Below, in pieces: positions 1-64,000 of a stretch of DNA of 64,000 nt. The notes beneath the pieces were generated by a model. That model saw only the letters and a program-made list of their open reading frames with translations. It was not told where the DNA came from and ran no database searches. This stretch comes from Candidatus Ruminococcus avistercoris. Its GTDB lineage: Bacteria > Bacillota > Clostridia > Lachnospirales > Lachnospiraceae. The position numbers and the translations under genes were made by a program. Numbering within the stretch: position 1 is the stretch's first letter; every line of letters starts with the position of its first letter. Where the stretch lies: positions 1 through 64,000 of the forward strand of contig DWVJ01000008.1 of NCBI GenBank assembly GCA_019120315.1, written 5' to 3'.

Positions 1-248
1 GACCGAAGATATGAGATAGCAGCGTAGCTTTTGCAACTCCGAGAACCGGATAGGAAGTGAATTACTCCAAGTATCTGAAGTATCTCACAAAAGTTAGAGT
101 TTGACTATCCGGTTGGTTATAAAGCGCTTACGAAATATATCATTCCTTTACTATTAAAAAATAGTTTTGTTGGGGATATTTTGGAAAGTTATACGTCTAA
201 TCTATGTAAAGAAAATAGCTGGCCGGCTAAAAAGAAGGTGGTGTTAAA

Positions 249-377
249 GTGACGTTTGAAACCTTGAGGAATGATAAGTATGCCAGAACATGGTTGATTC
301 GTATATTGATTAATGAGTGCTATACTCTTTTGCGAAAATCCAGGAAACTAATAAATTCTTTGAAATATGAAGTTTGA
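249..377 (+). pseudogene. Truncated ECF sigma-70 factor remnant (region 2 only)
   Basis: Frame from GTG 249 reads TFETLRNDKYARTWLIRILINECYTLLRKSRKLINSLKYEV*, the region 2 signature of ECF sigma factors (TWLIRILINECY); no region 4. Overlaps the ATG at 367. Confidence 0.65.
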
Positions 378-1690
378 AGATATGAAAAAAGACATTCCTG
401 AAACTCCGGAGTTCATCCATACAATGATTCAAAACGAAGTAAAAAAGCAGCTTCAGGACACACAAGTGGTTCATATACAGAAAAGAAAAAAATGGATTGG
501 TACAAAAGTTGCAGCCGCCGCAGCGGTATGTATACTGGCTACATCGACGATAGCCTATGCAGGTGTTAAATTATATCATAAGTACCGCTGTTGGAATTAA
601 GACAGATGACAATAATAGAAAAATTGATCTTCCGGAAAAAATCCATGATATAGATATTGCAGCAGGATATATTCCAGAAGGTATGGAGTGGATAGATAAA
701 TGGCATCTGGAGTATCCAGATCATAGCCGGACAGGAGGATTCAGTTTTGCATCTGCGTTTTTAGATGAGAATGATCTGGCAGAGGATGGATCTTTTAATC
801 AAAGAATTTATCTTCTTTGTCCAGATGTGTATCGTGTAATTACTGTTTATATTGGTGATGATATTACGAAAGAGGATGCCATTAAAGTAGCGGAAAACCT
901 TGTAATCACTGAAAATGATACCGAGATTGAAACAGCTGGTATGGCCACATGGAGCGAAATGGTTTCACCGGAAGAATTATCATCAGAAGGGACTTTGATT
1001 TCTGTAGAAGATGATAAACTGCCAGTATATCAGATTGGTGAGGAGTTTGATATGTCGGCAGTTGGTGAAGATAATCATGGAAATTATTTGGAAGCAGATA
1101 AGATTTCCGTTTGCGTGGATAGTGTTCAGGTGGCAGATGATTTGCAACTTCTGGATCAGAATCGTATTCCTGAAGAATGGAAAACCACAGTTGAGGCGGA
1201 TGGAAAAATAATAAACAATACGCTATCTTATATTAAGTCGGGCGATGGTGTTAATACATTGGATAAGATTGTAAAAACAGAAAGTGTGAAACAAAAACTT
1301 GTCTACGCATCTGTCACTTATGCCAATAAGACAGATAAAGAAATAAATCATATGCCTTATCTTGGCTCATTGATGTTGATGAACCATGAAGATGGAATGT
1401 ATCGAATTTACGTTCCAGAAGAACAGTCTGGTAATGATTATGACAGTATTATTTGGGATGGTGCTGCAAAAACAGCTGAAATGACATATATGAGCGTAAC
1501 TGAGGATTATGGAAATGGAGACAATTATATTTCCTCTTTAAATCCAGGTGAGAGTATCCAGGTGAATATGGCTTGGATTGTGAATGAGAATGATTTGGAT
1601 AATATGTATCTTAACCTTAATGGTGATGGAGCAGCATTTGAATTTTCGGAATCAATGTTAGACGTTGGATTAGTGGATATTCGTCAGTAG
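367..1690 (+). pseudogene. Anti-sigma factor-like membrane protein (DUF4179/DUF4367-like), split by frameshift near 575-600
   Basis: ORF 367-600 has a cytoplasmic N-terminus and TM segment (KVAAAAAVCILATSTIAYAGVKLY); the extracellular domain continues in another frame in ORF 557-1690 (GIKTDDNNRKIDLPEKIHDIDIAAGYIPEGMEW...). Confidence 0.6.
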
Positions 1691-2268
1691 AGTTCCGGTG
1701 CGTTGCTGGCCAGATAGCGTGTGATGACCCTGTGAATCAGGCGGGCCATATGTTCCGGAGAGTCCTGTTGGCCACCGGACAGCCAAGCCTTGATGAGCCC
1801 GACGCAGCCGTTGAGGCAGAAGGCATAAAGGTAATTCATATTATGGGGATCAGTGGAAAGCTGGCGGAAGAGATCGGGCAGTACGGTTTCAGCCACCAGC
1901 TTTTCGATCTTTCCCACAAAGACCATATCTCCGTTGGGCCCCATAAGAGCCATACAGAGTTCTTTGTTCTGATACAAGATGGACAGCAGTTCGACGGCGA
2001 ATTCCAGAGAAGATCCTCCGGCGTCATGGGAGGGGAAATGTCCCTGTATCGTTTTCTGAATTTCGTCCATCAGTTCATTTTCGATACTTTCCAGCATCTG
2101 ATAAATGTCTGCGTAATGAAGGTAGAAGGTGGAGCGATTGATATCGACTTCCTCTACCAGTTCTTTTACGGTAATTTCTTTGATGCTTTTTTTCTGCATC
2201 AGTGTGGCCAGTCCGGCACGAAGCTGCGCTCTTGTTTTACGGACGCGGCGATCTGTTTTTTCTGACAT
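1684..2268 (-). CDS. TetR/AcrR family transcriptional regulator
   Basis: MSEKTDRRVRKTRAQLRAGLATLMQKKSIKEITVKELVEEVDINRSTFYLHYADIYQMLESIENE: TetR N-terminal HTH. Start chosen at 2268 next to an RBS-like GGAGGAA. Confidence 0.85.
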   Translation of the reverse strand: MSEKTDRRVRKTRAQLRAGLATLMQKKSIKEITVKELVEEVDINRSTFYLHYADIYQMLESIENELMDEIQKTIQGHFPSHDAGGSSLEFAVELLSILYQNKELCMALMGPNGDMVFVGKIEKLVAETVLPDLFRQLSTDPHNMNYLYAFCLNGCVGLIKAWLSGGQQDSPEHMARLIHRVITRYLASNAPELY

Positions 2269-2447
2269 AAAATTCCTCCCTGTTATGAGACAGATAGACA
2301 TTTTTAAAAAGTGTGTGCAGTAGTCGGCATTTGTTGGGGAACCTGATGGTTGTATCTTATTTTTTCTTTTAGTATAATGCATCCTGTAATAAAAATCAAC
2401 ATGACGTCTATTAATAGAAAAATTGTCGAGGTAAAAGAAGGGATATT

Positions 2448-5400
2448 ATGATAAAAGAAGAATGGAAAAGTCTGTTTCGTAACAAAATTCTCTTGTTAGT
2501 AGTGCTGGTGATTGCATTGATTCCAGTTATTTATGCAGGGTTGTTTCTGGCATCCATGTGGGATCCATATGGAAATGTGGATAAACTTCCGGTGGCGGTG
2601 GTGAATGAGGACTGTCCGGCAGAGTATCGGGATGTTACGCTTGCCGTGGGAGATGAACTTGTGGAGAAGTTACGGGAGGACGGTTCCATGGCATTCCATT
2701 TTGTGGATCAGCGGACTGCTGATGAAGGATTAAAAAAGGGAATTTATTACATGGCGATTACCATACCAAAGGACTTCTCGGCCAATGCAGCCACGGTGAT
2801 GGATGATCATCCAAGAAAAATGCAGCTGAACTACAAAATTAACCCGGGAACAAATTATATCGCTTCCAAACTAAGTGAAACGGGGATGGAAAAGATCCGG
2901 ACAAGCGTGGCAGAGGAAGTGACGGAGACTTATACGGAAGTTATATTCGATCAGATCGATGCGGCCGGCGAGGGGATGCAAAAAGCGGCTGATGGAGCCG
3001 GACAGATCAAAGAAGGAGTAAAGGATGCGTCTGCAGGAAATAAAACTATCTCAGATAATCTGAAGAAACTGGCGGACAGTACGCTGACCTTTCAGAATGG
3101 GACAGAAGAACTGACAGAAGGCATCGGGGCGTATACCGCAGGAGTGAACCAGCTCCATGAAGGTGCGGGGCAGCTGAACCGCGGCGTCAGTTCTCTGACA
3201 GACGGACTGCCGGATCTGCTGAATGGAACCGGTACATTGAATCAGGGGGTTCAGGACTATACGGCAGGCGTGAGCAGGCTGTATGACCATTCCAGAGAAT
3301 TGACAGAGGGAAGCAGTCAGGCAGCGGACGGTACGCAAGCTTTGGCCCAAGGAGCAGCTGCTCTGGAAGATGGAGCACGGGAATATATGGCAGGGGTGAC
3401 ACGGTTGACAGATGGCCTTTTGGGGACAGAGAAAACCGTGGGCTATGTGGAAGGTGTGAAACAGCTGACAGATGGTCTGCTGGGAGATGGGACAAAGACA
3501 AATCCGGGGTATATTCAGGGGGTGGAACAGCTGGAAAAAGGAGTTTTACAGTTGTCCGGTCTGGAAAATCTGGGTCAGATCCACAGTGCAGTCATACAGT
3601 TGGAGAATGCGGTATCCGGGGAGAAGGAAGGTACATTGGAACAAGGCGCCCGGGAACTGACTTTTTCTTTAAAGAGCATCAGTGATCAGGCTGCTCTCCT
3701 GGAGACCAGCGCCGATGCGAAAGAAATGCAGACACTGTTTCAAAAAATAGCAGAGACTCAAAACGAGATGCTAACCGCTGGGCAAGTGATGGAGACGGTT
3801 TCGGAAGGAATGGAAGAATCATCAGAGACAATTGCCGCCGCCGCCAAACTCTGCGATATGACAGCGGAAGATGTGGACGGATGGGGGGAAAATTTGAGCG
3901 AATCGCAGCGGCAGTACAGCGGGGTGACCTCCGATGCTGTTTCAGAAGGAAATGATAAAATTGCCCGGGTCAATCGACGGTTGGCAGATGGGCATATGGC
4001 TTTTCAATCTGCGGCTGAGAAGCTTTTGGACATCAGCGCCGCATCTTCTGATGATGGAACTGTAACGGTTTCTGCGGAGGTATTAAATCAGCTGGCGGAT
4101 TCTCTAAATGCGGCCGGAGACAGTCTGGCAGAGGAAGAGCTGTTAAATGCCGGTGATTACGAAAGCAGGGTCGGGCAGATTTCTGACCAGATCAACGGGG
4201 ATATGCAGACAGAAAGAGAAACTGCCCTTTTAGCTGCAAAGGAATTAAATCAGATGACAGAGGGACTGAAGCACGAGGCACAGTCCATAGAATCAGAAAA
4301 GTTGCATATGAAAGACAGCGCAGAGGAAATGAAAGAGCGTGCAGCGGCCGTTCCAGCAGGATTTTCTCAGGACTCGCTGAAAGAATTGTGTGAGGATTTG
4401 AAAAAAGCGTATCAGGGGTCTGCCGCACTTTTAAAGGGGATACAGCAGACGGGAAACGGGCTGGATCAGCTGGAAAAGGGGACAGCATCTTTTCCGCAGG
4501 CGGCTGCAGGCATCCAGGCTTTGAAAGAGGGGTTTAACACCCTCACAGAAAAGGATACGATCTTGTCAGAAGGTGCGCGAAAACTGCAAAGTTCTGCCGC
4601 TGCTATCTCTGCGGGAGCAAAACAACTGAAGTTTCATGGCGATGATTTCATGAAAGGTGTTTCTCAGGCAGCCGTGGGTGTGCAGGAGCTGGCTGACGGA
4701 ATGAAACGGCTGGATAGCGGGATTATCGACTATACGGACGGCGTGAAAAAGCTGGATCAAAACAGCAGAAAATTGAAAGAAGGATCCCAATCTCTGGCGG
4801 ATGGAGCCGGTGTTTTGGGAGAGGGAGCTTTGAAATTAAAAGAGGGGGCAAACTCTCTGTATGAAGGAACAGGAGAATTGACGGCTGGCAGCATACGGCT
4901 GAATGACGGTGCGGCACGGCTAAGCGGCGGCGCACAGCAGATTCACATTGGCGCCAAACAGCTGCAGGAAGGTTCGCAGGAATTGGGAACGGGTCTTGGA
5001 AAATTGTACAGCGGTTCGGATACGCTGAAAAACAGCCTGGCGGACGGGGCACGGCAGATTAACGATAATACTGTCAGGGAAGACAATATCAAAATGATTT
5101 CTGCTCCGGTGGACAGCCGGGAAAGTAAAATGACGGATGTTCCAAATAACGGCCATGCCATGGCGCCTTATATGATGTCGGTGGGACTGTGGGTCGGCTC
5201 TCTTGCTTTTTGTCTGATGTATCCGCTGACCGAATACCAGGGTAAACTGAAATCGGGTTTTGCCTGGTGGATGAGCAAAGCGTCTGTTCTTTGTCCACTG
5301 GCGCTGCTGCAGGGGGCGCTCTTAATATGGCTGCTTCATATTTTGGATGGATTTACGCCGGAACAGATGGGAAAAGCGATTTTGTTTTCCTGTCTGGTAT

Positions 5401-5759
5401 CTGTGGCTTTCACTTCGATCATGTATTTCTTCAACGTCTGCCTGGGAAAAGTGGGAAGTTTTCTGATGCTGATATTCATGGTAGTACAGCTGGCCGGATC
5501 GGCGGGTACTTATCCGGTGGAATTGTCTCCCGGTTTTGTTGCCCGGATACATAATCTGGTGCCGTTTACGTACACGGTGAATGCATTTCGCAGCGTGATC
5601 TGTGCGGGAGAAAGTATAGCGGTTCCGGCGGCAGTCATGATCGCACTTACGCTTGTGTTTACGCTTTTGACGATTTTGCTGTTTGATTACCGGTCTAAGA
5701 AAATAAAAAGGGGCGAGAGGACGGTATACGATTTCCTGGAGAAAAAGGGGTTGGCGTAA
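2448..5759 (+). CDS. YhgE/Pip family membrane protein (1103 aa)
   Basis: N-terminal TM plus VAVVNED, long repetitive LxxGxxxLxxG coiled region, C-terminal multi-TM domain (phage infection protein/ABC-2 permease-like). Confidence 0.85.
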   Translation: MIKEEWKSLFRNKILLLVVLVIALIPVIYAGLFLASMWDPYGNVDKLPVAVVNEDCPAEYRDVTLAVGDELVEKLREDGSMAFHFVDQRTADEGLKKGIYYMAITIPKDFSANAATVMDDHPRKMQLNYKINPGTNYIASKLSETGMEKIRTSVAEEVTETYTEVIFDQIDAAGEGMQKAADGAGQIKEGVKDASAGNKTISDNLKKLADSTLTFQNGTEELTEGIGAYTAGVNQLHEGAGQLNRGVSSLTDGLPDLLNGTGTLNQGVQDYTAGVSRLYDHSRELTEGSSQAADGTQALAQGAAALEDGAREYMAGVTRLTDGLLGTEKTVGYVEGVKQLTDGLLGDGTKTNPGYIQGVEQLEKGVLQLSGLENLGQIHSAVIQLENAVSGEKEGTLEQGARELTFSLKSISDQAALLETSADAKEMQTLFQKIAETQNEMLTAGQVMETVSEGMEESSETIAAAAKLCDMTAEDVDGWGENLSESQRQYSGVTSDAVSEGNDKIARVNRRLADGHMAFQSAAEKLLDISAASSDDGTVTVSAEVLNQLADSLNAAGDSLAEEELLNAGDYESRVGQISDQINGDMQTERETALLAAKELNQMTEGLKHEAQSIESEKLHMKDSAEEMKERAAAVPAGFSQDSLKELCEDLKKAYQGSAALLKGIQQTGNGLDQLEKGTASFPQAAAGIQALKEGFNTLTEKDTILSEGARKLQSSAAAISAGAKQLKFHGDDFMKGVSQAAVGVQELADGMKRLDSGIIDYTDGVKKLDQNSRKLKEGSQSLADGAGVLGEGALKLKEGANSLYEGTGELTAGSIRLNDGAARLSGGAQQIHIGAKQLQEGSQELGTGLGKLYSGSDTLKNSLADGARQINDNTVREDNIKMISAPVDSRESKMTDVPNNGHAMAPYMMSVGLWVGSLAFCLMYPLTEYQGKLKSGFAWWMSKASVLCPLALLQGALLIWLLHILDGFTPEQMGKAILFSCLVSVAFTSIMYFFNVCLGKVGSFLMLIFMVVQLAGSAGTYPVELSPGFVARIHNLVPFTYTVNAFRSVICAGESIAVPAAVMIALTLVFTLLTILLFDYRSKKIKRGERTVYDFLEKKGLA

Positions 5760-5786
5760 AAGCAGAATGTAGGCAAAGGAATCTCC

Positions 5787-5815
5787 TTGACAAAATAGAC
5801 CGACTAGTCTATTAT
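5787..5815 (+). promoter_or_regulatory. Sigma-A promoter with TetR-type operator in the spacer
   Basis: TTGACA (5787-5792), 17-bp spacer, TATTAT (5810-5815); inverted repeat AATAGAC-CGACTA-GTCTATT at 5794-5813. Confidence 0.7.
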
Positions 5816-5852
5816 TTAAATGTAAAAGAAAGAGAAATGGGTATGATGGAAG

Positions 5853-6419
5853 ATGAAAAAAGGAGAAGCATCAAAAGCAAAAATTGTAGAAGCGGCAGGA
5901 GAATTGTTCTGGAAGCAAGGGTATGCTGCGACGGGAATCCGTGATATTCTTGATGCCACCGGTCTGCCTAAAGGGTCTTTTTACTTCTATTTTAAAAGTA
6001 AGTCCGATGTGGCCAGGGAGGTCATCGGATATTACAGTCGGTTGATTATTGATGTTTTAAAAGATACGGAGGAATTGGCCGATTCATGGGAGGCGTTTTG
6101 CGACGCCTTCCTTTGTGCGTTTGAAGAAAAGCTGAAGGATAAGCAGTATTACGGCTGTCCGCTGGCAGTCCTGGGTATGGAGCTTGCCTTCCAGGAGGAG
6201 TTGGCAGAATCTTATTGGGAAGCTATGGATCAGGTCAGAGCAATATTTTTCCAGGTGCTGCAAAAAAGTGGAGTGTCCGGCGAAAAACTGGAAGCGGCGG
6301 CTGATTTTGCTTTGACGGTTTACGAGGGCAACCTTCTGCTTTATCGAATTTCCAGGGATCGAAACCGGCTGGAGAGGATGAGATATCAGATGAAACAGAT
6401 TGTCAGGGAGGAAGTGTGA
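5853..6419 (+). CDS. TetR/AcrR family transcriptional regulator
   Basis: KIVEAAGELFWKQGYAATGIRDILDATGLPKGSFYFYFKSKSDVAREVI: TetR HTH. Confidence 0.9.
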   Translation: MKKGEASKAKIVEAAGELFWKQGYAATGIRDILDATGLPKGSFYFYFKSKSDVAREVIGYYSRLIIDVLKDTEELADSWEAFCDAFLCAFEEKLKDKQYYGCPLAVLGMELAFQEELAESYWEAMDQVRAIFFQVLQKSGVSGEKLEAAADFALTVYEGNLLLYRISRDRNRLERMRYQMKQIVREEV

Positions 6420-7057
6420 TGACGGTAAAAGCAGAAACTTCTAATTATGAGAAGATGAAAAATGACATGGCAAAGGTATTTCTTAAGTATGACCGGGAGA
6501 CAATGATCAAAAAGTTTGATCTGTCGTACGATGAGATTTTTCTGTACCTTGTATGCCTGAACCGAAATTATCGGATCAGCTGTCAGACGGGTCAGGTGAG
6601 TTGGTCGGAGGATGGTTTCCGGACGGAGGAGAGCGCGGGATATAATGAGGCGATGACTATCTACGATGTGCTTTGCAGCTCCAAAGAAGACTGCCGTCTT
6701 CTGGGAGAGTGGGTAAATGTAAACAGCCTTCCAGCTGTTTTGGGCGGTAATCTGAAAAAAGGAGGCGATTTCTTTCAGCATGCTGCCGATTATTTTGACG
6801 GTAAGACGAAAGAGCTTGCCAGAGCCTGTGAAGCGTTTGGCGGGAAAAAGCTGGAGAGAGGAGATGTGGCCTATGAACTGGCGCTTTTTCCTTTCCTTCC
6901 GGTCATCGTGAGATTCTGGGAGTCGGACGAGGAATTCCCGGCCAGTCTGCAGATTCTGACAGATAAAAATATGCTGGATTATATGCATTATGAAACGGTA
7001 ATGTTTGCTCTGTCCCATCTGATGAGCCGGCTGAAAGAAGAGATGGACAGGGGATGA
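6416..7057 (+). CDS. DUF3786-like protein
   Basis: Overlaps the TetR stop (GTGATGA); sequence features GGDFFQHAADYFDGKTKELARACEAFGGKKLERGDVAYELALFPFLPVIVRFWESDEEFPASLQILTDKNMLDYMHYETV. Confidence 0.7.
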   Translation: MMTVKAETSNYEKMKNDMAKVFLKYDRETMIKKFDLSYDEIFLYLVCLNRNYRISCQTGQVSWSEDGFRTEESAGYNEAMTIYDVLCSSKEDCRLLGEWVNVNSLPAVLGGNLKKGGDFFQHAADYFDGKTKELARACEAFGGKKLERGDVAYELALFPFLPVIVRFWESDEEFPASLQILTDKNMLDYMHYETVMFALSHLMSRLKEEMDRG

Positions 7058-7061
7058 AGGA

Positions 7062-7580
7062 ATGCTGACGAAGGATAATACAGTGATTCTGGCTTGTACT
7101 TCCATGCTTCTTCACGTGGAAGCAGCCCAGAAAAAAATGAAGACAGATTTTCCTGTTATCGAAGCAGACCGGGAGTACCATGTGGAGCCTCAGAGCATGA
7201 AGCAGTGTCTGCGGAATAAATTGGCAGAGCTGCCTGATTCTGTGGAAAATGTGCTGGCAGCGATGGCTTGCTGCGGAGGTTCCTGGGATGGAATAAGGGC
7301 AGAGAGAAAAATTGTGATTCCAAATATGGACGATTGTATCACCATGCTGCTTCACACGGATGTGGATATTATTGATACAGGCGCGTATGACTGCTACAGC
7401 GAAAAATTTGCCGTTCAGGCACAGGAAAATGCGGATTTGATCCGCTGTATTCTGGATTATGTGCCGGGAAGCAACCGGATCCTGGAAAAGCTGGTGTCCG
7501 GGAAATGGGATGAACAATTCGTGATTTTTGAGAAAGGAGAAACCATAGGATTTAAAAATTTTTCTATGGGATTATATTGA
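7062..7580 (+). CDS. DUF1638 domain protein
   Basis: VILACTSMLLHVEAAQ...VENVLAAMACCGGSWDGI...IPNMDDCITMLLHTD pattern of DUF1638. Confidence 0.7.
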   Translation: MLTKDNTVILACTSMLLHVEAAQKKMKTDFPVIEADREYHVEPQSMKQCLRNKLAELPDSVENVLAAMACCGGSWDGIRAERKIVIPNMDDCITMLLHTDVDIIDTGAYDCYSEKFAVQAQENADLIRCILDYVPGSNRILEKLVSGKWDEQFVIFEKGETIGFKNFSMGLY

Positions 7581-8072
7581 TGAAAGTTTCAATTATTTAT
7601 GTAAGTCAGACAGATAATACGGAAGCAGCAGCGGAATATATCGAAGACGGAATCCTGGAAAATATCCATTTATTCAGGTGAAAAGAATGGACATCAGTGA
7701 AGATGAAGTGGATGTAGAATTTTTACAGACCAGCGATGCGGTGATATTTGGGTCTCCGGTATACTTTACCAGCATGAGTTGGGAGCTGAAACGGTGGTTT
7801 GACAACAGTTTTCGGATTGACCTTGAGGGTCGGTGGGAGCCGCATTTGTTACAGCGCAGTCGCCTGTCGGGGGAACGGATACTGCGCTGATGGAAATGAT
7901 CAGACATATGTTGGCCAAAGGAATGCTGGTTTTTTCCGGGAAGAGCGGCAGGTTTCAGATCGGAGCGGTAGCTCTGGCTCAGAATATAGATGCGTCGCAA
8001 AAGACGCTTGCGGCTTTTGGAGCGTCCATTGCAGAAAAAGCGATTCAGTCAGGCGGAATAAAAGGAATGTGA
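7580..8072 (+). pseudogene. Flavodoxin / NAD(P)H-dependent oxidoreductase family, two frameshifts
   Basis: MKVSIIYVSQTDNTEAAAEYIEDGIL (7580), then VKRMDISEDEVDVEFLQTSDAVIFGSPVYFTSMSWELKRWFDN (frame of 7678), then GAAFVTAQSPVGGTDTALMEMIRHMLAKGMLVFSG (frame of 7833). Confidence 0.8.
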
Positions 8073-8154
8073 AATGTCATGCAGGAAAATATTTTACATA
8101 AAGCAGACTTTATATGGTAGAATAGTTTCTATAAAGAATCTCAGGGAGACGGGA

Positions 8155-8470
8155 TGATCCAAAATTTCTGGAGGGAGACATTTTCCGGACGATAGTTCCT
8201 CTGGATGAAAAGTACTCTTTTGATTATGAAACAACACATGAAATCGTGAAGGAATTGCCGGAAAACTACCGGAAAATTACCGGAAAACTGCACAGAGAGC
8301 GAAAGAAAAATTATTGCAGCATTAAAAAGCAGGCCGGATATTACACAATCTGAGCTGGCAGAGAGTACCGGGCTGACAGTGGATGGAGTCCGGTATACAA
8401 TAAAAAAAGCGGGAATACTGAGCAGAACGGGATCAAACAGAAGCGGAAGATGGGTGGTTCATCTTTACTG
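8155..8470 (+). pseudogene. C-terminal remnant of an AlbA/Schlafen-type ATP-binding regulator with winged helix
   Basis: Frame fragments DPPKFLEGDIFRTIVPLDEKYSFDYETTHE and ERIIAALKSRPDITQSELAESTGLTVDGVRYTIKKAGILSRTGSNRSGRWVVHL. Confidence 0.55.
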
Positions 8471-8491
8471 AAATACAAAGGGGGAAACATC

Positions 8492-8962
8492 GTGCAGCCA
8501 AAACATATATCAGATACTATGATCGAACAGGTATACCAGGTACGCCCGGAGCACCTGAATGGGTCAGGGAGACTGTTCGGCGGCCGTTTGATGGAATGGA
8601 TCGATGAGGTGGCCGGTCTGGTGGCTATGCGCCATGCTCAGAGCAATGTGATCACCGCTTCCGTAGACAATCTGAAATTTATCCGGGGCGTATACCAGGG
8701 AGATCTTCTGGTGCTCATTGGAAAGATGACTTATGTCGGGAATACTTCCATGGAGGTGCGGGTGGATACTTATGTGGAAACTCTGGATGGCATGCGCCGC
8801 CCCGTAAACCGGGCTTATCTGGTACAGGTGGCGGTGGATCAGAAGGATAAACCGGTTCGTGTGCCGGGCTTGATCGTGGAAACGGAATCGGAAAAAGCGG
8901 AGTGGGAAGCAGGTATCCGCAGGCGGGCGATGCGCAAACAGAGAAAAGAGGAAGGGTTTTGA
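8492..8962 (+). CDS. Acyl-CoA thioesterase (hotdog fold)
   Basis: VRPEHLNGSGRLFGGRLMEWIDEVAGLVAMRHAQSNVITASVDNLKF; GTG start at 8492 after GGGGG. Confidence 0.85.
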   Translation: MQPKHISDTMIEQVYQVRPEHLNGSGRLFGGRLMEWIDEVAGLVAMRHAQSNVITASVDNLKFIRGVYQGDLLVLIGKMTYVGNTSMEVRVDTYVETLDGMRRPVNRAYLVQVAVDQKDKPVRVPGLIVETESEKAEWEAGIRRRAMRKQRKEEGF

Positions 8963-8967
8963 CAAAA

Positions 8968-10245
8968 TCACCCAATCAATATCACAACTTTGAAGGAATC
9001 CTGGTCATAAGAAATGTCCAGGGTTCCTTCATATTTATCGATCACTTCTTTTACCGATGCGATTCCGATTCCATGGATCCGTTTATCTTCCTTATCAGAA
9101 ATGTATCTTCCTCTGCGCAGGGTGACTGCATTTTCTTTGGCGTTTTCCAGTTTAAAGCTGAAGTAGCCGTTTTCTGTATAGCGGCATTTCAGACGGATCC
9201 ATCGCTTATCTGGCTGGCTGATTTTCTGGCAGGCCTCGATGGCATTGTCCAGTGTATTGGCAAAGATAGTGCAGAGGCTTACGTCGTCGATCAGAACCAT
9301 ATTGTCGATACTGATGTTGAAGAATCCATCGATGCCGTTTTCGGTCATGCGCTGATATTTTGCGTTCAGCACTGCGTTTACCACGCTGTTTTCACAGAAT
9401 TTTCGGTTGGCGCTTCGTATACTTCCGGACATTTTTTCAAAATACGCCAGAGCTTTTGGGATATCTTCTTTTTGCAGAAACTGGCTGATGACAGACAGAT
9501 GATTGTTCAAATCATGGCGGAATTTTCGGATCTGACTTTGATTATACTCCAATTCCTCATAATAATTTTTCTGCAGCTGCAGATTTTTCCGTTCCATATC
9601 GGCAAAGATTCCGTCAGCAAGATAGGCTGCCAGACGGATGATTCCCATGTTGGTTACGACACAGGCGGTCATGCAGGGCCAGATCGCCCAGGAATCGTAA
9701 AATGGCGACAGATAGATACAGCTGAAGATACTCACAAAAGAAGCGATGCAGACGAGATCGATGATGATCCAGGTCCGGTCGGTAAAAGTGTCATAAATCT
9801 TTTGGAAAGATTTACCAAAAAGGCGATAGAAAATCGCCCAGAAAAAGACGACGGAAAGGAAGGACAGTGTGGAAATCACAGTATTTGCCCTCAGATTTTC
9901 TTCCGTAAAAAATAAGAAGAAAATACGGGCGCCGATATCTCTTTCCAGAAAATTTATGGCGCAGGAGATGGGGAGAAGGATCAGGATCAGTGAAACTTTG
10001 ACGATCCATCTGCCACGGTACAGAGCAAAATTTAAAAAAAGGAAAAGGGGTACGATGATCGTGATGTTCCACATATCCTGAGGGTAGACGATAAGGGAGG
10101 CGACCGTCGCATAGCCGACGATTCCCAGGAGAAACAGCAGCCGGCTTTTTCGCCTTTTCAGGCAGCAGTCCAGAGATTTCATGAAAAAATATCCGGCAGT
10201 CAGATTCATGATGTCTCCCAGAATATTGAATATTGTTATATTCAT
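8968..10245 (-). CDS. GHKL-domain sensor histidine kinase (AgrC-like)
   Basis: Multi-TM N-terminus; QIRKFRHDLNNHLSVISQFLQ and TLDNAIEACQKI...GIGIASVKEVIDKYEG. Confidence 0.9.
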   Translation of the reverse strand: MNITIFNILGDIMNLTAGYFFMKSLDCCLKRRKSRLLFLLGIVGYATVASLIVYPQDMWNITIIVPLFLFLNFALYRGRWIVKVSLILILLPISCAINFLERDIGARIFFLFFTEENLRANTVISTLSFLSVVFFWAIFYRLFGKSFQKIYDTFTDRTWIIIDLVCIASFVSIFSCIYLSPFYDSWAIWPCMTACVVTNMGIIRLAAYLADGIFADMERKNLQLQKNYYEELEYNQSQIRKFRHDLNNHLSVISQFLQKEDIPKALAYFEKMSGSIRSANRKFCENSVVNAVLNAKYQRMTENGIDGFFNISIDNMVLIDDVSLCTIFANTLDNAIEACQKISQPDKRWIRLKCRYTENGYFSFKLENAKENAVTLRRGRYISDKEDKRIHGIGIASVKEVIDKYEGTLDISYDQDSFKVVILIG

Positions 10246-10256
10246 ATTTGCCTCCT

Positions 10257-10958
10257 TTACTGCAGCATTATCTGCGCAAACGCTACAGCCAGTTTTTGTT
10301 TATAGGTACGGCTCACGGGGATTTCGTCGCTGCCGCAGATACAGCGGTTCCCCTCCACAGAAGAGACGTAATTCATATTGACCAGATATCGATTGTGAAC
10401 TCGCTGAAAATATCCCGGCATTTCTTTTTCCAGATCGTCCAGTTTTCCATAAAAAATCGTGTTCTTTCCCAGGGTGTCAATGGCACAGATGCTTCTTTTA
10501 TCGCTGCAAAAGCAGAGAATCTGACTTAAGCGAAGACGTGTCACGCCGGATTTCTGTTCGATGTCGTAGTACTGTTCTGTCCGGGTCTCCAGCGCTTCCA
10601 AAGCTCTGTCCAGTACTTCTTTGATTTTCTTTTCCTGATACGGTTTTAAGATGTAATGAAAGGCCTGCACTTCATATCCCTGGAACACGTAGTCGGGGTA
10701 AGCGGTGATGAAGATGATCAGCATCTTCCGGCCGGATGCGCGCAGCAGGCTGGCAGTTTCCATACCGCCCTTCCCGGGCATTTCAATGTCAAGAAACAGG
10801 ATATCGATATCCTCAGACCGGGAATCGGCCAGCAGCTGTTCTCCGGATTCATATTCGCTGACGGAAAAGGAAAGTCCTTTCAATTCCAGGTGTATTTCCA
10901 CCAGACGGCGCAGATCACGGCGCAGATTTTTTTCATCGTCACATATAGCAATTTTCAT
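10257..10958 (-). CDS. LytTR family response regulator
   Basis: Receiver MKIAICDDEKNLRRDL...DILFLDIEMPGKGG and C-terminal LytTR domain (YFQRVHNRYLVNMNYV). Confidence 0.9.
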   Translation of the reverse strand: MKIAICDDEKNLRRDLRRLVEIHLELKGLSFSVSEYESGEQLLADSRSEDIDILFLDIEMPGKGGMETASLLRASGRKMLIIFITAYPDYVFQGYEVQAFHYILKPYQEKKIKEVLDRALEALETRTEQYYDIEQKSGVTRLRLSQILCFCSDKRSICAIDTLGKNTIFYGKLDDLEKEMPGYFQRVHNRYLVNMNYVSSVEGNRCICGSDEIPVSRTYKQKLAVAFAQIMLQ

Positions 10959-10998
10959 AATCTTGTCTCCTCCGCTACTATGGTATCATACAAAGATG

Positions 10999-11028
10999 AC
11001 AAAATCCATGTCAAAAATGACATTTGCC
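10999..11028 (+). promoter_or_regulatory. Candidate LytTR-type direct-repeat operator
   Basis: ACAAAATCC (10999-11007) and ACATTTGCC (11020-11028), 21 bp start to start, in the divergent intergenic region. Confidence 0.4.
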
Positions 11029-11089
11029 GCCGGGAACAATTTCCTGCGTTTTTATATAATCTATTTATCAAAGACGAGGAGGAAATAAA

Positions 11090-11845
11090 ATGCTGCAGGT
11101 GAAAAATCTGAATAAAAGCTACACAAACGGTGTCAATACATATCCGGTGTTAAAAAATGTATCACTGGAGGTGAAAAAGGGGGAATTCGTGGCGGTGATG
11201 GGCCCGTCGGGAAGCGGAAAAACCACGCTTTTAAACTGTATCTCCTGTTTCATACCCCATGACAGCGGTTCCATTCTTCTGGGAGATCAGGAACTTTCCA
11301 GTCTGGATGAGAAAAAGCTGGCCAAAGTCAGAAATCAGAAGCTGGGTTTTGTTTTCCAGGATTTTATGCTGCTGGACGGGCTGACTGTCCGGGAGAATAT
11401 ATGTCTGCCGCAGATTATCGCCGGGAAACCCATTGCGCAGATGGAAGCAAAGTCGGAAAAGTTCTGCCAGATGTTTGGTATTGACCGCATTATGGATAAG
11501 TATCCGGCACAGATCTCCGGGGGAGAGAAGCAAAGAACAGCGGTGGCGCGCGCCCTAATGAATCATCCATACGTCATTCTGGCGGATGAACCCACCGGAA
11601 ATCTGGACAGCAAGTCAGCGAAGGCGGTCATCGACGCTTTCCTTCAGGCAAAAAAGCAGGTGAACGCCACGATTTTCATGGTGACCCATGACAGCTATGC
11701 CGCCTCTTTCTGCGACCGGGTTATCGTGTTGAAGGATGGCAGCATTCACCAGGAAATCACGAGAAAGGGAGACAGAAGGGAATTCATGGATGAACTTCTG
11801 GATGTTCTGCGCACGCTGGGAGGTGAAGGCGATGAAGCTGAGTAA
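11090..11845 (+). CDS. ABC transporter ATP-binding protein (BceA-like)
   Basis: Walker A GPSGSGKTTLLN, signature ISGGEKQRTAVARAL, Walker B VILADEPTGNLDS. Confidence 0.93.
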   Translation: MLQVKNLNKSYTNGVNTYPVLKNVSLEVKKGEFVAVMGPSGSGKTTLLNCISCFIPHDSGSILLGDQELSSLDEKKLAKVRNQKLGFVFQDFMLLDGLTVRENICLPQIIAGKPIAQMEAKSEKFCQMFGIDRIMDKYPAQISGGEKQRTAVARALMNHPYVILADEPTGNLDSKSAKAVIDAFLQAKKQVNATIFMVTHDSYAASFCDRVIVLKDGSIHQEITRKGDRREFMDELLDVLRTLGGEGDEAE

Positions 11846-13931
11846 AATTTATAAAAAGCTGCGGAAAAACAGTAAAGGTCAGTATCTGCTGCTGGGATTT
11901 TGTATTTTTCTTTCTGTCTTGCTTATCACATCTTTTACGCTGATGTATTATGGGCCTACGGTGCAGAATTTCCTGCCCAAGGGAGGGGACACCCGTAAGA
12001 TGGCCGTGCTTTTGATCGGCGTGACGGCGGTGGGATGTTTTATCTTTACCGTATATGCTTCCGGTCTGTTTTTCCGGCACAAATCCAGGGAGTACGGTAT
12101 CATGATGGCGCTCGGACTTCCCAAGAAAGAACTGAAAAAGCTTCTTTTTGGCGAACTGTCCGCCGTGACTGCACTTTCCTGTATTCTTGGTCTGGCAGCG
12201 GCCGTGCCGTCTTCCTGGCTGATCTGGAAGCTTTTCGAACTGTTTATCATTTCCAATGAGCAGATGGTATACCGCTTCGGAGCGGTGGGATTCCTTCCGG
12301 GAATACTCTTTTGTGTGGTACTGGCGCTGGCTCTTGGGCTTGCAGGGCGCAGGTTTGTCAGCCGGTCGGATATCATGGAAATTCTGCGTACCGGGCAAAA
12401 ATCAGAGATGGTAAGAGAAATCGGCAGCTGGACCTTTCCGGCAGGCGTGATTCTTACGGTGGCGGGTATCCTTTTGGGCAGCGGGCTTCCACAGTTTTTT
12501 GCCAGGGTGCTGGATATCAGTCTGCCGGGAATCGTCAGCCTGGTATACCTGCTTTCTCTTGTGGGGATCTATCTGATCCTTTTGTCCGTTGTGGCGCAGA
12601 ACAGGGTGAGAAAGAATAAGAAAAAGTATTACAAAAATCTGGTATCCATCAGTCTGATGCGTTTTGGAGCCAGGTCTGCCACGAGAAATATGTGCGTGTC
12701 TGTGCTGCTTTTGTTCGCATGCTGCTTTGCCGCCTTTTACGGTATGCAGTATTCTCTGGCGCCGAATATCCTGAACAGTGACACGGGAAAAACGTTTTCC
12801 ATGCATTATCCGGTTCTGGAAGATCAGATTCAAAAAGAAGAGATCGAAACGACTGCAGACAGGTATGGACAGACGGTGGAAGATTATTATCAGAATGAGG
12901 GGGCGAATCTGGTGATTTCCTATGACGCCCGGGATTTTAATGAAGAAGGAACCAGGTATCTGGAAGTATATAAGGATAAAGAAAGGACGGCGCTTTTTAT
13001 CCCGGCGTCGGATTACCAGGCGATTTCCGGATACGAAACAGCTATCGAACCGGGGACATATCAGACGGTGACCGTGACAGATTACCGGGAAGCCTTTGAT
13101 TATGTGGACGGGCTGAAAGAAGTGATGAATCCGGATACCGGGGAATCCTGGGAGTTGGCTTTCGCAGGGCAGCTGGAGTGCGATGCCCTGGCTTCCATGA
13201 GCGAACCCTTTGCCTATGTAGTCTGTGACGATGACTACCGTGTCATGACAGAAGGGATCAGCCGGGAATACATGGAACAGATGGTTTTCTTCAATGTGTC
13301 CGATTTGGAAAACTCCTATGATTTTGCCATGGATCTTTTAGGCCAGTATGTGAACCACGCTACGGATCTTTCCAATCATCTGGGATATTGGAATATCTGG
13401 GAGCAGAAAATGGCGGATGAAGCGGGCGAACCTTATATGTATGGCGACCGGATCGATATGACCATGGACAATAACATGCTGCTGGGAGACTGGAAGTTTG
13501 CTCCTTCCTTTAATATTATCACCGTGCAGGACAGGATGCAGCTGATCAGCGTCTACGTTATGTTAAGCCTCTATATCTGTCTGATTTCGCTGGCGGCCAT
13601 CAGCGTCATGTCCTATATAAGGAGTATCTCGGTGGCTTCGGATAATCAGGAACTTTTTGAAAGTCTGAGAAAACTGGGGGCTGATGAGAAATATCGAAGG
13701 ACGGTGCTGAAAAAACAGCTGGCAAGGATTTTCCAGTATCCTGCGGTATTGGGATGCGGGCTGGGCTTTCTCTTTTCCTTCGCCATGGATCTGTTTAACG
13801 ACGGAAGGATCTCTGCGACGGAAGGGCGGGCGCTTTTGTGGCTTCTCGGTATTATCCTTCTGGTGTCGGCGGTTTTGTATGGAGTTTACCGCTATTCCAT
13901 GAAGAAAGCAGCAAATTTGGCAAAATGCTAA
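11832..13931 (+). CDS. FtsX-like ABC transporter permease (BceB-like)
   Basis: MKLSKIYKKLRKNSKGQYLLLGFCIFLSVLL, large extracytoplasmic loop, multiple TMs; overlaps the ATPase gene. Confidence 0.9.
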   Translation: MKLSKIYKKLRKNSKGQYLLLGFCIFLSVLLITSFTLMYYGPTVQNFLPKGGDTRKMAVLLIGVTAVGCFIFTVYASGLFFRHKSREYGIMMALGLPKKELKKLLFGELSAVTALSCILGLAAAVPSSWLIWKLFELFIISNEQMVYRFGAVGFLPGILFCVVLALALGLAGRRFVSRSDIMEILRTGQKSEMVREIGSWTFPAGVILTVAGILLGSGLPQFFARVLDISLPGIVSLVYLLSLVGIYLILLSVVAQNRVRKNKKKYYKNLVSISLMRFGARSATRNMCVSVLLLFACCFAAFYGMQYSLAPNILNSDTGKTFSMHYPVLEDQIQKEEIETTADRYGQTVEDYYQNEGANLVISYDARDFNEEGTRYLEVYKDKERTALFIPASDYQAISGYETAIEPGTYQTVTVTDYREAFDYVDGLKEVMNPDTGESWELAFAGQLECDALASMSEPFAYVVCDDDYRVMTEGISREYMEQMVFFNVSDLENSYDFAMDLLGQYVNHATDLSNHLGYWNIWEQKMADEAGEPYMYGDRIDMTMDNNMLLGDWKFAPSFNIITVQDRMQLISVYVMLSLYICLISLAAISVMSYIRSISVASDNQELFESLRKLGADEKYRRTVLKKQLARIFQYPAVLGCGLGFLFSFAMDLFNDGRISATEGRALLWLLGIILLVSAVLYGVYRYSMKKAANLAKC

Positions 13932-13951
13932 GATGAAAAGAAAATCTGGGA

Positions 13952-13981
13952 TTGACAAATCAAAAAAAACATCTTTATAAT
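13952..13981 (+). promoter_or_regulatory. Sigma-A promoter
   Basis: TTGACA (13952-13957), 18-bp spacer, TATAAT (13976-13981). Confidence 0.75.
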
Positions 13982-13994
13982 ATATTCAAAAAGG

Positions 13995-14019
13995 GCCGCT
14001 TGAAATCAGCGGCTTTTTT
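13995..14019 (+). terminator. Intrinsic terminator-like hairpin just downstream of the promoter
   Basis: GCCGCT-tgaaatc-AGCGGC followed by TTTTTT. Confidence 0.7.
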
Positions 14020-14030
14020 GAACGCTATAG

Positions 14031-14046
14031 GTTAGTTGAAACTAAC
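14031..14046 (+). promoter_or_regulatory. DtxR-type palindrome, site 1
   Basis: GTTAGTTGAAACTAAC; related to the sites at 15969 and 16055. Confidence 0.6.
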
Positions 14047-14098
14047 AAGCAATTCTTTTAAAGAAAAAACAAGATTACAGAACGTGAGAAAGGGGGAA

Positions 14099-14968
14099 AT
14101 GACAACGAAAAAAGAAAAGGAATTTCTGCAGAGTCAGGAGGTGGGGCAAAATGTGGCCTACTCTCAGAAAGAACGGGAAGAAGACGTACTGGAGATTTTA
14201 TATCAGTGGTATCGGGAAGAACATCCGGCAAATTCGGAGAAATTATGCGACAGTCTGGATCTGGGAAGACGGGAGGTGAATGGGCTGCTTCGGAAAATGG
14301 CGCAGCACGGTTATCTGGAAGCCTGGGAACCGGGAGAGGAAATAAAGCTGACGGCTTTTGGAAAGGCTCAGGGGGCGGAGTGTCTGGCAAGACATCAGAG
14401 TCTGACCCAGTTTCTGGAAATGGTCTGCGGCGTGGATGAGAAAACGGCGGAGGAGAACGCCTGCCGCATGGAGCATGTGATCAGTAAGGAGATCGTACAG
14501 GGATTCAGCCGCTTTATCCGATACGGCGATGTGTTTGAGCGAAGTATCCGAAACAGCAATCTGAGATTTCTCTATGAAACCGGGGAATACCGGTTTTATA
14601 TGAGCCTGTATCGCGCCGGCGTCCGATATCCCAGAATTCTGGCGGACGAGACGGAGGATTTTGAAAGCATACTCAGGCTGGAGGTGGGAGAGGAGGCCAG
14701 CAGCTTCTGGCTGAAGAAAAAAAGAAGCGAGAGGGAAAATATCCTCTGGTACTGCAGCCGCAGCGGTTGGAAGCGGGCGGAAGAGAGACAGGGAGAGTAC
14801 CGGCTTCCGACGGAGATCTTTGTATTTTCCTTTGTGCCGGATGATCCCATCATCGAAGGGGAAAGTGTCGTTGCTCTGACCCAGGAAGACAAGACGCTCC
14901 CTTCGGAATCGGATTTCCGGGAAATCAACGTACATATCTGGCAGGAGGGGAATCATGGCACAAGGTGA
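14099..14968 (+). CDS. DtxR-like metal-dependent regulator
   Basis: HTH plus dimerisation/metal-binding-like helices: LTAFGKAQGAECLARHQSLTQFLEMVCGVDEKTAEENACRMEHVISKEIVQGFSRFI. Start 14099 after AAGGGGG. Confidence 0.7.
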   Translation: MTTKKEKEFLQSQEVGQNVAYSQKEREEDVLEILYQWYREEHPANSEKLCDSLDLGRREVNGLLRKMAQHGYLEAWEPGEEIKLTAFGKAQGAECLARHQSLTQFLEMVCGVDEKTAEENACRMEHVISKEIVQGFSRFIRYGDVFERSIRNSNLRFLYETGEYRFYMSLYRAGVRYPRILADETEDFESILRLEVGEEASSFWLKKKRSERENILWYCSRSGWKRAEERQGEYRLPTEIFVFSFVPDDPIIEGESVVALTQEDKTLPSESDFREINVHIWQEGNHGTR

Positions 14969-15791
14969 CAATCTGAAACGGGAAAATCTGCCCACCATGC
15001 AGCTGCTGCGCTATCTGACGGAGCTGGAAAAACAGGGGGGAAAGAGAGGGAGCGTAACGGCAGTGGCTAAAGCCTGCGGCGTTCATCACGGCTCTGTCAG
15101 CCGTTATCTGAAAATCTGCTGCGAACTGGGGCATCTGACGGAGGATTATACCTTCACCGAACGGGGGAAAACCTGGCTGGCAGGATATCAGAGACTCCTG
15201 AGTGAACTGCCGGTTTTCCTGCGAAAAGCAGGGGTTCCGGAAAGGGAGATTCCCCAGAATGTGAAAAATCTGATTGAAAACACCGATTATCTGACGCTGA
15301 CAGCCGTTCTGCGCTATGACAGAAACCGTAAAGATGATTTTCAGGGGAAGAACCGTGCAGCAACCAGAAATATTTTAAGCGAAGTACTGGAATACGGTAC
15401 CAGTGAAGTCTTTTTCCTGCTGCTGCGGGTGGAGCACGGGCAGGACGAGCGGGGAATTTCCATGGCGAACAGAGGGTTTCGCAAACCCGGTCTTTTACGC
15501 CACAATAAAAGAGGCAGCTGGCTGGAACTGACCATCTGTGAAATGAGCGCTCATTCCAATATCGACGGGGCGCCCATGGAAGGACACCTTCAAAGTCTGA
15601 AATACGAGCAGGGAGGCGTCCTTCATCTGGCCAGGATAACCGGCGGACGGCTGCGGCTGCCGCTGGAGGCATGTACTTTGCGCAGACGAAGCGGAGGGGG
15701 GATCCGGGGTGAACTGGCGGTAACGGTCACCTGCAATGTGGGACGCGTCCATATGCCGGAGAGCACCGCCATGCTGGTTTTCTGGCTGTGA
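14955..15791 (+). CDS. Second DtxR-like winged-helix regulator
   Basis: TMQLLRYLTELEKQGGKRGSVTAVAKACGVHHGSVSRYLKICCELGHLTEDYTFTERGKTWLAGYQ; start overlaps the previous gene. Confidence 0.55.
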   Translation: MAQGDNLKRENLPTMQLLRYLTELEKQGGKRGSVTAVAKACGVHHGSVSRYLKICCELGHLTEDYTFTERGKTWLAGYQRLLSELPVFLRKAGVPEREIPQNVKNLIENTDYLTLTAVLRYDRNRKDDFQGKNRAATRNILSEVLEYGTSEVFFLLLRVEHGQDERGISMANRGFRKPGLLRHNKRGSWLELTICEMSAHSNIDGAPMEGHLQSLKYEQGGVLHLARITGGRLRLPLEACTLRRRSGGGIRGELAVTVTCNVGRVHMPESTAMLVFWL

Positions 15792-15928
15792 AATATTACA
15801 GAAATATTAAATTTATTACCGGATGAAATGAGGAAGTCTTGCAGCTTCATCAAAAAAGCGGGCAGAAAACCGGCGATTTTTCCATTCAAAAACTGCGCAT
15901 CAGTTTGACGAATCGAAAAAACATGCCG

Positions 15929-15958
15929 TTGACAGGAGGAATCCATATGTGATATATA
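15929..15958 (+). promoter_or_regulatory. Probable sigma-A promoter of the heme operon
   Basis: TTGACA (15929-15934), 18-bp spacer, TATATA (15953-15958). Confidence 0.5.
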
Positions 15959-15968
15959 TGAATCACGA

Positions 15969-15984
15969 GGTAGCCATAACTAAC
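15969..15984 (+). promoter_or_regulatory. DtxR-type palindrome, site 2
   Basis: GGTAGCCATAACTAAC followed by CAAGC, just downstream of the -10. Confidence 0.5.
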
Positions 15985-16001
15985 CAAGCCTTTAGAGATC
16001 G

Positions 16002-16041
16002 AAAAAGCGGTTTTCCGGAGAGAATGTGCACACCGCTTTTT
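16002..16041 (+). terminator. Terminator-like hairpin between operator sites 2 and 3
   Basis: AAAAAGCGGT (16002-16011) pairs with ACCGCTTTTT (16032-16041), followed by a T. Confidence 0.55.
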
Positions 16042-16054
16042 TGAAAAAACAGAA

Positions 16055-16070
16055 GTTAGTGCTAGCTAAC
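16055..16070 (+). promoter_or_regulatory. DtxR-type palindrome, site 3
   Basis: GTTAGTGCTAGCTAAC followed by CAAG. Confidence 0.55.
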
Positions 16071-16151
16071 CAAGTGTGAGAAAACAATTACACAAATGCC
16101 GATACATTAACAAAGAGGCAAAGTGAAATACAGGAACAGGAGGTATTTGTA

Positions 16152-16658
16152 ATGAAATTTAAAAAAGCAGTTGGTCTTGCGACCGCAGCAACCATGATGC
16201 TGGCCATGAGCGCAACAGCATTTGCGGCGGATGGAGATGTGTATGCTAAGTTTTGCAGAGATGGACAAAGTTCGGTTTCCATGATGCAGAAAGTAGTGGA
16301 TGGACCTTGTACTATTACGCAAATCAGCGATAGTTACAGTGAAGTGACAATTCCAGTTACGGAATTTATACATACACAGACGGTCGGGTCAATGACTTTT
16401 ACCGGACAGGGTATGCTGACTGGTTTAGTGATTGACGGTGAAACTTATGATGTGGACTCATTAGGCGATGTGGATGGAGATAATCTGGAAGAAGGTGAAA
16501 TTACCATTGTTCTTCCGAATGAAAAAATAGCAGTTGACAGTGAAACTGTTTTTACTGACGTGACTGCTGAATATGAGATTACAATGGGAAGCGCTCCGGC
16601 AGACATGTCCAGCGAAGCTGATCTGTATTTCTCTTCTGATCTGGCGGCCTTCGAGTAA
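16152..16658 (+). CDS. Small secreted NEAT-like protein, putative hemophore
   Basis: Signal peptide (MKFKKAVGLATAATMMLAMSATAFAA); SVSMMQK...CTITQISDSYSEVTIPVTEF and AEYEITMGSAPADMSSEADLYF line up by eye with the NEAT repeats of the downstream protein. Confidence 0.6.
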   Translation: MKFKKAVGLATAATMMLAMSATAFAADGDVYAKFCRDGQSSVSMMQKVVDGPCTITQISDSYSEVTIPVTEFIHTQTVGSMTFTGQGMLTGLVIDGETYDVDSLGDVDGDNLEEGEITIVLPNEKIAVDSETVFTDVTAEYEITMGSAPADMSSEADLYFSSDLAAFE

Positions 16659-16691
16659 GTTTTGCCAGAGAACATAAACTGGAAAGGAGGA

Positions 16692-16720
16692 AAAGGGCTG
16701 TCATGTTTGGACAGCCCTTT
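16692..16720 (+). terminator. Perfect 11-bp hairpin (partial terminator/attenuator or processing site) before the giant surface protein
   Basis: AAAGGGCTGTC-atgtttg-GACAGCCCTTT, then a short T run (TTTTGT). Confidence 0.6.
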
Positions 16721-16730
16721 TGTCAGCAGT

Positions 16731-19700
16731 ATGAAAAAAATAATGACAGCTGTGGTTTTGCCGGTTTGTATGATTATATTTCTTTTTTGCTGTGTGTCAG
16801 TCGTATATGCTGATGTGGATGAAGTACAGTATACAGAGATGAAAATTGAAGAATACACACCGGAAGTCAGCAGTACCCGGGGAGATCCCCTGGAAAATTT
16901 GAATTTAATCTATGGGCGAGTGATAAAAAATGGAGATAATTATACACTTCAGATGGAGATAGCATACGAAAACTATCGTATATCAAATGAAGATACCACT
17001 TATACGATGACAAGCGTTCTTTCTTATCTGGATGATGCTCAGGAATATCAAGATCTTTTAAAGGATAAACAGTTCCAAGAGTCCGTTTACTGGTCTGGAA
17101 GCGGGGATTCTGTATCTAATGCGGATATTTATACAGTGGAAATTCCGCTTAGTATTTCCGACTTTTCACAAGTGGAAGGACAGAAAGTTCAACTGCAATA
17201 TCAGGGCAGCGGAAGGACTATTTATAATATCACGCTTAGACTGGCAGCGTGTACAGAAGAAAAACCGGCGATTCAGCCATTGGTGATGCCGTATAGTTAT
17301 AATCTGACGTCGAACGAAGAGTATGGCCCCAAACCGGGCAACAGTTCTTCGAACAGGAGTGTAAGTTTGTACATGAGTTACCCGCTGTCGGAAGGAGGAG
17401 CAGTTACATGGTATTATACCACGGGCGAGGAAGATATTACGGAGGAATCCGATTATTTTCAGTCGTATGGCGACGCATCGTACAAATCAGGAACAATTAA
17501 CGCGTCTGGTGAAGAAGCGTATACCATGACGATGCGCATACGGGGACGGTTTCAGAACGGTACCTGGACGGATGAAATTTCCGTACCTCTGAAGTTTTCA
17601 AAGGCGGGAGTCAGTGTTCTGACAGATGAATCTACGGGTGTCCAGATTATCGGGCTGAATAATACGATACCCTATGATACGGAACTGAAAGTGACGCAGG
17701 TTACAGATGAAGACAGCCTGAAAGAAATCAGTCAGATACTGAAAAAGGAAGCAGGAGAAAATTATGGAAAATATAAGCTGTATGACATTTCTTTAAGTGA
17801 TCCGGAAGGAAATCCTGTCGTGCTTTTAAATGAAACCGGTGAATGGGGGGAAGGAATTTATGGCGCAGGTACAAGGGATGCTAAGAAACAGATACAGTTT
17901 AATTTTTCGGATGATGACTTGGCAGATGGATGGCATCCGATGAATTGTCAGATTTATCGGTTAAATGATGATGGCGAGCTGCAGCCTTTGCATATGTATT
18001 CTGTAGTAAATAGCTTTCGATACTGTTATGGAAGCTATTCGGAAAATAAAGATCCAAGCGGAACATATGTATTAATGCAGACGCCTTTGACTGATTTGAC
18101 GGAAGATATATCGGCAGGTAATTACCGTGTGCCTGCGGAGTTTGTAGTTCCGGAAAGGGATGATGACGGTGAGTCTGTTGATCAATGGTTTTCCAGCAAA
18201 TCATCGCTGGATCAGTATCTGGGAGAAAATGCAGAGGCTTTGCTTGCAGTAAGTGAGGAAAATAATCCGTCAGTATATCTGAATTTGTATGGGGTAGACA
18301 ATAAATATCTGACTGCTGTCAGATATGAGGGAAAAAACGCTGAAATAGTAGAGAGGTATAGTTCTACAGAGGAAAAGTACCCCAAAGTTATAAAAATAGA
18401 TCTTTTGGAAAATGATAAGAATTCCGCCTATATTGATCTGCAAGTGAGAGTCAGTGGAGAAAGCGGCTGGCAGGATGTGGTGCTGGCCTTGAATTACAAT
18501 GATCGATATGTGTACAGTGATGGAGTTAAACTTACGGCTCCGGTTATTACAACGGCAACGGGAGCCACTGCCTATGTTAATGAAGATGAAGCTGAGATTT
18601 CCATGCAGTGTGATGCGGTAGACGGGCAGATTTATTATACAACGGACGGAACAGACCCTGTGGCAGAAGAACAATATCTGTATAAGGAGCCATTTACATT
18701 AACGACTGATCTGTCGGACGGACAGACATATCAGATCAAAGCCATTACTGTGAAAGACGGATATACCACATCAAATGTCGCATCTCTGGAGATTGAGTTT
18801 AAGGCGGAAGGCGAGCAGGCAGAAACCGTTCAGGCTCCGGTGATTGATGCCAGATATGACTATGCCTTTGAGGAAAATGGTGACACTGCAGAGACCGGTT
18901 ATTATAATGTAAAACTTTCTACAGACACAGAAGAAGCGACGATATATTATACAGTAGATGGAACTGTACCAACAGAAAACAGCAATCGATATGAAGGTGA
19001 ATTTCGTGTTCCGGCGCTGACAAATGGCAATCCAACCGTAATCCAGAGTTATGCGGTAAAAGACGGATATAATGATTCTTCAACTTCATCCTATACGATC
19101 AGCTTTTCTGATTCCTGGTGGGATAATATGCGGGAAGGAGATTCCTATCAGGTTCCTGTGGATATGATAAATATAGGCATCTGGCAAAATCAGGAAATCA
19201 AAGTAAACTCTATGGGAGCAGACGCATTGAATGGGGATGCTACAGTTTATGTTGAGGATGGTAAAAAATATTTAGAAGTAGCTCTGAAAAGCTTATCTGT
19301 AGGAGGAATACCTGGTTATCTGGTAGGAATGTGGTATTGGGATAATAATGATAACAATACCGGGGATAAAGCGGGGAATTTTAGTACTACAAATACGGAG
19401 GGAGCAATTGAAGCCTCTTATACTTACAACGACGACGGAACGATAGCAACGGCGACCGTTCCCTTGTTCAGTGATTTTGAACAAGTGTTCGTAGGTATTC
19501 AGTCTAATGTCAGCATTATGGGTAAACAGGGAACAATTCTCTGGCTGGATTACAGTGATGTAATTTATCAGATTACCGGTGAGGAGCAGGAAGAGCAGGA
19601 GATAACGGAGACGCCGGTTATTACTTATACATATAATGAGGAAGCAGATTCCTATGAAATAGAGATCACAGCGGAAGAAAATGCAGCGATAGAGTATTCG

Positions 19701-20843
19701 GTAAACGCACAGGAAGGCGAGTTCGAATGGGAGAAATATACCGGAAAATTTACAGTGACCGGTGAAGACGCGCAGGTAAAAGACGGTATTGTAAATATCT
19801 CGGCCAGGGCCACGGCGGAGGATAAAGAGACTTCACAGGTGGCGTTCCAGAAGCTTACCTTTAAAGCTTTTGGGGAGGAAACAACTCTGGAAGACGGAAC
19901 GTACCAGGTTCCGGTAACGTTGATGCAGGCATACAAGGATGAGCCCAGCATGGGCGCGGGAGCTTTGGAAGGAACTGCTCTTGTTACTATTAAGGAAGGA
20001 ACCTCCAGTATTCAGCTTACATTTAAAGGCGTTTCCATCGATGTGGATGGAACAGGAGAGAAATATGGACATCTCCAGCAGCTTTGGAGTTATAAAGAAG
20101 GCAGTACAGTTAAAGATCTGACAGAAGCAAATCGCAGCGAAGTGAAAGTAATTCAAACCTATGAAGATACAGATCTGGCCGGTGGAACGTCTACATTTCC
20201 ACAAATATTTGAACTGAACCGCAGCACGGCAGAGGAAGAAACTATTTATGTTCGTGTGAAAGTAGACGCTATGGGCGATGTGCAGCAGGACGCACGTCTT
20301 GTATTTGATTACACTGAGGCGGTGAAAGCAGAGGAATCGGAGAAAATTCCGGCAGGAAATTATATTGTGCCGGTTCAGATGCGTAAATGGGGATCTGACA
20401 CAGAATTGTCTATGGGAAATGCTGGAATGGAGTCATCAGCTGTTTTGGTTGTGTCAGAAGACGGAACGGCTGTGTTGGAACTTGGATTCCATGCACTTCA
20501 GAATTCTTCACTGACAGGGTATCTTGGCTGGCTCAAGAAAGTGATCAGTGTGGAAGAAGAAAATCAGTATGGTTATCCTGTGAAATATACCACAGAAGAT
20601 GCTGTGGTGTTGGAAGAATGGGATGGCGTGTATGACAATTATAATGATCCGCAGGCAGGAACAGATAGCCAGATGAAAGGGCGGTTGTATCCGAAAACGG
20701 TTTCTATTCCGGTAAAAGTAACGGCCAACGCAGACAGCGAACTCGGATTTGAAACTGAGAATTCTATTTTGATTCAGGTTTATGTACCGGTTATGGAAGC
20801 AATTAATAGGGAAGCGGTACACAGTTTGCTTATCTTGATTTGA
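16731..20843 (+). CDS. Giant NEAT-domain surface protein, N-terminal part (Shr-like role); ends at frameshift
   Basis: Signal peptide MKKIMTAVVLPVCMIIFLFCCVSVVYA; chitobiase-C-terminal-like domains (IYYTTDGTDPV, IYYTVDGTVPT); NEAT domains at about 19138-19563, 19894-20319 and 20347-20843, and a degenerate one at about 18103-18510. Confidence 0.8.
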   Translation: MKKIMTAVVLPVCMIIFLFCCVSVVYADVDEVQYTEMKIEEYTPEVSSTRGDPLENLNLIYGRVIKNGDNYTLQMEIAYENYRISNEDTTYTMTSVLSYLDDAQEYQDLLKDKQFQESVYWSGSGDSVSNADIYTVEIPLSISDFSQVEGQKVQLQYQGSGRTIYNITLRLAACTEEKPAIQPLVMPYSYNLTSNEEYGPKPGNSSSNRSVSLYMSYPLSEGGAVTWYYTTGEEDITEESDYFQSYGDASYKSGTINASGEEAYTMTMRIRGRFQNGTWTDEISVPLKFSKAGVSVLTDESTGVQIIGLNNTIPYDTELKVTQVTDEDSLKEISQILKKEAGENYGKYKLYDISLSDPEGNPVVLLNETGEWGEGIYGAGTRDAKKQIQFNFSDDDLADGWHPMNCQIYRLNDDGELQPLHMYSVVNSFRYCYGSYSENKDPSGTYVLMQTPLTDLTEDISAGNYRVPAEFVVPERDDDGESVDQWFSSKSSLDQYLGENAEALLAVSEENNPSVYLNLYGVDNKYLTAVRYEGKNAEIVERYSSTEEKYPKVIKIDLLENDKNSAYIDLQVRVSGESGWQDVVLALNYNDRYVYSDGVKLTAPVITTATGATAYVNEDEAEISMQCDAVDGQIYYTTDGTDPVAEEQYLYKEPFTLTTDLSDGQTYQIKAITVKDGYTTSNVASLEIEFKAEGEQAETVQAPVIDARYDYAFEENGDTAETGYYNVKLSTDTEEATIYYTVDGTVPTENSNRYEGEFRVPALTNGNPTVIQSYAVKDGYNDSSTSSYTISFSDSWWDNMREGDSYQVPVDMINIGIWQNQEIKVNSMGADALNGDATVYVEDGKKYLEVALKSLSVGGIPGYLVGMWYWDNNDNNTGDKAGNFSTTNTEGAIEASYTYNDDGTIATATVPLFSDFEQVFVGIQSNVSIMGKQGTILWLDYSDVIYQITGEEQEEQEITETPVITYTYNEEADSYEIEITAEENAAIEYSVNAQEGEFEWEKYTGKFTVTGEDAQVKDGIVNISARATAEDKETSQVAFQKLTFKAFGEETTLEDGTYQVPVTLMQAYKDEPSMGAGALEGTALVTIKEGTSSIQLTFKGVSIDVDGTGEKYGHLQQLWSYKEGSTVKDLTEANRSEVKVIQTYEDTDLAGGTSTFPQIFELNRSTAEEETIYVRVKVDAMGDVQQDARLVFDYTEAVKAEESEKIPAGNYIVPVQMRKWGSDTELSMGNAGMESSAVLVVSEDGTAVLELGFHALQNSSLTGYLGWLKKVISVEEENQYGYPVKYTTEDAVVLEEWDGVYDNYNDPQAGTDSQMKGRLYPKTVSIPVKVTANADSELGFETENSILIQVYVPVMEAINREAVHSLLILI

Positions 20844-23800
20844 AGTGGGATGAATATACTCCGGTAAGTCCGGATGTGGACAGAAGCAGTCTTCAGGAAA
20901 TGATTAATCAGGCGCAGGAAAAGTTGGACGATGCAGCAGTAAATGCCGATAAATATGATCCCGAAACAGTAGCCGCATTGCAGAAAGCTGTGGCAGATGC
21001 GCTGGCAGTATTACAGAATCCAGAAGCAGATCAGACAGCTGTTGATGAACAGACAGAACTGGTAAAAACGGCTCTGGAAGGTGTGAAATTGAATCTGAAT
21101 CCGGATATTCTTTCCAAACTGATTCAGGAAGCGCAGGCTCTGGATGAAAATCTCTACACACCGGCCAGCTATCAGAAGCTGACAGAGCAGATTGAAGCGG
21201 CCCTGGCATTGCTGGAGAAAGAAGATCTGACACAGGAGCAGATTGAAGCGCAGCTGACCGCACTGAACGCGGCTGTGGAAGGACTGATTGAAAAGGCCGA
21301 TAAGACAAAGCTGCAGGCAAAATATGACGAGGCGGCGGCGATAGAGAACAATAATTATCCAGGCTGGGAGGCGCTTCAGGCAGCCCTTGTCTCTGTGAAG
21401 GAAGTGCTGGAGGATCCCAACGTATCCCAGACGGATGTGGACGGACAGCTGACTCTGCTGCAGAACGCGCTGGACAATCTCTACGGTTCCGTGGATAAGA
21501 GTGAACTTCAGAACCTGGTGGAACAGGCGGATGCCATGGATACATTGGGATATGCAGAAGAAACCACAGCGCTTTTTGAAGCGGCGGTTGCTTCGGCAAA
21601 GAATATTCTGAGCAATGGTGCAGCATCCCAGACGGATGTGGACAAGCATATTCAGCTGCTGGAAAAAACTTCCGCTTCCCTTATCAAAGCAGAGGAAGAG
21701 GGAGTGGTCTATGACGGCATTTATACCATTGACGGGGCTATCATGCATGCCAGCAATGATAATCAGACTTCGATGGGAAATGCAGCGCTGAAAAAACCGA
21801 TGCAGATTATCATGAAAGACGGACAGCCAACGCTTCGGATGGAATTCGGACCGCTGACTACCACCGGCCTGACCGGTTATCTGGGAGAACTGTATTACTT
21901 CCCGGATTATACGGATGCAGAATTGCCGGATGGAAGCCAGGAGAAAGTGTCTGTGAACGTGGAATCGGTTTATGAGGAGGTATATGATTCCTATAATGAT
22001 CCCGAGACGGGAACCGATGCCACCATGAAGGGAAAAGAATATCCCCATTTCGTGACGATGCCGGTGAACTTTGATTACAGCCAGTTCTGGGTGGAAGTAT
22101 ACGTACCGGTGATGGAAAGTATTTCAGCAGGAAGCGGACGTCAGTATGCAAAGCTGACTCTGGACTGGAGTACGCTGACTCAGGTAAGCGGTGTTGAAAC
22201 AGACAAGAAAGACCTTCAGGCACAGATCAGTGCGCTGGAAAAACTGAAAGAGCAGCTGGGTGATCAAAATCCGCAGGAAGGAGCCCTGACGGCGGCAGAC
22301 TTTACTCAGGAAGAGTTAAATGTCCTGGAAGCAGCCATTGTGGCCGGAAAATATGTGGATAACAGTCTGAACGTGGAACAGATTGCGGTGGACGCCATGA
22401 CGGAATCTCTGACGGCAGTTTATCATCTTTTCAGCCAGGAAGCTGTGGAAGTGGATAAGAGTGAGCTGGCGAAAGCCATTGAAGTGGCGGACAGCTATCT
22501 GAACCGTGACGATGTGGTTTATACGGAAGCTACAAGACAGATTCTTCAGGCAGCCAGAGATGAGGCGGCCAGGGTCTATGAAGACGAAGAGGCTACCCAG
22601 ACCCAGGTAAACAGATGCGTAAGGGCGATCGATGAAGCTATCCAGGGACTGGAAATCGTGGGAGCTGTAAAGACAGATCTGAAGACGGCGCTGGAAAACG
22701 CTTATGCGTGTCTCAACGATGCGGACAGTTATACAGCGGCAGCGCTGGAAACTCTGCGGACGTTGTATGATGAGGCGCTGACAGTTTATGAAAATGAGAA
22801 TGCCAGTCAGGAGGAAGTGGATGCCCAGGTAAGAATTCTCACCTATGCAGTTAACAACCTGAAGAGAGTGGATGAGGTCGCCGTGAACAGACAGGGACTT
22901 CACGAGATGATCGTAGCGGCCTCCAACATGGCCGGAAGAGAACATCTCTACACAGCTGAGTCAATTAAAGCCCTGAAAGCGGCTATTAAGGCAGCGGAAG
23001 CAGTTTACAATGACGAAGAAGCAACGCAGGAAGAGATCAATGCCCAGGCATCAGCGCTGGCCATGGCCATGCTGGATCTGGAAGGAAAGACCTCTGTGGT
23101 GAATCCTGACCCGGAAACGCCGGGCGGAGATGAAAAACCGAATGACGGAGAGGGAGATAACAAACCGGGCGATACCACCCTGGATTACAGGAATCTAAAG
23201 GACGGTGTGTATTCCATCAACGGCGAGATGGTGAAGATTGACAAGGAGACTTACTCCATGTCCAACGAAGCCATTAACCACACGATCAAACTGACGGTGA
23301 AGGACGGAAAATATTACCTCACCATGAACTTCAACGGTCTTAAGATCAACAGTCAGTTCGGGTATCTGGGAACGCTGAAATATTTCCTGACCGGATATAC
23401 CATTGATCAGTACGGCGCGCCTCAGGGCAGTCTGGCGGACGTAACGGTAGATTCCTATCAGACGGATGAGAGCGGAAACCGTATCACAGACAGTTTCGGC
23501 ACAGACTATCCGGATTATGTAACCTTTGAACTGATTCCGGAAGCGCTGGAAGACGGTTACGTGCCGCTGCAGGTGTTTGTTCCAATCATGGAATCCATCG
23601 CTGCGGGCACAGGAACCCAGCCCGTATTCCTGAGACTTGACTGGAGCACCATCGAAAGCGCCGATGCCGATGATCCTTCTTTTGAGGATGATGGAAACAA
23701 TGATGACACCGACCTAAACGGTGGTTCTAATTTAAGCGGTGGCTCCAATTTAAGCGGCGGCTCCGGTTTAACCAGCGGTTCCGGATTAAGCGGCAGCGGA

Positions 23801-24022
23801 AGCAGCTTAAAGAGCGGCAGTTCCGGTCTGAGCGGCAGCTCGGGACTGAGCAGCGGCACTTCCGGTACAGGTTCTTCTTTGAAAGCTTCCAGTGTGAAAA
23901 CCGGGGACGAGACGCCGGTGGGAGCGTTGGCCGGACTGACGGCTCTGGCTTTTGGAGCGGCAGCTTTAGCTCTTTATATGAAACGAAGTGAAAGAGATGG
24001 CCATAAGGCGGAAAGGAAATAA
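20840..24022 (+). CDS. Giant NEAT/FIVAR surface protein, C-terminal part; Gly/Ser stalk and KTGD-type anchor
   Basis: FIVAR-type helical repeats, NEAT domains at about 21706-22176 and 23197-23655, Gly/Ser/Leu repeat, VKTGDETP + TM + KR tail. The first residues complete the NEAT domain interrupted in the preceding ORF. Confidence 0.8.
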   Translation: MKWDEYTPVSPDVDRSSLQEMINQAQEKLDDAAVNADKYDPETVAALQKAVADALAVLQNPEADQTAVDEQTELVKTALEGVKLNLNPDILSKLIQEAQALDENLYTPASYQKLTEQIEAALALLEKEDLTQEQIEAQLTALNAAVEGLIEKADKTKLQAKYDEAAAIENNNYPGWEALQAALVSVKEVLEDPNVSQTDVDGQLTLLQNALDNLYGSVDKSELQNLVEQADAMDTLGYAEETTALFEAAVASAKNILSNGAASQTDVDKHIQLLEKTSASLIKAEEEGVVYDGIYTIDGAIMHASNDNQTSMGNAALKKPMQIIMKDGQPTLRMEFGPLTTTGLTGYLGELYYFPDYTDAELPDGSQEKVSVNVESVYEEVYDSYNDPETGTDATMKGKEYPHFVTMPVNFDYSQFWVEVYVPVMESISAGSGRQYAKLTLDWSTLTQVSGVETDKKDLQAQISALEKLKEQLGDQNPQEGALTAADFTQEELNVLEAAIVAGKYVDNSLNVEQIAVDAMTESLTAVYHLFSQEAVEVDKSELAKAIEVADSYLNRDDVVYTEATRQILQAARDEAARVYEDEEATQTQVNRCVRAIDEAIQGLEIVGAVKTDLKTALENAYACLNDADSYTAAALETLRTLYDEALTVYENENASQEEVDAQVRILTYAVNNLKRVDEVAVNRQGLHEMIVAASNMAGREHLYTAESIKALKAAIKAAEAVYNDEEATQEEINAQASALAMAMLDLEGKTSVVNPDPETPGGDEKPNDGEGDNKPGDTTLDYRNLKDGVYSINGEMVKIDKETYSMSNEAINHTIKLTVKDGKYYLTMNFNGLKINSQFGYLGTLKYFLTGYTIDQYGAPQGSLADVTVDSYQTDESGNRITDSFGTDYPDYVTFELIPEALEDGYVPLQVFVPIMESIAAGTGTQPVFLRLDWSTIESADADDPSFEDDGNNDDTDLNGGSNLSGGSNLSGGSGLTSGSGLSGSGSSLKSGSSGLSGSSGLSSGTSGTGSSLKASSVKTGDETPVGALAGLTALAFGAAALALYMKRSERDGHKAERK
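23719..23889 (+). repeat. Degenerate Gly/Ser/Leu-rich coding repeat (wall-spanning stalk)
   Basis: NGGSNLSGGSNLSGGSGLTSGSGLSGSGSSLKSGSSGLSGSSGLSSGTSG. Confidence 0.75.
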
Positions 24023-24023
24023 G

Positions 24024-25079
24024 ATGAAGGCGAAGGGAAAAAGAAAAGCATTCCTCGCCGGACTTTTAAGCATGATGCTTGCCCTCTTTTGGGGGGCAGG
24101 CATTCCTGCTGTTCCGGTATGGGCGGAATCGGGGACGGTGTACACCTGTGCCATCCATCCCTGCTATGCCCATCCGGTGACCGGCGAGATCGAAGATTCC
24201 GGCGGCGAGGCTTCCTATGCCACAGGACAGGGTATGGTGGAGGGGGCCGTATATACCACCGGTATTCTGGAACTGACGGATTCCGGAGGATATTATCTGA
24301 CGATCCGCATGAGTCTGATGGATTATACCTCCGGGCACAGTTTCTGGGTGCAGAATGTGGGAGATTCCGGCTGGGCCACTCCTGCGGTGGGCGTCACCGG
24401 AAACGGCTCGGACAGCAATGGAACTACGGCGGATATCTGTATTCAGGTACCCAGTGAAAACTGCGTGGTGCGGGGCAGCATGTATGTGGATCCCATGGGA
24501 AGGGACGTGGTGTTTTACCTCTATCCCAGCGATTTTTCCCAGGGAAATAATACGGATATGAACGCCACCATGGTGACTGCCGCCGCAGGCAGTGATGCGG
24601 CGGCAGCCTCCGGGAGCACAGCGGCGGCGGAATCTTCTTCCGCCGGTACATCTGCTCAAAGCAGCGAGGCGGCACAGCTGCAGTCCCAGACAGCGGAAAC
24701 CACGCCCGCTCCGACAGCAGAAGCGCTGGAGAGCGAAGCGGCGACTCCAACGCCGACGGCTGCTCCCGAATCAGAGGAACAGGAAGAGCCGGCTATGGAG
24801 CTGGAGAGCAGTATCGAGGCTGCGGCCACGCCACAGCCGGAAGTTTCCACTGATGAGACGCTCAGCGATGCTCAGGGATTAAGTCTTTCCACGCAAGGGG
24901 AGGCTGCGGCCGGCGAACTGGGAGAGAGCATCGGGCAGGCGCTGGTCAGTTATCTGTTTATCGCCGGGGCAGTATTTGTCCTGGGAGGTCTGATTCTGCT
25001 GGGAGCGGCTGCGGGGATCGTATATTTCTTCCGCAAAAACTGGAGACGATGGGGCGGTGGTGAAGATGATGAAGATTAG
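24024..25079 (+). CDS. Shp-type cell-surface heme-binding protein
   Basis: HPVTGEIEDSGGEASYATGQGMVEGAVY, TDxNGTT-like SDSNGTTADICIQVPS, VVRGSMYVDPMGRDVVFYL: very close to the Shp family; Ala/Glu/Pro-rich stalk and C-terminal TM. Confidence 0.85.
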   Translation: MKAKGKRKAFLAGLLSMMLALFWGAGIPAVPVWAESGTVYTCAIHPCYAHPVTGEIEDSGGEASYATGQGMVEGAVYTTGILELTDSGGYYLTIRMSLMDYTSGHSFWVQNVGDSGWATPAVGVTGNGSDSNGTTADICIQVPSENCVVRGSMYVDPMGRDVVFYLYPSDFSQGNNTDMNATMVTAAAGSDAAAASGSTAAAESSSAGTSAQSSEAAQLQSQTAETTPAPTAEALESEAATPTPTAAPESEEQEEPAMELESSIEAAATPQPEVSTDETLSDAQGLSLSTQGEAAAGELGESIGQALVSYLFIAGAVFVLGGLILLGAAAGIVYFFRKNWRRWGGGEDDED

Positions 25080-26196
25080 GAAAATCCTGTATGTGCTTTC
25101 CATCGTCGCGGCGCTGGCGCTGCTTTGTCTGACGATGGGAGGCTGTGTCAATCAGGATCCGGAAGGGGAAGCAAAGGAGTCGTCTGAAGAGACAGATGAC
25201 TCGGCCGGGGAGGAGCAGACGGCCAGCAGTCTGCTGCAGATCACCGATCCGCAGGAAAAAGCGGCGGTGGAAGCGGCTGCGGCCAGGGTAGAGGCTATGG
25301 ATTCTGCTCCCAGGATCATTGCTACTTCGGCGGCCACGGCGGACATCTGTGACCGTCTGGATCTGGATCTGGTGGGGATCTGTAAAACCACCATATCGGA
25401 AGTGCCGGAACGATACGCGGATCTGCCCCAGGTGGGGACGGCCATGGCGCCGGATATGGAGATCGTTTCTTCTCTGGATCCTGACTGGATCTTAAGCCCT
25501 TCCTCCCTGCAGTCGGATCAGCAGCCCAAATATGAAGCCATCGATACGGACTGGGCTTTTTTGAATCTGCGCAGCGTGCAGGGGATGTACCGTTCGATTC
25601 AGGAACTGGGAGAGATTTTTGACCGGCAGGCGCAGGCGCAGGAGCTGGTAGATGAGTTCACGGAGTTTTATGAAGAGTATAAGGGTAAAAATGAAGGGAA
25701 AGAATCTCCCAAAGTGCTGGTGCTGATGGGACTTCCCGGTTCTTATATCATCGCCACGGAAAATTCTTATGTGGGAAGTCTGGTGGAGCTGGCCGGCGGG
25801 GAAAATGTCTATGCCGGGACGAACCAGGAATTTCTCACAGTGAACACGGAGGATATGAAGACGAAGGAGCCGGATGTGATCCTGCGCGCGGCCCATGCGC
25901 TGCCGGATCAGGTGGTGGAGATGTTCCAGGAAGATTTTGAAACCAATGATATCTGGAAACATTTCGATGCGGTGCAGGAGGGAAGGGTCTATGACCTGAC
26001 ATATGAACTGTTCGGCATGAGCGCAACCTTCCGTTATCCGGAGGCGCTGGAGGAACTGCAGCCCATGCTGTACCCGGAAAGCGAGGAGGATGTCTCCCGG
26101 GCGAAGGAGAACAGTGAAAAGGCAACAGAGGCGGCTGAAGATTCCAAGGCCACAGAAAAAACCGATGAGGAAACACTGAAAGAAGCTACAAAGTAG
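25066..26196 (+). CDS. Heme/iron ABC transporter substrate-binding lipoprotein
   Basis: Lipobox LTMGGC; TroA/FecB-like fold sequence APRIIATSAATADICDRLDLDLVGI...VGTAMAPDMEIVSSLDPDWIL. Confidence 0.88.
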   Translation: MMKIRKILYVLSIVAALALLCLTMGGCVNQDPEGEAKESSEETDDSAGEEQTASSLLQITDPQEKAAVEAAAARVEAMDSAPRIIATSAATADICDRLDLDLVGICKTTISEVPERYADLPQVGTAMAPDMEIVSSLDPDWILSPSSLQSDQQPKYEAIDTDWAFLNLRSVQGMYRSIQELGEIFDRQAQAQELVDEFTEFYEEYKGKNEGKESPKVLVLMGLPGSYIIATENSYVGSLVELAGGENVYAGTNQEFLTVNTEDMKTKEPDVILRAAHALPDQVVEMFQEDFETNDIWKHFDAVQEGRVYDLTYELFGMSATFRYPEALEELQPMLYPESEEDVSRAKENSEKATEAAEDSKATEKTDEETLKEATK

Positions 26197-26209
26197 AAAG
26201 GGGGAAGCT

Positions 26210-27238
26210 ATGGAATTACAGGAAAAAGATCAGGATATAGTACGGAAAAGAAAGAAAAGGCTGCGGGCGGTTCTCTCCTTTGTGATCATGGCTTTCCTGC
26301 TGTGTGTGCTTTTTTTCGCGGCGGTGAATATCGGAAGCCTGAAGGTGAGTCTGACTCAGTTATGGGAGGGGCTGTTTGTGGAATATAACGACGATGTGGC
26401 GACGATCTTTGATCTTCGTTTCCCGCGTATTATCATTTCCATGCTGGCAGGAGCAGCCATCGCCGTATCCGGCGTTCTTTTCCAGGCAGTGCTGAAGAAT
26501 CCTCTGGCGGATCCGGAGATCATCGGAATCTCCAGCGGAGCCAGTTTTGCGGCGGTGCTGATCACCGCTTTTGCCCCCATGCTGTTTTTCTTCACGCCTC
26601 TGTTTGCCTTTCTGGGCGGAGTGCTGGCTTTCTTTCTGGTCTACACACTGTCCTGGAAGGGGGGCTTAAGCCCTCTTCGCATCATTCTGGTGGGCGTGGC
26701 GGTAAACGCCATGTTCAGCGGGCTGTCCAGCGCGCTGAATTCCATGAGCGGCGGCAGCATGTCGGGGGTGGCCTCCATCGTCAACGGCAATATCACCATG
26801 AAAACCTGGGACGATGTAAAGACGCTGGTGCCCTATGTCATCGTGGGATTGATACTGGCGCTGTTTTTTACAGGAAAGTGTAACCTGTTGTCGCTGGAGG
26901 ACAAGACGGCCAGGGGGCTGGGGGTCAATGTCAACACCATGCGGATTCTTATTTCCCTGACGGCAGTCCTGCTGGCAGGCATTTCCACGGCCGTGGCCGG
27001 AGCCATCAGTTTTCTGGGGCTGATCGTACCACATATTGGACGGATTCTGGTGGGAAGCGATCACAAGGCGCTGATCCCCTTTTCCATGCTGTCCGGGGCC
27101 TTTACTTTTTTGCTGGCGGATACCATTGGCAGGACCATCGCGGCGCCCTATGAGGTGTCGGCCTCCATTATCATGAGCGTGGTGGGCGGTCCCTTCTTTA
27201 TCATTCTGCTGAGGAGGTCGAAGAAATATGCAAACTGA
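26210..27238 (+). CDS. FecCD-family heme/iron permease
   Basis: LRFPRIIISMLAGAAIAVSGVLFQAVLKNPLADPEIIGISSGASFAA; GAISFLGLIVPHIGR. Confidence 0.93.
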   Translation: MELQEKDQDIVRKRKKRLRAVLSFVIMAFLLCVLFFAAVNIGSLKVSLTQLWEGLFVEYNDDVATIFDLRFPRIIISMLAGAAIAVSGVLFQAVLKNPLADPEIIGISSGASFAAVLITAFAPMLFFFTPLFAFLGGVLAFFLVYTLSWKGGLSPLRIILVGVAVNAMFSGLSSALNSMSGGSMSGVASIVNGNITMKTWDDVKTLVPYVIVGLILALFFTGKCNLLSLEDKTARGLGVNVNTMRILISLTAVLLAGISTAVAGAISFLGLIVPHIGRILVGSDHKALIPFSMLSGAFTFLLADTIGRTIAAPYEVSASIIMSVVGGPFFIILLRRSKKYAN

Positions 27239-28010
27239 AAACAAACCTGCCATGGAGGTGAAAAACCTTTCTTTTGCCTACGGAAAGAACCGGGTGCTGA
27301 AGGATATCTCCTTCCGGATTAAAGAGGGGGATATCACCACCATCATGGGAGCCAACGGCTGTGGAAAAACCACGCTGTTTTCTCTGATGACCAGGAATCT
27401 TTACCCCCGCAGGGGTGACATCTTTCTCAAAGGGAAGAATATCCAGAATCTGGGACTGAAGGAATTTGCCAGGAGGGTTTCCATCGTCCATCAGTACAAT
27501 ACCTCCAGCGACGATATTACCGTGGAGCGTCTGGTATCCTTTGGACGTACGCCCCACATGAAGATGATGCGGGGAAGAAGCGAGGAGGATGAACGGCTGA
27601 TCCGATGGGCCATGGAGGTGACCAATGTGGAGAAATACCGGGACCGGGAGATCTCCCGGCTCTCCGGCGGTCAGCGCCAGCGGGTGTGGATTGCCATGGC
27701 GCTGGCGCAGAATACGAAGATCCTGTTTCTGGACGAGCCTACCACCTATCTGGATATCCGGTATCAGATTGAGATTCTGGAGCTGGTGAAAAAGCTGAAC
27801 CGGGAGTTTGGGATCACCATCATCATGGTGCTCCACGATATTAATCAGGCCATTTATTTTTCTGACTGTGTGATCGGACTGAAGGACGGGCTGGTGGAGA
27901 TGGAAGGGGATCCCCAGGAGGTGATCACCCGGGAAAGTATCCGTTCTTTGTATGGGATTGAACTGGATGTGACGGTGATAGGTGAGAAAAAATTTGTATT
28001 GACAGTGTGA
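27228..28010 (+). CDS. Heme/iron ABC transporter ATP-binding protein
   Basis: GANGCGKTTLFSLM, RLSGGQRQRVWIAMALAQ, ILFLDEPTTYLDI. Confidence 0.93.
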   Translation: MQTENKPAMEVKNLSFAYGKNRVLKDISFRIKEGDITTIMGANGCGKTTLFSLMTRNLYPRRGDIFLKGKNIQNLGLKEFARRVSIVHQYNTSSDDITVERLVSFGRTPHMKMMRGRSEEDERLIRWAMEVTNVEKYRDREISRLSGGQRQRVWIAMALAQNTKILFLDEPTTYLDIRYQIEILELVKKLNREFGITIIMVLHDINQAIYFSDCVIGLKDGLVEMEGDPQEVITRESIRSLYGIELDVTVIGEKKFVLTV

Positions 28011-28022
28011 GAGGGGAGGCGA

Positions 28023-28424
28023 TTGCAGGTGAAAAAACAACCATTACGGATTTTCTGGCTGCTGCTGGGATGTCTCTGTCTGGGGCTGGGGACCCTGGGA
28101 GTGATTCTGCCCATTTTACCCACGGTGCCTTTTTTCATGGCGACGGTGTTTTGCTTTGCCAAAAGTTCCCGCAGGCTCCATGACTGGTTTCTGGGGACAA
28201 AGCTTTACAAAAAGCACCTGGAAAGCTTTGTCCGGCAGAAGGCCATGACTTTAAAGACCAAGTGTTCCATCGTGGGAACGGTGACGGCGGTGATGGCGGC
28301 AGCCTTTGTCATGATGCGGGACGTGCCTGTGGGACGGATCTGCCTGGCAGCGGTGTGGGTCTGCCATGTGCTTTACTTTTTCCTGCGGGTAAAAACAGTC
28401 AAAAAAGAGGAAGCTTATGATTAA
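28023..28424 (+). CDS. DUF454 (YbaN-type) small membrane protein
   Basis: [49 protein letters not shown]. Confidence 0.8.
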
Positions 28425-30153
28425 AAAAAGACTGATCGGGCTTTTGGCCCACGGGAAAAAATATATTGTGTTCCAGGTGTTGTGGCAGTGGTTTGCGCTG
28501 CTGTGTCAGGTGCTGATCATCTATGCTGTGGCCATGACGCTGGACGGAGCCGTTTTCGGCACGCTGACAGAAAGGCGGCTGGCCATTTACGCATGTCTGG
28601 GAGCAGGAGGAATGGCGCTGCGTTTTTTCTGTGACCGGCAGGCGGCGCAGGCTTCTTTTGCGGCCAGCATGGATGTGAAACGGATCCTGAGGGAGCAGAT
28701 TTACCGAAAGCTCCTGCGGCTGGGGGCTTCTTACCGGGAAGGGGTATCTACTTCGGAAGTGGTGCAGATGGCGGCCGAAGGAGTGGAACAGCTGGAAACG
28801 TATTTCGGGAAATATCTGCCCCAGCTGTTCTACAGTCTGGCGGCGCCGGTGACACTGTTTGTAATCCTTTCCTTTGTCAACTGGCAGGCAAGTCTGGTGC
28901 TGCTGGTTTGTGTGCCGCTGATACCGGTATCCATCGTGGCGGTACAGAAAATAGCCGGGAGACTTCTGAAACGGTATTGGGGAATTTACACAGAACTGGG
29001 GGACAGCTTTCTGGAAAATCTTCAGGGTCTGACCACGCTGAAGATATACCAGTGTGACGGCATCCGGGCCCGGAAGATGGACGAGGAGGCGCAAAGGTTC
29101 CGGCAGATCACCATGAAGGTGCTGATGATGCAGCTGAATTCCACCAGTGTGATGGATATCATCGCCTATGGCGGAGCAGCGGCGGGCATGATCGTCACCG
29201 TCTGCCAGTTTTGCGCCGGCCATGTGGGATTAGGAGGCGCACTGATGCTGATTTTGCTGGCGTCGGAGTTTTTCATCCCCCTGCGGCTGCTGGGTTCCTT
29301 TTTCCATATCGCCATGAATGGCATGGCGGCCAGCGACAGGATTTTCGCACTGTTGGATCTCCCGGAACCGCAGGAACAGGAAGGAAAGATTCAGGAGGAG
29401 CGGGTGAACATTACTATGTTCAAAGTCCGGTTTTCCTATGAACCGGACCGGGAGATTCTGAAAGGAATTCACATGAATTTTCCGGCAGGCAGCTTTACTT
29501 CTCTGGTGGGGCTGTCCGGCAGCGGAAAGAGTACAGTGGCGGGATTGCTCACAGGCAGAAACAAAGGATATGAAGGAAGTATCACGGCGGCAGGGATGGA
29601 ACTGTCCCGGGTGTCGGAGGCCAGTCTGATGGATACAGTGACTATGGTCAGCCATAACAGTTATCTGTTTAAAGGCACGGTGGAGGAAAATCTGCGGATG
29701 GGAAAAGAGAATGCTTCTGATGAGGAGCTGGAGGAAGTACTGAGGGAAGTGCGCCTTTATGATTTTCTGCACAGCCGGCAGGGACTTGGGACAGCAGTGG
29801 CGGAAAGAGGAGAGAATTTCTCAGGCGGCCAGCGTCAGCGGCTGGCGCTGGCCCGGGCGCTGCTGCACGACACACCGGTGTATATCTTTGACGAAGCTAC
29901 CTCCAATATCGATATGGAGAGCGAAGAGATGATCATGGATGTGATTCATCGTCTGGCCAAAAAGAAGACGGTGATTCTGATTTCTCACCGTCTGGCCAAT
30001 GTGGTGAAATCAGACCGGATTTATCTGCTGGAACAGGGCAAGGTCGTTCAGTGGGGAAACCATGACGCTCTGATGGCGCAGGAAGGCCCCTATCGGGAGC
30101 TGTTTCAACATCAGCAGGAGCTGGAAAATTATGGAAGGAGGGGGAGAGTATGA
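28417..30153 (+). CDS. ABC transporter ATP-binding/permease (CydD-like)
   Basis: Six-TM plus [49 protein letters not shown]; pairs with the next gene. Confidence 0.85.
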
Positions 30154-31847
30154 GAGAAGGAAGACGAAGAAGCGGGCCTGCGGTTATGGGCCGGCTGATC
30201 GGACTGGTAAAGCCGCTGCTGCCCCTGATGTGCCTGGCGATCCTTCTGGGAGTGGCCGGCTATCTGTGCGCTATTTTTCTGACCATTCTGGCCGGACAGG
30301 CGCTGTTTCGCGGGCTGATGGAAATGATGGGGATCTCCCTGATGCCGGGTATGACGGGAGGTTTTGCATCCATGAGATTTACTTCCCTTTTTTTCCTGCT
30401 GATCCTGCTGGCAGTGCTGCGGGGCGTTCTGCACTACGGGGAACAGTACTGCAATCATTTTATTGCCTTTAAGCTGCTGGCGGTGATCCGTCATAAGGTG
30501 TTTGCCGCTCTGCGGCGTCTCTGTCCGGCCAAACTGGAGGGGCGTGACAAGGGAAATCTGATCGCAGTGCTTACCTCGGACATCGAACTGCTGGAGGTGT
30601 TTTATGCCCATACCATTTCTCCCATTGTGATCGCAGTACTTACCTCGGGGATCATGATATTATACATAGGAAGGAATTCTGCGGCAGCGGGGATTCTGGC
30701 GCTGGCAGGCTATCTGGCAGTGGGGGCGGCGGTTCCCCTGCTGGTGGGACGCGCAGGCGGGCAGGAAGGACTGTGGATGCGAAATTCTTTTGGCGATTTA
30801 AACAGTTTCATACTGGATTCCCTGCGGGGGCTGGATGAAACCATCCAGTACCGGGGCGGGGCAAAACGTCTGCAGGAGATGGAAGAGCGTTCCCGCCGGC
30901 TGGGAAAGATGCAAAGGAAACTGAACCGGCTGGAGGCGTCACAGCGTTCGGTGACTAACCTTTTGATTTTACTCTTTTCCTTTGCCATGCTGATTCTGAT
31001 GCTGTATTTTTACCGGAAAGGCGGCGTAGATTACCGGCAGATGCTGACGGCGGTCATCGCCATGATGGGATCCTTTGGGCCGGTGGTGGCGCTGTCTAAT
31101 CTGTCAAACAACCTGAATCAGACGCTGGCCAGCGGTGAACGGGTACTGTCTCTTCTGGAGGAGACTCCAAAGGTGGAAGAGATCGAAGGAAAAGAGCCGG
31201 CTGTGTTCGGAGATGTGGCCATGGAGCAGGTGGATTTTGCTTATGAAAAAGAGCAGATTTTAAAAAACTGCTCCCTGACGGTTCCCCAGGGTAAGATTCT
31301 GGGAATCCACGGAGTCAGCGGTTCGGGGAAATCTACGATCCTGAAGCTGCTGATGCGGTTCTGGGATATCCAGGGAGGCAGCATTCGCATTGGCAGTCGG
31401 GAGATTTCCGGGATCAATACCGCAGATCTGCGGGATATGGAAAGTTATGTAACTCAGGAAACCTGTCTGTTTCACGATACCATCGCAGAAAATATCGCAG
31501 TGGGAAAACCGGATGCCTCCAGGGAAGAGATCATTGCGGCGGCTAAAAAGGCATCTATCCATGATTTTATCACCGGCCTTCCCAAAGGATACGATACGCC
31601 GGTGGGAGAACTGGGAGATACCCTTTCCGGCGGGGAACGCCAGAGAATCGGTATCGCCAGATCCTTCCTGCACGACGCCCCTTTGCTTTTGCTGGATGAA
31701 CCTACCAGTAACCTGGACGCCCTCAATGAAGGAGTGATTCTGAAGTCTCTGACGGAAACCCGTGGTGAAAAGACGGTGGTGCTGGTGTCTCACCGGGATT
31801 CCACTATGAATGCGGCGGATCTGGTTTATGAGATGAGAAAGCGGTAA
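30150..31847 (+). CDS. ABC transporter ATP-binding/permease (CydC-like)
   Basis: HGVSGSGKSTILKLL, LSGGERQRIGIARSFLHD, LLLLDEPTSNLDALN; start overlaps the upstream stop. Confidence 0.85.
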   Translation: MREGRRRSGPAVMGRLIGLVKPLLPLMCLAILLGVAGYLCAIFLTILAGQALFRGLMEMMGISLMPGMTGGFASMRFTSLFFLLILLAVLRGVLHYGEQYCNHFIAFKLLAVIRHKVFAALRRLCPAKLEGRDKGNLIAVLTSDIELLEVFYAHTISPIVIAVLTSGIMILYIGRNSAAAGILALAGYLAVGAAVPLLVGRAGGQEGLWMRNSFGDLNSFILDSLRGLDETIQYRGGAKRLQEMEERSRRLGKMQRKLNRLEASQRSVTNLLILLFSFAMLILMLYFYRKGGVDYRQMLTAVIAMMGSFGPVVALSNLSNNLNQTLASGERVLSLLEETPKVEEIEGKEPAVFGDVAMEQVDFAYEKEQILKNCSLTVPQGKILGIHGVSGSGKSTILKLLMRFWDIQGGSIRIGSREISGINTADLRDMESYVTQETCLFHDTIAENIAVGKPDASREEIIAAAKKASIHDFITGLPKGYDTPVGELGDTLSGGERQRIGIARSFLHDAPLLLLDEPTSNLDALNEGVILKSLTETRGEKTVVLVSHRDSTMNAADLVYEMRKR

Positions 31848-31968
31848 CCGGTTTTCAATACGTATCCGGTGAAGATAAATCCGGCATATTGCCGAAATTC
31901 ACAGAGAATTCACAGTTTTTTTCTACTTGTGTCTCATACTGAAATATGCTAATCTGAGTATGACAAAG

Positions 31969-32008
31969 GTGTCTGAAGCGTAAGTTTTACGTTTCGGGCA
32001 CTTTTTTT
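31969..32008 (+). terminator. Long terminator-like hairpin in the amtB leader
   Basis: GTGTCTGAAGCGTAA-gtt-TTACGTTTCGGGCAC (15 bp with G-U pairs) followed by T7. Confidence 0.75.
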
Positions 32009-32057
32009 GTGCGAAAACCGGTTTTTGAAAAATAAATACAGAAGGGTAGGAAAACGT

Positions 32058-33299
32058 ATGAATACAGGTGACACAGCTTTTATGATGATTTGTTCCGCTC
32101 TGGTGTTTTTCATGACTCCGGGACTGGCGTTCTTTTATGGCGGACTGGTGAGGAGAAAAAATGTCTGCAATACGATGATGGCCTGCGTGGCGATTATGGG
32201 GCTTTCTGTGATTATGTGGACACTTTTTGGATACTCTTTGTCTTTTGGAGGAAACCATGGGGGCATTATCGGGGATCTGCGGTGGTTTGCGTTAAATGGC
32301 GTAGGGATGGAGCCGGGATTATATGCCGATTCCATTCCCCATCTGGTGTTCTGTGCATTTCAGATGATGTTTGCCATGATCACACCGGCCCTGATTACAG
32401 GTTCTTTGGTGGGCCGTATGAAATTTAAGGCGCTGTTCCTTTTTATCGCGCTCTGGTCGTTGGCAGTATATTATCCAATGGCTCATATGGTGTGGGGAGA
32501 GGGAGGTTTCCTGGCGGCGATCGGTTCTGTGGATTTTGCCGGCGGAAACGTGGTTCATATCAGTTCAGGTATCAGTGCACTGACGCTGGCGGTCATTCTG
32601 GGAAGACGAAGGGGATATGAGCATACCTCTTACCGTATTCACAATATTCCTTTCGTGGTATTGGGAGCGGGACTGCTCTGGTTTGGCTGGTTCGGATTCA
32701 ATGCGGGCAGTGCTCTGAAGGCCGACGGCTTGGCGGCTCATGCGTTTATGACCTCAGCCATTTCAGCAGCGGCGGCGCTGCTTTCCTGGATGTTGATTGA
32801 TACGGTGAAAACGGGAAAGGCCACTCTGGTGGGTGCGTCCACAGGGCTGGTTGTGGGACTGGTTGCCATCACGCCCGGTGCAGGATTCGTCCCCATCTGG
32901 TCTGCTTTTATCATTGGCGCGCTGGTAAGCCCCATCTGCTATTTTGGCGTAGCGCTTGTAAAGAAAAAACTGAAGATCGACGATGCGCTGGATGCTTTCG
33001 GCTGTCACGGCATCGGCGGCATCTGGGGCGGTGTCGCAACCGGCCTGTTTGGTAAAAGTTCTATTAACAGTGTGGCTCGCTGGGATGGACTGATCTTTGG
33101 AGATTACCAGCTTTTTGCGGCCCAGCTGCTGGGTATTGTAATTACGGCTGCCGTGGCGCTTGTGGGAACGCTGATCTGTGTGGCCATTGTGAGAATTTTT
33201 ACACCGCTTCGCGTATCTTTAAAGGAAGAACAGGTAGGCCTGGACATTTCTCAACATGGCGAGAGCGCATATCCAAGTTTCAATGGACTGGATCAGTAA
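32058..33299 (+). CDS. amtB: Ammonium transporter
   Basis: MNTGDTAFMMICSALVFFMTPGLAFFYGGLVRRKN ... DAFGCHGIGGIWGGVATGLF. Confidence 0.95.
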   Translation: MNTGDTAFMMICSALVFFMTPGLAFFYGGLVRRKNVCNTMMACVAIMGLSVIMWTLFGYSLSFGGNHGGIIGDLRWFALNGVGMEPGLYADSIPHLVFCAFQMMFAMITPALITGSLVGRMKFKALFLFIALWSLAVYYPMAHMVWGEGGFLAAIGSVDFAGGNVVHISSGISALTLAVILGRRRGYEHTSYRIHNIPFVVLGAGLLWFGWFGFNAGSALKADGLAAHAFMTSAISAAAALLSWMLIDTVKTGKATLVGASTGLVVGLVAITPGAGFVPIWSAFIIGALVSPICYFGVALVKKKLKIDDALDAFGCHGIGGIWGGVATGLFGKSSINSVARWDGLIFGDYQLFAAQLLGIVITAAVALVGTLICVAIVRIFTPLRVSLKEEQVGLDISQHGESAYPSFNGLDQ

Positions 33300-33314
33300 G
33301 GTGGTGATGAAAAT

Positions 33315-33671
33315 ATGATGATAAAAATTGAGGCATATGTAAGAGAAGACAAATTTGAAGATGTGAAAAAGGCGCTGGATGAGATCAATGTAAACGGTCT
33401 TACGGTATATCAGGTGATGGGATGCGGTATCCAGCGGGGTTATAAAGAAATCGTCCGCGGCATGGAAGTGGATATGCAGATGCAGCCGAAGATCAAATTT
33501 GAGATTGTGGTTTCCTCGGAGGAATGGGAAAGGAAAACCATTGAGGCCATACAAAAGGCTGCATTTACCGGGGAAACAGGGGACGGAAAAATTTTCAGTT
33601 ATGAGATACGTTCCGCGTTGAAGATCCGTACCGGTGAGACCGGCTATGATGCCATACAGGAATCGGAATAA
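33315..33671 (+). CDS. glnK: P-II family nitrogen regulator
   Basis: MMIKIEAYVREDKFEDVKKALDEI...GDGKIFSYEIRSALKIRTGETGYDAI; follows amtB. Confidence 0.9.
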   Translation: MMIKIEAYVREDKFEDVKKALDEINVNGLTVYQVMGCGIQRGYKEIVRGMEVDMQMQPKIKFEIVVSSEEWERKTIEAIQKAAFTGETGDGKIFSYEIRSALKIRTGETGYDAIQESE

Positions 33672-33678
33672 AAAGAAT

Positions 33679-33716
33679 GCAGGAGTGAAAAATGTTTCAC
33701 CCCTGCGTTTTATTTT
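33679..33716 (+). terminator. Intrinsic terminator after glnK
   Basis: GCAGGAGTGAAA-aatg-TTTCACCCCTGC followed by GTTTTATTTT. Confidence 0.7.
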
Positions 33717-33979
33717 GCACAGAATGCAACAAAATGTTTCTTGCATCGGAAGCGGGCATATGATATGATTATACCACTCTACAACCGGGGTTTCCGGTGT
33801 CAGAAGGCCGTTCGGCCGACAAATTCCATGATAAACAATTAAAAACAGTCAGATGGACAGTCAGGATTGCACAGATCTGTGTGATTGTATAAAATGCAGT
33901 ATTTTTCGTTGCATTTGCAGCTCCTTTCTTGTATAATGAAAGCAAATCCAGGATGTGCATTTGACGGAAAGGAGAATGC

Positions 33980-35341
33980 ATGCGGGATAAAGATGTATTA
34001 ACGGCAGCTTATCTTAAGAACAACAGCCGCTTTGCGGATCTGCTCAATGGCTGGCTTTTTGGCGGCCGCCCGGTGGTCCGGCCGGATGATATCCAGGAGC
34101 TGGACAGCGCGGAAATCCGGATCCGCAGGGACCGGACGACAGGAGGCGTACGGACCGGGAAGCGGTACCGGGATGTGATCCGCCGGGTAGCCCTGGGGAT
34201 GCGGTTTGCGGTGATCTGCGTGGAAGAGCAGAGCGAGGTGGATTACACCATGCCCTTCCGGGTGATCGGCTACGACCTGGACCGCTATGAGCAGCAGCTT
34301 CGGATCCGCAGGCAGGAGCATCGCCAGCGGAAAGATTTAAAGGCGGAGGAATATCTGTCCGGGATCTCCCGGGAGGACCGGTTCCTGCCGGTAGTGACGC
34401 TGGTGCTCTATTTCGGGAAGCACTGGGACGGCCCTAGGAATCTGAAAGATCTGCTGGATCTGGAAGGGATGCTGCCGGAGGTACGGGAGCTTTTAGCAGA
34501 CTACCCGGTTCACGTGATTGAGGTGGGGAATTATCCTTACGCGGAAGCATTCCGGACGGATCTGAAGCTGGTGTTCGGTTTCGTGCAGAATGCGGACGAC
34601 AAGGAGAAGCTGCAGGCCTTTGCCAGGGCAGAAGAGGAAGCGCTGTCAGAACTGGCGGAGGACGCCTATGACCTGATCAGCGTGATGACCGGGACGGAGG
34701 AACTGGATCGAATCAAAAAAGAGAAGCAGGAGCGAAAGGGGAAGGTGAATATGTGCAAAGCGATCGATGATATGCTGGCGGATGCCAGAGAGGAAGGACG
34801 AGAGAGGGGGAGAAGTGAGATGATGAACGGCTTGCAGGAGATGATAGCGGACGCCAGAGAGGAAGGACGAGAGGCAGGGAGAAGTGAGACGATGAACGGC
34901 TTGCAGGAGATGATAGCGGACGCCAGAGAGGAAGGGCGAGAGGCAGGGAGAAGTGAGACGATGAACGGCTTGCAGGAGATGATAGCGGACGCCAGAGAAG
35001 AAGGACGAGAGGCAGGGAGAAGTGAGACGATGAACGGCTTGCAGGAGATGATAGCGGACGCCAGAGAGGAAGGGCGAGAGGCAGGGAGAAGTGAGACGAT
35101 GAACGGCTTGCAGGAAATGATAGCGGATGCCAGAGAGGAAGGGCGAGAGGCAGGGAGAAGTGAGACGATGAACGGTTTGCAGGAGATGATAACAGACGTC
35201 AGAGAGGAGGAGCGAAAGGAAACGATTCAAACTTTTGTTAACGATTATATTGAGGAAGGATTCTCGCGGGAAATACTCATTAAGAAGCTGCAAAAAATGT
35301 TTTCCCTGGATCAAAAAACCGCGCTGGAATATGTAAAGTGA
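33980..35341 (+). CDS. Rpn-family (PD-(D/E)XK, transposase_31-like) nuclease with repetitive C-terminus
   Basis: MRFAVICVEEQSEVDYTMPFRVIGYDLDRYEQQ, LPVVTLVLYFGKHWDGPRNLKDLLDL; C-terminal 23-aa tandem repeats. Confidence 0.8.
   Translation: MRDKDVLTAAYLKNNSRFADLLNGWLFGGRPVVRPDDIQELDSAEIRIRRDRTTGGVRTGKRYRDVIRRVALGMRFAVICVEEQSEVDYTMPFRVIGYDLDRYEQQLRIRRQEHRQRKDLKAEEYLSGISREDRFLPVVTLVLYFGKHWDGPRNLKDLLDLEGMLPEVRELLADYPVHVIEVGNYPYAEAFRTDLKLVFGFVQNADDKEKLQAFARAEEEALSELAEDAYDLISVMTGTEELDRIKKEKQERKGKVNMCKAIDDMLADAREEGRERGRSEMMNGLQEMIADAREEGREAGRSETMNGLQEMIADAREEGREAGRSETMNGLQEMIADAREEGREAGRSETMNGLQEMIADAREEGREAGRSETMNGLQEMIADAREEGREAGRSETMNGLQEMITDVREEERKETIQTFVNDYIEEGFSREILIKKLQKMFSLDQKTALEYVK
34772..35185 (+). 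repeat. 69-bp coding tandem repeat, six units plus a degenerate seventh
   Basis: Unit M(I/L)ADAREEGREAGRSETMNGLQE; units start at 34772, 34841, 34910, 34979, 35048 and 35117; near-identical at DNA level. Confidence 0.95.
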
Positions 35342-35362
35342 TTTTCAGATGAATAGAGCTTG

Positions 35363-35395
35363 ACAGCGCAGATCTCAAAGAAGAGACTGCGCTGT
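35363..35395 (+). terminator. Hairpin after the Rpn gene
   Basis: ACAGCGCAG ... CTGCGCTGT inverted repeat, T run about 10 nt downstream. Confidence 0.5.
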
Positions 35396-35532
35396 ATCAG
35401 GCTCTTTTTTAGTGTGCTCCAAAAGGACAAAGATCATCGGGCGGCATTTGAATCCCCCTATGGGGCTTGTGAGGAGTTTAACGATCTGGTAAAGTAAAAT
35501 GGATCAATAAAGAGAACGAAAAGGGTTATTTT

Positions 35533-37992
35533 ATGACGGAATTATTGAAGGAGATAAAAACGTATTGGAGTACCCGCACAGAGGGATATTCTCAGGTAAA
35601 TCAAAAGGAATTGTCCGGCATGCAAAAAAAAGCATGGCTTTCGGTGCTGAAGGAACAGTTTCCCAGGAAAGCGAAGGAGGAACTGAAAGTCCTGGATGTG
35701 GGCTGCGGGCCCGGATTTTTCCCCATTATCTTGGCAGAGGCCGGGTATAACGTGACGGCGGTGGACTACACGGAGGAGATGCTGGAGAAAGCCCGGGAAA
35801 ATGCAGGGAATCTGACAGAAAAGATTACCTTCCAGCAGATGGATGGACAGAATCTGGAGTTTGCGGATGGAACCTTTGATGTGGTGATATCCCGGAATCT
35901 GACCTGGAATCTGGAGAAGCCGCAGAAAGCCTACAGCGAATGGCAGAGGGTACTCAAAGAGGGCGGCGTACTGCTGAATTTTGATGCCAACTGGTATGGC
36001 TATCTGTATGATGCAGAGAAAAAAAGACAGTACGAGCAGGATAGAAAAAACGTGGAGGAGAAGCATCTGGAAGATCATTATCTGTGTACGGATATTGACC
36101 GGATGGAAAAAATCGCACTTCAGATGCCTTTGTCAGGGATTACAAGACCTGCCTGGGATCTGCAGATTCTAAAAGAGCTGGATATGGAATCCGTGCAGGC
36201 GGATGAAGATGTCTGGAAATGTGTCTGGAGCGAAGAAGAGAAACTGAATTATGGTTCCACTCCCATGTTTATGGTCTGTGCCAGAAAGAAACGGACGGCA
36301 AATGGAACGTATCATCTGTTGAATCTGGATGTACAGCCGGGGGAACGGCTCAGCGGATATCTGGAACTGGCCGAAGGGAAATTCCGGCTGCCGGCAACGA
36401 TTCTCCACGGGGTGAAACCGGGAAAGACAGTGCTGGTTACGGCAGGCGTCCATGCCGGCGAATATGTGGGTATCCAGGCGGCGGTGGAATTGTCTGCTAT
36501 GCTGAAACCGGAGAAAATAGCGGGTACGGTGATCCTTGTTAAGGTAATCAATCGTCCGGCCTTTGAACATCGCAGCGGTAGCCTGGGATACGAAGATCAT
36601 AAGAATCTGAACCGGGTGTTTCCGGGAGATCCGAAAGGTACAGAGATGGAGCAGCTGGCCTGGGCCATCTCTCAGCAGCTGTATCCTGCGGCAGATTATC
36701 TGATCGATCTGCACAGCGGAGACGACTATGAAAGACTGACGCCCTATGTCTATTATGCAGGGATGGCTAAACCGGAGATATCGGACATTTCGCGGGAGAT
36801 GGCGCAGCAGGTGGACGTGCCCTATATGGTAAGGTCCAATGTGGCGTCCGGCGGTATGTATAACTATGCAGCATCCTGCGGTATTCCCGGTATACTGCTT
36901 GAACGGGGCGGCATGGGGCAGTGGACGGCAGAGGAAGTGTCCTCCACCTGCCGTGATGTGCGCAATATTCTCTGCCATCTGGGAATCTATGACAGTAAGA
37001 AAGATTACCGCACCTATTATCCGCTGGATGTGACAGACGTCTGTTACCAGATCGCCTGGCATACGGGCCTTTGGTATCCCTTTAAAAATCCAGGTGATAT
37101 GATTCAAAAAGGCGATATCCTGGGAGAAGTAAGAGATTACAACGGCAAAGTGATGGAAGTCTGCCGGGCGGAGAGCGACGGTGTGGTGCTGTACTGTACC
37201 GGTTCTTTGCAGGTACTTCAGGATGGACCGGTTATTGCCTACGGGCGGATCGTGAAAAATTACGACGACCGGAAGGTACGGATCACAAAATATTGGGGAA
37301 AACGAAGCGACAGCTTCCTGGACCAGAGGAGGAGGGAACTTCACAGTGCGCTGGCAGATCGCTGGCTTAGAGAAATCAGTGCGCAGATTCCTGCCGGAAG
37401 GAAACTGAACATTCTGGATGTGGGCTGCGGAGCCGGGTTCTTTTCCATTTTGCTGGCCGGTCTGGGACATCAGGTGACGGGAACGGATCTGACGCCTCAG
37501 ATGGTAGAAAGCGCGGAAAAGCTTGCCGGGGAAGAACAGGTTTCCTGTGAATTCCTGGTGATGGATGCGGAAAAGCTGGAGTTTGGGGATGATACCTTTG
37601 ATGTGGTGATTTCGCGGAATCTGACCTGGACGCTGCCTCACCCTCAGGAAGCTTACCGGGAATGGAAACGGGTATTGAAACCGGGCGGAATATTGCTGAA
37701 CTTTGATGCGGATTACGGGGCAGACGACTGTTCGGATACTTCCGGACTGCCGGGAGGACATGCACATAACAGACTGGGAAATGAGATGATGCGGGAGTGC
37801 GAAGAGATCAAACGTCTTCTGCCCATCAGTTCCCGTCAGCGGCCGGCCTGGGATCTTATGGCGCTTGGCGAAGAAGGTTTCCGGGAATTTTCCATTGATC
37901 TGGGAATCAGCAGCAGGGTTTACGTGGAAAAGGATGAATTCTATAATCCGGTTCCGCTGTTTATGCTGCGGGTTCAAAAGCCGGGAATGTAA
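35533..37992 (+). CDS. Methyltransferase-aspartoacylase/M14-type-methyltransferase triple fusion
   Basis: Two class I SAM motifs (VLDVGCGPGFFPIIL; ILDVGCGAGFFSILL) flank a succinylglutamate desuccinylase/aspartoacylase-like domain (GVHAGEYVG, DLHSGD, LLERGG). Confidence 0.9.
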   Translation: MTELLKEIKTYWSTRTEGYSQVNQKELSGMQKKAWLSVLKEQFPRKAKEELKVLDVGCGPGFFPIILAEAGYNVTAVDYTEEMLEKARENAGNLTEKITFQQMDGQNLEFADGTFDVVISRNLTWNLEKPQKAYSEWQRVLKEGGVLLNFDANWYGYLYDAEKKRQYEQDRKNVEEKHLEDHYLCTDIDRMEKIALQMPLSGITRPAWDLQILKELDMESVQADEDVWKCVWSEEEKLNYGSTPMFMVCARKKRTANGTYHLLNLDVQPGERLSGYLELAEGKFRLPATILHGVKPGKTVLVTAGVHAGEYVGIQAAVELSAMLKPEKIAGTVILVKVINRPAFEHRSGSLGYEDHKNLNRVFPGDPKGTEMEQLAWAISQQLYPAADYLIDLHSGDDYERLTPYVYYAGMAKPEISDISREMAQQVDVPYMVRSNVASGGMYNYAASCGIPGILLERGGMGQWTAEEVSSTCRDVRNILCHLGIYDSKKDYRTYYPLDVTDVCYQIAWHTGLWYPFKNPGDMIQKGDILGEVRDYNGKVMEVCRAESDGVVLYCTGSLQVLQDGPVIAYGRIVKNYDDRKVRITKYWGKRSDSFLDQRRRELHSALADRWLREISAQIPAGRKLNILDVGCGAGFFSILLAGLGHQVTGTDLTPQMVESAEKLAGEEQVSCEFLVMDAEKLEFGDDTFDVVISRNLTWTLPHPQEAYREWKRVLKPGGILLNFDADYGADDCSDTSGLPGGHAHNRLGNEMMRECEEIKRLLPISSRQRPAWDLMALGEEGFREFSIDLGISSRVYVEKDEFYNPVPLFMLRVQKPGM

Positions 37993-38022
37993 ATAGAAAA
38001 AATCACAGAGAGAGGGCAGACT

Positions 38023-38553
38023 ATGGATAAAAAAGAATTATGGAAGAAATGCGCAGACTTCCACGGACATGAATGCGGCGGTCTGACCATTGGTTATCAG
38101 GCGGCGAGGTATGCTGTGAAGCTGCTGGAGTTGGTATCGCCCAAGGATGAAGAGGTGGTCTGTATCTCGGAAAATGACGCCTGCGGAGTGGATGCCATCC
38201 AGGTGATCCTGGGATGCAGCGTAGGGAAGGGAAATCTTTTGTTTCATATGACAGGGAAACAGGCCTTCTCCTTTTATAACAGGACAACGGGAAAGTCGGT
38301 ACGCCTGGTACTGCGGGAACGGCCGGCGGGGATGACGCGGGAGGAATCCTTTCAATACCTGCAGAGTAAGGAGCCGGAGGAACTTTTCGATGTGAAAGAG
38401 ACAAAGATTCCCCTGCCGGAAAAGGCGAGAATTTTTGATTCTGTTATCTGTGAGAAATGCCATGAACGGACGGGAAGCAACTGGATCCGTCTGGTAAACG
38501 GGAAAGAATACTGTATCGACTGCTGCAGGGAGTATGATCGTTTTCATGTGTGA
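38023..38553 (+). CDS. FmdE family protein with C-terminal zinc ribbon
   Basis: CADFHGHECGGLTIGYQAARYA...VCISENDACGVDAIQVILGCSVGKGNL; CEKCHERTGSNWIRLVNGKEYCIDCC. Confidence 0.9.
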   Translation: MDKKELWKKCADFHGHECGGLTIGYQAARYAVKLLELVSPKDEEVVCISENDACGVDAIQVILGCSVGKGNLLFHMTGKQAFSFYNRTTGKSVRLVLRERPAGMTREESFQYLQSKEPEELFDVKETKIPLPEKARIFDSVICEKCHERTGSNWIRLVNGKEYCIDCCREYDRFHV

Positions 38554-38589
38554 CAGGCGGGCGAAAGAAGAGAAAGGAGGACGCGGCAG

Positions 38590-39534
38590 ATGAAAAAAAT
38601 ACTGTTCAGAAGACTGTTGATGCTGATTCCCATTCTGTTTGGCGTCACTTTTCTGTCCTTTGCCATGATGCGGATCGCTGGAAGCGACGCCGTACTGCAA
38701 AAAACGGATACTTCCGGTGTAGCGTTGTCCGAGGAAGTTATAGAGGCGCAAAGAGAAGAGATGGGACTGGATAAGCCTTTTCTGATACAGTACGTCAACT
38801 GGCTGGGGAGGTTTCTTCGAGGTGATCTGGGGGAAAGCTATATTTCCGGTGAAGATGTGTTTACGGAGTTTGTTTCCAAACTTCCGGCAACCTTGTTTCT
38901 TACCCTGACTTCCGTTCTGCTGACGGTGATCATCTCGATCCCGCTGGGCATTCTCGCTGCGGTGAAGCAGAACAGATTTATCGACTATCTGATCCGGGTA
39001 TGCAGCTTTATCGGCAACAGCCTGCCTAATTTTTTTGTAGCTCTGGTGCTGATGTATTTTTTTGCCATCCGGCTGGGGGTGTTTCCGGTGATTTCAGAAG
39101 GGATCAGTCTGCGCAGCGCGGCTTTGCCCACCCTTACGCTGGCCATTGCCATGTCAGCCAAATATCTGCGGCAGGTGCGGGCCGCGGTGCTGGATGAACT
39201 GAGTAAAGGATATGTGACAGGGGCAAAGGCCAGGGGCGTGAAATTTTCTGTGACGATGCGAAAAAGCGTGCTGCGGGCGGCGCTGGTTACGATCCTCACG
39301 CTGCTGGCCCTTTCCATTGGAAATCTCCTGGGAGGAACGGCCATCGTGGAATCCATTTTCATGTGGGACGGGGTGGGAAAGCTGGCAGTGGACGCCATTA
39401 ATATGCGGGATTATCCCGTCATCCAGGCCTATGTGGTCTGGATGGCGCTGATCTATGTGGCGGTCAATCTGGTCACTGATCTGACTTACAGTCTGCTGGA
39501 TCCCAGAATCCGGCCGGGAGGTGAGGACGCATGA
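38590..39534 (+). CDS. ABC transporter permease, NikB/DppB type
   Basis: MKKILFRRLLMLIPILFGVTFLSFAMMRIAGSDA...REEMGLDKPFLIQYVNWLGRFLRGDLGESY. Confidence 0.93.
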   Translation: MKKILFRRLLMLIPILFGVTFLSFAMMRIAGSDAVLQKTDTSGVALSEEVIEAQREEMGLDKPFLIQYVNWLGRFLRGDLGESYISGEDVFTEFVSKLPATLFLTLTSVLLTVIISIPLGILAAVKQNRFIDYLIRVCSFIGNSLPNFFVALVLMYFFAIRLGVFPVISEGISLRSAALPTLTLAIAMSAKYLRQVRAAVLDELSKGYVTGAKARGVKFSVTMRKSVLRAALVTILTLLALSIGNLLGGTAIVESIFMWDGVGKLAVDAINMRDYPVIQAYVVWMALIYVAVNLVTDLTYSLLDPRIRPGGEDA

Positions 39535-40394
39535 GCAGCGGTAAGGTAACAGTTCGCGGGCAGAGAAGAAAAAAAAATCACACCAAAGCCAGGCTGATCC
39601 TGTTCGGAGCGCTGGTGCTCCTGTTGATTCTGGCGGCCATATTTGCTGAAACGCTATGTCCTTACGATCCCAATCAGCAGGATCTTTCTGCGGCGCTTCA
39701 GCCGCCGGGAGCCGGTCATCTTTTTGGTACGGATCGGTATGGAAGGGATATGCTTTCCAGGGTGATCGTCGGTGCCCGGGTCAGCATATTTTCCGCGCTG
39801 ATCCTGGTAGCAGTGATTGCAGCCGCAGGGACTCTGATCGGTATGATCTGCGGTTACATTCAGGGGGCGGCGGACAGTATCATTATGCGCATCGCAGATA
39901 TCTGTCTGGCATTTCCGGGTCTGGTGTTTGCCTTGGCGATTGCGGCTGTTTTAAACGGCGGCGTGGGAAATGCCGTGATTGCCCTGGCGGTGATCAGCTG
40001 GCCCAAATATGCGAGGATTGCCAGGGGACAGACCCTGGCGGTGAAAAGTTCGGAGTATATCGCGGCAGCCCGTCTTGCGGGGAGCACGCCGCTGAAGATT
40101 TTGTTTTGCCATATTCTTCCCAATATCATCGGGCCGGTGCTGGTGACAGCCATGCTGGATATCGGGACCATGATGATGGAGATTGCGGCCCTGTCTTTTC
40201 TGGGGCTGGGCGCAAAACCGCCCACGGCAGAGTGGGGAAGTATGATGAGCGAAGGAAGAAGTATGCTGCAGACTTATCCCTGGACGGTGCTGACGCCGGG
40301 TATTGCCATTTTTATTTCTGTTGTATTGTTTAACCTGCTGGGAGATACGATCCGGGATTATGCGGATCCCGGCAATGGAAGCAGACAAGGATGA
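39531..40394 (+). CDS. ABC transporter permease, NikC/DppC type
   Basis: HLFGTDRYGRDMLSRVIVGARVS...SYLAAARLAGSTPLKI-like SEYIAAARLAGSTPLKILFCHILPN. Confidence 0.93.
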   Translation: MSSGKVTVRGQRRKKNHTKARLILFGALVLLLILAAIFAETLCPYDPNQQDLSAALQPPGAGHLFGTDRYGRDMLSRVIVGARVSIFSALILVAVIAAAGTLIGMICGYIQGAADSIIMRIADICLAFPGLVFALAIAAVLNGGVGNAVIALAVISWPKYARIARGQTLAVKSSEYIAAARLAGSTPLKILFCHILPNIIGPVLVTAMLDIGTMMMEIAALSFLGLGAKPPTAEWGSMMSEGRSMLQTYPWTVLTPGIAIFISVVLFNLLGDTIRDYADPGNGSRQG

Positions 40395-40409
40395 CGAGGA
40401 GGAAAGATA

Positions 40410-41987
40410 ATGAAAAAGAGGAAAAGCGCTCTGCTGCTGGCAGCGGTTCTGACGGCATCGCTTCTGACAGCCTGCAGTCCCGGCGCGCAGGAGGGACAGG
40501 AAGAGACTGCCAAAAGTGAAGGAGAAGCCCAAGAAAAGACCTTTATTTTCGGAGATACAACTTTTAATGCCGAGAACGGCGAGGCAGACATCAATCCCCA
40601 TAAAGACAGCGGAGGCTGGCCCTGTATCCGTTACGGCGTGGGGGAGACGCTGTTTCGTTTTTCAGATACCATGGAAATCGAACCCTGGCTGGCCACCGAC
40701 TATCAGAATCCGGATGAGCTGACCTGGGTGATTACGCTGCGGGATGGCGTGACATTTTCCAATGGACGTCCCATGGATGCCGAGGCGGTAAAGGAATGTC
40801 TGGACGCGCTGACAGCGGATCATGAGCGGGCAGCCGGCGATCTGCATATAGCGCAGATTACAGCGGATGGACAGACTCTGACGATCCGGACGGAGGAACC
40901 GGTGCCGGCGCTGATCAATTATTTGGCCGATCCCTATGGTTGTATCATCGATATGGACGCCGGAATCAGCGAGGAAGGAATCGTCGTCGGTACGGGGCCT
41001 TACCAGGCGGTGTCTCTGGAGACAGATACCCGTCTGGAACTGGTAAAAAACGAAAATTACTGGGATGGCGAACCGAAGATTGACAGGATTACTGTGCGCA
41101 CTATTTCCGACGGTGATACGCTGACCATGGCGCTGCAGTCCGGCGAGATCGATGCGGCTTACGGTATGCCTTATGCCAGCTATCCTCTTTTTGACAACGA
41201 TCAGTATACATTCAGCAGCACAGCCACCAGCCGGGTCTTTTTCGGCGCCATGAATTATGAAAGCGAGATCACATCTGATCCGGCGGTACGGGAAGCGATC
41301 GTGCTGGGAATTGACAAGGAAAGTTTTGTGAAAACGCTGCTGGGCGGAAACGGATATCCGGCCACAGGCGTATATCCCGACAGCTTTACTTTCGGCGGGG
41401 AAGCGGTGAGGGAGGATTCCTATGATCCCCAAAAGGCTGCGAAGATCCTGGAGGAGGCCGGATGGAAGGATACAGATGGCGACGGCGTCAGGGAGAAAGA
41501 CGGAAAAACACTGACGCTGCGGTGGCTGACCTATCCCAGCCGGCAGGAACTGCCGCTGCTGGCGGAAGCGGCTCAGGCCACGCTGGGTGATATTGGCTTT
41601 GATGTGGAGATTAACAGCACGGCGGATCACAACAGTATACGGGTGGATACTTCCGCATGGGATATCTACGTGAGCGCTTTTGTGACGGCGCCCACGGGAG
41701 ATCCGGAGTACTTTTTCAACTATCATTGCCTGGATGACTCCGCACAGAATGACGGTCATTACCACAATGATCAGCTGGAAGAATTGGCAGAGGAGCTGTC
41801 AAAGACTTTTGACGTACAAAAACGCAGTGAACTTGCGGTGCAGATGCAGCAGATTATCCTGGACGACAACGCCTATGTGTTCTGTTCCCATCTGCGGATG
41901 ACCATGATTTCCAGAGCCAATGTGACCGGGCTTACGGCTCATCCCTGCGATTACTATGAGATCACGGCAGATCTGGATATCAACTGA
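40410..41987 (+). CDS. Family 5 solute-binding lipoprotein (NikA/DppA-like)
   Basis: Lipobox LLTAC; LVKNENYWDGEPKIDRITVRTISDGDTLTMALQSGEIDAAYG. Confidence 0.92.
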   Translation: MKKRKSALLLAAVLTASLLTACSPGAQEGQEETAKSEGEAQEKTFIFGDTTFNAENGEADINPHKDSGGWPCIRYGVGETLFRFSDTMEIEPWLATDYQNPDELTWVITLRDGVTFSNGRPMDAEAVKECLDALTADHERAAGDLHIAQITADGQTLTIRTEEPVPALINYLADPYGCIIDMDAGISEEGIVVGTGPYQAVSLETDTRLELVKNENYWDGEPKIDRITVRTISDGDTLTMALQSGEIDAAYGMPYASYPLFDNDQYTFSSTATSRVFFGAMNYESEITSDPAVREAIVLGIDKESFVKTLLGGNGYPATGVYPDSFTFGGEAVREDSYDPQKAAKILEEAGWKDTDGDGVREKDGKTLTLRWLTYPSRQELPLLAEAAQATLGDIGFDVEINSTADHNSIRVDTSAWDIYVSAFVTAPTGDPEYFFNYHCLDDSAQNDGHYHNDQLEELAEELSKTFDVQKRSELAVQMQQIILDDNAYVFCSHLRMTMISRANVTGLTAHPCDYYEITADLDIN

Positions 41988-42002
41988 GGATGGAGTGGAT
42001 AG

Positions 42003-42785
42003 ATGGAACAAAGACTGATCTATGATTCGGTGGAAATCTGTTATAACGGCAGACCGGCTGTCCGGGATATCAGCTTTTCCCTCTGTCCGGGAGAAATTCT
42101 GGGTATTGTGGGAGAATCGGGTTCCGGAAAGAGCACGCTGATCCGGGCGGCGCTGGGGATACTGGGACAGGGCGGGATGGTGACGAAGGGAGATATCTGG
42201 TTTGCAGGACAGAATCTTCCGGAAGTACCGGAACGCAGGATGCGTTTGATCCGTGGGGCGAAAATAGGTATGATTTTCCAGGATGCCGGTGATTCCCTTT
42301 GCCCGGTCCGTACCATAGGGGATCAGATATACGAAAGTCTGGCAGCGCATGAAAAACTGAATCGTCAGAAGTCGGACCGGCGGGCTGGCGAACTGCTGGC
42401 CAGTCTGGGATTTTCTGACAGCAAAAGGATTCTGGAAAGTTATCCCTTTGAATTATCCGGCGGTATGAAGCAGCGTGTCGGCGCCGCGATGGCCATGCTG
42501 CCCAATCCTTCCGTACTGCTGGCGGATGAACCGACCAGTGCGCTGGATGTGACGGTACAAAAACAGATGGTGGAAGAAATGCTTTTGTTTCGCAGGCGAT
42601 ACGGTACGTCCATTATTCTGGTAACCCATAATATCGGTGTGGTATCTGCCATGGCGGATACGGTACTGGTGCTGCGGGAAGGAGAAGCAGTGGAATACGG
42701 GGAAGCAGAAAAAGTACTGCGGGAACCGAGGGAAGCTTATACCCGGGAACTGCTTCTGGCAGCGCCCCGGCTTCGGAGGAAATAG
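42003..42785 (+). CDS. ABC transporter ATP-binding protein, OppD/NikD type
   Basis: GESGSGKSTLIRAALG, ELSGGMKQRVGAAMAML, LLADEPTSALDVTVQ. Confidence 0.93.
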   Translation: MEQRLIYDSVEICYNGRPAVRDISFSLCPGEILGIVGESGSGKSTLIRAALGILGQGGMVTKGDIWFAGQNLPEVPERRMRLIRGAKIGMIFQDAGDSLCPVRTIGDQIYESLAAHEKLNRQKSDRRAGELLASLGFSDSKRILESYPFELSGGMKQRVGAAMAMLPNPSVLLADEPTSALDVTVQKQMVEEMLLFRRRYGTSIILVTHNIGVVSAMADTVLVLREGEAVEYGEAEKVLREPREAYTRELLLAAPRLRRK

Positions 42786-43544
42786 ATGGAACCTGTACTT
42801 GAAGTGAAAAATCTGACCAAGATATTTAAAAGAGGCGGACAGGAAGATCTGGCAGCGGTGAAAAATGTGAGTTTCTGCCTGTATCCGGGAGAAATCCTGG
42901 GTATCGTAGGAGAATCGGGCTCGGGGAAAAGTACGGCGGCAAGGATGATTACCCGGCTGATCAAGGCGGATTCCGGCAGGATCCTGCTGAGGCAGGAAGA
43001 CATTACAGAGGTGAGAGGGAAACGTCTGCGGCAGATTTACCAGCGGATTCAGATGGTGTTTCAGTCGCCGGCTGCATCCTTTGATCCGCGGCGTACGCTG
43101 GGAGACGGGATCGGTGAAGGTCTGCGAAACAGCGGGATTTCCAGACAGGAGGCCAGACGGCAGGTGCGGGAACTTTTGCTAAGATGCGGTTTAAAGGAAG
43201 AATTTGCCGGGCGGTATCCCCATGAGGTCAGCGGCGGTCAGTGTCAGAGAGCGGCCATTGCCAGAGCCCTGGCGATGCAGCCTGAGATCCTGATCTGCGA
43301 TGAGGCCACCAGCGCATTGGATGTCACCGTACAAAGACAGATTGTGGAACTGTTGACGCAGCTGAGGAAAGAGCAGAAAATGGCCTGCCTGTTTATCTGC
43401 CATGATCTGGCTCTGGTACAGAATTTCTGTGATCGGGTATTGGTTATGTATGAAGGGAAAATCGTGGAAGAGGGGACGCCGGATGAGGTGATTATGCAGC
43501 CTAAGACGGAATATACCAGAACGCTGGTGGAGGCGGTTCTGTAG
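42786..43544 (+). CDS. ABC transporter ATP-binding protein, OppF/NikE type
   Basis: GESGSGKSTAARMITRL, VSGGQCQRAAIARALAMQP, LICDEATSALDVTVQ. Confidence 0.93.
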   Translation: MEPVLEVKNLTKIFKRGGQEDLAAVKNVSFCLYPGEILGIVGESGSGKSTAARMITRLIKADSGRILLRQEDITEVRGKRLRQIYQRIQMVFQSPAASFDPRRTLGDGIGEGLRNSGISRQEARRQVRELLLRCGLKEEFAGRYPHEVSGGQCQRAAIARALAMQPEILICDEATSALDVTVQRQIVELLTQLRKEQKMACLFICHDLALVQNFCDRVLVMYEGKIVEEGTPDEVIMQPKTEYTRTLVEAVL

Positions 43545-43560
43545 GAGAATAAAAGAAAAG

Positions 43561-43587
43561 GGAAGGAGCGCCGACGGCGCTCCTTCC
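43561..43587 (-). terminator. Perfect 12-bp inverted repeat terminator between convergent genes
   Basis: GGAAGGAGCGCC-GAC-GGCGCTCCTTCC; T-rich flank on the minus strand. Confidence 0.75.
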
Positions 43588-43593
43588 GGCAGT

Positions 43594-44565
43594 TTACGGA
43601 CACTGCATATCTCCGGCAGCGGGATAGGAGGCGATGGCTCCTTCCTTTTGCACACTGCAGGCACAGTAACGGTTGGAAAAGTCCAGCATGGTTTCCAGCT
43701 CCCTGGCAGACAGGGTGGAAAGGGTTTTTGCATCAAGCCCCCGGCTGAAAAGCTGATACAGGAAAGAGCCGATAAAGGCGTCGCCGGCTCCGGTGGTATC
43801 GACTGCTTTTACCGATATGCCAGGGGACTGGGCACAGGCCTCCCGGGTGCAGGCAAAAGCGCCTTTTGCGCCTTCCGTGTAGACGATCAGCTGTACCCGT
43901 CCCTGGAAGAGTAAAGGCCTGGCTTCTTCGATATCGTGACAGCCGGTGAGGAAAAACAATTCCTCATCAGAAAGTTTCAGTACATCTGCCAGAGGAAGGA
44001 ATTCCAGAACAGCTTTTTTTAAAGCTTCATCGTCATTCCAGAGAGGTCTTCTCAGGTTCGGGTCGAAGCTGATCAGCATACCGGCTTTTTCTGCCAGAGA
44101 GATGGCTTTGCGGTGAGATTCCTTCATGGGGTAATCTCCCAGAGACACAGAGCAAAAATGCAGGCCGAAGCCATCGTCAAACCAGTCAGGCAAGATCCGG
44201 GAAGGCTCCAGCAGCATATCGGCTCCGGGTTTGCGGTAAAAAGAAAATTCCCGGTTTCCGTCTTCTTTCAGCGCTACGAAAGCCAGTGAAGTATTGGCTT
44301 TTTCTGTCCGGCTGACTGCCTCGCAGCCGATGCCGCAGCGGCGGAAATCTTCCAGTATCTTATCGCCGAAGGGATCCATGCCAAGCTGGGTAATCATCCG
44401 GGCGCGGCCGCCAAGTTTGACGAAAGCGCCGCAGACATTGGCAGGCGCGCCGCCCACTACCGGGTGAAAAGACGATACGTCTTTGATGTGTTTTCCGGTC
44501 TGTCCGGGAATGAAATCAATCAGTGCTTCACCGATTGCCAGCAGAGTATTTTTTTTCGTTTTCAT
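43594..44565 (-). CDS. scrK: PfkB-family fructokinase
   Basis: GGAPANVCGAFVKLGG...VKAVDTTGAGDAFIGSFLYQL; in sucrose operon. Confidence 0.88.
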   Translation of the reverse strand: MKTKKNTLLAIGEALIDFIPGQTGKHIKDVSSFHPVVGGAPANVCGAFVKLGGRARMITQLGMDPFGDKILEDFRRCGIGCEAVSRTEKANTSLAFVALKEDGNREFSFYRKPGADMLLEPSRILPDWFDDGFGLHFCSVSLGDYPMKESHRKAISLAEKAGMLISFDPNLRRPLWNDDEALKKAVLEFLPLADVLKLSDEELFFLTGCHDIEEARPLLFQGRVQLIVYTEGAKGAFACTREACAQSPGISVKAVDTTGAGDAFIGSFLYQLFSRGLDAKTLSTLSARELETMLDFSNRYCACSVQKEGAIASYPAAGDMQCP

Positions 44566-45955
44566 CTGTTTCTACCTCCATCCTGCGAAGTTCCCAGAAC
44601 TGCGCGTCCAGAACGGTTCCGGTGACCGTGACGGCGGTGCGGTTCGTATTTTTGGGGAAGTACTTCGTGGTAAATACCAGTTCTCCATCGTTGATGTAAA
44701 TTTCCAGCAAAGAGGTATCCTTTAAAATCCGCAGATTTTCCATATGGCCGTCCGGCTGTTTCAGCCGTGCACAGCGGGAAGTTCTTCCGCATCCGGTACC
44801 GTTTAAGAAAGTCAGAGTCACCAGTCCTTTCTGGCAGGTCAGGATCAGATCATCATTGAGACGCACAGACTGATCAGAACCGCCGAAAGTCAGACACAGA
44901 TCAAAGGCCGGCGCTTCGATAAAGTCACTGTCCAGAGAAAGCTTCCGGCTGCGCAGCTGTTCCAGTTCCGGGACAGGATACTGACGCAGAATCCCATCGG
45001 AAAAAGACAGCAGGCGGGGGACGGTCAGGGAGTGCTGCCATCCCTCTTTGATAATGGGATCATTTCCATAATCCGCCTCTTCGGACATACCGGCCCAGCC
45101 AATCAGGATACGGCGTCCCTGCTGGTCGGTGAAGGTCTGCGGGGCATAGAAGTCAAAGCCGTAATCCAGCTCCCGGAAGTTTGCGGGATGGCAGACATAA
45201 TCCTTTTGGTCCTCCAGAGTAAAATCGTCACAGACGAAATAACCGGACTGATACAGATTCTGGTACCGCTCCTGCTGCGCCTCCAGACCCTGGGGGCAGC
45301 ATAAGAGGAAACGGGTTCCTGCCATCTCAAAAAGATCCGGGCATTCCCACATGTAGCCGAAAGGCTCACGGGTGGACATTTCCCTGCACAGCGACCAGGT
45401 TTTTTTGTCCGGTGAAGAATAGATCATGACAGCGCCCTGGTCATTTTTCCGGCGGCCGCCCAGAATCATATAATACTGTCCGTTTTCTTTCCACACTTTG
45501 GGATCCCGCACGTGGCAGGTATAGGATGCAGGATAATCTTCGTTGGAAAGCAGCAGATTTTTCTCTTTAAAGGTTTCTCCACTGCTGCTTTTAGTATACA
45601 ACACATTTGCCCCTCTGCCAGCAGAAATATAATCAAAATCTCCCTTTTCTTTTACATTTCCCGTATAAAACAGTTCCAGAAAACCGTCTTCGGTGAAAGC
45701 GCTGCCGGAATAGACTCCGTCCCGGTCCCATTTCGTATCAGGACACAGCGCCGTTCCGAGGAACTTCCAGCGGATCAGATCCGGGGACACATAGTGCCCC
45801 CAGAATTTGCGCCCGCCCAGAGGGCTTTCTGGCGCATACTGAAAAAAAACGTGATATCTGCCGCGGTATTCACATAATCCATTGGGATCATTGAGCCAGC
45901 CGGCGGGCGGCGTCAGATGAAAATAAAGTCGATACGTTTCATTCGTTTCATTCAT
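44528..45955 (-). CDS. scrB: Sucrose-6-phosphate hydrolase (GH32)
   Basis: LTPPAGWLNDPNGLCEYRGRYHVFFQYAPESP, MWECPDLF. Confidence 0.93.
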   Translation of the reverse strand: MNETNETYRLYFHLTPPAGWLNDPNGLCEYRGRYHVFFQYAPESPLGGRKFWGHYVSPDLIRWKFLGTALCPDTKWDRDGVYSGSAFTEDGFLELFYTGNVKEKGDFDYISAGRGANVLYTKSSSGETFKEKNLLLSNEDYPASYTCHVRDPKVWKENGQYYMILGGRRKNDQGAVMIYSSPDKKTWSLCREMSTREPFGYMWECPDLFEMAGTRFLLCCPQGLEAQQERYQNLYQSGYFVCDDFTLEDQKDYVCHPANFRELDYGFDFYAPQTFTDQQGRRILIGWAGMSEEADYGNDPIIKEGWQHSLTVPRLLSFSDGILRQYPVPELEQLRSRKLSLDSDFIEAPAFDLCLTFGGSDQSVRLNDDLILTCQKGLVTLTFLNGTGCGRTSRCARLKQPDGHMENLRILKDTSLLEIYINDGELVFTTKYFPKNTNRTAVTVTGTVLDAQFWELRRMEVETDENEKKYSAGNR

Positions 45956-47861
45956 TTGCCTTTTCCACCTCCAGTATCGGATCCATAAAAGAAATATCTC
46001 CCGGTTTTGCAGTCATGACAACCTGCTTATAGCTGTCGGAATTAGTGATGATCACCGGTGTGGTCGTGTCGTAACCGGCCTGACGGATCTGCTCCAGGTC
46101 GGCAGTCAGCAGCAGCTGTCCGGCTTTCACGGTATCGCCCTGGGAAACATGAGCGGTGAAGGGGGCTCCCTTTAATTCCACTGTGTTGATACCCACATGA
46201 ATCAGCAGATCCATACCGTCTTCGGAAGTTATGCCGATGGCATGGCCGGTGTCAAAAAGGACTGTGACGGTTCCGTTGACGGGAGAGACGATGTTTCCGC
46301 TTTCCGGTATGACAGCCATGCCCTTTCCCAGTACTCCGGAGGCGAAGGTATCATCGGGGACTTCGGACAGCGGGATAGAACGGCCCTCCATGGGACTGCC
46401 GACGATGGTGGATGCCGGATTTCCTTTTGGCAGGGCTGCTGTCTTTTCTTCTGTGTGTCCGGTTTCGGGAACAGGTACGTCTGTCGCTGTTTTCGGGTCA
46501 TGGTATAAGATCCAGGAAACGATAAAAGCGGCAGCGAAGGATACCAGCATCACCAGAGCATACTGGAAAGCATAATCGGTGGTGATCAGAAAACCGAAAA
46601 TGCCGGTGATGCCGTAAGCGGTAGCGCCTACTTTGAACAGTCCGGCCACCAGACCGCCGCAGGCGCCGCCGATGCAGCCGGCGATAAAGGGTTTCATGTA
46701 GCGGATGTTGACGCCGAAGATAGCCGGTTCTGTAATCCCCAGGAAAGCGGAAAGGGATGCGGGAAGCGCGATGGATTTCGTCTTTTTATTTCTTGTTTTC
46801 AGCGCCAGCGCCAGTGCGGCGGCTCCCTGGCCCACATTGGCGGCTGTGGCCAGCGGCATCCAGGTATTTAATCCGGTGCTGCTTAAAAGGCCGGCTTCCA
46901 GGGCGTTGTACATATGATGAACACCGGCCACCACGGTGGGAGCATAGGCGGCGCCGATAAGGCAGCCGCCGATACCGAAGGGAACGGCAATCAGTGCCTG
47001 GGCTCCGGCCAGAACGTAGTTTTCGATGGTGGAAAAGACCGGACCGATGACCGTCAGTGTCAGGTAGCCGGTTACCAGTACCGTCACCAGAGGGGTGACG
47101 AACAGGTCGATGATCTCCGGTACAATTTTGTGCAGTTTCTTTTCCAGGGCTGACATCAGCCACACGGCGATGACTACGGGGATCACGTGTCCCTGGTAGC
47201 CCACCAGATTGATGTCATACAGTCCGAACCACGCGGAAGCGGTGGGGATGTCAGCGGGATCCATGCCGGCTACGCTCCAGGCATTCAAAAGATCCGTATG
47301 GATCATAATCATACCGATGACGGCGCCCAGGAAAAGATTGCCGCCAAAGGTTCTGGCAGCGCTGATGGCGATCAGAATGGGCAAAAAGACGAAAGCCGCG
47401 TTGCTGAACAGATGGATGATCGTATAGGTTCCGGATTCCGTCATGGACGGCCATACGTTGGCCAGACCTTCCAGAAGACCCATGAGAAGTCCGCTGGCGA
47501 CGATGGCGGGAATAATGGGTACGAAAATATCTCCCAGCGTTTTGATGGCCCGTTTGAATGGATTCTGTTTTTTGGCTGCCGCCTGTTTCACCTCGTCTTT
47601 GCTGGCTTCGCTGATGCCGGTCAGTTTGACGAATTCATCGTAAACCTTGTTGACCGTGCCGGTACCAAAGATGATCTGCAGCTGTCCGGCTGCTTCAAAC
47701 ACCCCCTTTACTCCATCGATATTTTCCAGCGCTTCTTTGCTGCATTTTTTATTGTCCGCGATCACCAGACGCAGTCTGGTGGCGCAGTGTGCGGCGGAGA
47801 TGATATTTTCCCGGCCGCCGATATGGTCGCAGACTTCCTTTGCCGCTTTTCCATAATCCAT
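45948..47861 (-). CDS. scrA: Sucrose-type PTS transporter EIIBCA
   Basis: EIIB ISAAHCATRLRLVI, EIIC multi-TM, EIIA MDLLIHVGINTVELKG. Confidence 0.92.
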   Translation of the reverse strand: MDYGKAAKEVCDHIGGRENIISAAHCATRLRLVIADNKKCSKEALENIDGVKGVFEAAGQLQIIFGTGTVNKVYDEFVKLTGISEASKDEVKQAAAKKQNPFKRAIKTLGDIFVPIIPAIVASGLLMGLLEGLANVWPSMTESGTYTIIHLFSNAAFVFLPILIAISAARTFGGNLFLGAVIGMIMIHTDLLNAWSVAGMDPADIPTASAWFGLYDINLVGYQGHVIPVVIAVWLMSALEKKLHKIVPEIIDLFVTPLVTVLVTGYLTLTVIGPVFSTIENYVLAGAQALIAVPFGIGGCLIGAAYAPTVVAGVHHMYNALEAGLLSSTGLNTWMPLATAANVGQGAAALALALKTRNKKTKSIALPASLSAFLGITEPAIFGVNIRYMKPFIAGCIGGACGGLVAGLFKVGATAYGITGIFGFLITTDYAFQYALVMLVSFAAAFIVSWILYHDPKTATDVPVPETGHTEEKTAALPKGNPASTIVGSPMEGRSIPLSEVPDDTFASGVLGKGMAVIPESGNIVSPVNGTVTVLFDTGHAIGITSEDGMDLLIHVGINTVELKGAPFTAHVSQGDTVKAGQLLLTADLEQIRQAGYDTTTPVIITNSDSYKQVVMTAKPGDISFMDPILEVEKANE

Positions 47862-47891
47862 ATTTTTTCCCTCCTACATTTTAAAATATAA

Positions 47892-47907
47892 TGAAAACGT
47901 TCTCATA
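47892..47907 (+). promoter_or_regulatory. LacI-type operator O1 (scr)
   Basis: TGAAAACGTTCTCATA. Confidence 0.65.
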
Positions 47908-47955
47908 TATAAAAAACTTATAAATAAAAGAATTTGTTGGAGAATCATTTTTTTA

Positions 47956-47973
47956 TATGAGAACGTTCTCATA
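47956..47973 (+). promoter_or_regulatory. LacI-type operator O2 (scr), perfect palindrome
   Basis: TATGAGAACGTTCTCATA. Confidence 0.8.
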
Positions 47974-48117
47974 AGATGATTTTATTGTAACGGAAGATGG
48001 TCAAAAAGTAAACAGAAATACCAGACAAAATTTACTATTCTTTTTTGTGCAATAGTGCAGATGATCAATGGCAGGGTCTTGCGTTGACATCCTGGTTTGC
48101 AGATGCTAAAATTTTTG

Positions 48118-48133
48118 TGAAATCGTTCTCGTA
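48118..48133 (+). promoter_or_regulatory. LacI-type operator O3 at the regulator promoter
   Basis: TGAAATCGTTCTCGTA, downstream of TTGACA...TAAAAT. Confidence 0.6.
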
Positions 48134-48167
48134 TCTGTATGAATAAGAAAGAAAGTGAAGCTGCGGT

Positions 48168-49169
48168 ATGAATATTAATGAAATTGCCAGACTGGCAGGG
48201 GTATCCCGGGCGACCGTGTCCCGTTATCTGAATCAGGGGTACGTCAGCGAAGAGAAAAAAGTCAGGATCCGGCAGGTTATCGAAGAGACAGGATACCGGC
48301 CTTTAAGTTCCGCTCAGACGCTGCGCAGTAAAAAAACCAATTTCGTGGGAGTGATTATTCCGAAAATCAATTCGGATTCCATCAGCCGTATGGTATCGGG
48401 AATCAGCAGCGCGCTGTCCCGGGAAGGATATCAGATTTTACTGGCCTGCACGGATAACCAGGAAAAAGAAGAACTGCGTTTCCTGACTTTGTTCCGGGAA
48501 AACCACGTGGACGGTATTATTCTGCTGGGGACTATTTTTACAGCAGAACACCGGAAGGCGCTGAAAAATCTTTCCGTTCCCATTGTTATTTTGAGCCAAT
48601 ATCTCAAAGGTTATTCCTGTGTTTATCACGATGATTATCAGGCGGCACGAAATCTGGCGGAGTACCTGGCAAGAGCCGGCCGCCGCTTTGGTTATCTGGG
48701 TGTAACCCAACAGGACGAAGCCGTTGGCAGGGAAAGACTGCGCGGCGTACTGGACGCAGCGGCTGCTGCCGGGGCGATTCTTCCAAAGGAGAATATCCTG
48801 GAATGTCAGTTTCAGATGGAATCTGGCTTTTTGCAGGCGCAGGAACTTCTGCAAAGGGATCCTGACCTGGATACCGTCATCTGTGCCACTGATACCATCG
48901 CTGTCGGCGCGCTGCAATACATCAAATCTGCCGGGAAAAGAGTGCCGGATGATATACAGATCGCAGGGATCGGGGACAGTACTTTGTCCCGCGTGACAGA
49001 TCCGGCATTGACGACGGTACATTTGCATTTTGAAGAAGCAGGCAGGGAAGCTGCTCAATTGCTGACGGAACTGATGGAAAAGGGAAAAGATGCCGTGCAA
49101 AAAGAAGTGAAGCTGGACAGCCGGCTGATCGTACAGGAGAGTACACGTAGGAGGGATGGAACGTTATGA
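48168..49169 (+). CDS. scrR: LacI family transcriptional regulator
   Basis: MNINEIARLAGVSRATVSRYLNQGYVSEEKKVRIRQVIEETGYRPL; divergent from scrABK. Confidence 0.9.
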   Translation: MNINEIARLAGVSRATVSRYLNQGYVSEEKKVRIRQVIEETGYRPLSSAQTLRSKKTNFVGVIIPKINSDSISRMVSGISSALSREGYQILLACTDNQEKEELRFLTLFRENHVDGIILLGTIFTAEHRKALKNLSVPIVILSQYLKGYSCVYHDDYQAARNLAEYLARAGRRFGYLGVTQQDEAVGRERLRGVLDAAAAAGAILPKENILECQFQMESGFLQAQELLQRDPDLDTVICATDTIAVGALQYIKSAGKRVPDDIQIAGIGDSTLSRVTDPALTTVHLHFEEAGREAAQLLTELMEKGKDAVQKEVKLDSRLIVQESTRRRDGTL

Positions 49170-49888
49170 AAGTGACCTATATCGGCCATAGTGGTTTTTT
49201 AATGGAGTGGGAAAATTGTGTGTGGCTGTTTGACTACTACAGGGGAGAGATTCCATATGTTTCTCCCGAAAAGAAGGTGTTGGTGTTTGTCAGCCACAGC
49301 CATGGGGATCATTTTAATCCGCAGATTTTCGAAAGATTTGCCGATTATCCCCAGGTGGAGTATATTCTGGCTTCAGAGGTACGCCACAAAGTGAAACGGT
49401 GCGGTCTATCGGAAAAAGAAAGCGGCAGGGTGACATTTTTGAAACCGCATCAGTCCTGGCAGACAAAAGACGGATGCGGAGAGGACATTCGACTTTATAC
49501 CTGCCATTCCACAGACTGCGGAGTGGCGTTTCTGGCAGAGTATCAGGGGAAGAAAATTTACCATGCCGGCGATCTGAACTGGTGGGTCTGGAAGGGAGAA
49601 TCCAAACAGGAATACAATAATATGACGGCCAGTTACCAGCGGGAAATCGGACTTTTAAAGGAAAAGGCCGGACAGATTGATGTTGCTTTTGCTCCTCTGG
49701 ATCCCCGCCAGGAGGAATGGTACCGGCTGGGTATGGATTATTTTCTGGGGCAGATCGACGTCCAAACCGTATTTCCCATGCACTTCTGGGGGGATTACTC
49801 TGTGATCACACGTTATCAGGAGGAACAGCCGCAATACGCCAGCCGCGTGATTCCACTGTCACGGGAAGGATATGAAGTGGTGATGTGA
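49166..49888 (+). CDS. MBL-fold metallo-hydrolase
   Basis: VFVSHSHGDHFNPQIF, YHAGDLNWW, FPMHFWGDY. Confidence 0.85.
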   Translation: MKVTYIGHSGFLMEWENCVWLFDYYRGEIPYVSPEKKVLVFVSHSHGDHFNPQIFERFADYPQVEYILASEVRHKVKRCGLSEKESGRVTFLKPHQSWQTKDGCGEDIRLYTCHSTDCGVAFLAEYQGKKIYHAGDLNWWVWKGESKQEYNNMTASYQREIGLLKEKAGQIDVAFAPLDPRQEEWYRLGMDYFLGQIDVQTVFPMHFWGDYSVITRYQEEQPQYASRVIPLSREGYEVVM

Positions 49889-50023
49889 GAAGATTTTGAC
49901 GGTCGAGCGCTGACCTTTCTTACGAAATTCTTAAATTAAATGCAGATCTCTTGTAATCCTCGCAAAATCCTGTATGATGGAAAAGAACGAAGAGGAAAAA
50001 TCGTCATATATGAGAGGGGAAAC

Positions 50024-51706
50024 ATGAGAAAAGAGATAAAAGCACAGGCCAGAAAATCTTTAAAAAAACATTATCTGCTGTTTGTGGCGGTATGTCTGAT
50101 CGCGCTGTTTTTAAGTTCGGAATCTTCCAACTTTGACAGTGTGCTCCATCTGCAGATTCCGGAAACGGCTGCGGATGGAAGCGCCCCGAGAAGGGGGGTA
50201 CTTGGGCCGTTGATTAACGGTATTACTTCCGGAACCTTTGAGAGAAGGCTGGCAGCCGCCATAAATTCCTTCGTGGGATCGCAGACAGTTGGCGAATGGT
50301 GTATGGTGCTGGCTGGTTTGGCGGTGGTATTTGTTTTCTGGTTTTTTGTCCAGAATCTGTTCTGCGTGGTGTCTGCGCGGATTTTTCTGGAGAGCCGGAC
50401 ATATGAAAAAGTACCTTTTCAGCGCTTTTTGTTTCTCCTGCGGGTGAAACGATGGTGCAAGGCGGCCAGGGTCTTGTTTGTGGAATGGATCTTACGTTTT
50501 CTGTGGACGTTTACCATCGTGGGGGGCATTATTAAGCACTATTCTTATTTTCTGGTACCTTATATTGTGGCAGAAAATCCGGATGTCACAGCAAAAGAGG
50601 CCATTACATTGTCCAGAAGGATGATGAACGGTCATAAATGGGAATGTTTTGTGCTGGATCTGTCTTTTATCGGCTGGTATATACTGGGCATGGCAACGTT
50701 CGGACTGTCGGATGTTTTGTTTGTAACGCCTTACAGAAACGCTGTTTTCTGTGAATATTACGTTCGTTTAAGGGAACTTGCCCTGGATGAACGGGTGGAA
50801 AATATAGCTATCCTTCATGACCGGTATCTGTATGAACAGCCGGAAGACAAAACGCTTCGCCTGGCATATGCGGATGTTTTTGCCGCTATGGAGCAGCCTG
50901 AGGAAACATTCGCAGAGCGAAAGGGAATAGCAAGATTTTTTGCAGAATACCTGGGGATTCTGCTGAAATACAGTCCGAAAGAACGGGAATATGAAAGAGG
51001 GCAGGCCAAGCAGCTGCAGATCATGGCGCTGAAGGCGGCAGTGGAGAAGAAGGTTTATCCGGGACGGCTGTTTCCCATAGCAGAGGAAGAGAAGAGAAAG
51101 TGGATTGAAATTATTTATTATCTGCGCCACTATTCCGTTTGTTCTTTGATTCTTTTGTTTTTCATTTTTTCCTTTGTGGGATGGGGATGGGAAGTAAGTC
51201 TCCATCTGATTACCGATGGTACCTTTGTCAATCGCGGCGTCCTGCACGGACCGTGGCTCCCCATCTATGGCAGCGGCGGGATTTTGATCCTGACGCTGCT
51301 TCACAGAGCGAGAAAGCGTCCCGCCCTGGAATTTATGCTGATTGTTCTGCTGTGCGGTGTCGTGGAGTATAGTACATCCTGGCTGCTGGAGACGCTTCAC
51401 GACGGGAAAAAATGGTGGGATTACAGCGGATACTTCCTGAATCTCAACGGAAGAATCTGTGCGGAGGGATTGTTTGTGTTTGGCATAGGCGGCATGGCGT
51501 TTGTGTATGTGGCGGCTCCTGTTCTTGATAACTGGATCCGGAAGATTCCAAAAAACGTTCTGATTCCGATCTGTGCTGCATTGGTAATTCTGTTTGCAGG
51601 AGATACGGCATGGTCTGCCAGATTCCCCAATACGGGAAAGGGAATCACTGATTATGATCAAAGAAACCATATGGCGTGGCAGGCGGAAAGGAATATACCA
51701 TCATGA
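50024..51706 (+). CDS. DUF975 + CmpB-like putative permease fusion membrane protein
   Basis: N-terminal MRKEIKAQARKSLKKHYLLFVAVCLIAL and LVPYIVAENPDVTAKEAITLSRRMMNGHKWECFVLDLSFIGW (DUF975); C-terminal FSFVGWGWEVSLHLITDGTFVNRGVLHGPWLPIYGSGGILILTLL (CmpB family). Confidence 0.8.
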   Translation: MRKEIKAQARKSLKKHYLLFVAVCLIALFLSSESSNFDSVLHLQIPETAADGSAPRRGVLGPLINGITSGTFERRLAAAINSFVGSQTVGEWCMVLAGLAVVFVFWFFVQNLFCVVSARIFLESRTYEKVPFQRFLFLLRVKRWCKAARVLFVEWILRFLWTFTIVGGIIKHYSYFLVPYIVAENPDVTAKEAITLSRRMMNGHKWECFVLDLSFIGWYILGMATFGLSDVLFVTPYRNAVFCEYYVRLRELALDERVENIAILHDRYLYEQPEDKTLRLAYADVFAAMEQPEETFAERKGIARFFAEYLGILLKYSPKEREYERGQAKQLQIMALKAAVEKKVYPGRLFPIAEEEKRKWIEIIYYLRHYSVCSLILLFFIFSFVGWGWEVSLHLITDGTFVNRGVLHGPWLPIYGSGGILILTLLHRARKRPALEFMLIVLLCGVVEYSTSWLLETLHDGKKWWDYSGYFLNLNGRICAEGLFVFGIGGMAFVYVAAPVLDNWIRKIPKNVLIPICAALVILFAGDTAWSARFPNTGKGITDYDQRNHMAWQAERNIPS

Positions 51707-52896
51707 TTGCCGTTTTTTTATCGCCGGTGTATATTTTAGTTAATATTTATCTTATCCGCTGGCTGTTTCGCTGGCTGAAAGCCGTTCATCCTTGTCTGGG
51801 CAAACGGCGGGTAAAGATCCTGATATCCGTGATTTATCTTTTTTTCGCCAGCGCTCTGCTGGCAGGTTTTTTACTGCCGGCAGGAGAGGCGAAGCGTTTT
51901 TTTATGCATGTGGGCAATTACTGGCTGGGAGTGCTGGCCTATGTGATACTGACAGTGGCGGCTGCCGATATCCTGCGCTTTTTCCTGAAAAGATGCAGAT
52001 GGGTCAATCAGGAAAAACTGCGTTCACCCCGTACGTTTGTCCTGGCCGGCGGGTTCTGCATTTTGCTGATCACTGCGGTCAGTCTCTGGGGCGTTGTCAA
52101 TGCGCGGATCATCCGGACTACGGAATATGAGATTACCGTGGAAAAGGAAACGAAGTCTATAGATGAGATGAAAATCGTGCTGGCGGCCGATCTGCATATG
52201 GGCTACAATATCGGATGCCGTCATATGGAACGGATGGTAGAGAAAATCAATCGGGAAGATCCGGATCTGGTGGTGATCGCCGGTGATATCTTTGATAATG
52301 AGTACGAGGCGCTGGAGAATCCGGAAAGACTGGCATCCATTCTAAAGGGTATACAGAGCAGGTACGGCGTCTATGCCTGCTATGGGAACCATGATATTCA
52401 GGAGAAAATTCTGGCCGGATTTACGTTCAGGAGCAAAGGGAAAAAAGAAAGCGACATCCGGATGGATGCATTTTTGGAACAGGCTGGGATTACACTGCTG
52501 CGTGATGAAAGTGTGATGATTGCCGACGAGATCGTTCTCTACGGACGGCCGGATGCCAAGAAGCCCGGGCGGGGAATCACGGTGCGCCGGACGCCGGGAG
52601 AGATTACGTCGGGGCTGGACTTGTCAAAGCCGATTTTTGTGATAGATCATGAGCCAGGGGAGCTGCAGGAACTGGCTGATGCCGGAGCAGATCTGGATCT
52701 GTGCGGGCACACCCACGACGGGCAGATGTTTCCTGGCAATATCCTCACTGCTATGATGTGGGAAAATGCCTGCGGGTATCTGAAAAAAGATGATATGCAC
52801 AGTATTGTCACCTCCGGAGTGGGGGTCTTCGGTCCGAATATGCGGGTGGGAACTATTGCGGAAATCTGTTCCATCACGGTTCATTTCAAAGGATAA
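51703..52896 (+). CDS. Metallophosphoesterase
   Basis: KIVLAADLHMGYNIG, DLVVIAGDIFDNE, YACYGNHDIQE, LDLCGHTHDGQMFP. Confidence 0.92.
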   Translation: MIAVFLSPVYILVNIYLIRWLFRWLKAVHPCLGKRRVKILISVIYLFFASALLAGFLLPAGEAKRFFMHVGNYWLGVLAYVILTVAAADILRFFLKRCRWVNQEKLRSPRTFVLAGGFCILLITAVSLWGVVNARIIRTTEYEITVEKETKSIDEMKIVLAADLHMGYNIGCRHMERMVEKINREDPDLVVIAGDIFDNEYEALENPERLASILKGIQSRYGVYACYGNHDIQEKILAGFTFRSKGKKESDIRMDAFLEQAGITLLRDESVMIADEIVLYGRPDAKKPGRGITVRRTPGEITSGLDLSKPIFVIDHEPGELQELADAGADLDLCGHTHDGQMFPGNILTAMMWENACGYLKKDDMHSIVTSGVGVFGPNMRVGTIAEICSITVHFKG

Positions 52897-52912
52897 GAGG
52901 AGGAGAAAGAAG

Positions 52913-53470
52913 ATGGAACTGCTGGACATTGTGGACGAAAAGGGGAATCCTACGGGGGAGGTAAAGGAGCGCGCCCTGATACACCGGGAAGGGCTGCTTC
53001 ACCGGACTTCCCATGTATGGATCGCCAGAAAAAATCGAAAAAGCGGGATGGATCTGCTGCTGCAAAAAAGAAGCGCCAAGAAAGATTCTCATCCCGGCTG
53101 CTACGATATCTCTTCCGCCGGCCATATTCCGGCGGGCTGCGGTTATCTGGAATCTGCTCTGCGGGAATTGGAAGAAGAACTGGGAGTAACTGCGCGGCCG
53201 GAGGAACTGGAAGATAAAGGACTGCGCCGGATTTGCTGGGATGAGGTGTTTCACGGGGAACTCTTCAAAGACCGGCAGGTCAGCCGGGTCTATCTTTTGT
53301 GGGAAGAGATCGATATCACGAAGCTGCGTCTGCAAAAAGAAGAAGTGGAATCCGTTATGTGGATGGATTACATGGAGTGTGTGAATGCAGTGAAATCAGG
53401 GAGCATTCCCAACTGTATTTCGCTGGAAGAATTGAAGATGTTAAAAAGCGAAGTCCCAAGAAACGCATGA
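52913..53470 (+). CDS. NUDIX hydrolase
   Basis: GHIPAGCGYLESALRELEEELGV Nudix box. Confidence 0.92.
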   Translation: MELLDIVDEKGNPTGEVKERALIHREGLLHRTSHVWIARKNRKSGMDLLLQKRSAKKDSHPGCYDISSAGHIPAGCGYLESALRELEEELGVTARPEELEDKGLRRICWDEVFHGELFKDRQVSRVYLLWEEIDITKLRLQKEEVESVMWMDYMECVNAVKSGSIPNCISLEELKMLKSEVPRNA

Positions 53471-53491
53471 GAGTGAGAAAGGGGAAGGAAA

Positions 53492-54136
53492 ATGGAGTAT
53501 TCCAGTGAATACAGATCCCTCCGACCGGGAGGAACGCTTCTGACCAGACAGCTTCTGTCACTGGGAGGCGAACTGAAAAACCGGCGGGTGTTGGAAGTTG
53601 GCTGCGGCAGGGGAGAGACGGCAGCGCTGCTTGCACGGGAATTCGGTGCAAGCATCATCGGAGTGGATCTTTCAGAAGCGCGGATCAGCGAATGCCGGGA
53701 GAAATATCCGGAGCTCACATTTATGACTGCAGATGCGAAAGCGCTCCCCTTCGGGGATGGATCCTTCGACGTCCTGGTGTCCGAGTGTTCTTTTTCTGTC
53801 TTTTCGGATCCCCAAAAGGCCTTTCGGGAGGCGGGGCGGGTGCTGGTTCCCCAGGGGAAGCTGCTGTTGAGCGATCTGTGGCAGCGCGGAGGGATGCCTT
53901 CCGGGAAGAGGATGGTGCGCAGTCTGTATACCCGGGAAACCTGGCTTGACCTGGCTGTTTGCGCGGGGTTCATCCAGACGGAATTTTTGGATGTCCGCGA
54001 AGCTCTGACTCAGATGTATGTGCAGATGATTTTTGACCTGGGGCTGGAAGGCGCTCAGCGCCAGATAGGGCTTTGTCTGCAGCCGGAGGAGATGAAAAAG
54101 GTTTCCTATATGCTGCTGGCCGGGGAAAAAAGATGA
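53492..54136 (+). CDS. Class I SAM-dependent methyltransferase
   Basis: VLEVGCGRGETAALLAREFGASIIGVDLSEARI. Confidence 0.88.
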   Translation: MEYSSEYRSLRPGGTLLTRQLLSLGGELKNRRVLEVGCGRGETAALLAREFGASIIGVDLSEARISECREKYPELTFMTADAKALPFGDGSFDVLVSECSFSVFSDPQKAFREAGRVLVPQGKLLLSDLWQRGGMPSGKRMVRSLYTRETWLDLAVCAGFIQTEFLDVREALTQMYVQMIFDLGLEGAQRQIGLCLQPEEMKKVSYMLLAGEKR

Positions 54137-54183
54137 GCGTTTTCTGCCTGAAATCGCAGGTGTTTTAGAAAATGAAATGTCAC

Positions 54184-54230
54184 AGAATCCTTCTGTTGTT
54201 TGTTATAAATAGAAACAACAAGAGGATTCT
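54184..54230 (+). other. Long interrupted inverted repeat in the ECF sigma leader
   Basis: AGAATCCT-tc-TGTTGTTT ... AAACAACA-ag-AGGATTCT, followed by TTTATTT. Confidence 0.6.
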
Positions 54231-54252
54231 TTTATTTCAGGGGGAAAATACA

Positions 54253-54810
54253 ATGCTTTTTTATATGACGATGCTGGAGTCGGAGCGGGAGAAAGACAAA
54301 TTCCAGCGGATCTATCAGCGATATTATCAGCCGATGTATCATGTGGCGCTGCAGATCCTGGGAGATGCGCCGGGGGCACAGGACTGTGTTCATGATGCCT
54401 TCCTGAAGATCATTTCCCGGATGGATCAGATTCCGGAAGCGGAGGATAACAGGACGCGTTCCTTTGTGCTGATTGTAGTTCGAAATACGGCGATTAATCT
54501 GTATCGGGAAAGGAAACGAAAAAAGCAAAGTGCCATAGAGGATGAGGTGATCTGCCATCTGCCGCAGCTGTGGGTTTATGACCGGTACGATCTGGGAGAA
54601 CAGGAAGATTTGGTGAAGGTTCTCCTTGATATGTCACCCATTTATCGGGATATTCTGACTTTAAAATATGTGGAAGAATATTCCAACAGTGAGATCGGCA
54701 GTCTGCTGGGAATTACAGAATCCACAGTCCGTAAGAGACTGGAACGGGCAAGAAAGGAACTGGCCGGGCGTTGGGAAGAAGGGAGGAAACTGTATGAATC
54801 AGAAAGATGA
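54253..54810 (+). CDS. ECF sigma-70 factor
   Basis: FQRIYQRYYQPMYHVALQILGDAPGAQDCVHDAFLKI ... IYRDILTLKYVEEYSNSEIGSLLGITESTVRKRLERARKEL. Confidence 0.92.
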   Translation: MLFYMTMLESEREKDKFQRIYQRYYQPMYHVALQILGDAPGAQDCVHDAFLKIISRMDQIPEAEDNRTRSFVLIVVRNTAINLYRERKRKKQSAIEDEVICHLPQLWVYDRYDLGEQEDLVKVLLDMSPIYRDILTLKYVEEYSNSEIGSLLGITESTVRKRLERARKELAGRWEEGRKLYESER

Positions 54811-55387
54811 ACTGTACAGGGCTTTGGTTACGGCGAATCAGTACGAAACAGATTTTATATTCGGCAAAGGGAAATACATACCCAAGAGGAAGCAAGGGAA
54901 GATGAGAAAAGGAAAAGTTGTTCTGATTGCAGCGCTTTTCCTGCTCAGTGTGACTGCGGTGACGGCTTCTCGGGGATTTGTTTTCAAAAGCAGTGAGAAG
55001 ACAGGACTCGTACAGGAGGTAACCTGGGGCACACCTTCCCATGAGATCCGCCTTCCCATAGGCGGGACGGTTACACTTGCCAGAGAAGAAAAAGAGAAAA
55101 TCCTTCAGGGATGGAATCTGGAGAAAGGGGACAAAGTACATCTGTCATTTCAGACGGAAAGTCTGTTTTACTATCGACACAATATAAGAATCGATCAGGC
55201 GCTGGAAATGGGGTATGTTTATCAGGGGGAATTTTATCCGGTAAACGATAGCTGTGAAGAACAGGAAGAAAAGGAACAGCTGGAGTTTTCAGTGGATATG
55301 GAAATAACAGAGGAGGGTGATTACTGCTTTTACGTAAAAAATCTGTGTTCGGAAAATATTCTAATAAAAAATATATGCTTGTCTTAA
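54794..55387 (+). CDS. Putative anti-sigma factor (single TM, extracytoplasmic domain)
   Basis: Overlaps the sigma gene; MNQKDELYRALVTANQYETDFIFGKGKYIP, one TM, extracellular C-terminus. Confidence 0.65.
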   Translation: MNQKDELYRALVTANQYETDFIFGKGKYIPKRKQGKMRKGKVVLIAALFLLSVTAVTASRGFVFKSSEKTGLVQEVTWGTPSHEIRLPIGGTVTLAREEKEKILQGWNLEKGDKVHLSFQTESLFYYRHNIRIDQALEMGYVYQGEFYPVNDSCEEQEEKEQLEFSVDMEITEEGDYCFYVKNLCSENILIKNICLS

Positions 55388-55478
55388 AAAGATGTCACAA
55401 ATATATAAGATAAGTTGTTATCTATATTTAGCAGTCCTGGATGCATAAATTAATTATAGGAAGGAATGAAGTGGTAGC

Positions 55479-55949
55479 ATGAAAAAAATATGGAAATTTT
55501 TGAGCGTATTGCTGATGGCACAAATGATATTAACATCATCAATGAATGTATTTGCAGCGAATGTAAAAAATCAGGAACAAATTAATAATGGAGTTAAAGT
55601 AAATCTTTTGAATGAAAATTGTTATATTATAAGTGCAAAAGGTCAGATGAAAAGAGTTACTATAGTTGGAAATCAAGTTACACTTGGAATTGGAGAAGCT
55701 TTAGTTTGCCCAAATTATCCTGTGAATGCGGGACAGCGTATTAGAGTTACATGGACACTGAAACAGTCAGGCACTATTAAAGTAGAGATGAGAAAAAATA
55801 GTAGTTTGATGGGAAGTAGTATAGTTACAGGGCCATCTGGATATAAATACTACACCGCAGATGTAACGACAAACTATTCAGTAAGATTTACTAATGCGCA
55901 GTCATCTCCTCTAACTATAACAGGTGCTACAATGACTTGGCCAGCATAG
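55479..55949 (+). CDS. Small secreted protein of unknown function
   Basis: Signal peptide MKKIWKFLSVLLMAQMILTSSMNVFAA, beta-rich mature region; no family recognised. Confidence 0.6.
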   Translation: MKKIWKFLSVLLMAQMILTSSMNVFAANVKNQEQINNGVKVNLLNENCYIISAKGQMKRVTIVGNQVTLGIGEALVCPNYPVNAGQRIRVTWTLKQSGTIKVEMRKNSSLMGSSIVTGPSGYKYYTADVTTNYSVRFTNAQSSPLTITGATMTWPA

Positions 55950-56015
55950 AATTATGTATGTTGCCAGGACAACATACGATACTTTGGCCTCAAACCATTA
56001 TGAATAAAGGGTACT

Positions 56016-56052
56016 GAAAAACTTCCATTTCCCAAGTGGAAGTTTTTCTTTT
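56016..56052 (+). terminator. Intrinsic terminator
   Basis: AAAAACTTCCA-tttcccaag-TGGAAGTTTTTCTTTT; works in both orientations. Confidence 0.8.
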
Positions 56053-56587
56053 CAACAATTTGAAGCGGTAATAAACGCATTCAGCCCTAACGTCAGCAGC
56101 ACAAAAACATTTCCGCAGGCATAAATACGCAGATAAGCTGCCGCATATGGCATTGTGATCTTGCTTGCACTAAATACTTTCAAAATTGGCTCTGTGAAGA
56201 TAAGAAGAACGGCTGTTAAGGCGACAGCCATAAGAAGTATGGCGGTGAATGAATTGCCTAAAATCTGTTCCGCCCGCGATTTTTGCCCGCTGCCCAGTTG
56301 TATAGAAGAAAGCGGTGCGGCTCCGCTGCTGACAAGTTGGCAAAGGAAGAAACGAGGGTAATAATCGGCACACAAACGCCTAACGCGGTCAAAGCAACCG
56401 TCCCTGTTTCCGGTATATATCCTACGTACATTCGATCTACGACACTGTACAGCAGATTGACAATCTGGGAAATGTTGGAGGGAATGGCTAATGAGATAAA
56501 CAGCTTTCCTATCGGCTCTGTTTCCAGCTTTTTCTCTTTATCTTTCCCGGAATGTCCTGCCGCCAGTTCCAAATCCGGGTCACTCAA
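56052..56587 (-). pseudogene. MATE-family efflux pump fragment, truncated and frameshifted
   Basis: IGKLFISLAIPSNISQIVNLLYSVVDRMYVGYIPETGTVALTALGVCVPIITLVSSFANL, then in another frame SSGAAPLSSIQLGSGQKSRAEQILGNSFTAILLMAVALTAVLLIF...GLNAFITASNC*. Confidence 0.85.
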
Positions 56588-56667
56588 TTATGATTTCCTC
56601 CTCGGTAATTGCACTTTTTGCATTGGGATAAGGAAAGTTCTGAATCTTTATTACGGTAAATACCGGC

Positions 56668-56973
56668 TCATTGACAGATACTTCTAAGGATTGGTATGAC
56701 GGAAACGCCCTTATCGGTCGGACAGCATTCTACACGCGGGGGAATTTCATCAAACTGTTTTCTGTTTATGACTTCATCAGCAATCAGTTCTTTTAACGTA
56801 GTTGCCAGAACAGCGTCCGTAATATTTGCCATCTCGCGTCGCAGTTCACTGTACCTCAACAACTTCTTTTCTGCCAATACACAGATGATTCTGGATTTCC
56901 ATTTCCCACCAAAAACTTCAAGCCCATATTCCAACGGGCAGCGAATATCCTCTTGCATTTTCTTCTGATACAT
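56668..56973 (-). pseudogene. HxlR family regulator with premature stop
   Basis: CPLEYGLEVFGGKWKSRIICVLAEKKLLRYSELRREMANITDAVLATTLKEL...GVSVIPILRSICQ* then, in frame, AGIYRNKD...; TGA lies where the family usually has a Trp. Confidence 0.7.
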
Positions 56974-57030
56974 GATGCGTGGCTCCTTTCGCTTCCCATT
57001 GTATCATTTGACTGTGATGTTTAAAAGTTA

Positions 57031-57150
57031 CTATGAAATTAATGAGTTATAATCTTTTTGCAACCATGGTGCCTTTCTATGGCACAGTTCCGCGCACTTT
57101 CCGCAGCCAATGCATTTGGTTCTGTCAATTTTTGCTGTTTTATACTTCAT
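57031..57150 (-). pseudogene. 4Fe-4S ferredoxin-like fragment (39 aa)
   Basis: MKYKTAKIDRTKCIGCGKCAELCHRKAPWLQKDYNSLIS*. Confidence 0.5.
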
Positions 57151-57227
57151 CATTTTCCTTACAATAAGGGCGGGTGTAAAGTGTGCCTCTGTACCCGCCC
57201 CGCTTGGTTTTTCGTTTGTTCAGATAA

Positions 57228-57623
57228 TCACAGCACCTTCTTATTGTCTGCGCCCGGGGTGGTCACAATCACCTTTTCCGGCGTGATAATCAAGGCTCCC
57301 TTTGCTGTGGCAGCTCCGTTGAACATCTTCTCCACCATGGCCTTGAAAGTGTCAACGACAGCACCCTCGGACACATATTCGGCAGAGCCTTTGATCTGGT
57401 AGCCTTCCAGATTTTGCGGATCGTACACCGAAATAGCAATCTTGCCATTGTTTGCCTTGATGTTGTTCAGAGTGGTTTCCAGAAATACATCTCCGACAAC
57501 CAGTTTGCCGTCCCCGGTAATATCCTTAAATGCAACAGGAACAACATTCGGCTCTCCATTTGCACAAGTCGCCAAATCCCACATACTCGTCTTTAACAGG
57601 TTCACAACATTTTCATTCATCAT
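57228..57623 (-). CDS. Pyridoxamine 5'-phosphate oxidase family protein
   Basis: MMNENVVNLLKTSMWDLATCANGEPNVVPVAFKDITGDGKLVVGDVFLETTLNNIKANNGKIAISVYDP. Confidence 0.85.
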   Translation of the reverse strand: MMNENVVNLLKTSMWDLATCANGEPNVVPVAFKDITGDGKLVVGDVFLETTLNNIKANNGKIAISVYDPQNLEGYQIKGSAEYVSEGAVVDTFKAMVEKMFNGAATAKGALIITPEKVIVTTPGADNKKVL

Positions 57624-57710
57624 GAGAACTACCTCCAAATCTGATTTTAGCCCGTTCACTTGAGCTGTCCTTATTATAAAAAATCGACTCATGGCAAACA
57701 AGATATTAGC

Positions 57711-57741
57711 AAATTTATGAGTCACTCATAAATTTATGAGT
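57711..57741. promoter_or_regulatory. 25-bp perfect palindrome plus an extra half-site upstream of the PNPOx-like gene
   Basis: AAATTTATGAGT-C-ACTCATAAATTT (57711-57735) then ATGAGT. Confidence 0.65.
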
Positions 57742-57981
57742 TATGATATGTAAGGTAAAGTAAAGTACAGTACAGGGATAGGGGGGCTGTCTGTTTTTTT
57801 CTTGTGTTACTTTATGGCATATGAGCATTATGAAAGGGAAGCATTTACTTTCAGAGAAAATTCGATTGTTGTCACGATTCCGACTCTTATACTCTTGTCA
57901 ACACAGGGGCAAATCATGTAAAATAAGCTGTGTAGGATGTCGATATTCTGCAGCACAAGAAATGCATGGGAGAGAAAGAAC

Positions 57982-58758
57982 GTGAAAGTGGTAATTCTGG
58001 CCGGCGGTTTCGGTACCAGGATCAGTGAAGAAAGTCATCTGAAGCCGAAACCAATGATTGAAATCGGGGAAAAACCGATTCTCTGGCATATTATGAAATT
58101 ATATTCCTTTTATGGATATAATGAGTTTATCATCTGCTGCGGATACAAGCAGCATGTGATCAAGGAATGGTTTGCGGATTACTATCTGCACAACAGTGAT
58201 ATTACCTTTGATTTTACCCAGAACAACAAGATGATTGTTCATAATAATATTTCCGAACCCTGGAAGGTGACCTTGATCGACACCGGGCTGTATACCATGA
58301 CCGGAGGACGAATCAAAAGAATTGCAGACTATCTGGAAGGCGAATCCTTCCTTCTGACCTACGGGGACGGGGTTTCGGATGTGAATATCCGGGATCTGGT
58401 GGCTTTTCACCGTTCCCACGGGAAGATGGCCACCATCACTTCGGCCCAGCCGGGAGGAAGGTTCGGCGTACTGGATATCCTGGAGGACGGCACCATCACC
58501 AATTTCAAAGAGAAGAAAAAGGAAGACGGCGGCTGGATTAACGCCGGATTCATGGTACTGGAGCCGCAGATCATGGATCTGATCGAAGGCGATGATACGG
58601 TATTTGAGAAATATCCGCTGGAGGAGGCGGCCAGGAGGGGCCAGCTGAATGCCTACCGTCACAATGGATTCTGGCAGTGTATGGATACCATGCGGGAGAA
58701 AGAAAAACTGGAGGAGCTGTGGCAGAGCGGCCAGGCTCCATGGAAAGTGTGGAAATAA
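57982..58758 (+). CDS. rfbF: Glucose-1-phosphate cytidylyltransferase
   Basis: VKVVILAGGFGTRISEESHLKPKPMIEIGEKPILWHIMKLYSFYGYNEFIICCGYKQHVIKEWF. Confidence 0.93.
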   Translation: MKVVILAGGFGTRISEESHLKPKPMIEIGEKPILWHIMKLYSFYGYNEFIICCGYKQHVIKEWFADYYLHNSDITFDFTQNNKMIVHNNISEPWKVTLIDTGLYTMTGGRIKRIADYLEGESFLLTYGDGVSDVNIRDLVAFHRSHGKMATITSAQPGGRFGVLDILEDGTITNFKEKKKEDGGWINAGFMVLEPQIMDLIEGDDTVFEKYPLEEAARRGQLNAYRHNGFWQCMDTMREKEKLEELWQSGQAPWKVWK

Positions 58759-59813
58759 TGACAGATTTGGATTTTTATAAAGGGAAAAAAGTGCTGGTCA
58801 CGGGGTATACCGGCTTCAAGGGAAGCTGGCTGGTGAAGATCCTGGCGGATGCCGGGGCGCAGGTGACCGGGTATTCTCTGGAGCCGCCTACCAGGCCGGC
58901 TCTTTTTCCGCTGTGTAAGGTCAAAGAGCGGATCGAGTCCGTTACAGGGGATATCCGGGATAAGGAGCATCTGTGGCAGGTGCTGGAGAAGGCAAAGCCG
59001 GAGATCGTTTTTCATCTGGCGGCACAGCCCATCGTGCGGGATTCCTATAAGGATCCCGTCTATACCTATGAGACCAACGTGATGGGGACAGTCTATCTTC
59101 TGGAAGGAGTGCGCGCCCTGGGGGGAGTGCGCTCTTTTTTGAATGTGACCACAGACAAAGTATATGAAAACCGGGAATGGGAATGGGGATACCGGGAGAC
59201 AGATCCGCTGGATGGTTATGACCCCTATTCCAACAGTAAATCCTGTTCGGAACTGGTAACCCACAGTTACCGGAATTCTTTTTTCGATGGTTCCGGGACA
59301 GCGGTATCCACGGCCAGAGCGGGCAATGTGATCGGAGGAGGAGATTTTGCCAACGACCGGATTATTCCCGATTGTATCCGGGCGGCCATGGCAGGCGAGC
59401 CGGTGAAGGTGAGAAACCGCTGGTCCATCCGGCCTTTCCAGCATGTGCTGGAGCCTCTCTTTGCCTATCTTCTGATTGCGAAAAGGCAGTATGAAGACGG
59501 GAAATACGCAGGGTACTATAACGTGGGGCCTTCGGATGAGGACTGTATCACCACCGGAGAACTGACGGAACTGTTCTGCCGGGCCTGGGGGAAAGGACAG
59601 ACCTGGATCAGCCAGTCACAGGACGGTCCCCACGAGGCTTCTTTCCTGAAACTGGACTGTTCCAGGATGCGGCAGGTATTTGGCTGGAAGCCCCGCTGGA
59701 ATATTGAAGAGGCCGTGAAGAAAACGGTGGAATGGTTTCAGGTATACGCTTCCGGCGGCGATGTGGCATCATGTATGGAAGCGCAAATCAGAGAATTTAT
59801 GGAGGAAGCATGA
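58758..59813 (+). CDS. rfbG: CDP-glucose 4,6-dehydratase
   Basis: KKVLVTGYTGFKGSWLVKIL...DGYDPYSNSKSCSELVTHSYRNSFF. Confidence 0.93.
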   Translation: MTDLDFYKGKKVLVTGYTGFKGSWLVKILADAGAQVTGYSLEPPTRPALFPLCKVKERIESVTGDIRDKEHLWQVLEKAKPEIVFHLAAQPIVRDSYKDPVYTYETNVMGTVYLLEGVRALGGVRSFLNVTTDKVYENREWEWGYRETDPLDGYDPYSNSKSCSELVTHSYRNSFFDGSGTAVSTARAGNVIGGGDFANDRIIPDCIRAAMAGEPVKVRNRWSIRPFQHVLEPLFAYLLIAKRQYEDGKYAGYYNVGPSDEDCITTGELTELFCRAWGKGQTWISQSQDGPHEASFLKLDCSRMRQVFGWKPRWNIEEAVKKTVEWFQVYASGGDVASCMEAQIREFMEEA

Positions 59814-59814
59814 C

Positions 59815-61149
59815 ATGTTTGAACATATGACGGAGCAGGAGGCAAAGAAACAGATTCTGGATATGGTGGGGGCTTACTGCGATCAGTACCATCAGAAAAA
59901 ACCTTATCAGGAGGGAGAGAGGATCCCTTACGCTTCCCGGGTATATGACCGGGAGGAGATGACGAATCTGGTGGACAGCGCCCTGGAATTCTGGCTGACG
60001 GCAGGCCGCTATACCGATGAATTCGAATCGGAGTTTGCGAAATATCTGAAGGTAAAATACTGTTCTTTGGTGAATTCCGGCTCCTCTGCCAATCTTCTGG
60101 CTTTTATGGCGCTGACTTCTCCCCTGCTGAAAGAGCGGCAGGTACGTCCCGGCGATGAGATCATCACGGTGGCGGCGGGATTCCCCACCACGGTGACGCC
60201 TATGGTACAGTACGGCGCCGTGCCGGTGTTTGTGGATGTGACCATCCCCCAGTACAATATCGATGTAACCAGACTGGAAGCTGCTCTTTCAGAAAAGACA
60301 AAGGGTGTGATGCTGGCCCACACTCTGGGAAATCCCTTTGATCTAAAGGCGGTGAAGCAGTTTTGTGACGACCATAACCTCTGGCTGATCGAAGACAACT
60401 GCGACGCCCTGGGAAGTACGTATACCCTGGATGGCAAAACCTGCCTGACCGGTACGGTGGGTGATATCGGAACATCCAGTTTTTATCCGCCTCACCATAT
60501 GACCATGGGAGAAGGCGGAGCGGTCTATACCAATGATCCGCTGCTGCATAAGATCATCCGTTCTCTGCGCGACTGGGGACGGGACTGCATGTGCCCGCCG
60601 GGACGGGACAATCTGTGCGGACACCGTTTCGACCGCCAGTACGGGGAGCTGCCTGTGGGATACGATCACAAATACGTATACTCCCATTTCGGATATAACT
60701 TAAAAGCGACGGATATGCAGGCGGCCGTGGGATGTGCTCAGATCAAAAAATTCCCGTCCTTTGTGGTGCGGCGAAAAGAGAACTTTGCCCGGCTGAAAGA
60801 AGGGCTTCTGGATCTGCAGGATTCCTTCATTCTGCCGGAACCCTGTGAAAATTCCGATCCCTGCTGGTTCGGTTTCCTGATCACCTGCAAAGAGGGCTGT
60901 GACCGGAACAAAGTGGTGCGGTATGCGGAAGAGCAGGGCGTGCAGACCAGGATGCTGTTTTCCGGAAATCTGACGAAGCATCCCTGTTTTGACCAGATGA
61001 GAAGAGAGGGCAGGGGCTACCGCATCGCGGGAGATCTGACGGTGACGGACCAGATCATGACGGATACCTTCTGGATCGGCGTCTATCCCGGCATGACGGA
61101 TGCGATGATCGACCGGATGATCCGGGTGCTGAAAGAGGCGGTGAAATAG
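59815..61149 (+). CDS. rfbH: CDP-4-keto-6-deoxyglucose-3-dehydrase (E1 type)
   Basis: SSFYPPHHMTMGEGGAVYTND (His replaces the PLP Lys) and CMCPPGRDNLC iron-sulfur ligand pattern. Confidence 0.93.
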   Translation: MFEHMTEQEAKKQILDMVGAYCDQYHQKKPYQEGERIPYASRVYDREEMTNLVDSALEFWLTAGRYTDEFESEFAKYLKVKYCSLVNSGSSANLLAFMALTSPLLKERQVRPGDEIITVAAGFPTTVTPMVQYGAVPVFVDVTIPQYNIDVTRLEAALSEKTKGVMLAHTLGNPFDLKAVKQFCDDHNLWLIEDNCDALGSTYTLDGKTCLTGTVGDIGTSSFYPPHHMTMGEGGAVYTNDPLLHKIIRSLRDWGRDCMCPPGRDNLCGHRFDRQYGELPVGYDHKYVYSHFGYNLKATDMQAAVGCAQIKKFPSFVVRRKENFARLKEGLLDLQDSFILPEPCENSDPCWFGFLITCKEGCDRNKVVRYAEEQGVQTRMLFSGNLTKHPCFDQMRREGRGYRIAGDLTVTDQIMTDTFWIGVYPGMTDAMIDRMIRVLKEAVK

Positions 61150-62463
61150 ATGGCATTGGATGAGAAACTCAGATGGTACGGGTTCTGGATGCTGGACGGC
61201 CTGCGGGGATCAAAGGTGCGAAAGTATTACAATCAGATACAGAACAGTTTTAAAAACGGAACATCCATCGCGGGGACGGAAGAAAAGATCAGGAAACTGA
61301 TCCGTCATGCGGTGAGGACGACGAAATATTATCAGGACTTTGGAGAGGACACGCCCCTGTCCCGCCTGCCGGTGGTCAACAAGGACACCTTCCGGCAGCA
61401 TTACGACGATTTTCTTTCGCAGCCCTATAAAAATGTGAAGGACAACCGGCTGATGTCCACCAGCGGTTCCACCGGTACGCCGCTGACGATGGTGCAGAAT
61501 AAGGACAAGATCGATCACAATACGGCGGGAGGCATTTTCCTGAGCGCGGCGGGAGGCTATTACATCGGTATGAAAGAAGCCTTCATCCGTGTCTGGGTCA
61601 ATAATGTAAAAAAAGGCAGGCTGCAGCTTCTGATGGAGAATATGATCATGATGGACAGTTCTCATATGGATGACGATGGAGTGGAGCAGATGCTGCGGCA
61701 GATCGAAAAGAAACAGGTGAAATGCCTGGTGGGCTATTCTTCCGCGCTGGAGCAGATCAGCCGTTATATCACCCGCACCGGGAGAGACACCAGTGGATTT
61801 GCGGTGGCGGCCATCATTCCCATCTCCGAGTCCATGGCCCCGTCTCTTCGCAAGAATCTGCAGGCGCAGTTCCATTGTCCGGTGAGAGCCTGGTACTCCA
61901 ATGAGGAAAACGGCATCATGGGGATCCAGGACGCTGTGGAGGAAGGATATCATATTGATACGGAGAGTTACTATTATGAGATCCTGAAGATGGACAGCGA
62001 TGAACCGGCTAAGCCCGGCGAACTGGGAAGAATCGTCATCACAGATCTGTACAACTACGCTTTCCCCATTTTGCGGTATGACAACGGGGATACGGCGGTG
62101 GCCAGGAAAAGGGTGAAGAACGGCAGATACAAACTGTATCTTTCAGAATTGTACGGCAGGCGCAGCGATCTGATCTACGACTGTGACGGAAAAGCGCTGA
62201 CTCCCTATATCATCACCAATAATATGTGGGATGTGAAAGGAGTGAAACAGTTTCGCTTCATCCAGGAGGACGCCGCGCGTTATACGCTGTGGCTGAACGG
62301 CGACCGCGATGAAATAGATGTGGATGATATCGTGGGACGGATCCGGCCGTATCTGGGGGAACGGGCACAGCTTACCGTAGAATATGTGGATGAGATTCCG
62401 GTGCTGGCTTCCGGGAAACGAAAATACATTGAAAACAGATGGAAAGCAGGGGAGAAACGGTGA
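61150..62463 (+). CDS. CapK/phenylacetate-CoA ligase-like adenylate-forming enzyme
   Basis: MSTSGSTGTPLTMVQNKDK, YSNEENGIMGIQ, LRYDNGDTAV. Confidence 0.85.
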   Translation: MALDEKLRWYGFWMLDGLRGSKVRKYYNQIQNSFKNGTSIAGTEEKIRKLIRHAVRTTKYYQDFGEDTPLSRLPVVNKDTFRQHYDDFLSQPYKNVKDNRLMSTSGSTGTPLTMVQNKDKIDHNTAGGIFLSAAGGYYIGMKEAFIRVWVNNVKKGRLQLLMENMIMMDSSHMDDDGVEQMLRQIEKKQVKCLVGYSSALEQISRYITRTGRDTSGFAVAAIIPISESMAPSLRKNLQAQFHCPVRAWYSNEENGIMGIQDAVEEGYHIDTESYYYEILKMDSDEPAKPGELGRIVITDLYNYAFPILRYDNGDTAVARKRVKNGRYKLYLSELYGRRSDLIYDCDGKALTPYIITNNMWDVKGVKQFRFIQEDAARYTLWLNGDRDEIDVDDIVGRIRPYLGERAQLTVEYVDEIPVLASGKRKYIENRWKAGEKR

Positions 62464-63650
62464 AAAAAGCCCAGGGGAAACAGATTTTGGGAAATACAGC
62501 CTATACCATGGGCGGCATGCTGCTGATGAACGGCGTTCTGCAGCTGGCCGTCTATCCCCTTCTCAATGCCCGGATGGGGCAGGAAGAGCTGGGCAGTGTG
62601 CTTTACATCATGGGGTTGGTCAGTATCCTGTGTCCTTCTGTGGGACAGGCGCTGAACACCAGCCGCCTGGTGGTCCGCAGAACCTGCAGCGTGACCAACG
62701 GGGATTATGACAGACTTTTGCTGTTGTTTGCCGGCGTGGGGGGTGTAGCTGCCATCCTGGGATCCGGCTCCTCGGTGAGAGGCGGTCTGACCATGGCCCT
62801 GACGCTGCTTCTCGTTTTGATGACGGCGTTTCGGTATTATGGCGATGTGGAATACCGGCTGAATCTGGATTACCGGAAATACTTTATTTATTATGCGCTG
62901 ATCAGTATCGGTTATCTGGCAGGCTATGGCCTGTTTCGTCTGACAGGGAACTGGTTTTTAATTTTCCTGCTGGGCGAGGGGGCTGCGCTGATTTACGTGG
63001 GAATCACCGGAAGCGTTTTCAGAAGGTTCTGGAAGAAAAGCGCATACTTTGGTACCGCTGCTGTGAGAGGATTTTTTCTGACGCTGTCCTATCTGATCAC
63101 CAATACCACCCTGAATATGGACCGGCTGGCGCTGAAGCATATGGTGGGAAATGAAGCGGTCACTTGGTATTACGTAGTTTCTCTCATCGGGAAAACCATG
63201 GTGCTGCTGGTGGCGCCCATCAATACGATCGTGATTTCCTATCTGACCAGACGGGAAAGAACACTGAATAAAAAAGAATTCACTCTGGCTGCCGGAGCGG
63301 GATTTTTGGTGGCAGCGGTGTTCTTTTTGTGTTGTCAGATTGGAACGCCCCTGTTTATCCGGATCTTTTATCCGGATTTATATGATGCGGTCAGCACTCT
63401 GGTGACGGTGGTGAACCTGACGCAGGTTCTGGCGCTGTACTCCGCATTTCTTTTTATTCTGGTACTGACTTTCACCGGCGAGACCTGGCAGCTGATCCTG
63501 CAGACCTCCCATCTGGTGATCATGGCGGTGCTGGTGGTTCTTTTCACCATGCGGGACGGAATCATAGGGTTTTCTTACGCTGCGCTGGCGGCAAACGTAT
63601 TGCGGGTGGCGGCGGTAATTATTCTGGGCTATGGAAAGATCAGGAGGTAA
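62460..63650 (+). CDS. Polysaccharide flippase-like membrane protein
   Basis: ILGNTAYTMGGMLLMNGVLQLAVYPLLNARMGQEELGSVLYIMGL; about 12 predicted TMs. Confidence 0.75.
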   Translation: MKKAQGKQILGNTAYTMGGMLLMNGVLQLAVYPLLNARMGQEELGSVLYIMGLVSILCPSVGQALNTSRLVVRRTCSVTNGDYDRLLLLFAGVGGVAAILGSGSSVRGGLTMALTLLLVLMTAFRYYGDVEYRLNLDYRKYFIYYALISIGYLAGYGLFRLTGNWFLIFLLGEGAALIYVGITGSVFRRFWKKSAYFGTAAVRGFFLTLSYLITNTTLNMDRLALKHMVGNEAVTWYYVVSLIGKTMVLLVAPINTIVISYLTRRERTLNKKEFTLAAGAGFLVAAVFFLCCQIGTPLFIRIFYPDLYDAVSTLVTVVNLTQVLALYSAFLFILVLTFTGETWQLILQTSHLVIMAVLVVLFTMRDGIIGFSYAALAANVLRVAAVIILGYGKIRR

Positions 63651-63657
63651 GAGTGGT

Positions 63658-64000
63658 ATGCAGACAGGTGAAGTGGTAAGGCGCGCAGCGTTCAACCTGC
63701 TGGACCGGATTCACGGCGGCAGGCTGAACCGGCTCAAAGAAGTGAATAAAAGAGAGATCCTGGAGGGTATCAGCCAGGAATATGAAGACAGAAGGCTGAA
63801 AGCGATTCTGGGTTTCGCAAAGAACCATTCAGAATTTTACCGGGGATACGCGCAGGCGCAAAGACTGGAAGATTTTCCGGTGATGAATAAAAGTGACTAT
63901 AATCAGAATTTTGACAGGATCCTCTGTGATGAATGGCAGGAAGGCGGGAAAAAAACGTATCGTCTTTCCACCAGCGGCTCCACAGGCGCGCCGTTTACCG
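63658..64000 (+). CDS. Second CapK/PaaK-like adenylate-forming enzyme, cut by window end
   Basis: MQTGEVVRRAAFNLLDRIHGG...ILGFAKNHSEFYRGYAQ...LSTSGSTGAPFT. Confidence 0.8.
   Translation, partial: MQTGEVVRRAAFNLLDRIHGGRLNRLKEVNKREILEGISQEYEDRRLKAILGFAKNHSEFYRGYAQAQRLEDFPVMNKSDYNQNFDRILCDEWQEGGKKTYRLSTSGSTGAPFT

Follow-up and report, generated by a model that had tools for sequence, protein, structure and literature searches.

A predicted RpnL/RpnS gene-within-gene system with a conserved internal start in Candidatus Ruminococcus avistercoris

The rpn locus and its full-length gene

The stretch of DNA analyzed here (the window) is the first 64,000 nucleotides of contig DWVJ01000008.1 of Candidatus Ruminococcus avistercoris, and the gene of interest, rpnL, occupies positions 33980–35341 of its forward strand, where one open reading frame encodes a 453-aa nuclease of the Rpn type within the PD-(D/E)XK class. 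In a Pfam scan the nuclease part of this frame matches PF04754 (Transposase_31) at 21.0 bits, with a cut-off of 21. Its catalytic-type residues D65, E82, Q84 and R94 are near-invariant among 122 homologues and align with D63, E82, Q84 and R94 of Escherichia coli RpnA, a protein in which the substitutions D63A, E82A and Q84K led to the loss of all phenotypes (Kingston et al., 2017; PMC5350276). Judged by these residues, the nuclease domain of rpnL is intact.

A likely promoter, TTGCAT and TATAAT separated by 17 nt (33909–33937, forward strand), was recognized by aligning upstream regions, since TTGCA and TATAAT are identical in all 10 of the paralogues and relatives compared; a consensus promoter scan missed it because its −35 element matches the consensus at 3 of 6 positions. 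The Shine-Dalgarno (SD) sequence AAAGGAG follows at 33968–33974 on the same strand with an anti-SD duplex energy of −9.0 kcal/mol, and its AGGAG is kept in the paralogues.

The neighbors of rpn in the window are amtB, a P-II protein gene, a methyltransferase fusion, FmdE and a transporter, all metabolic or transport genes, and no defense gene adjoins it. The fusion (35533–37992) is an 819-aa protein joining a methyltransferase, an AstE/AspA-type deacylase and a second methyltransferase, and together with the FmdE and ABC permease genes that follow it is possibly a cluster for the uptake of a metal or small molecule. In a relative from the same genus, DNA similarity to the window begins 110 bp past the rpn stop codon, and the amtB/P-II/rpn block is absent from that place. 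On mobile elements, phage records gave only distant matches of 25–32% identity, plasmids gave two of 30–34%, and two scans of viral contigs gave no relatives.

The internal start at 34751 and its conservation

The first-pass annotation of this DNA had pointed to a second, in-frame start within the nuclease gene, and the geometry of that proposal is confirmed: ATG 34751 is codon 258 of the 453-aa frame, and the predicted internal gene rpnS (34751–35341, forward strand) would encode a 196-aa product beginning MCKAIDDML. The leader, CGAAAGGGGAAGGTGAAT-ATG, reads as first described, and it contains an extended SD region (34735–34747, forward strand) in which AAGGTG (34742–34747) ends 3 nt upstream of the ATG, with its AGG core 5 nt upstream, while the neighboring AAAGGGG (34735–34741) lies in the register that matches most relatives (7–10 nt). 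The duplex energy of −11.6 kcal/mol compares well with that of the gene's own start given above. The description of the product as a repeat region without the nuclease domain holds in part, as the repeats are present but do not make up the whole of it; it also has about 9 residues (MCKAIDDML) ahead of the repeats and about 40 non-repeat residues behind them. A scan of positions 34000–34750 for an internal promoter gave nothing.

Considered in isolation, the window site is unremarkable. Among synonymous recodings of the same amino acids, 18% equal or beat its SD (p = 0.18), so the site does not by itself prove selection; it is suggestive, and compatible with chance given its amino acids. For this reason we brought in homologues from 397 genomes of the same bacterial family, 113 of which hold a match at E ≤ 1e-20. 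The fetched loci yielded 125 distinct open reading frames, of which 122 were aligned and 121 have a residue at the column of M258.

At this column a start codon is found in 119 of the 121 homologues (111 ATG and 8 GTG, with TTA in the other 2), whereas other Met-rich columns of the alignment drift to Leu, Ile and other residues. The mean SD energy of the leaders at the internal start is −10.57. The genes' own starts average −9.47, and 912 other ATGs inside the nuclease part average −3.44. The mRNA around the internal start is less structured than in recoded versions (−3.3 vs. −4.8, sd 0.16).

The most direct alternative to an internal start is that the Met and its purine-rich leader belong to a conserved protein linker, rich in Lys, Glu and Gly, that merely resembles an SD. 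The leader does encode such residues, Cys-Lys-Ala follows the Met in most family members, and the window site is not significant by itself. The nucleotide-level comparisons nevertheless make this explanation extremely improbable. Synonymous recoding of the internal leaders strongly weakens the SD, to a mean of −8.19 (z −13 for the real SD), and the excess persists when similar sequences are removed, with z −10.9 for 88 representatives at ≤60% identity and an SD stronger than the recoded mean in 41 of 42 at ≤40% identity (p 2e-11). Where the homologues carry Val in place of the Met, the codon is GTG in 8 of 8 cases, though across these genes GTG accounts for 37% of Val codons (p about 3e-4). 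The spacing of the SD core is mostly 7, 8 or 10 nt, its codon phase varies, and the leaders encode residues as varied as EGG, KEE, EEE and GKE; because phases and amino acids differ in this way, it is the nucleotides of the SD that are kept. Control sites upstream of the internal start that are equally rich in Lys, Glu, Arg and Gly show no excess (z +0.3), and free-standing genes in relatives, described below, begin at this same Met with an SD of their own. Linker composition was therefore rejected as the sole explanation. On these sequence comparisons, conservation of the internal start and its SD far exceeds what chance or the amino acid sequence accounts for, and they are under selection at the nucleotide level.

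Purine-rich control sites downstream of the internal start behave in the opposite manner, with an SD weaker than expected from recoding (z +11), a pattern that would fit selection against spurious starts within the S region (the part of the gene downstream of the internal start).

The SD score was also applied to E. coli K-12 as a positive control, where the internal start takes first place in rpnA (M244), rpnC (M241) and rpnE (M244) and second place in rpnB (M244). When the proteins are aligned on the nuclease, M258 of the window gene lies no more than one residue from the E. coli internal start, which for RpnA M244 has been proved by mutation (Zhong et al., 2023; PMC10327210).

Repeats, further ATGs and relatives

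The first repeat unit begins 9 codons after M258, and the array as a whole is a 69-bp tandem repeat of 6.2 copies (34778–35208, forward strand; Tandem Repeats Finder, 95% matches) with the 23-aa unit ADAREEGREAGRSETMNGLQEMI. The window S region is the longest of the 121, at 196 aa compared with a median of 67 and a next longest of 114. A repeat period of 4, 8 or 12 is found in 53 of the 121 homologues, the window unit contains REEG-REAG, and paralogues on three other contigs of the same genome (C4, C20 and C10) have 19-aa units. The difference between the 23-aa and 19-aa units is four residues exactly, equal to one known Rpn repeat, so the larger units seem to have arisen when a block already containing the 4-aa repeat was duplicated.

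The protein ends in a C-terminal unit (residues 393–453; 35156–35338, forward strand) that AlphaFold2 models as a long helix followed by two short ones. The full-length model, with a mean pLDDT of 46.6, was of too low a quality to be used, and the tail alone is predicted with confidence (local pLDDT about 80–88 over residues 410–453). A Foldseek search with the tail model returned no significant match, a sequence search of solved structures returned only a designed helical protein (E 0.23), and a Pfam scan found no match in S to DUF4351 (PF14261), with which S is annotated in some species, though membership in the RpnL/RpnS kind does not depend on it.

The later in-frame Met codons, for which purine-rich leaders had also been claimed, do have them (34820–35170, forward strand): duplex energies are −11.1 at 34820 and −10.8 at 34823, and −9.1 at each of the five in-repeat ATGs (34892, 34961, 35030, 35099 and 35168). 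It is conceivable that the ATG in each repeat is used besides 34751, giving S forms with ever fewer repeats, and the range of −11.1 to −9.1 does match the gene's own start. Several points render this unlikely. The repeats are recent copies and hence amount to one observation, their SD excess over synonymous recoding is weak and not independently significant (z −1.4 to −1.8), and the sister unit in the paralogues on C4 and C20 scores only −5.9. In addition, SD strength is avoided family-wide at purine-rich sites downstream of the internal start, and an E. coli S whose repeat number differs fails to inhibit (PMC10327210). A bolder version, to which we give slightly less credence still, is that the 23-aa array is a multi-start antitoxin with an SD and an ATG in every repeat, whose S forms of different repeat number, together with the S-only arrays of relatives, would control one nuclease through a graded mixture of matched and mismatched partners.

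Returning to the single internal start at 34751, a number of relatives carry S apart from a working nuclease. A paralogue in the window's own genome (contig C35, 644–1526, minus strand) carries a deletion of about 62 nt in the nuclease together with a frameshift, while its internal SD, its MCKAIDDM start and its S frame are all intact. By eye, a T-box-like leader seems to follow downstream of this paralogue. In three further loci the nuclease is broken by a stop codon (L036), by a frameshift (L058) or by the absence of most of the domain (L063), and S and its SD are again intact; these cases come from assembled genomes, in which single breaks could be errors.

Free-standing S genes provide the complementary arrangement. 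At locus L028 (1050–1900, minus strand) two S-only frames lie behind a full-length gene. Both use the same Met as their start, they differ in repeat number, and around the stop codon in front of each lies an SD of its own; they may be regarded as putative antitoxin arrays beside one nuclease. Loci L023 and L123 each have one free-standing S gene behind the full-length gene, beginning at the same Met, and at L038 tandem S copies stand before it. An S-like frame was also noted at L138, and L067 goes together with L038 among the loci that have free-standing RpnS-like genes.

The S region changes more readily than the nuclease. In a relative from the same genus, tandem genes have nuclease DNA that is 99–100% identical and S regions that are 62–78% identical, as expected for a fast-changing part that sets specificity. 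In the window's own genome, the contigs carrying the paralogues on C20 and C4 break off at one common base, some 50 nt upstream of the internal ATG, and are identical to the window there. It is likely that this genome contains several genes whose nuclease ends are identical and whose S regions differ, and the window copy could for that reason be an assembly join.

A scan of more distant PF04754 relatives resolved few frames under a strict motif filter. Five more distant Rpn relatives (L153, L156, L159, L162 and L172) have a different junction, of the MLFDSFEAYDV type in three. A strong SD (−10.0 to −12.9) precedes an in-frame ATG in these loci. The pattern suggests that the internal start is general, with another type of S in these loci.

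The proposed toxin-antitoxin system and its known counterparts

Sequence and analogy together make it highly probable that the gene is an RpnL/RpnS toxin-antitoxin system of the gene-within-gene kind. The first-pass annotation had suggested that the logic of the E. coli Rpn proteins, a nuclease toxin with an in-frame C-terminal antitoxin made from an internal start, operates here, and this idea is supported by the start codons in 119 of 121 homologues, the selected SD, the matching catalytic residues, the alignment with the E. coli internal starts and the free-standing S genes. Full-length RpnL (453 aa) would act as a PD-(D/E)XK DNA endonuclease, and ribosomes would also start at ATG 34751, producing the nuclease-free C-terminal part as RpnS (196 aa). 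Because its helical repeat region and its C-terminal helices are also those of RpnL, RpnS may then pair with the tail of RpnL and would block cleavage until it is released, whereupon RpnL would cut DNA, probably during phage infection as a means of defense. As the same DNA encodes both proteins, a change in repeat number alters L and S together. Pairing, inhibition and a role in defense are inferred from work in E. coli (PMC10327210), and of the steps in this analogy the inhibitory role is the least tested. Weighing against the reading are the window site's compatibility with chance when judged by itself, the negative scan for an internal promoter, a tail that matched neither DUF4351 nor any solved structure, a 23-aa unit in place of the 4-aa repeat of known RpnS, and neighbors that belong to metabolism or transport.

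It is also important to consider that the internal start may be used to make an RpnS that is mainly a structural partner, an assembly or folding subunit of RpnL, rather than an inhibitor. The comparative evidence bears on the translation of S and not on its role, and internally translated subunits are known, as in Cas10d/Cas11d (cited in PMC10327210). We consider this quite unlikely, as the nearest system to have been studied has an S that inhibits L both in vivo and in vitro (PMC10327210), and the persistence of S beside a broken nuclease is unexplained by a pure subunit, although the breaks may be recent.

The toxin-antitoxin reading makes the window gene a well-supported further case of a kind of system already known from E. 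coli and Clostridioides difficile, with an unusual repeat. It is set apart by the 23-aa repeat unit, the very long S and the S-only gene arrays in relatives. The Rpn gene-within-gene system is extended from these two species to a large family of gut bacteria, and the nucleotide-level selection on the internal start could allow hundreds of antitoxin genes that are now missing to be annotated automatically. The relatives also offer clean natural cases for L/S co-evolution, namely the same nuclease with different S regions, a broken nuclease with an intact S, and S-only arrays.

The closest counterparts are RpnA, RpnB, RpnC and RpnE of E. coli (Kingston et al., 2017, PMC5350276; Zhong et al., 2023, PMC10327210), whose RpnL/RpnS genes-within-genes are those in which inhibition of L by S was demonstrated. 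The window gene resembles them in its nuclease domain with the equivalents of D63, E82, Q84 and R94, in the place of its in-frame internal start (M258 vs. M244 of RpnA), in the distance from the internal Met to the repeats (9 codons here, 8–20 residues there), in a highly variable S, and in the presence of free-standing S genes near some members (L023, L028, L038 and L123 here, rpnES/ypaA in E. coli; PMC10327210). It differs in that S begins MCKA(I/L) here and MTIAERL there, that the window S has 196 aa as opposed to about 48 and its repeat unit 23 aa as opposed to 4, and that the E. coli genes have an internal promoter while none was recognized here, nor a match to DUF4351. The known S fold (7TH0) is a three-helix unit whose long first helix dimerizes, and the AlphaFold2 model of the window tail has one long and two short helices, with no significant Foldseek match. 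The C. difficile rpn gene is alike in being a Gram-positive gene whose S, upon expression in E. coli, was shown to arise from an internal start (PMC10327210). More remotely, the Cas10d/Cas11d pair of the Synechocystis type I-D system also yields a second protein from an internal start in one gene, but it belongs to an unrelated family, and its small product is a cooperating subunit rather than an inhibitor.
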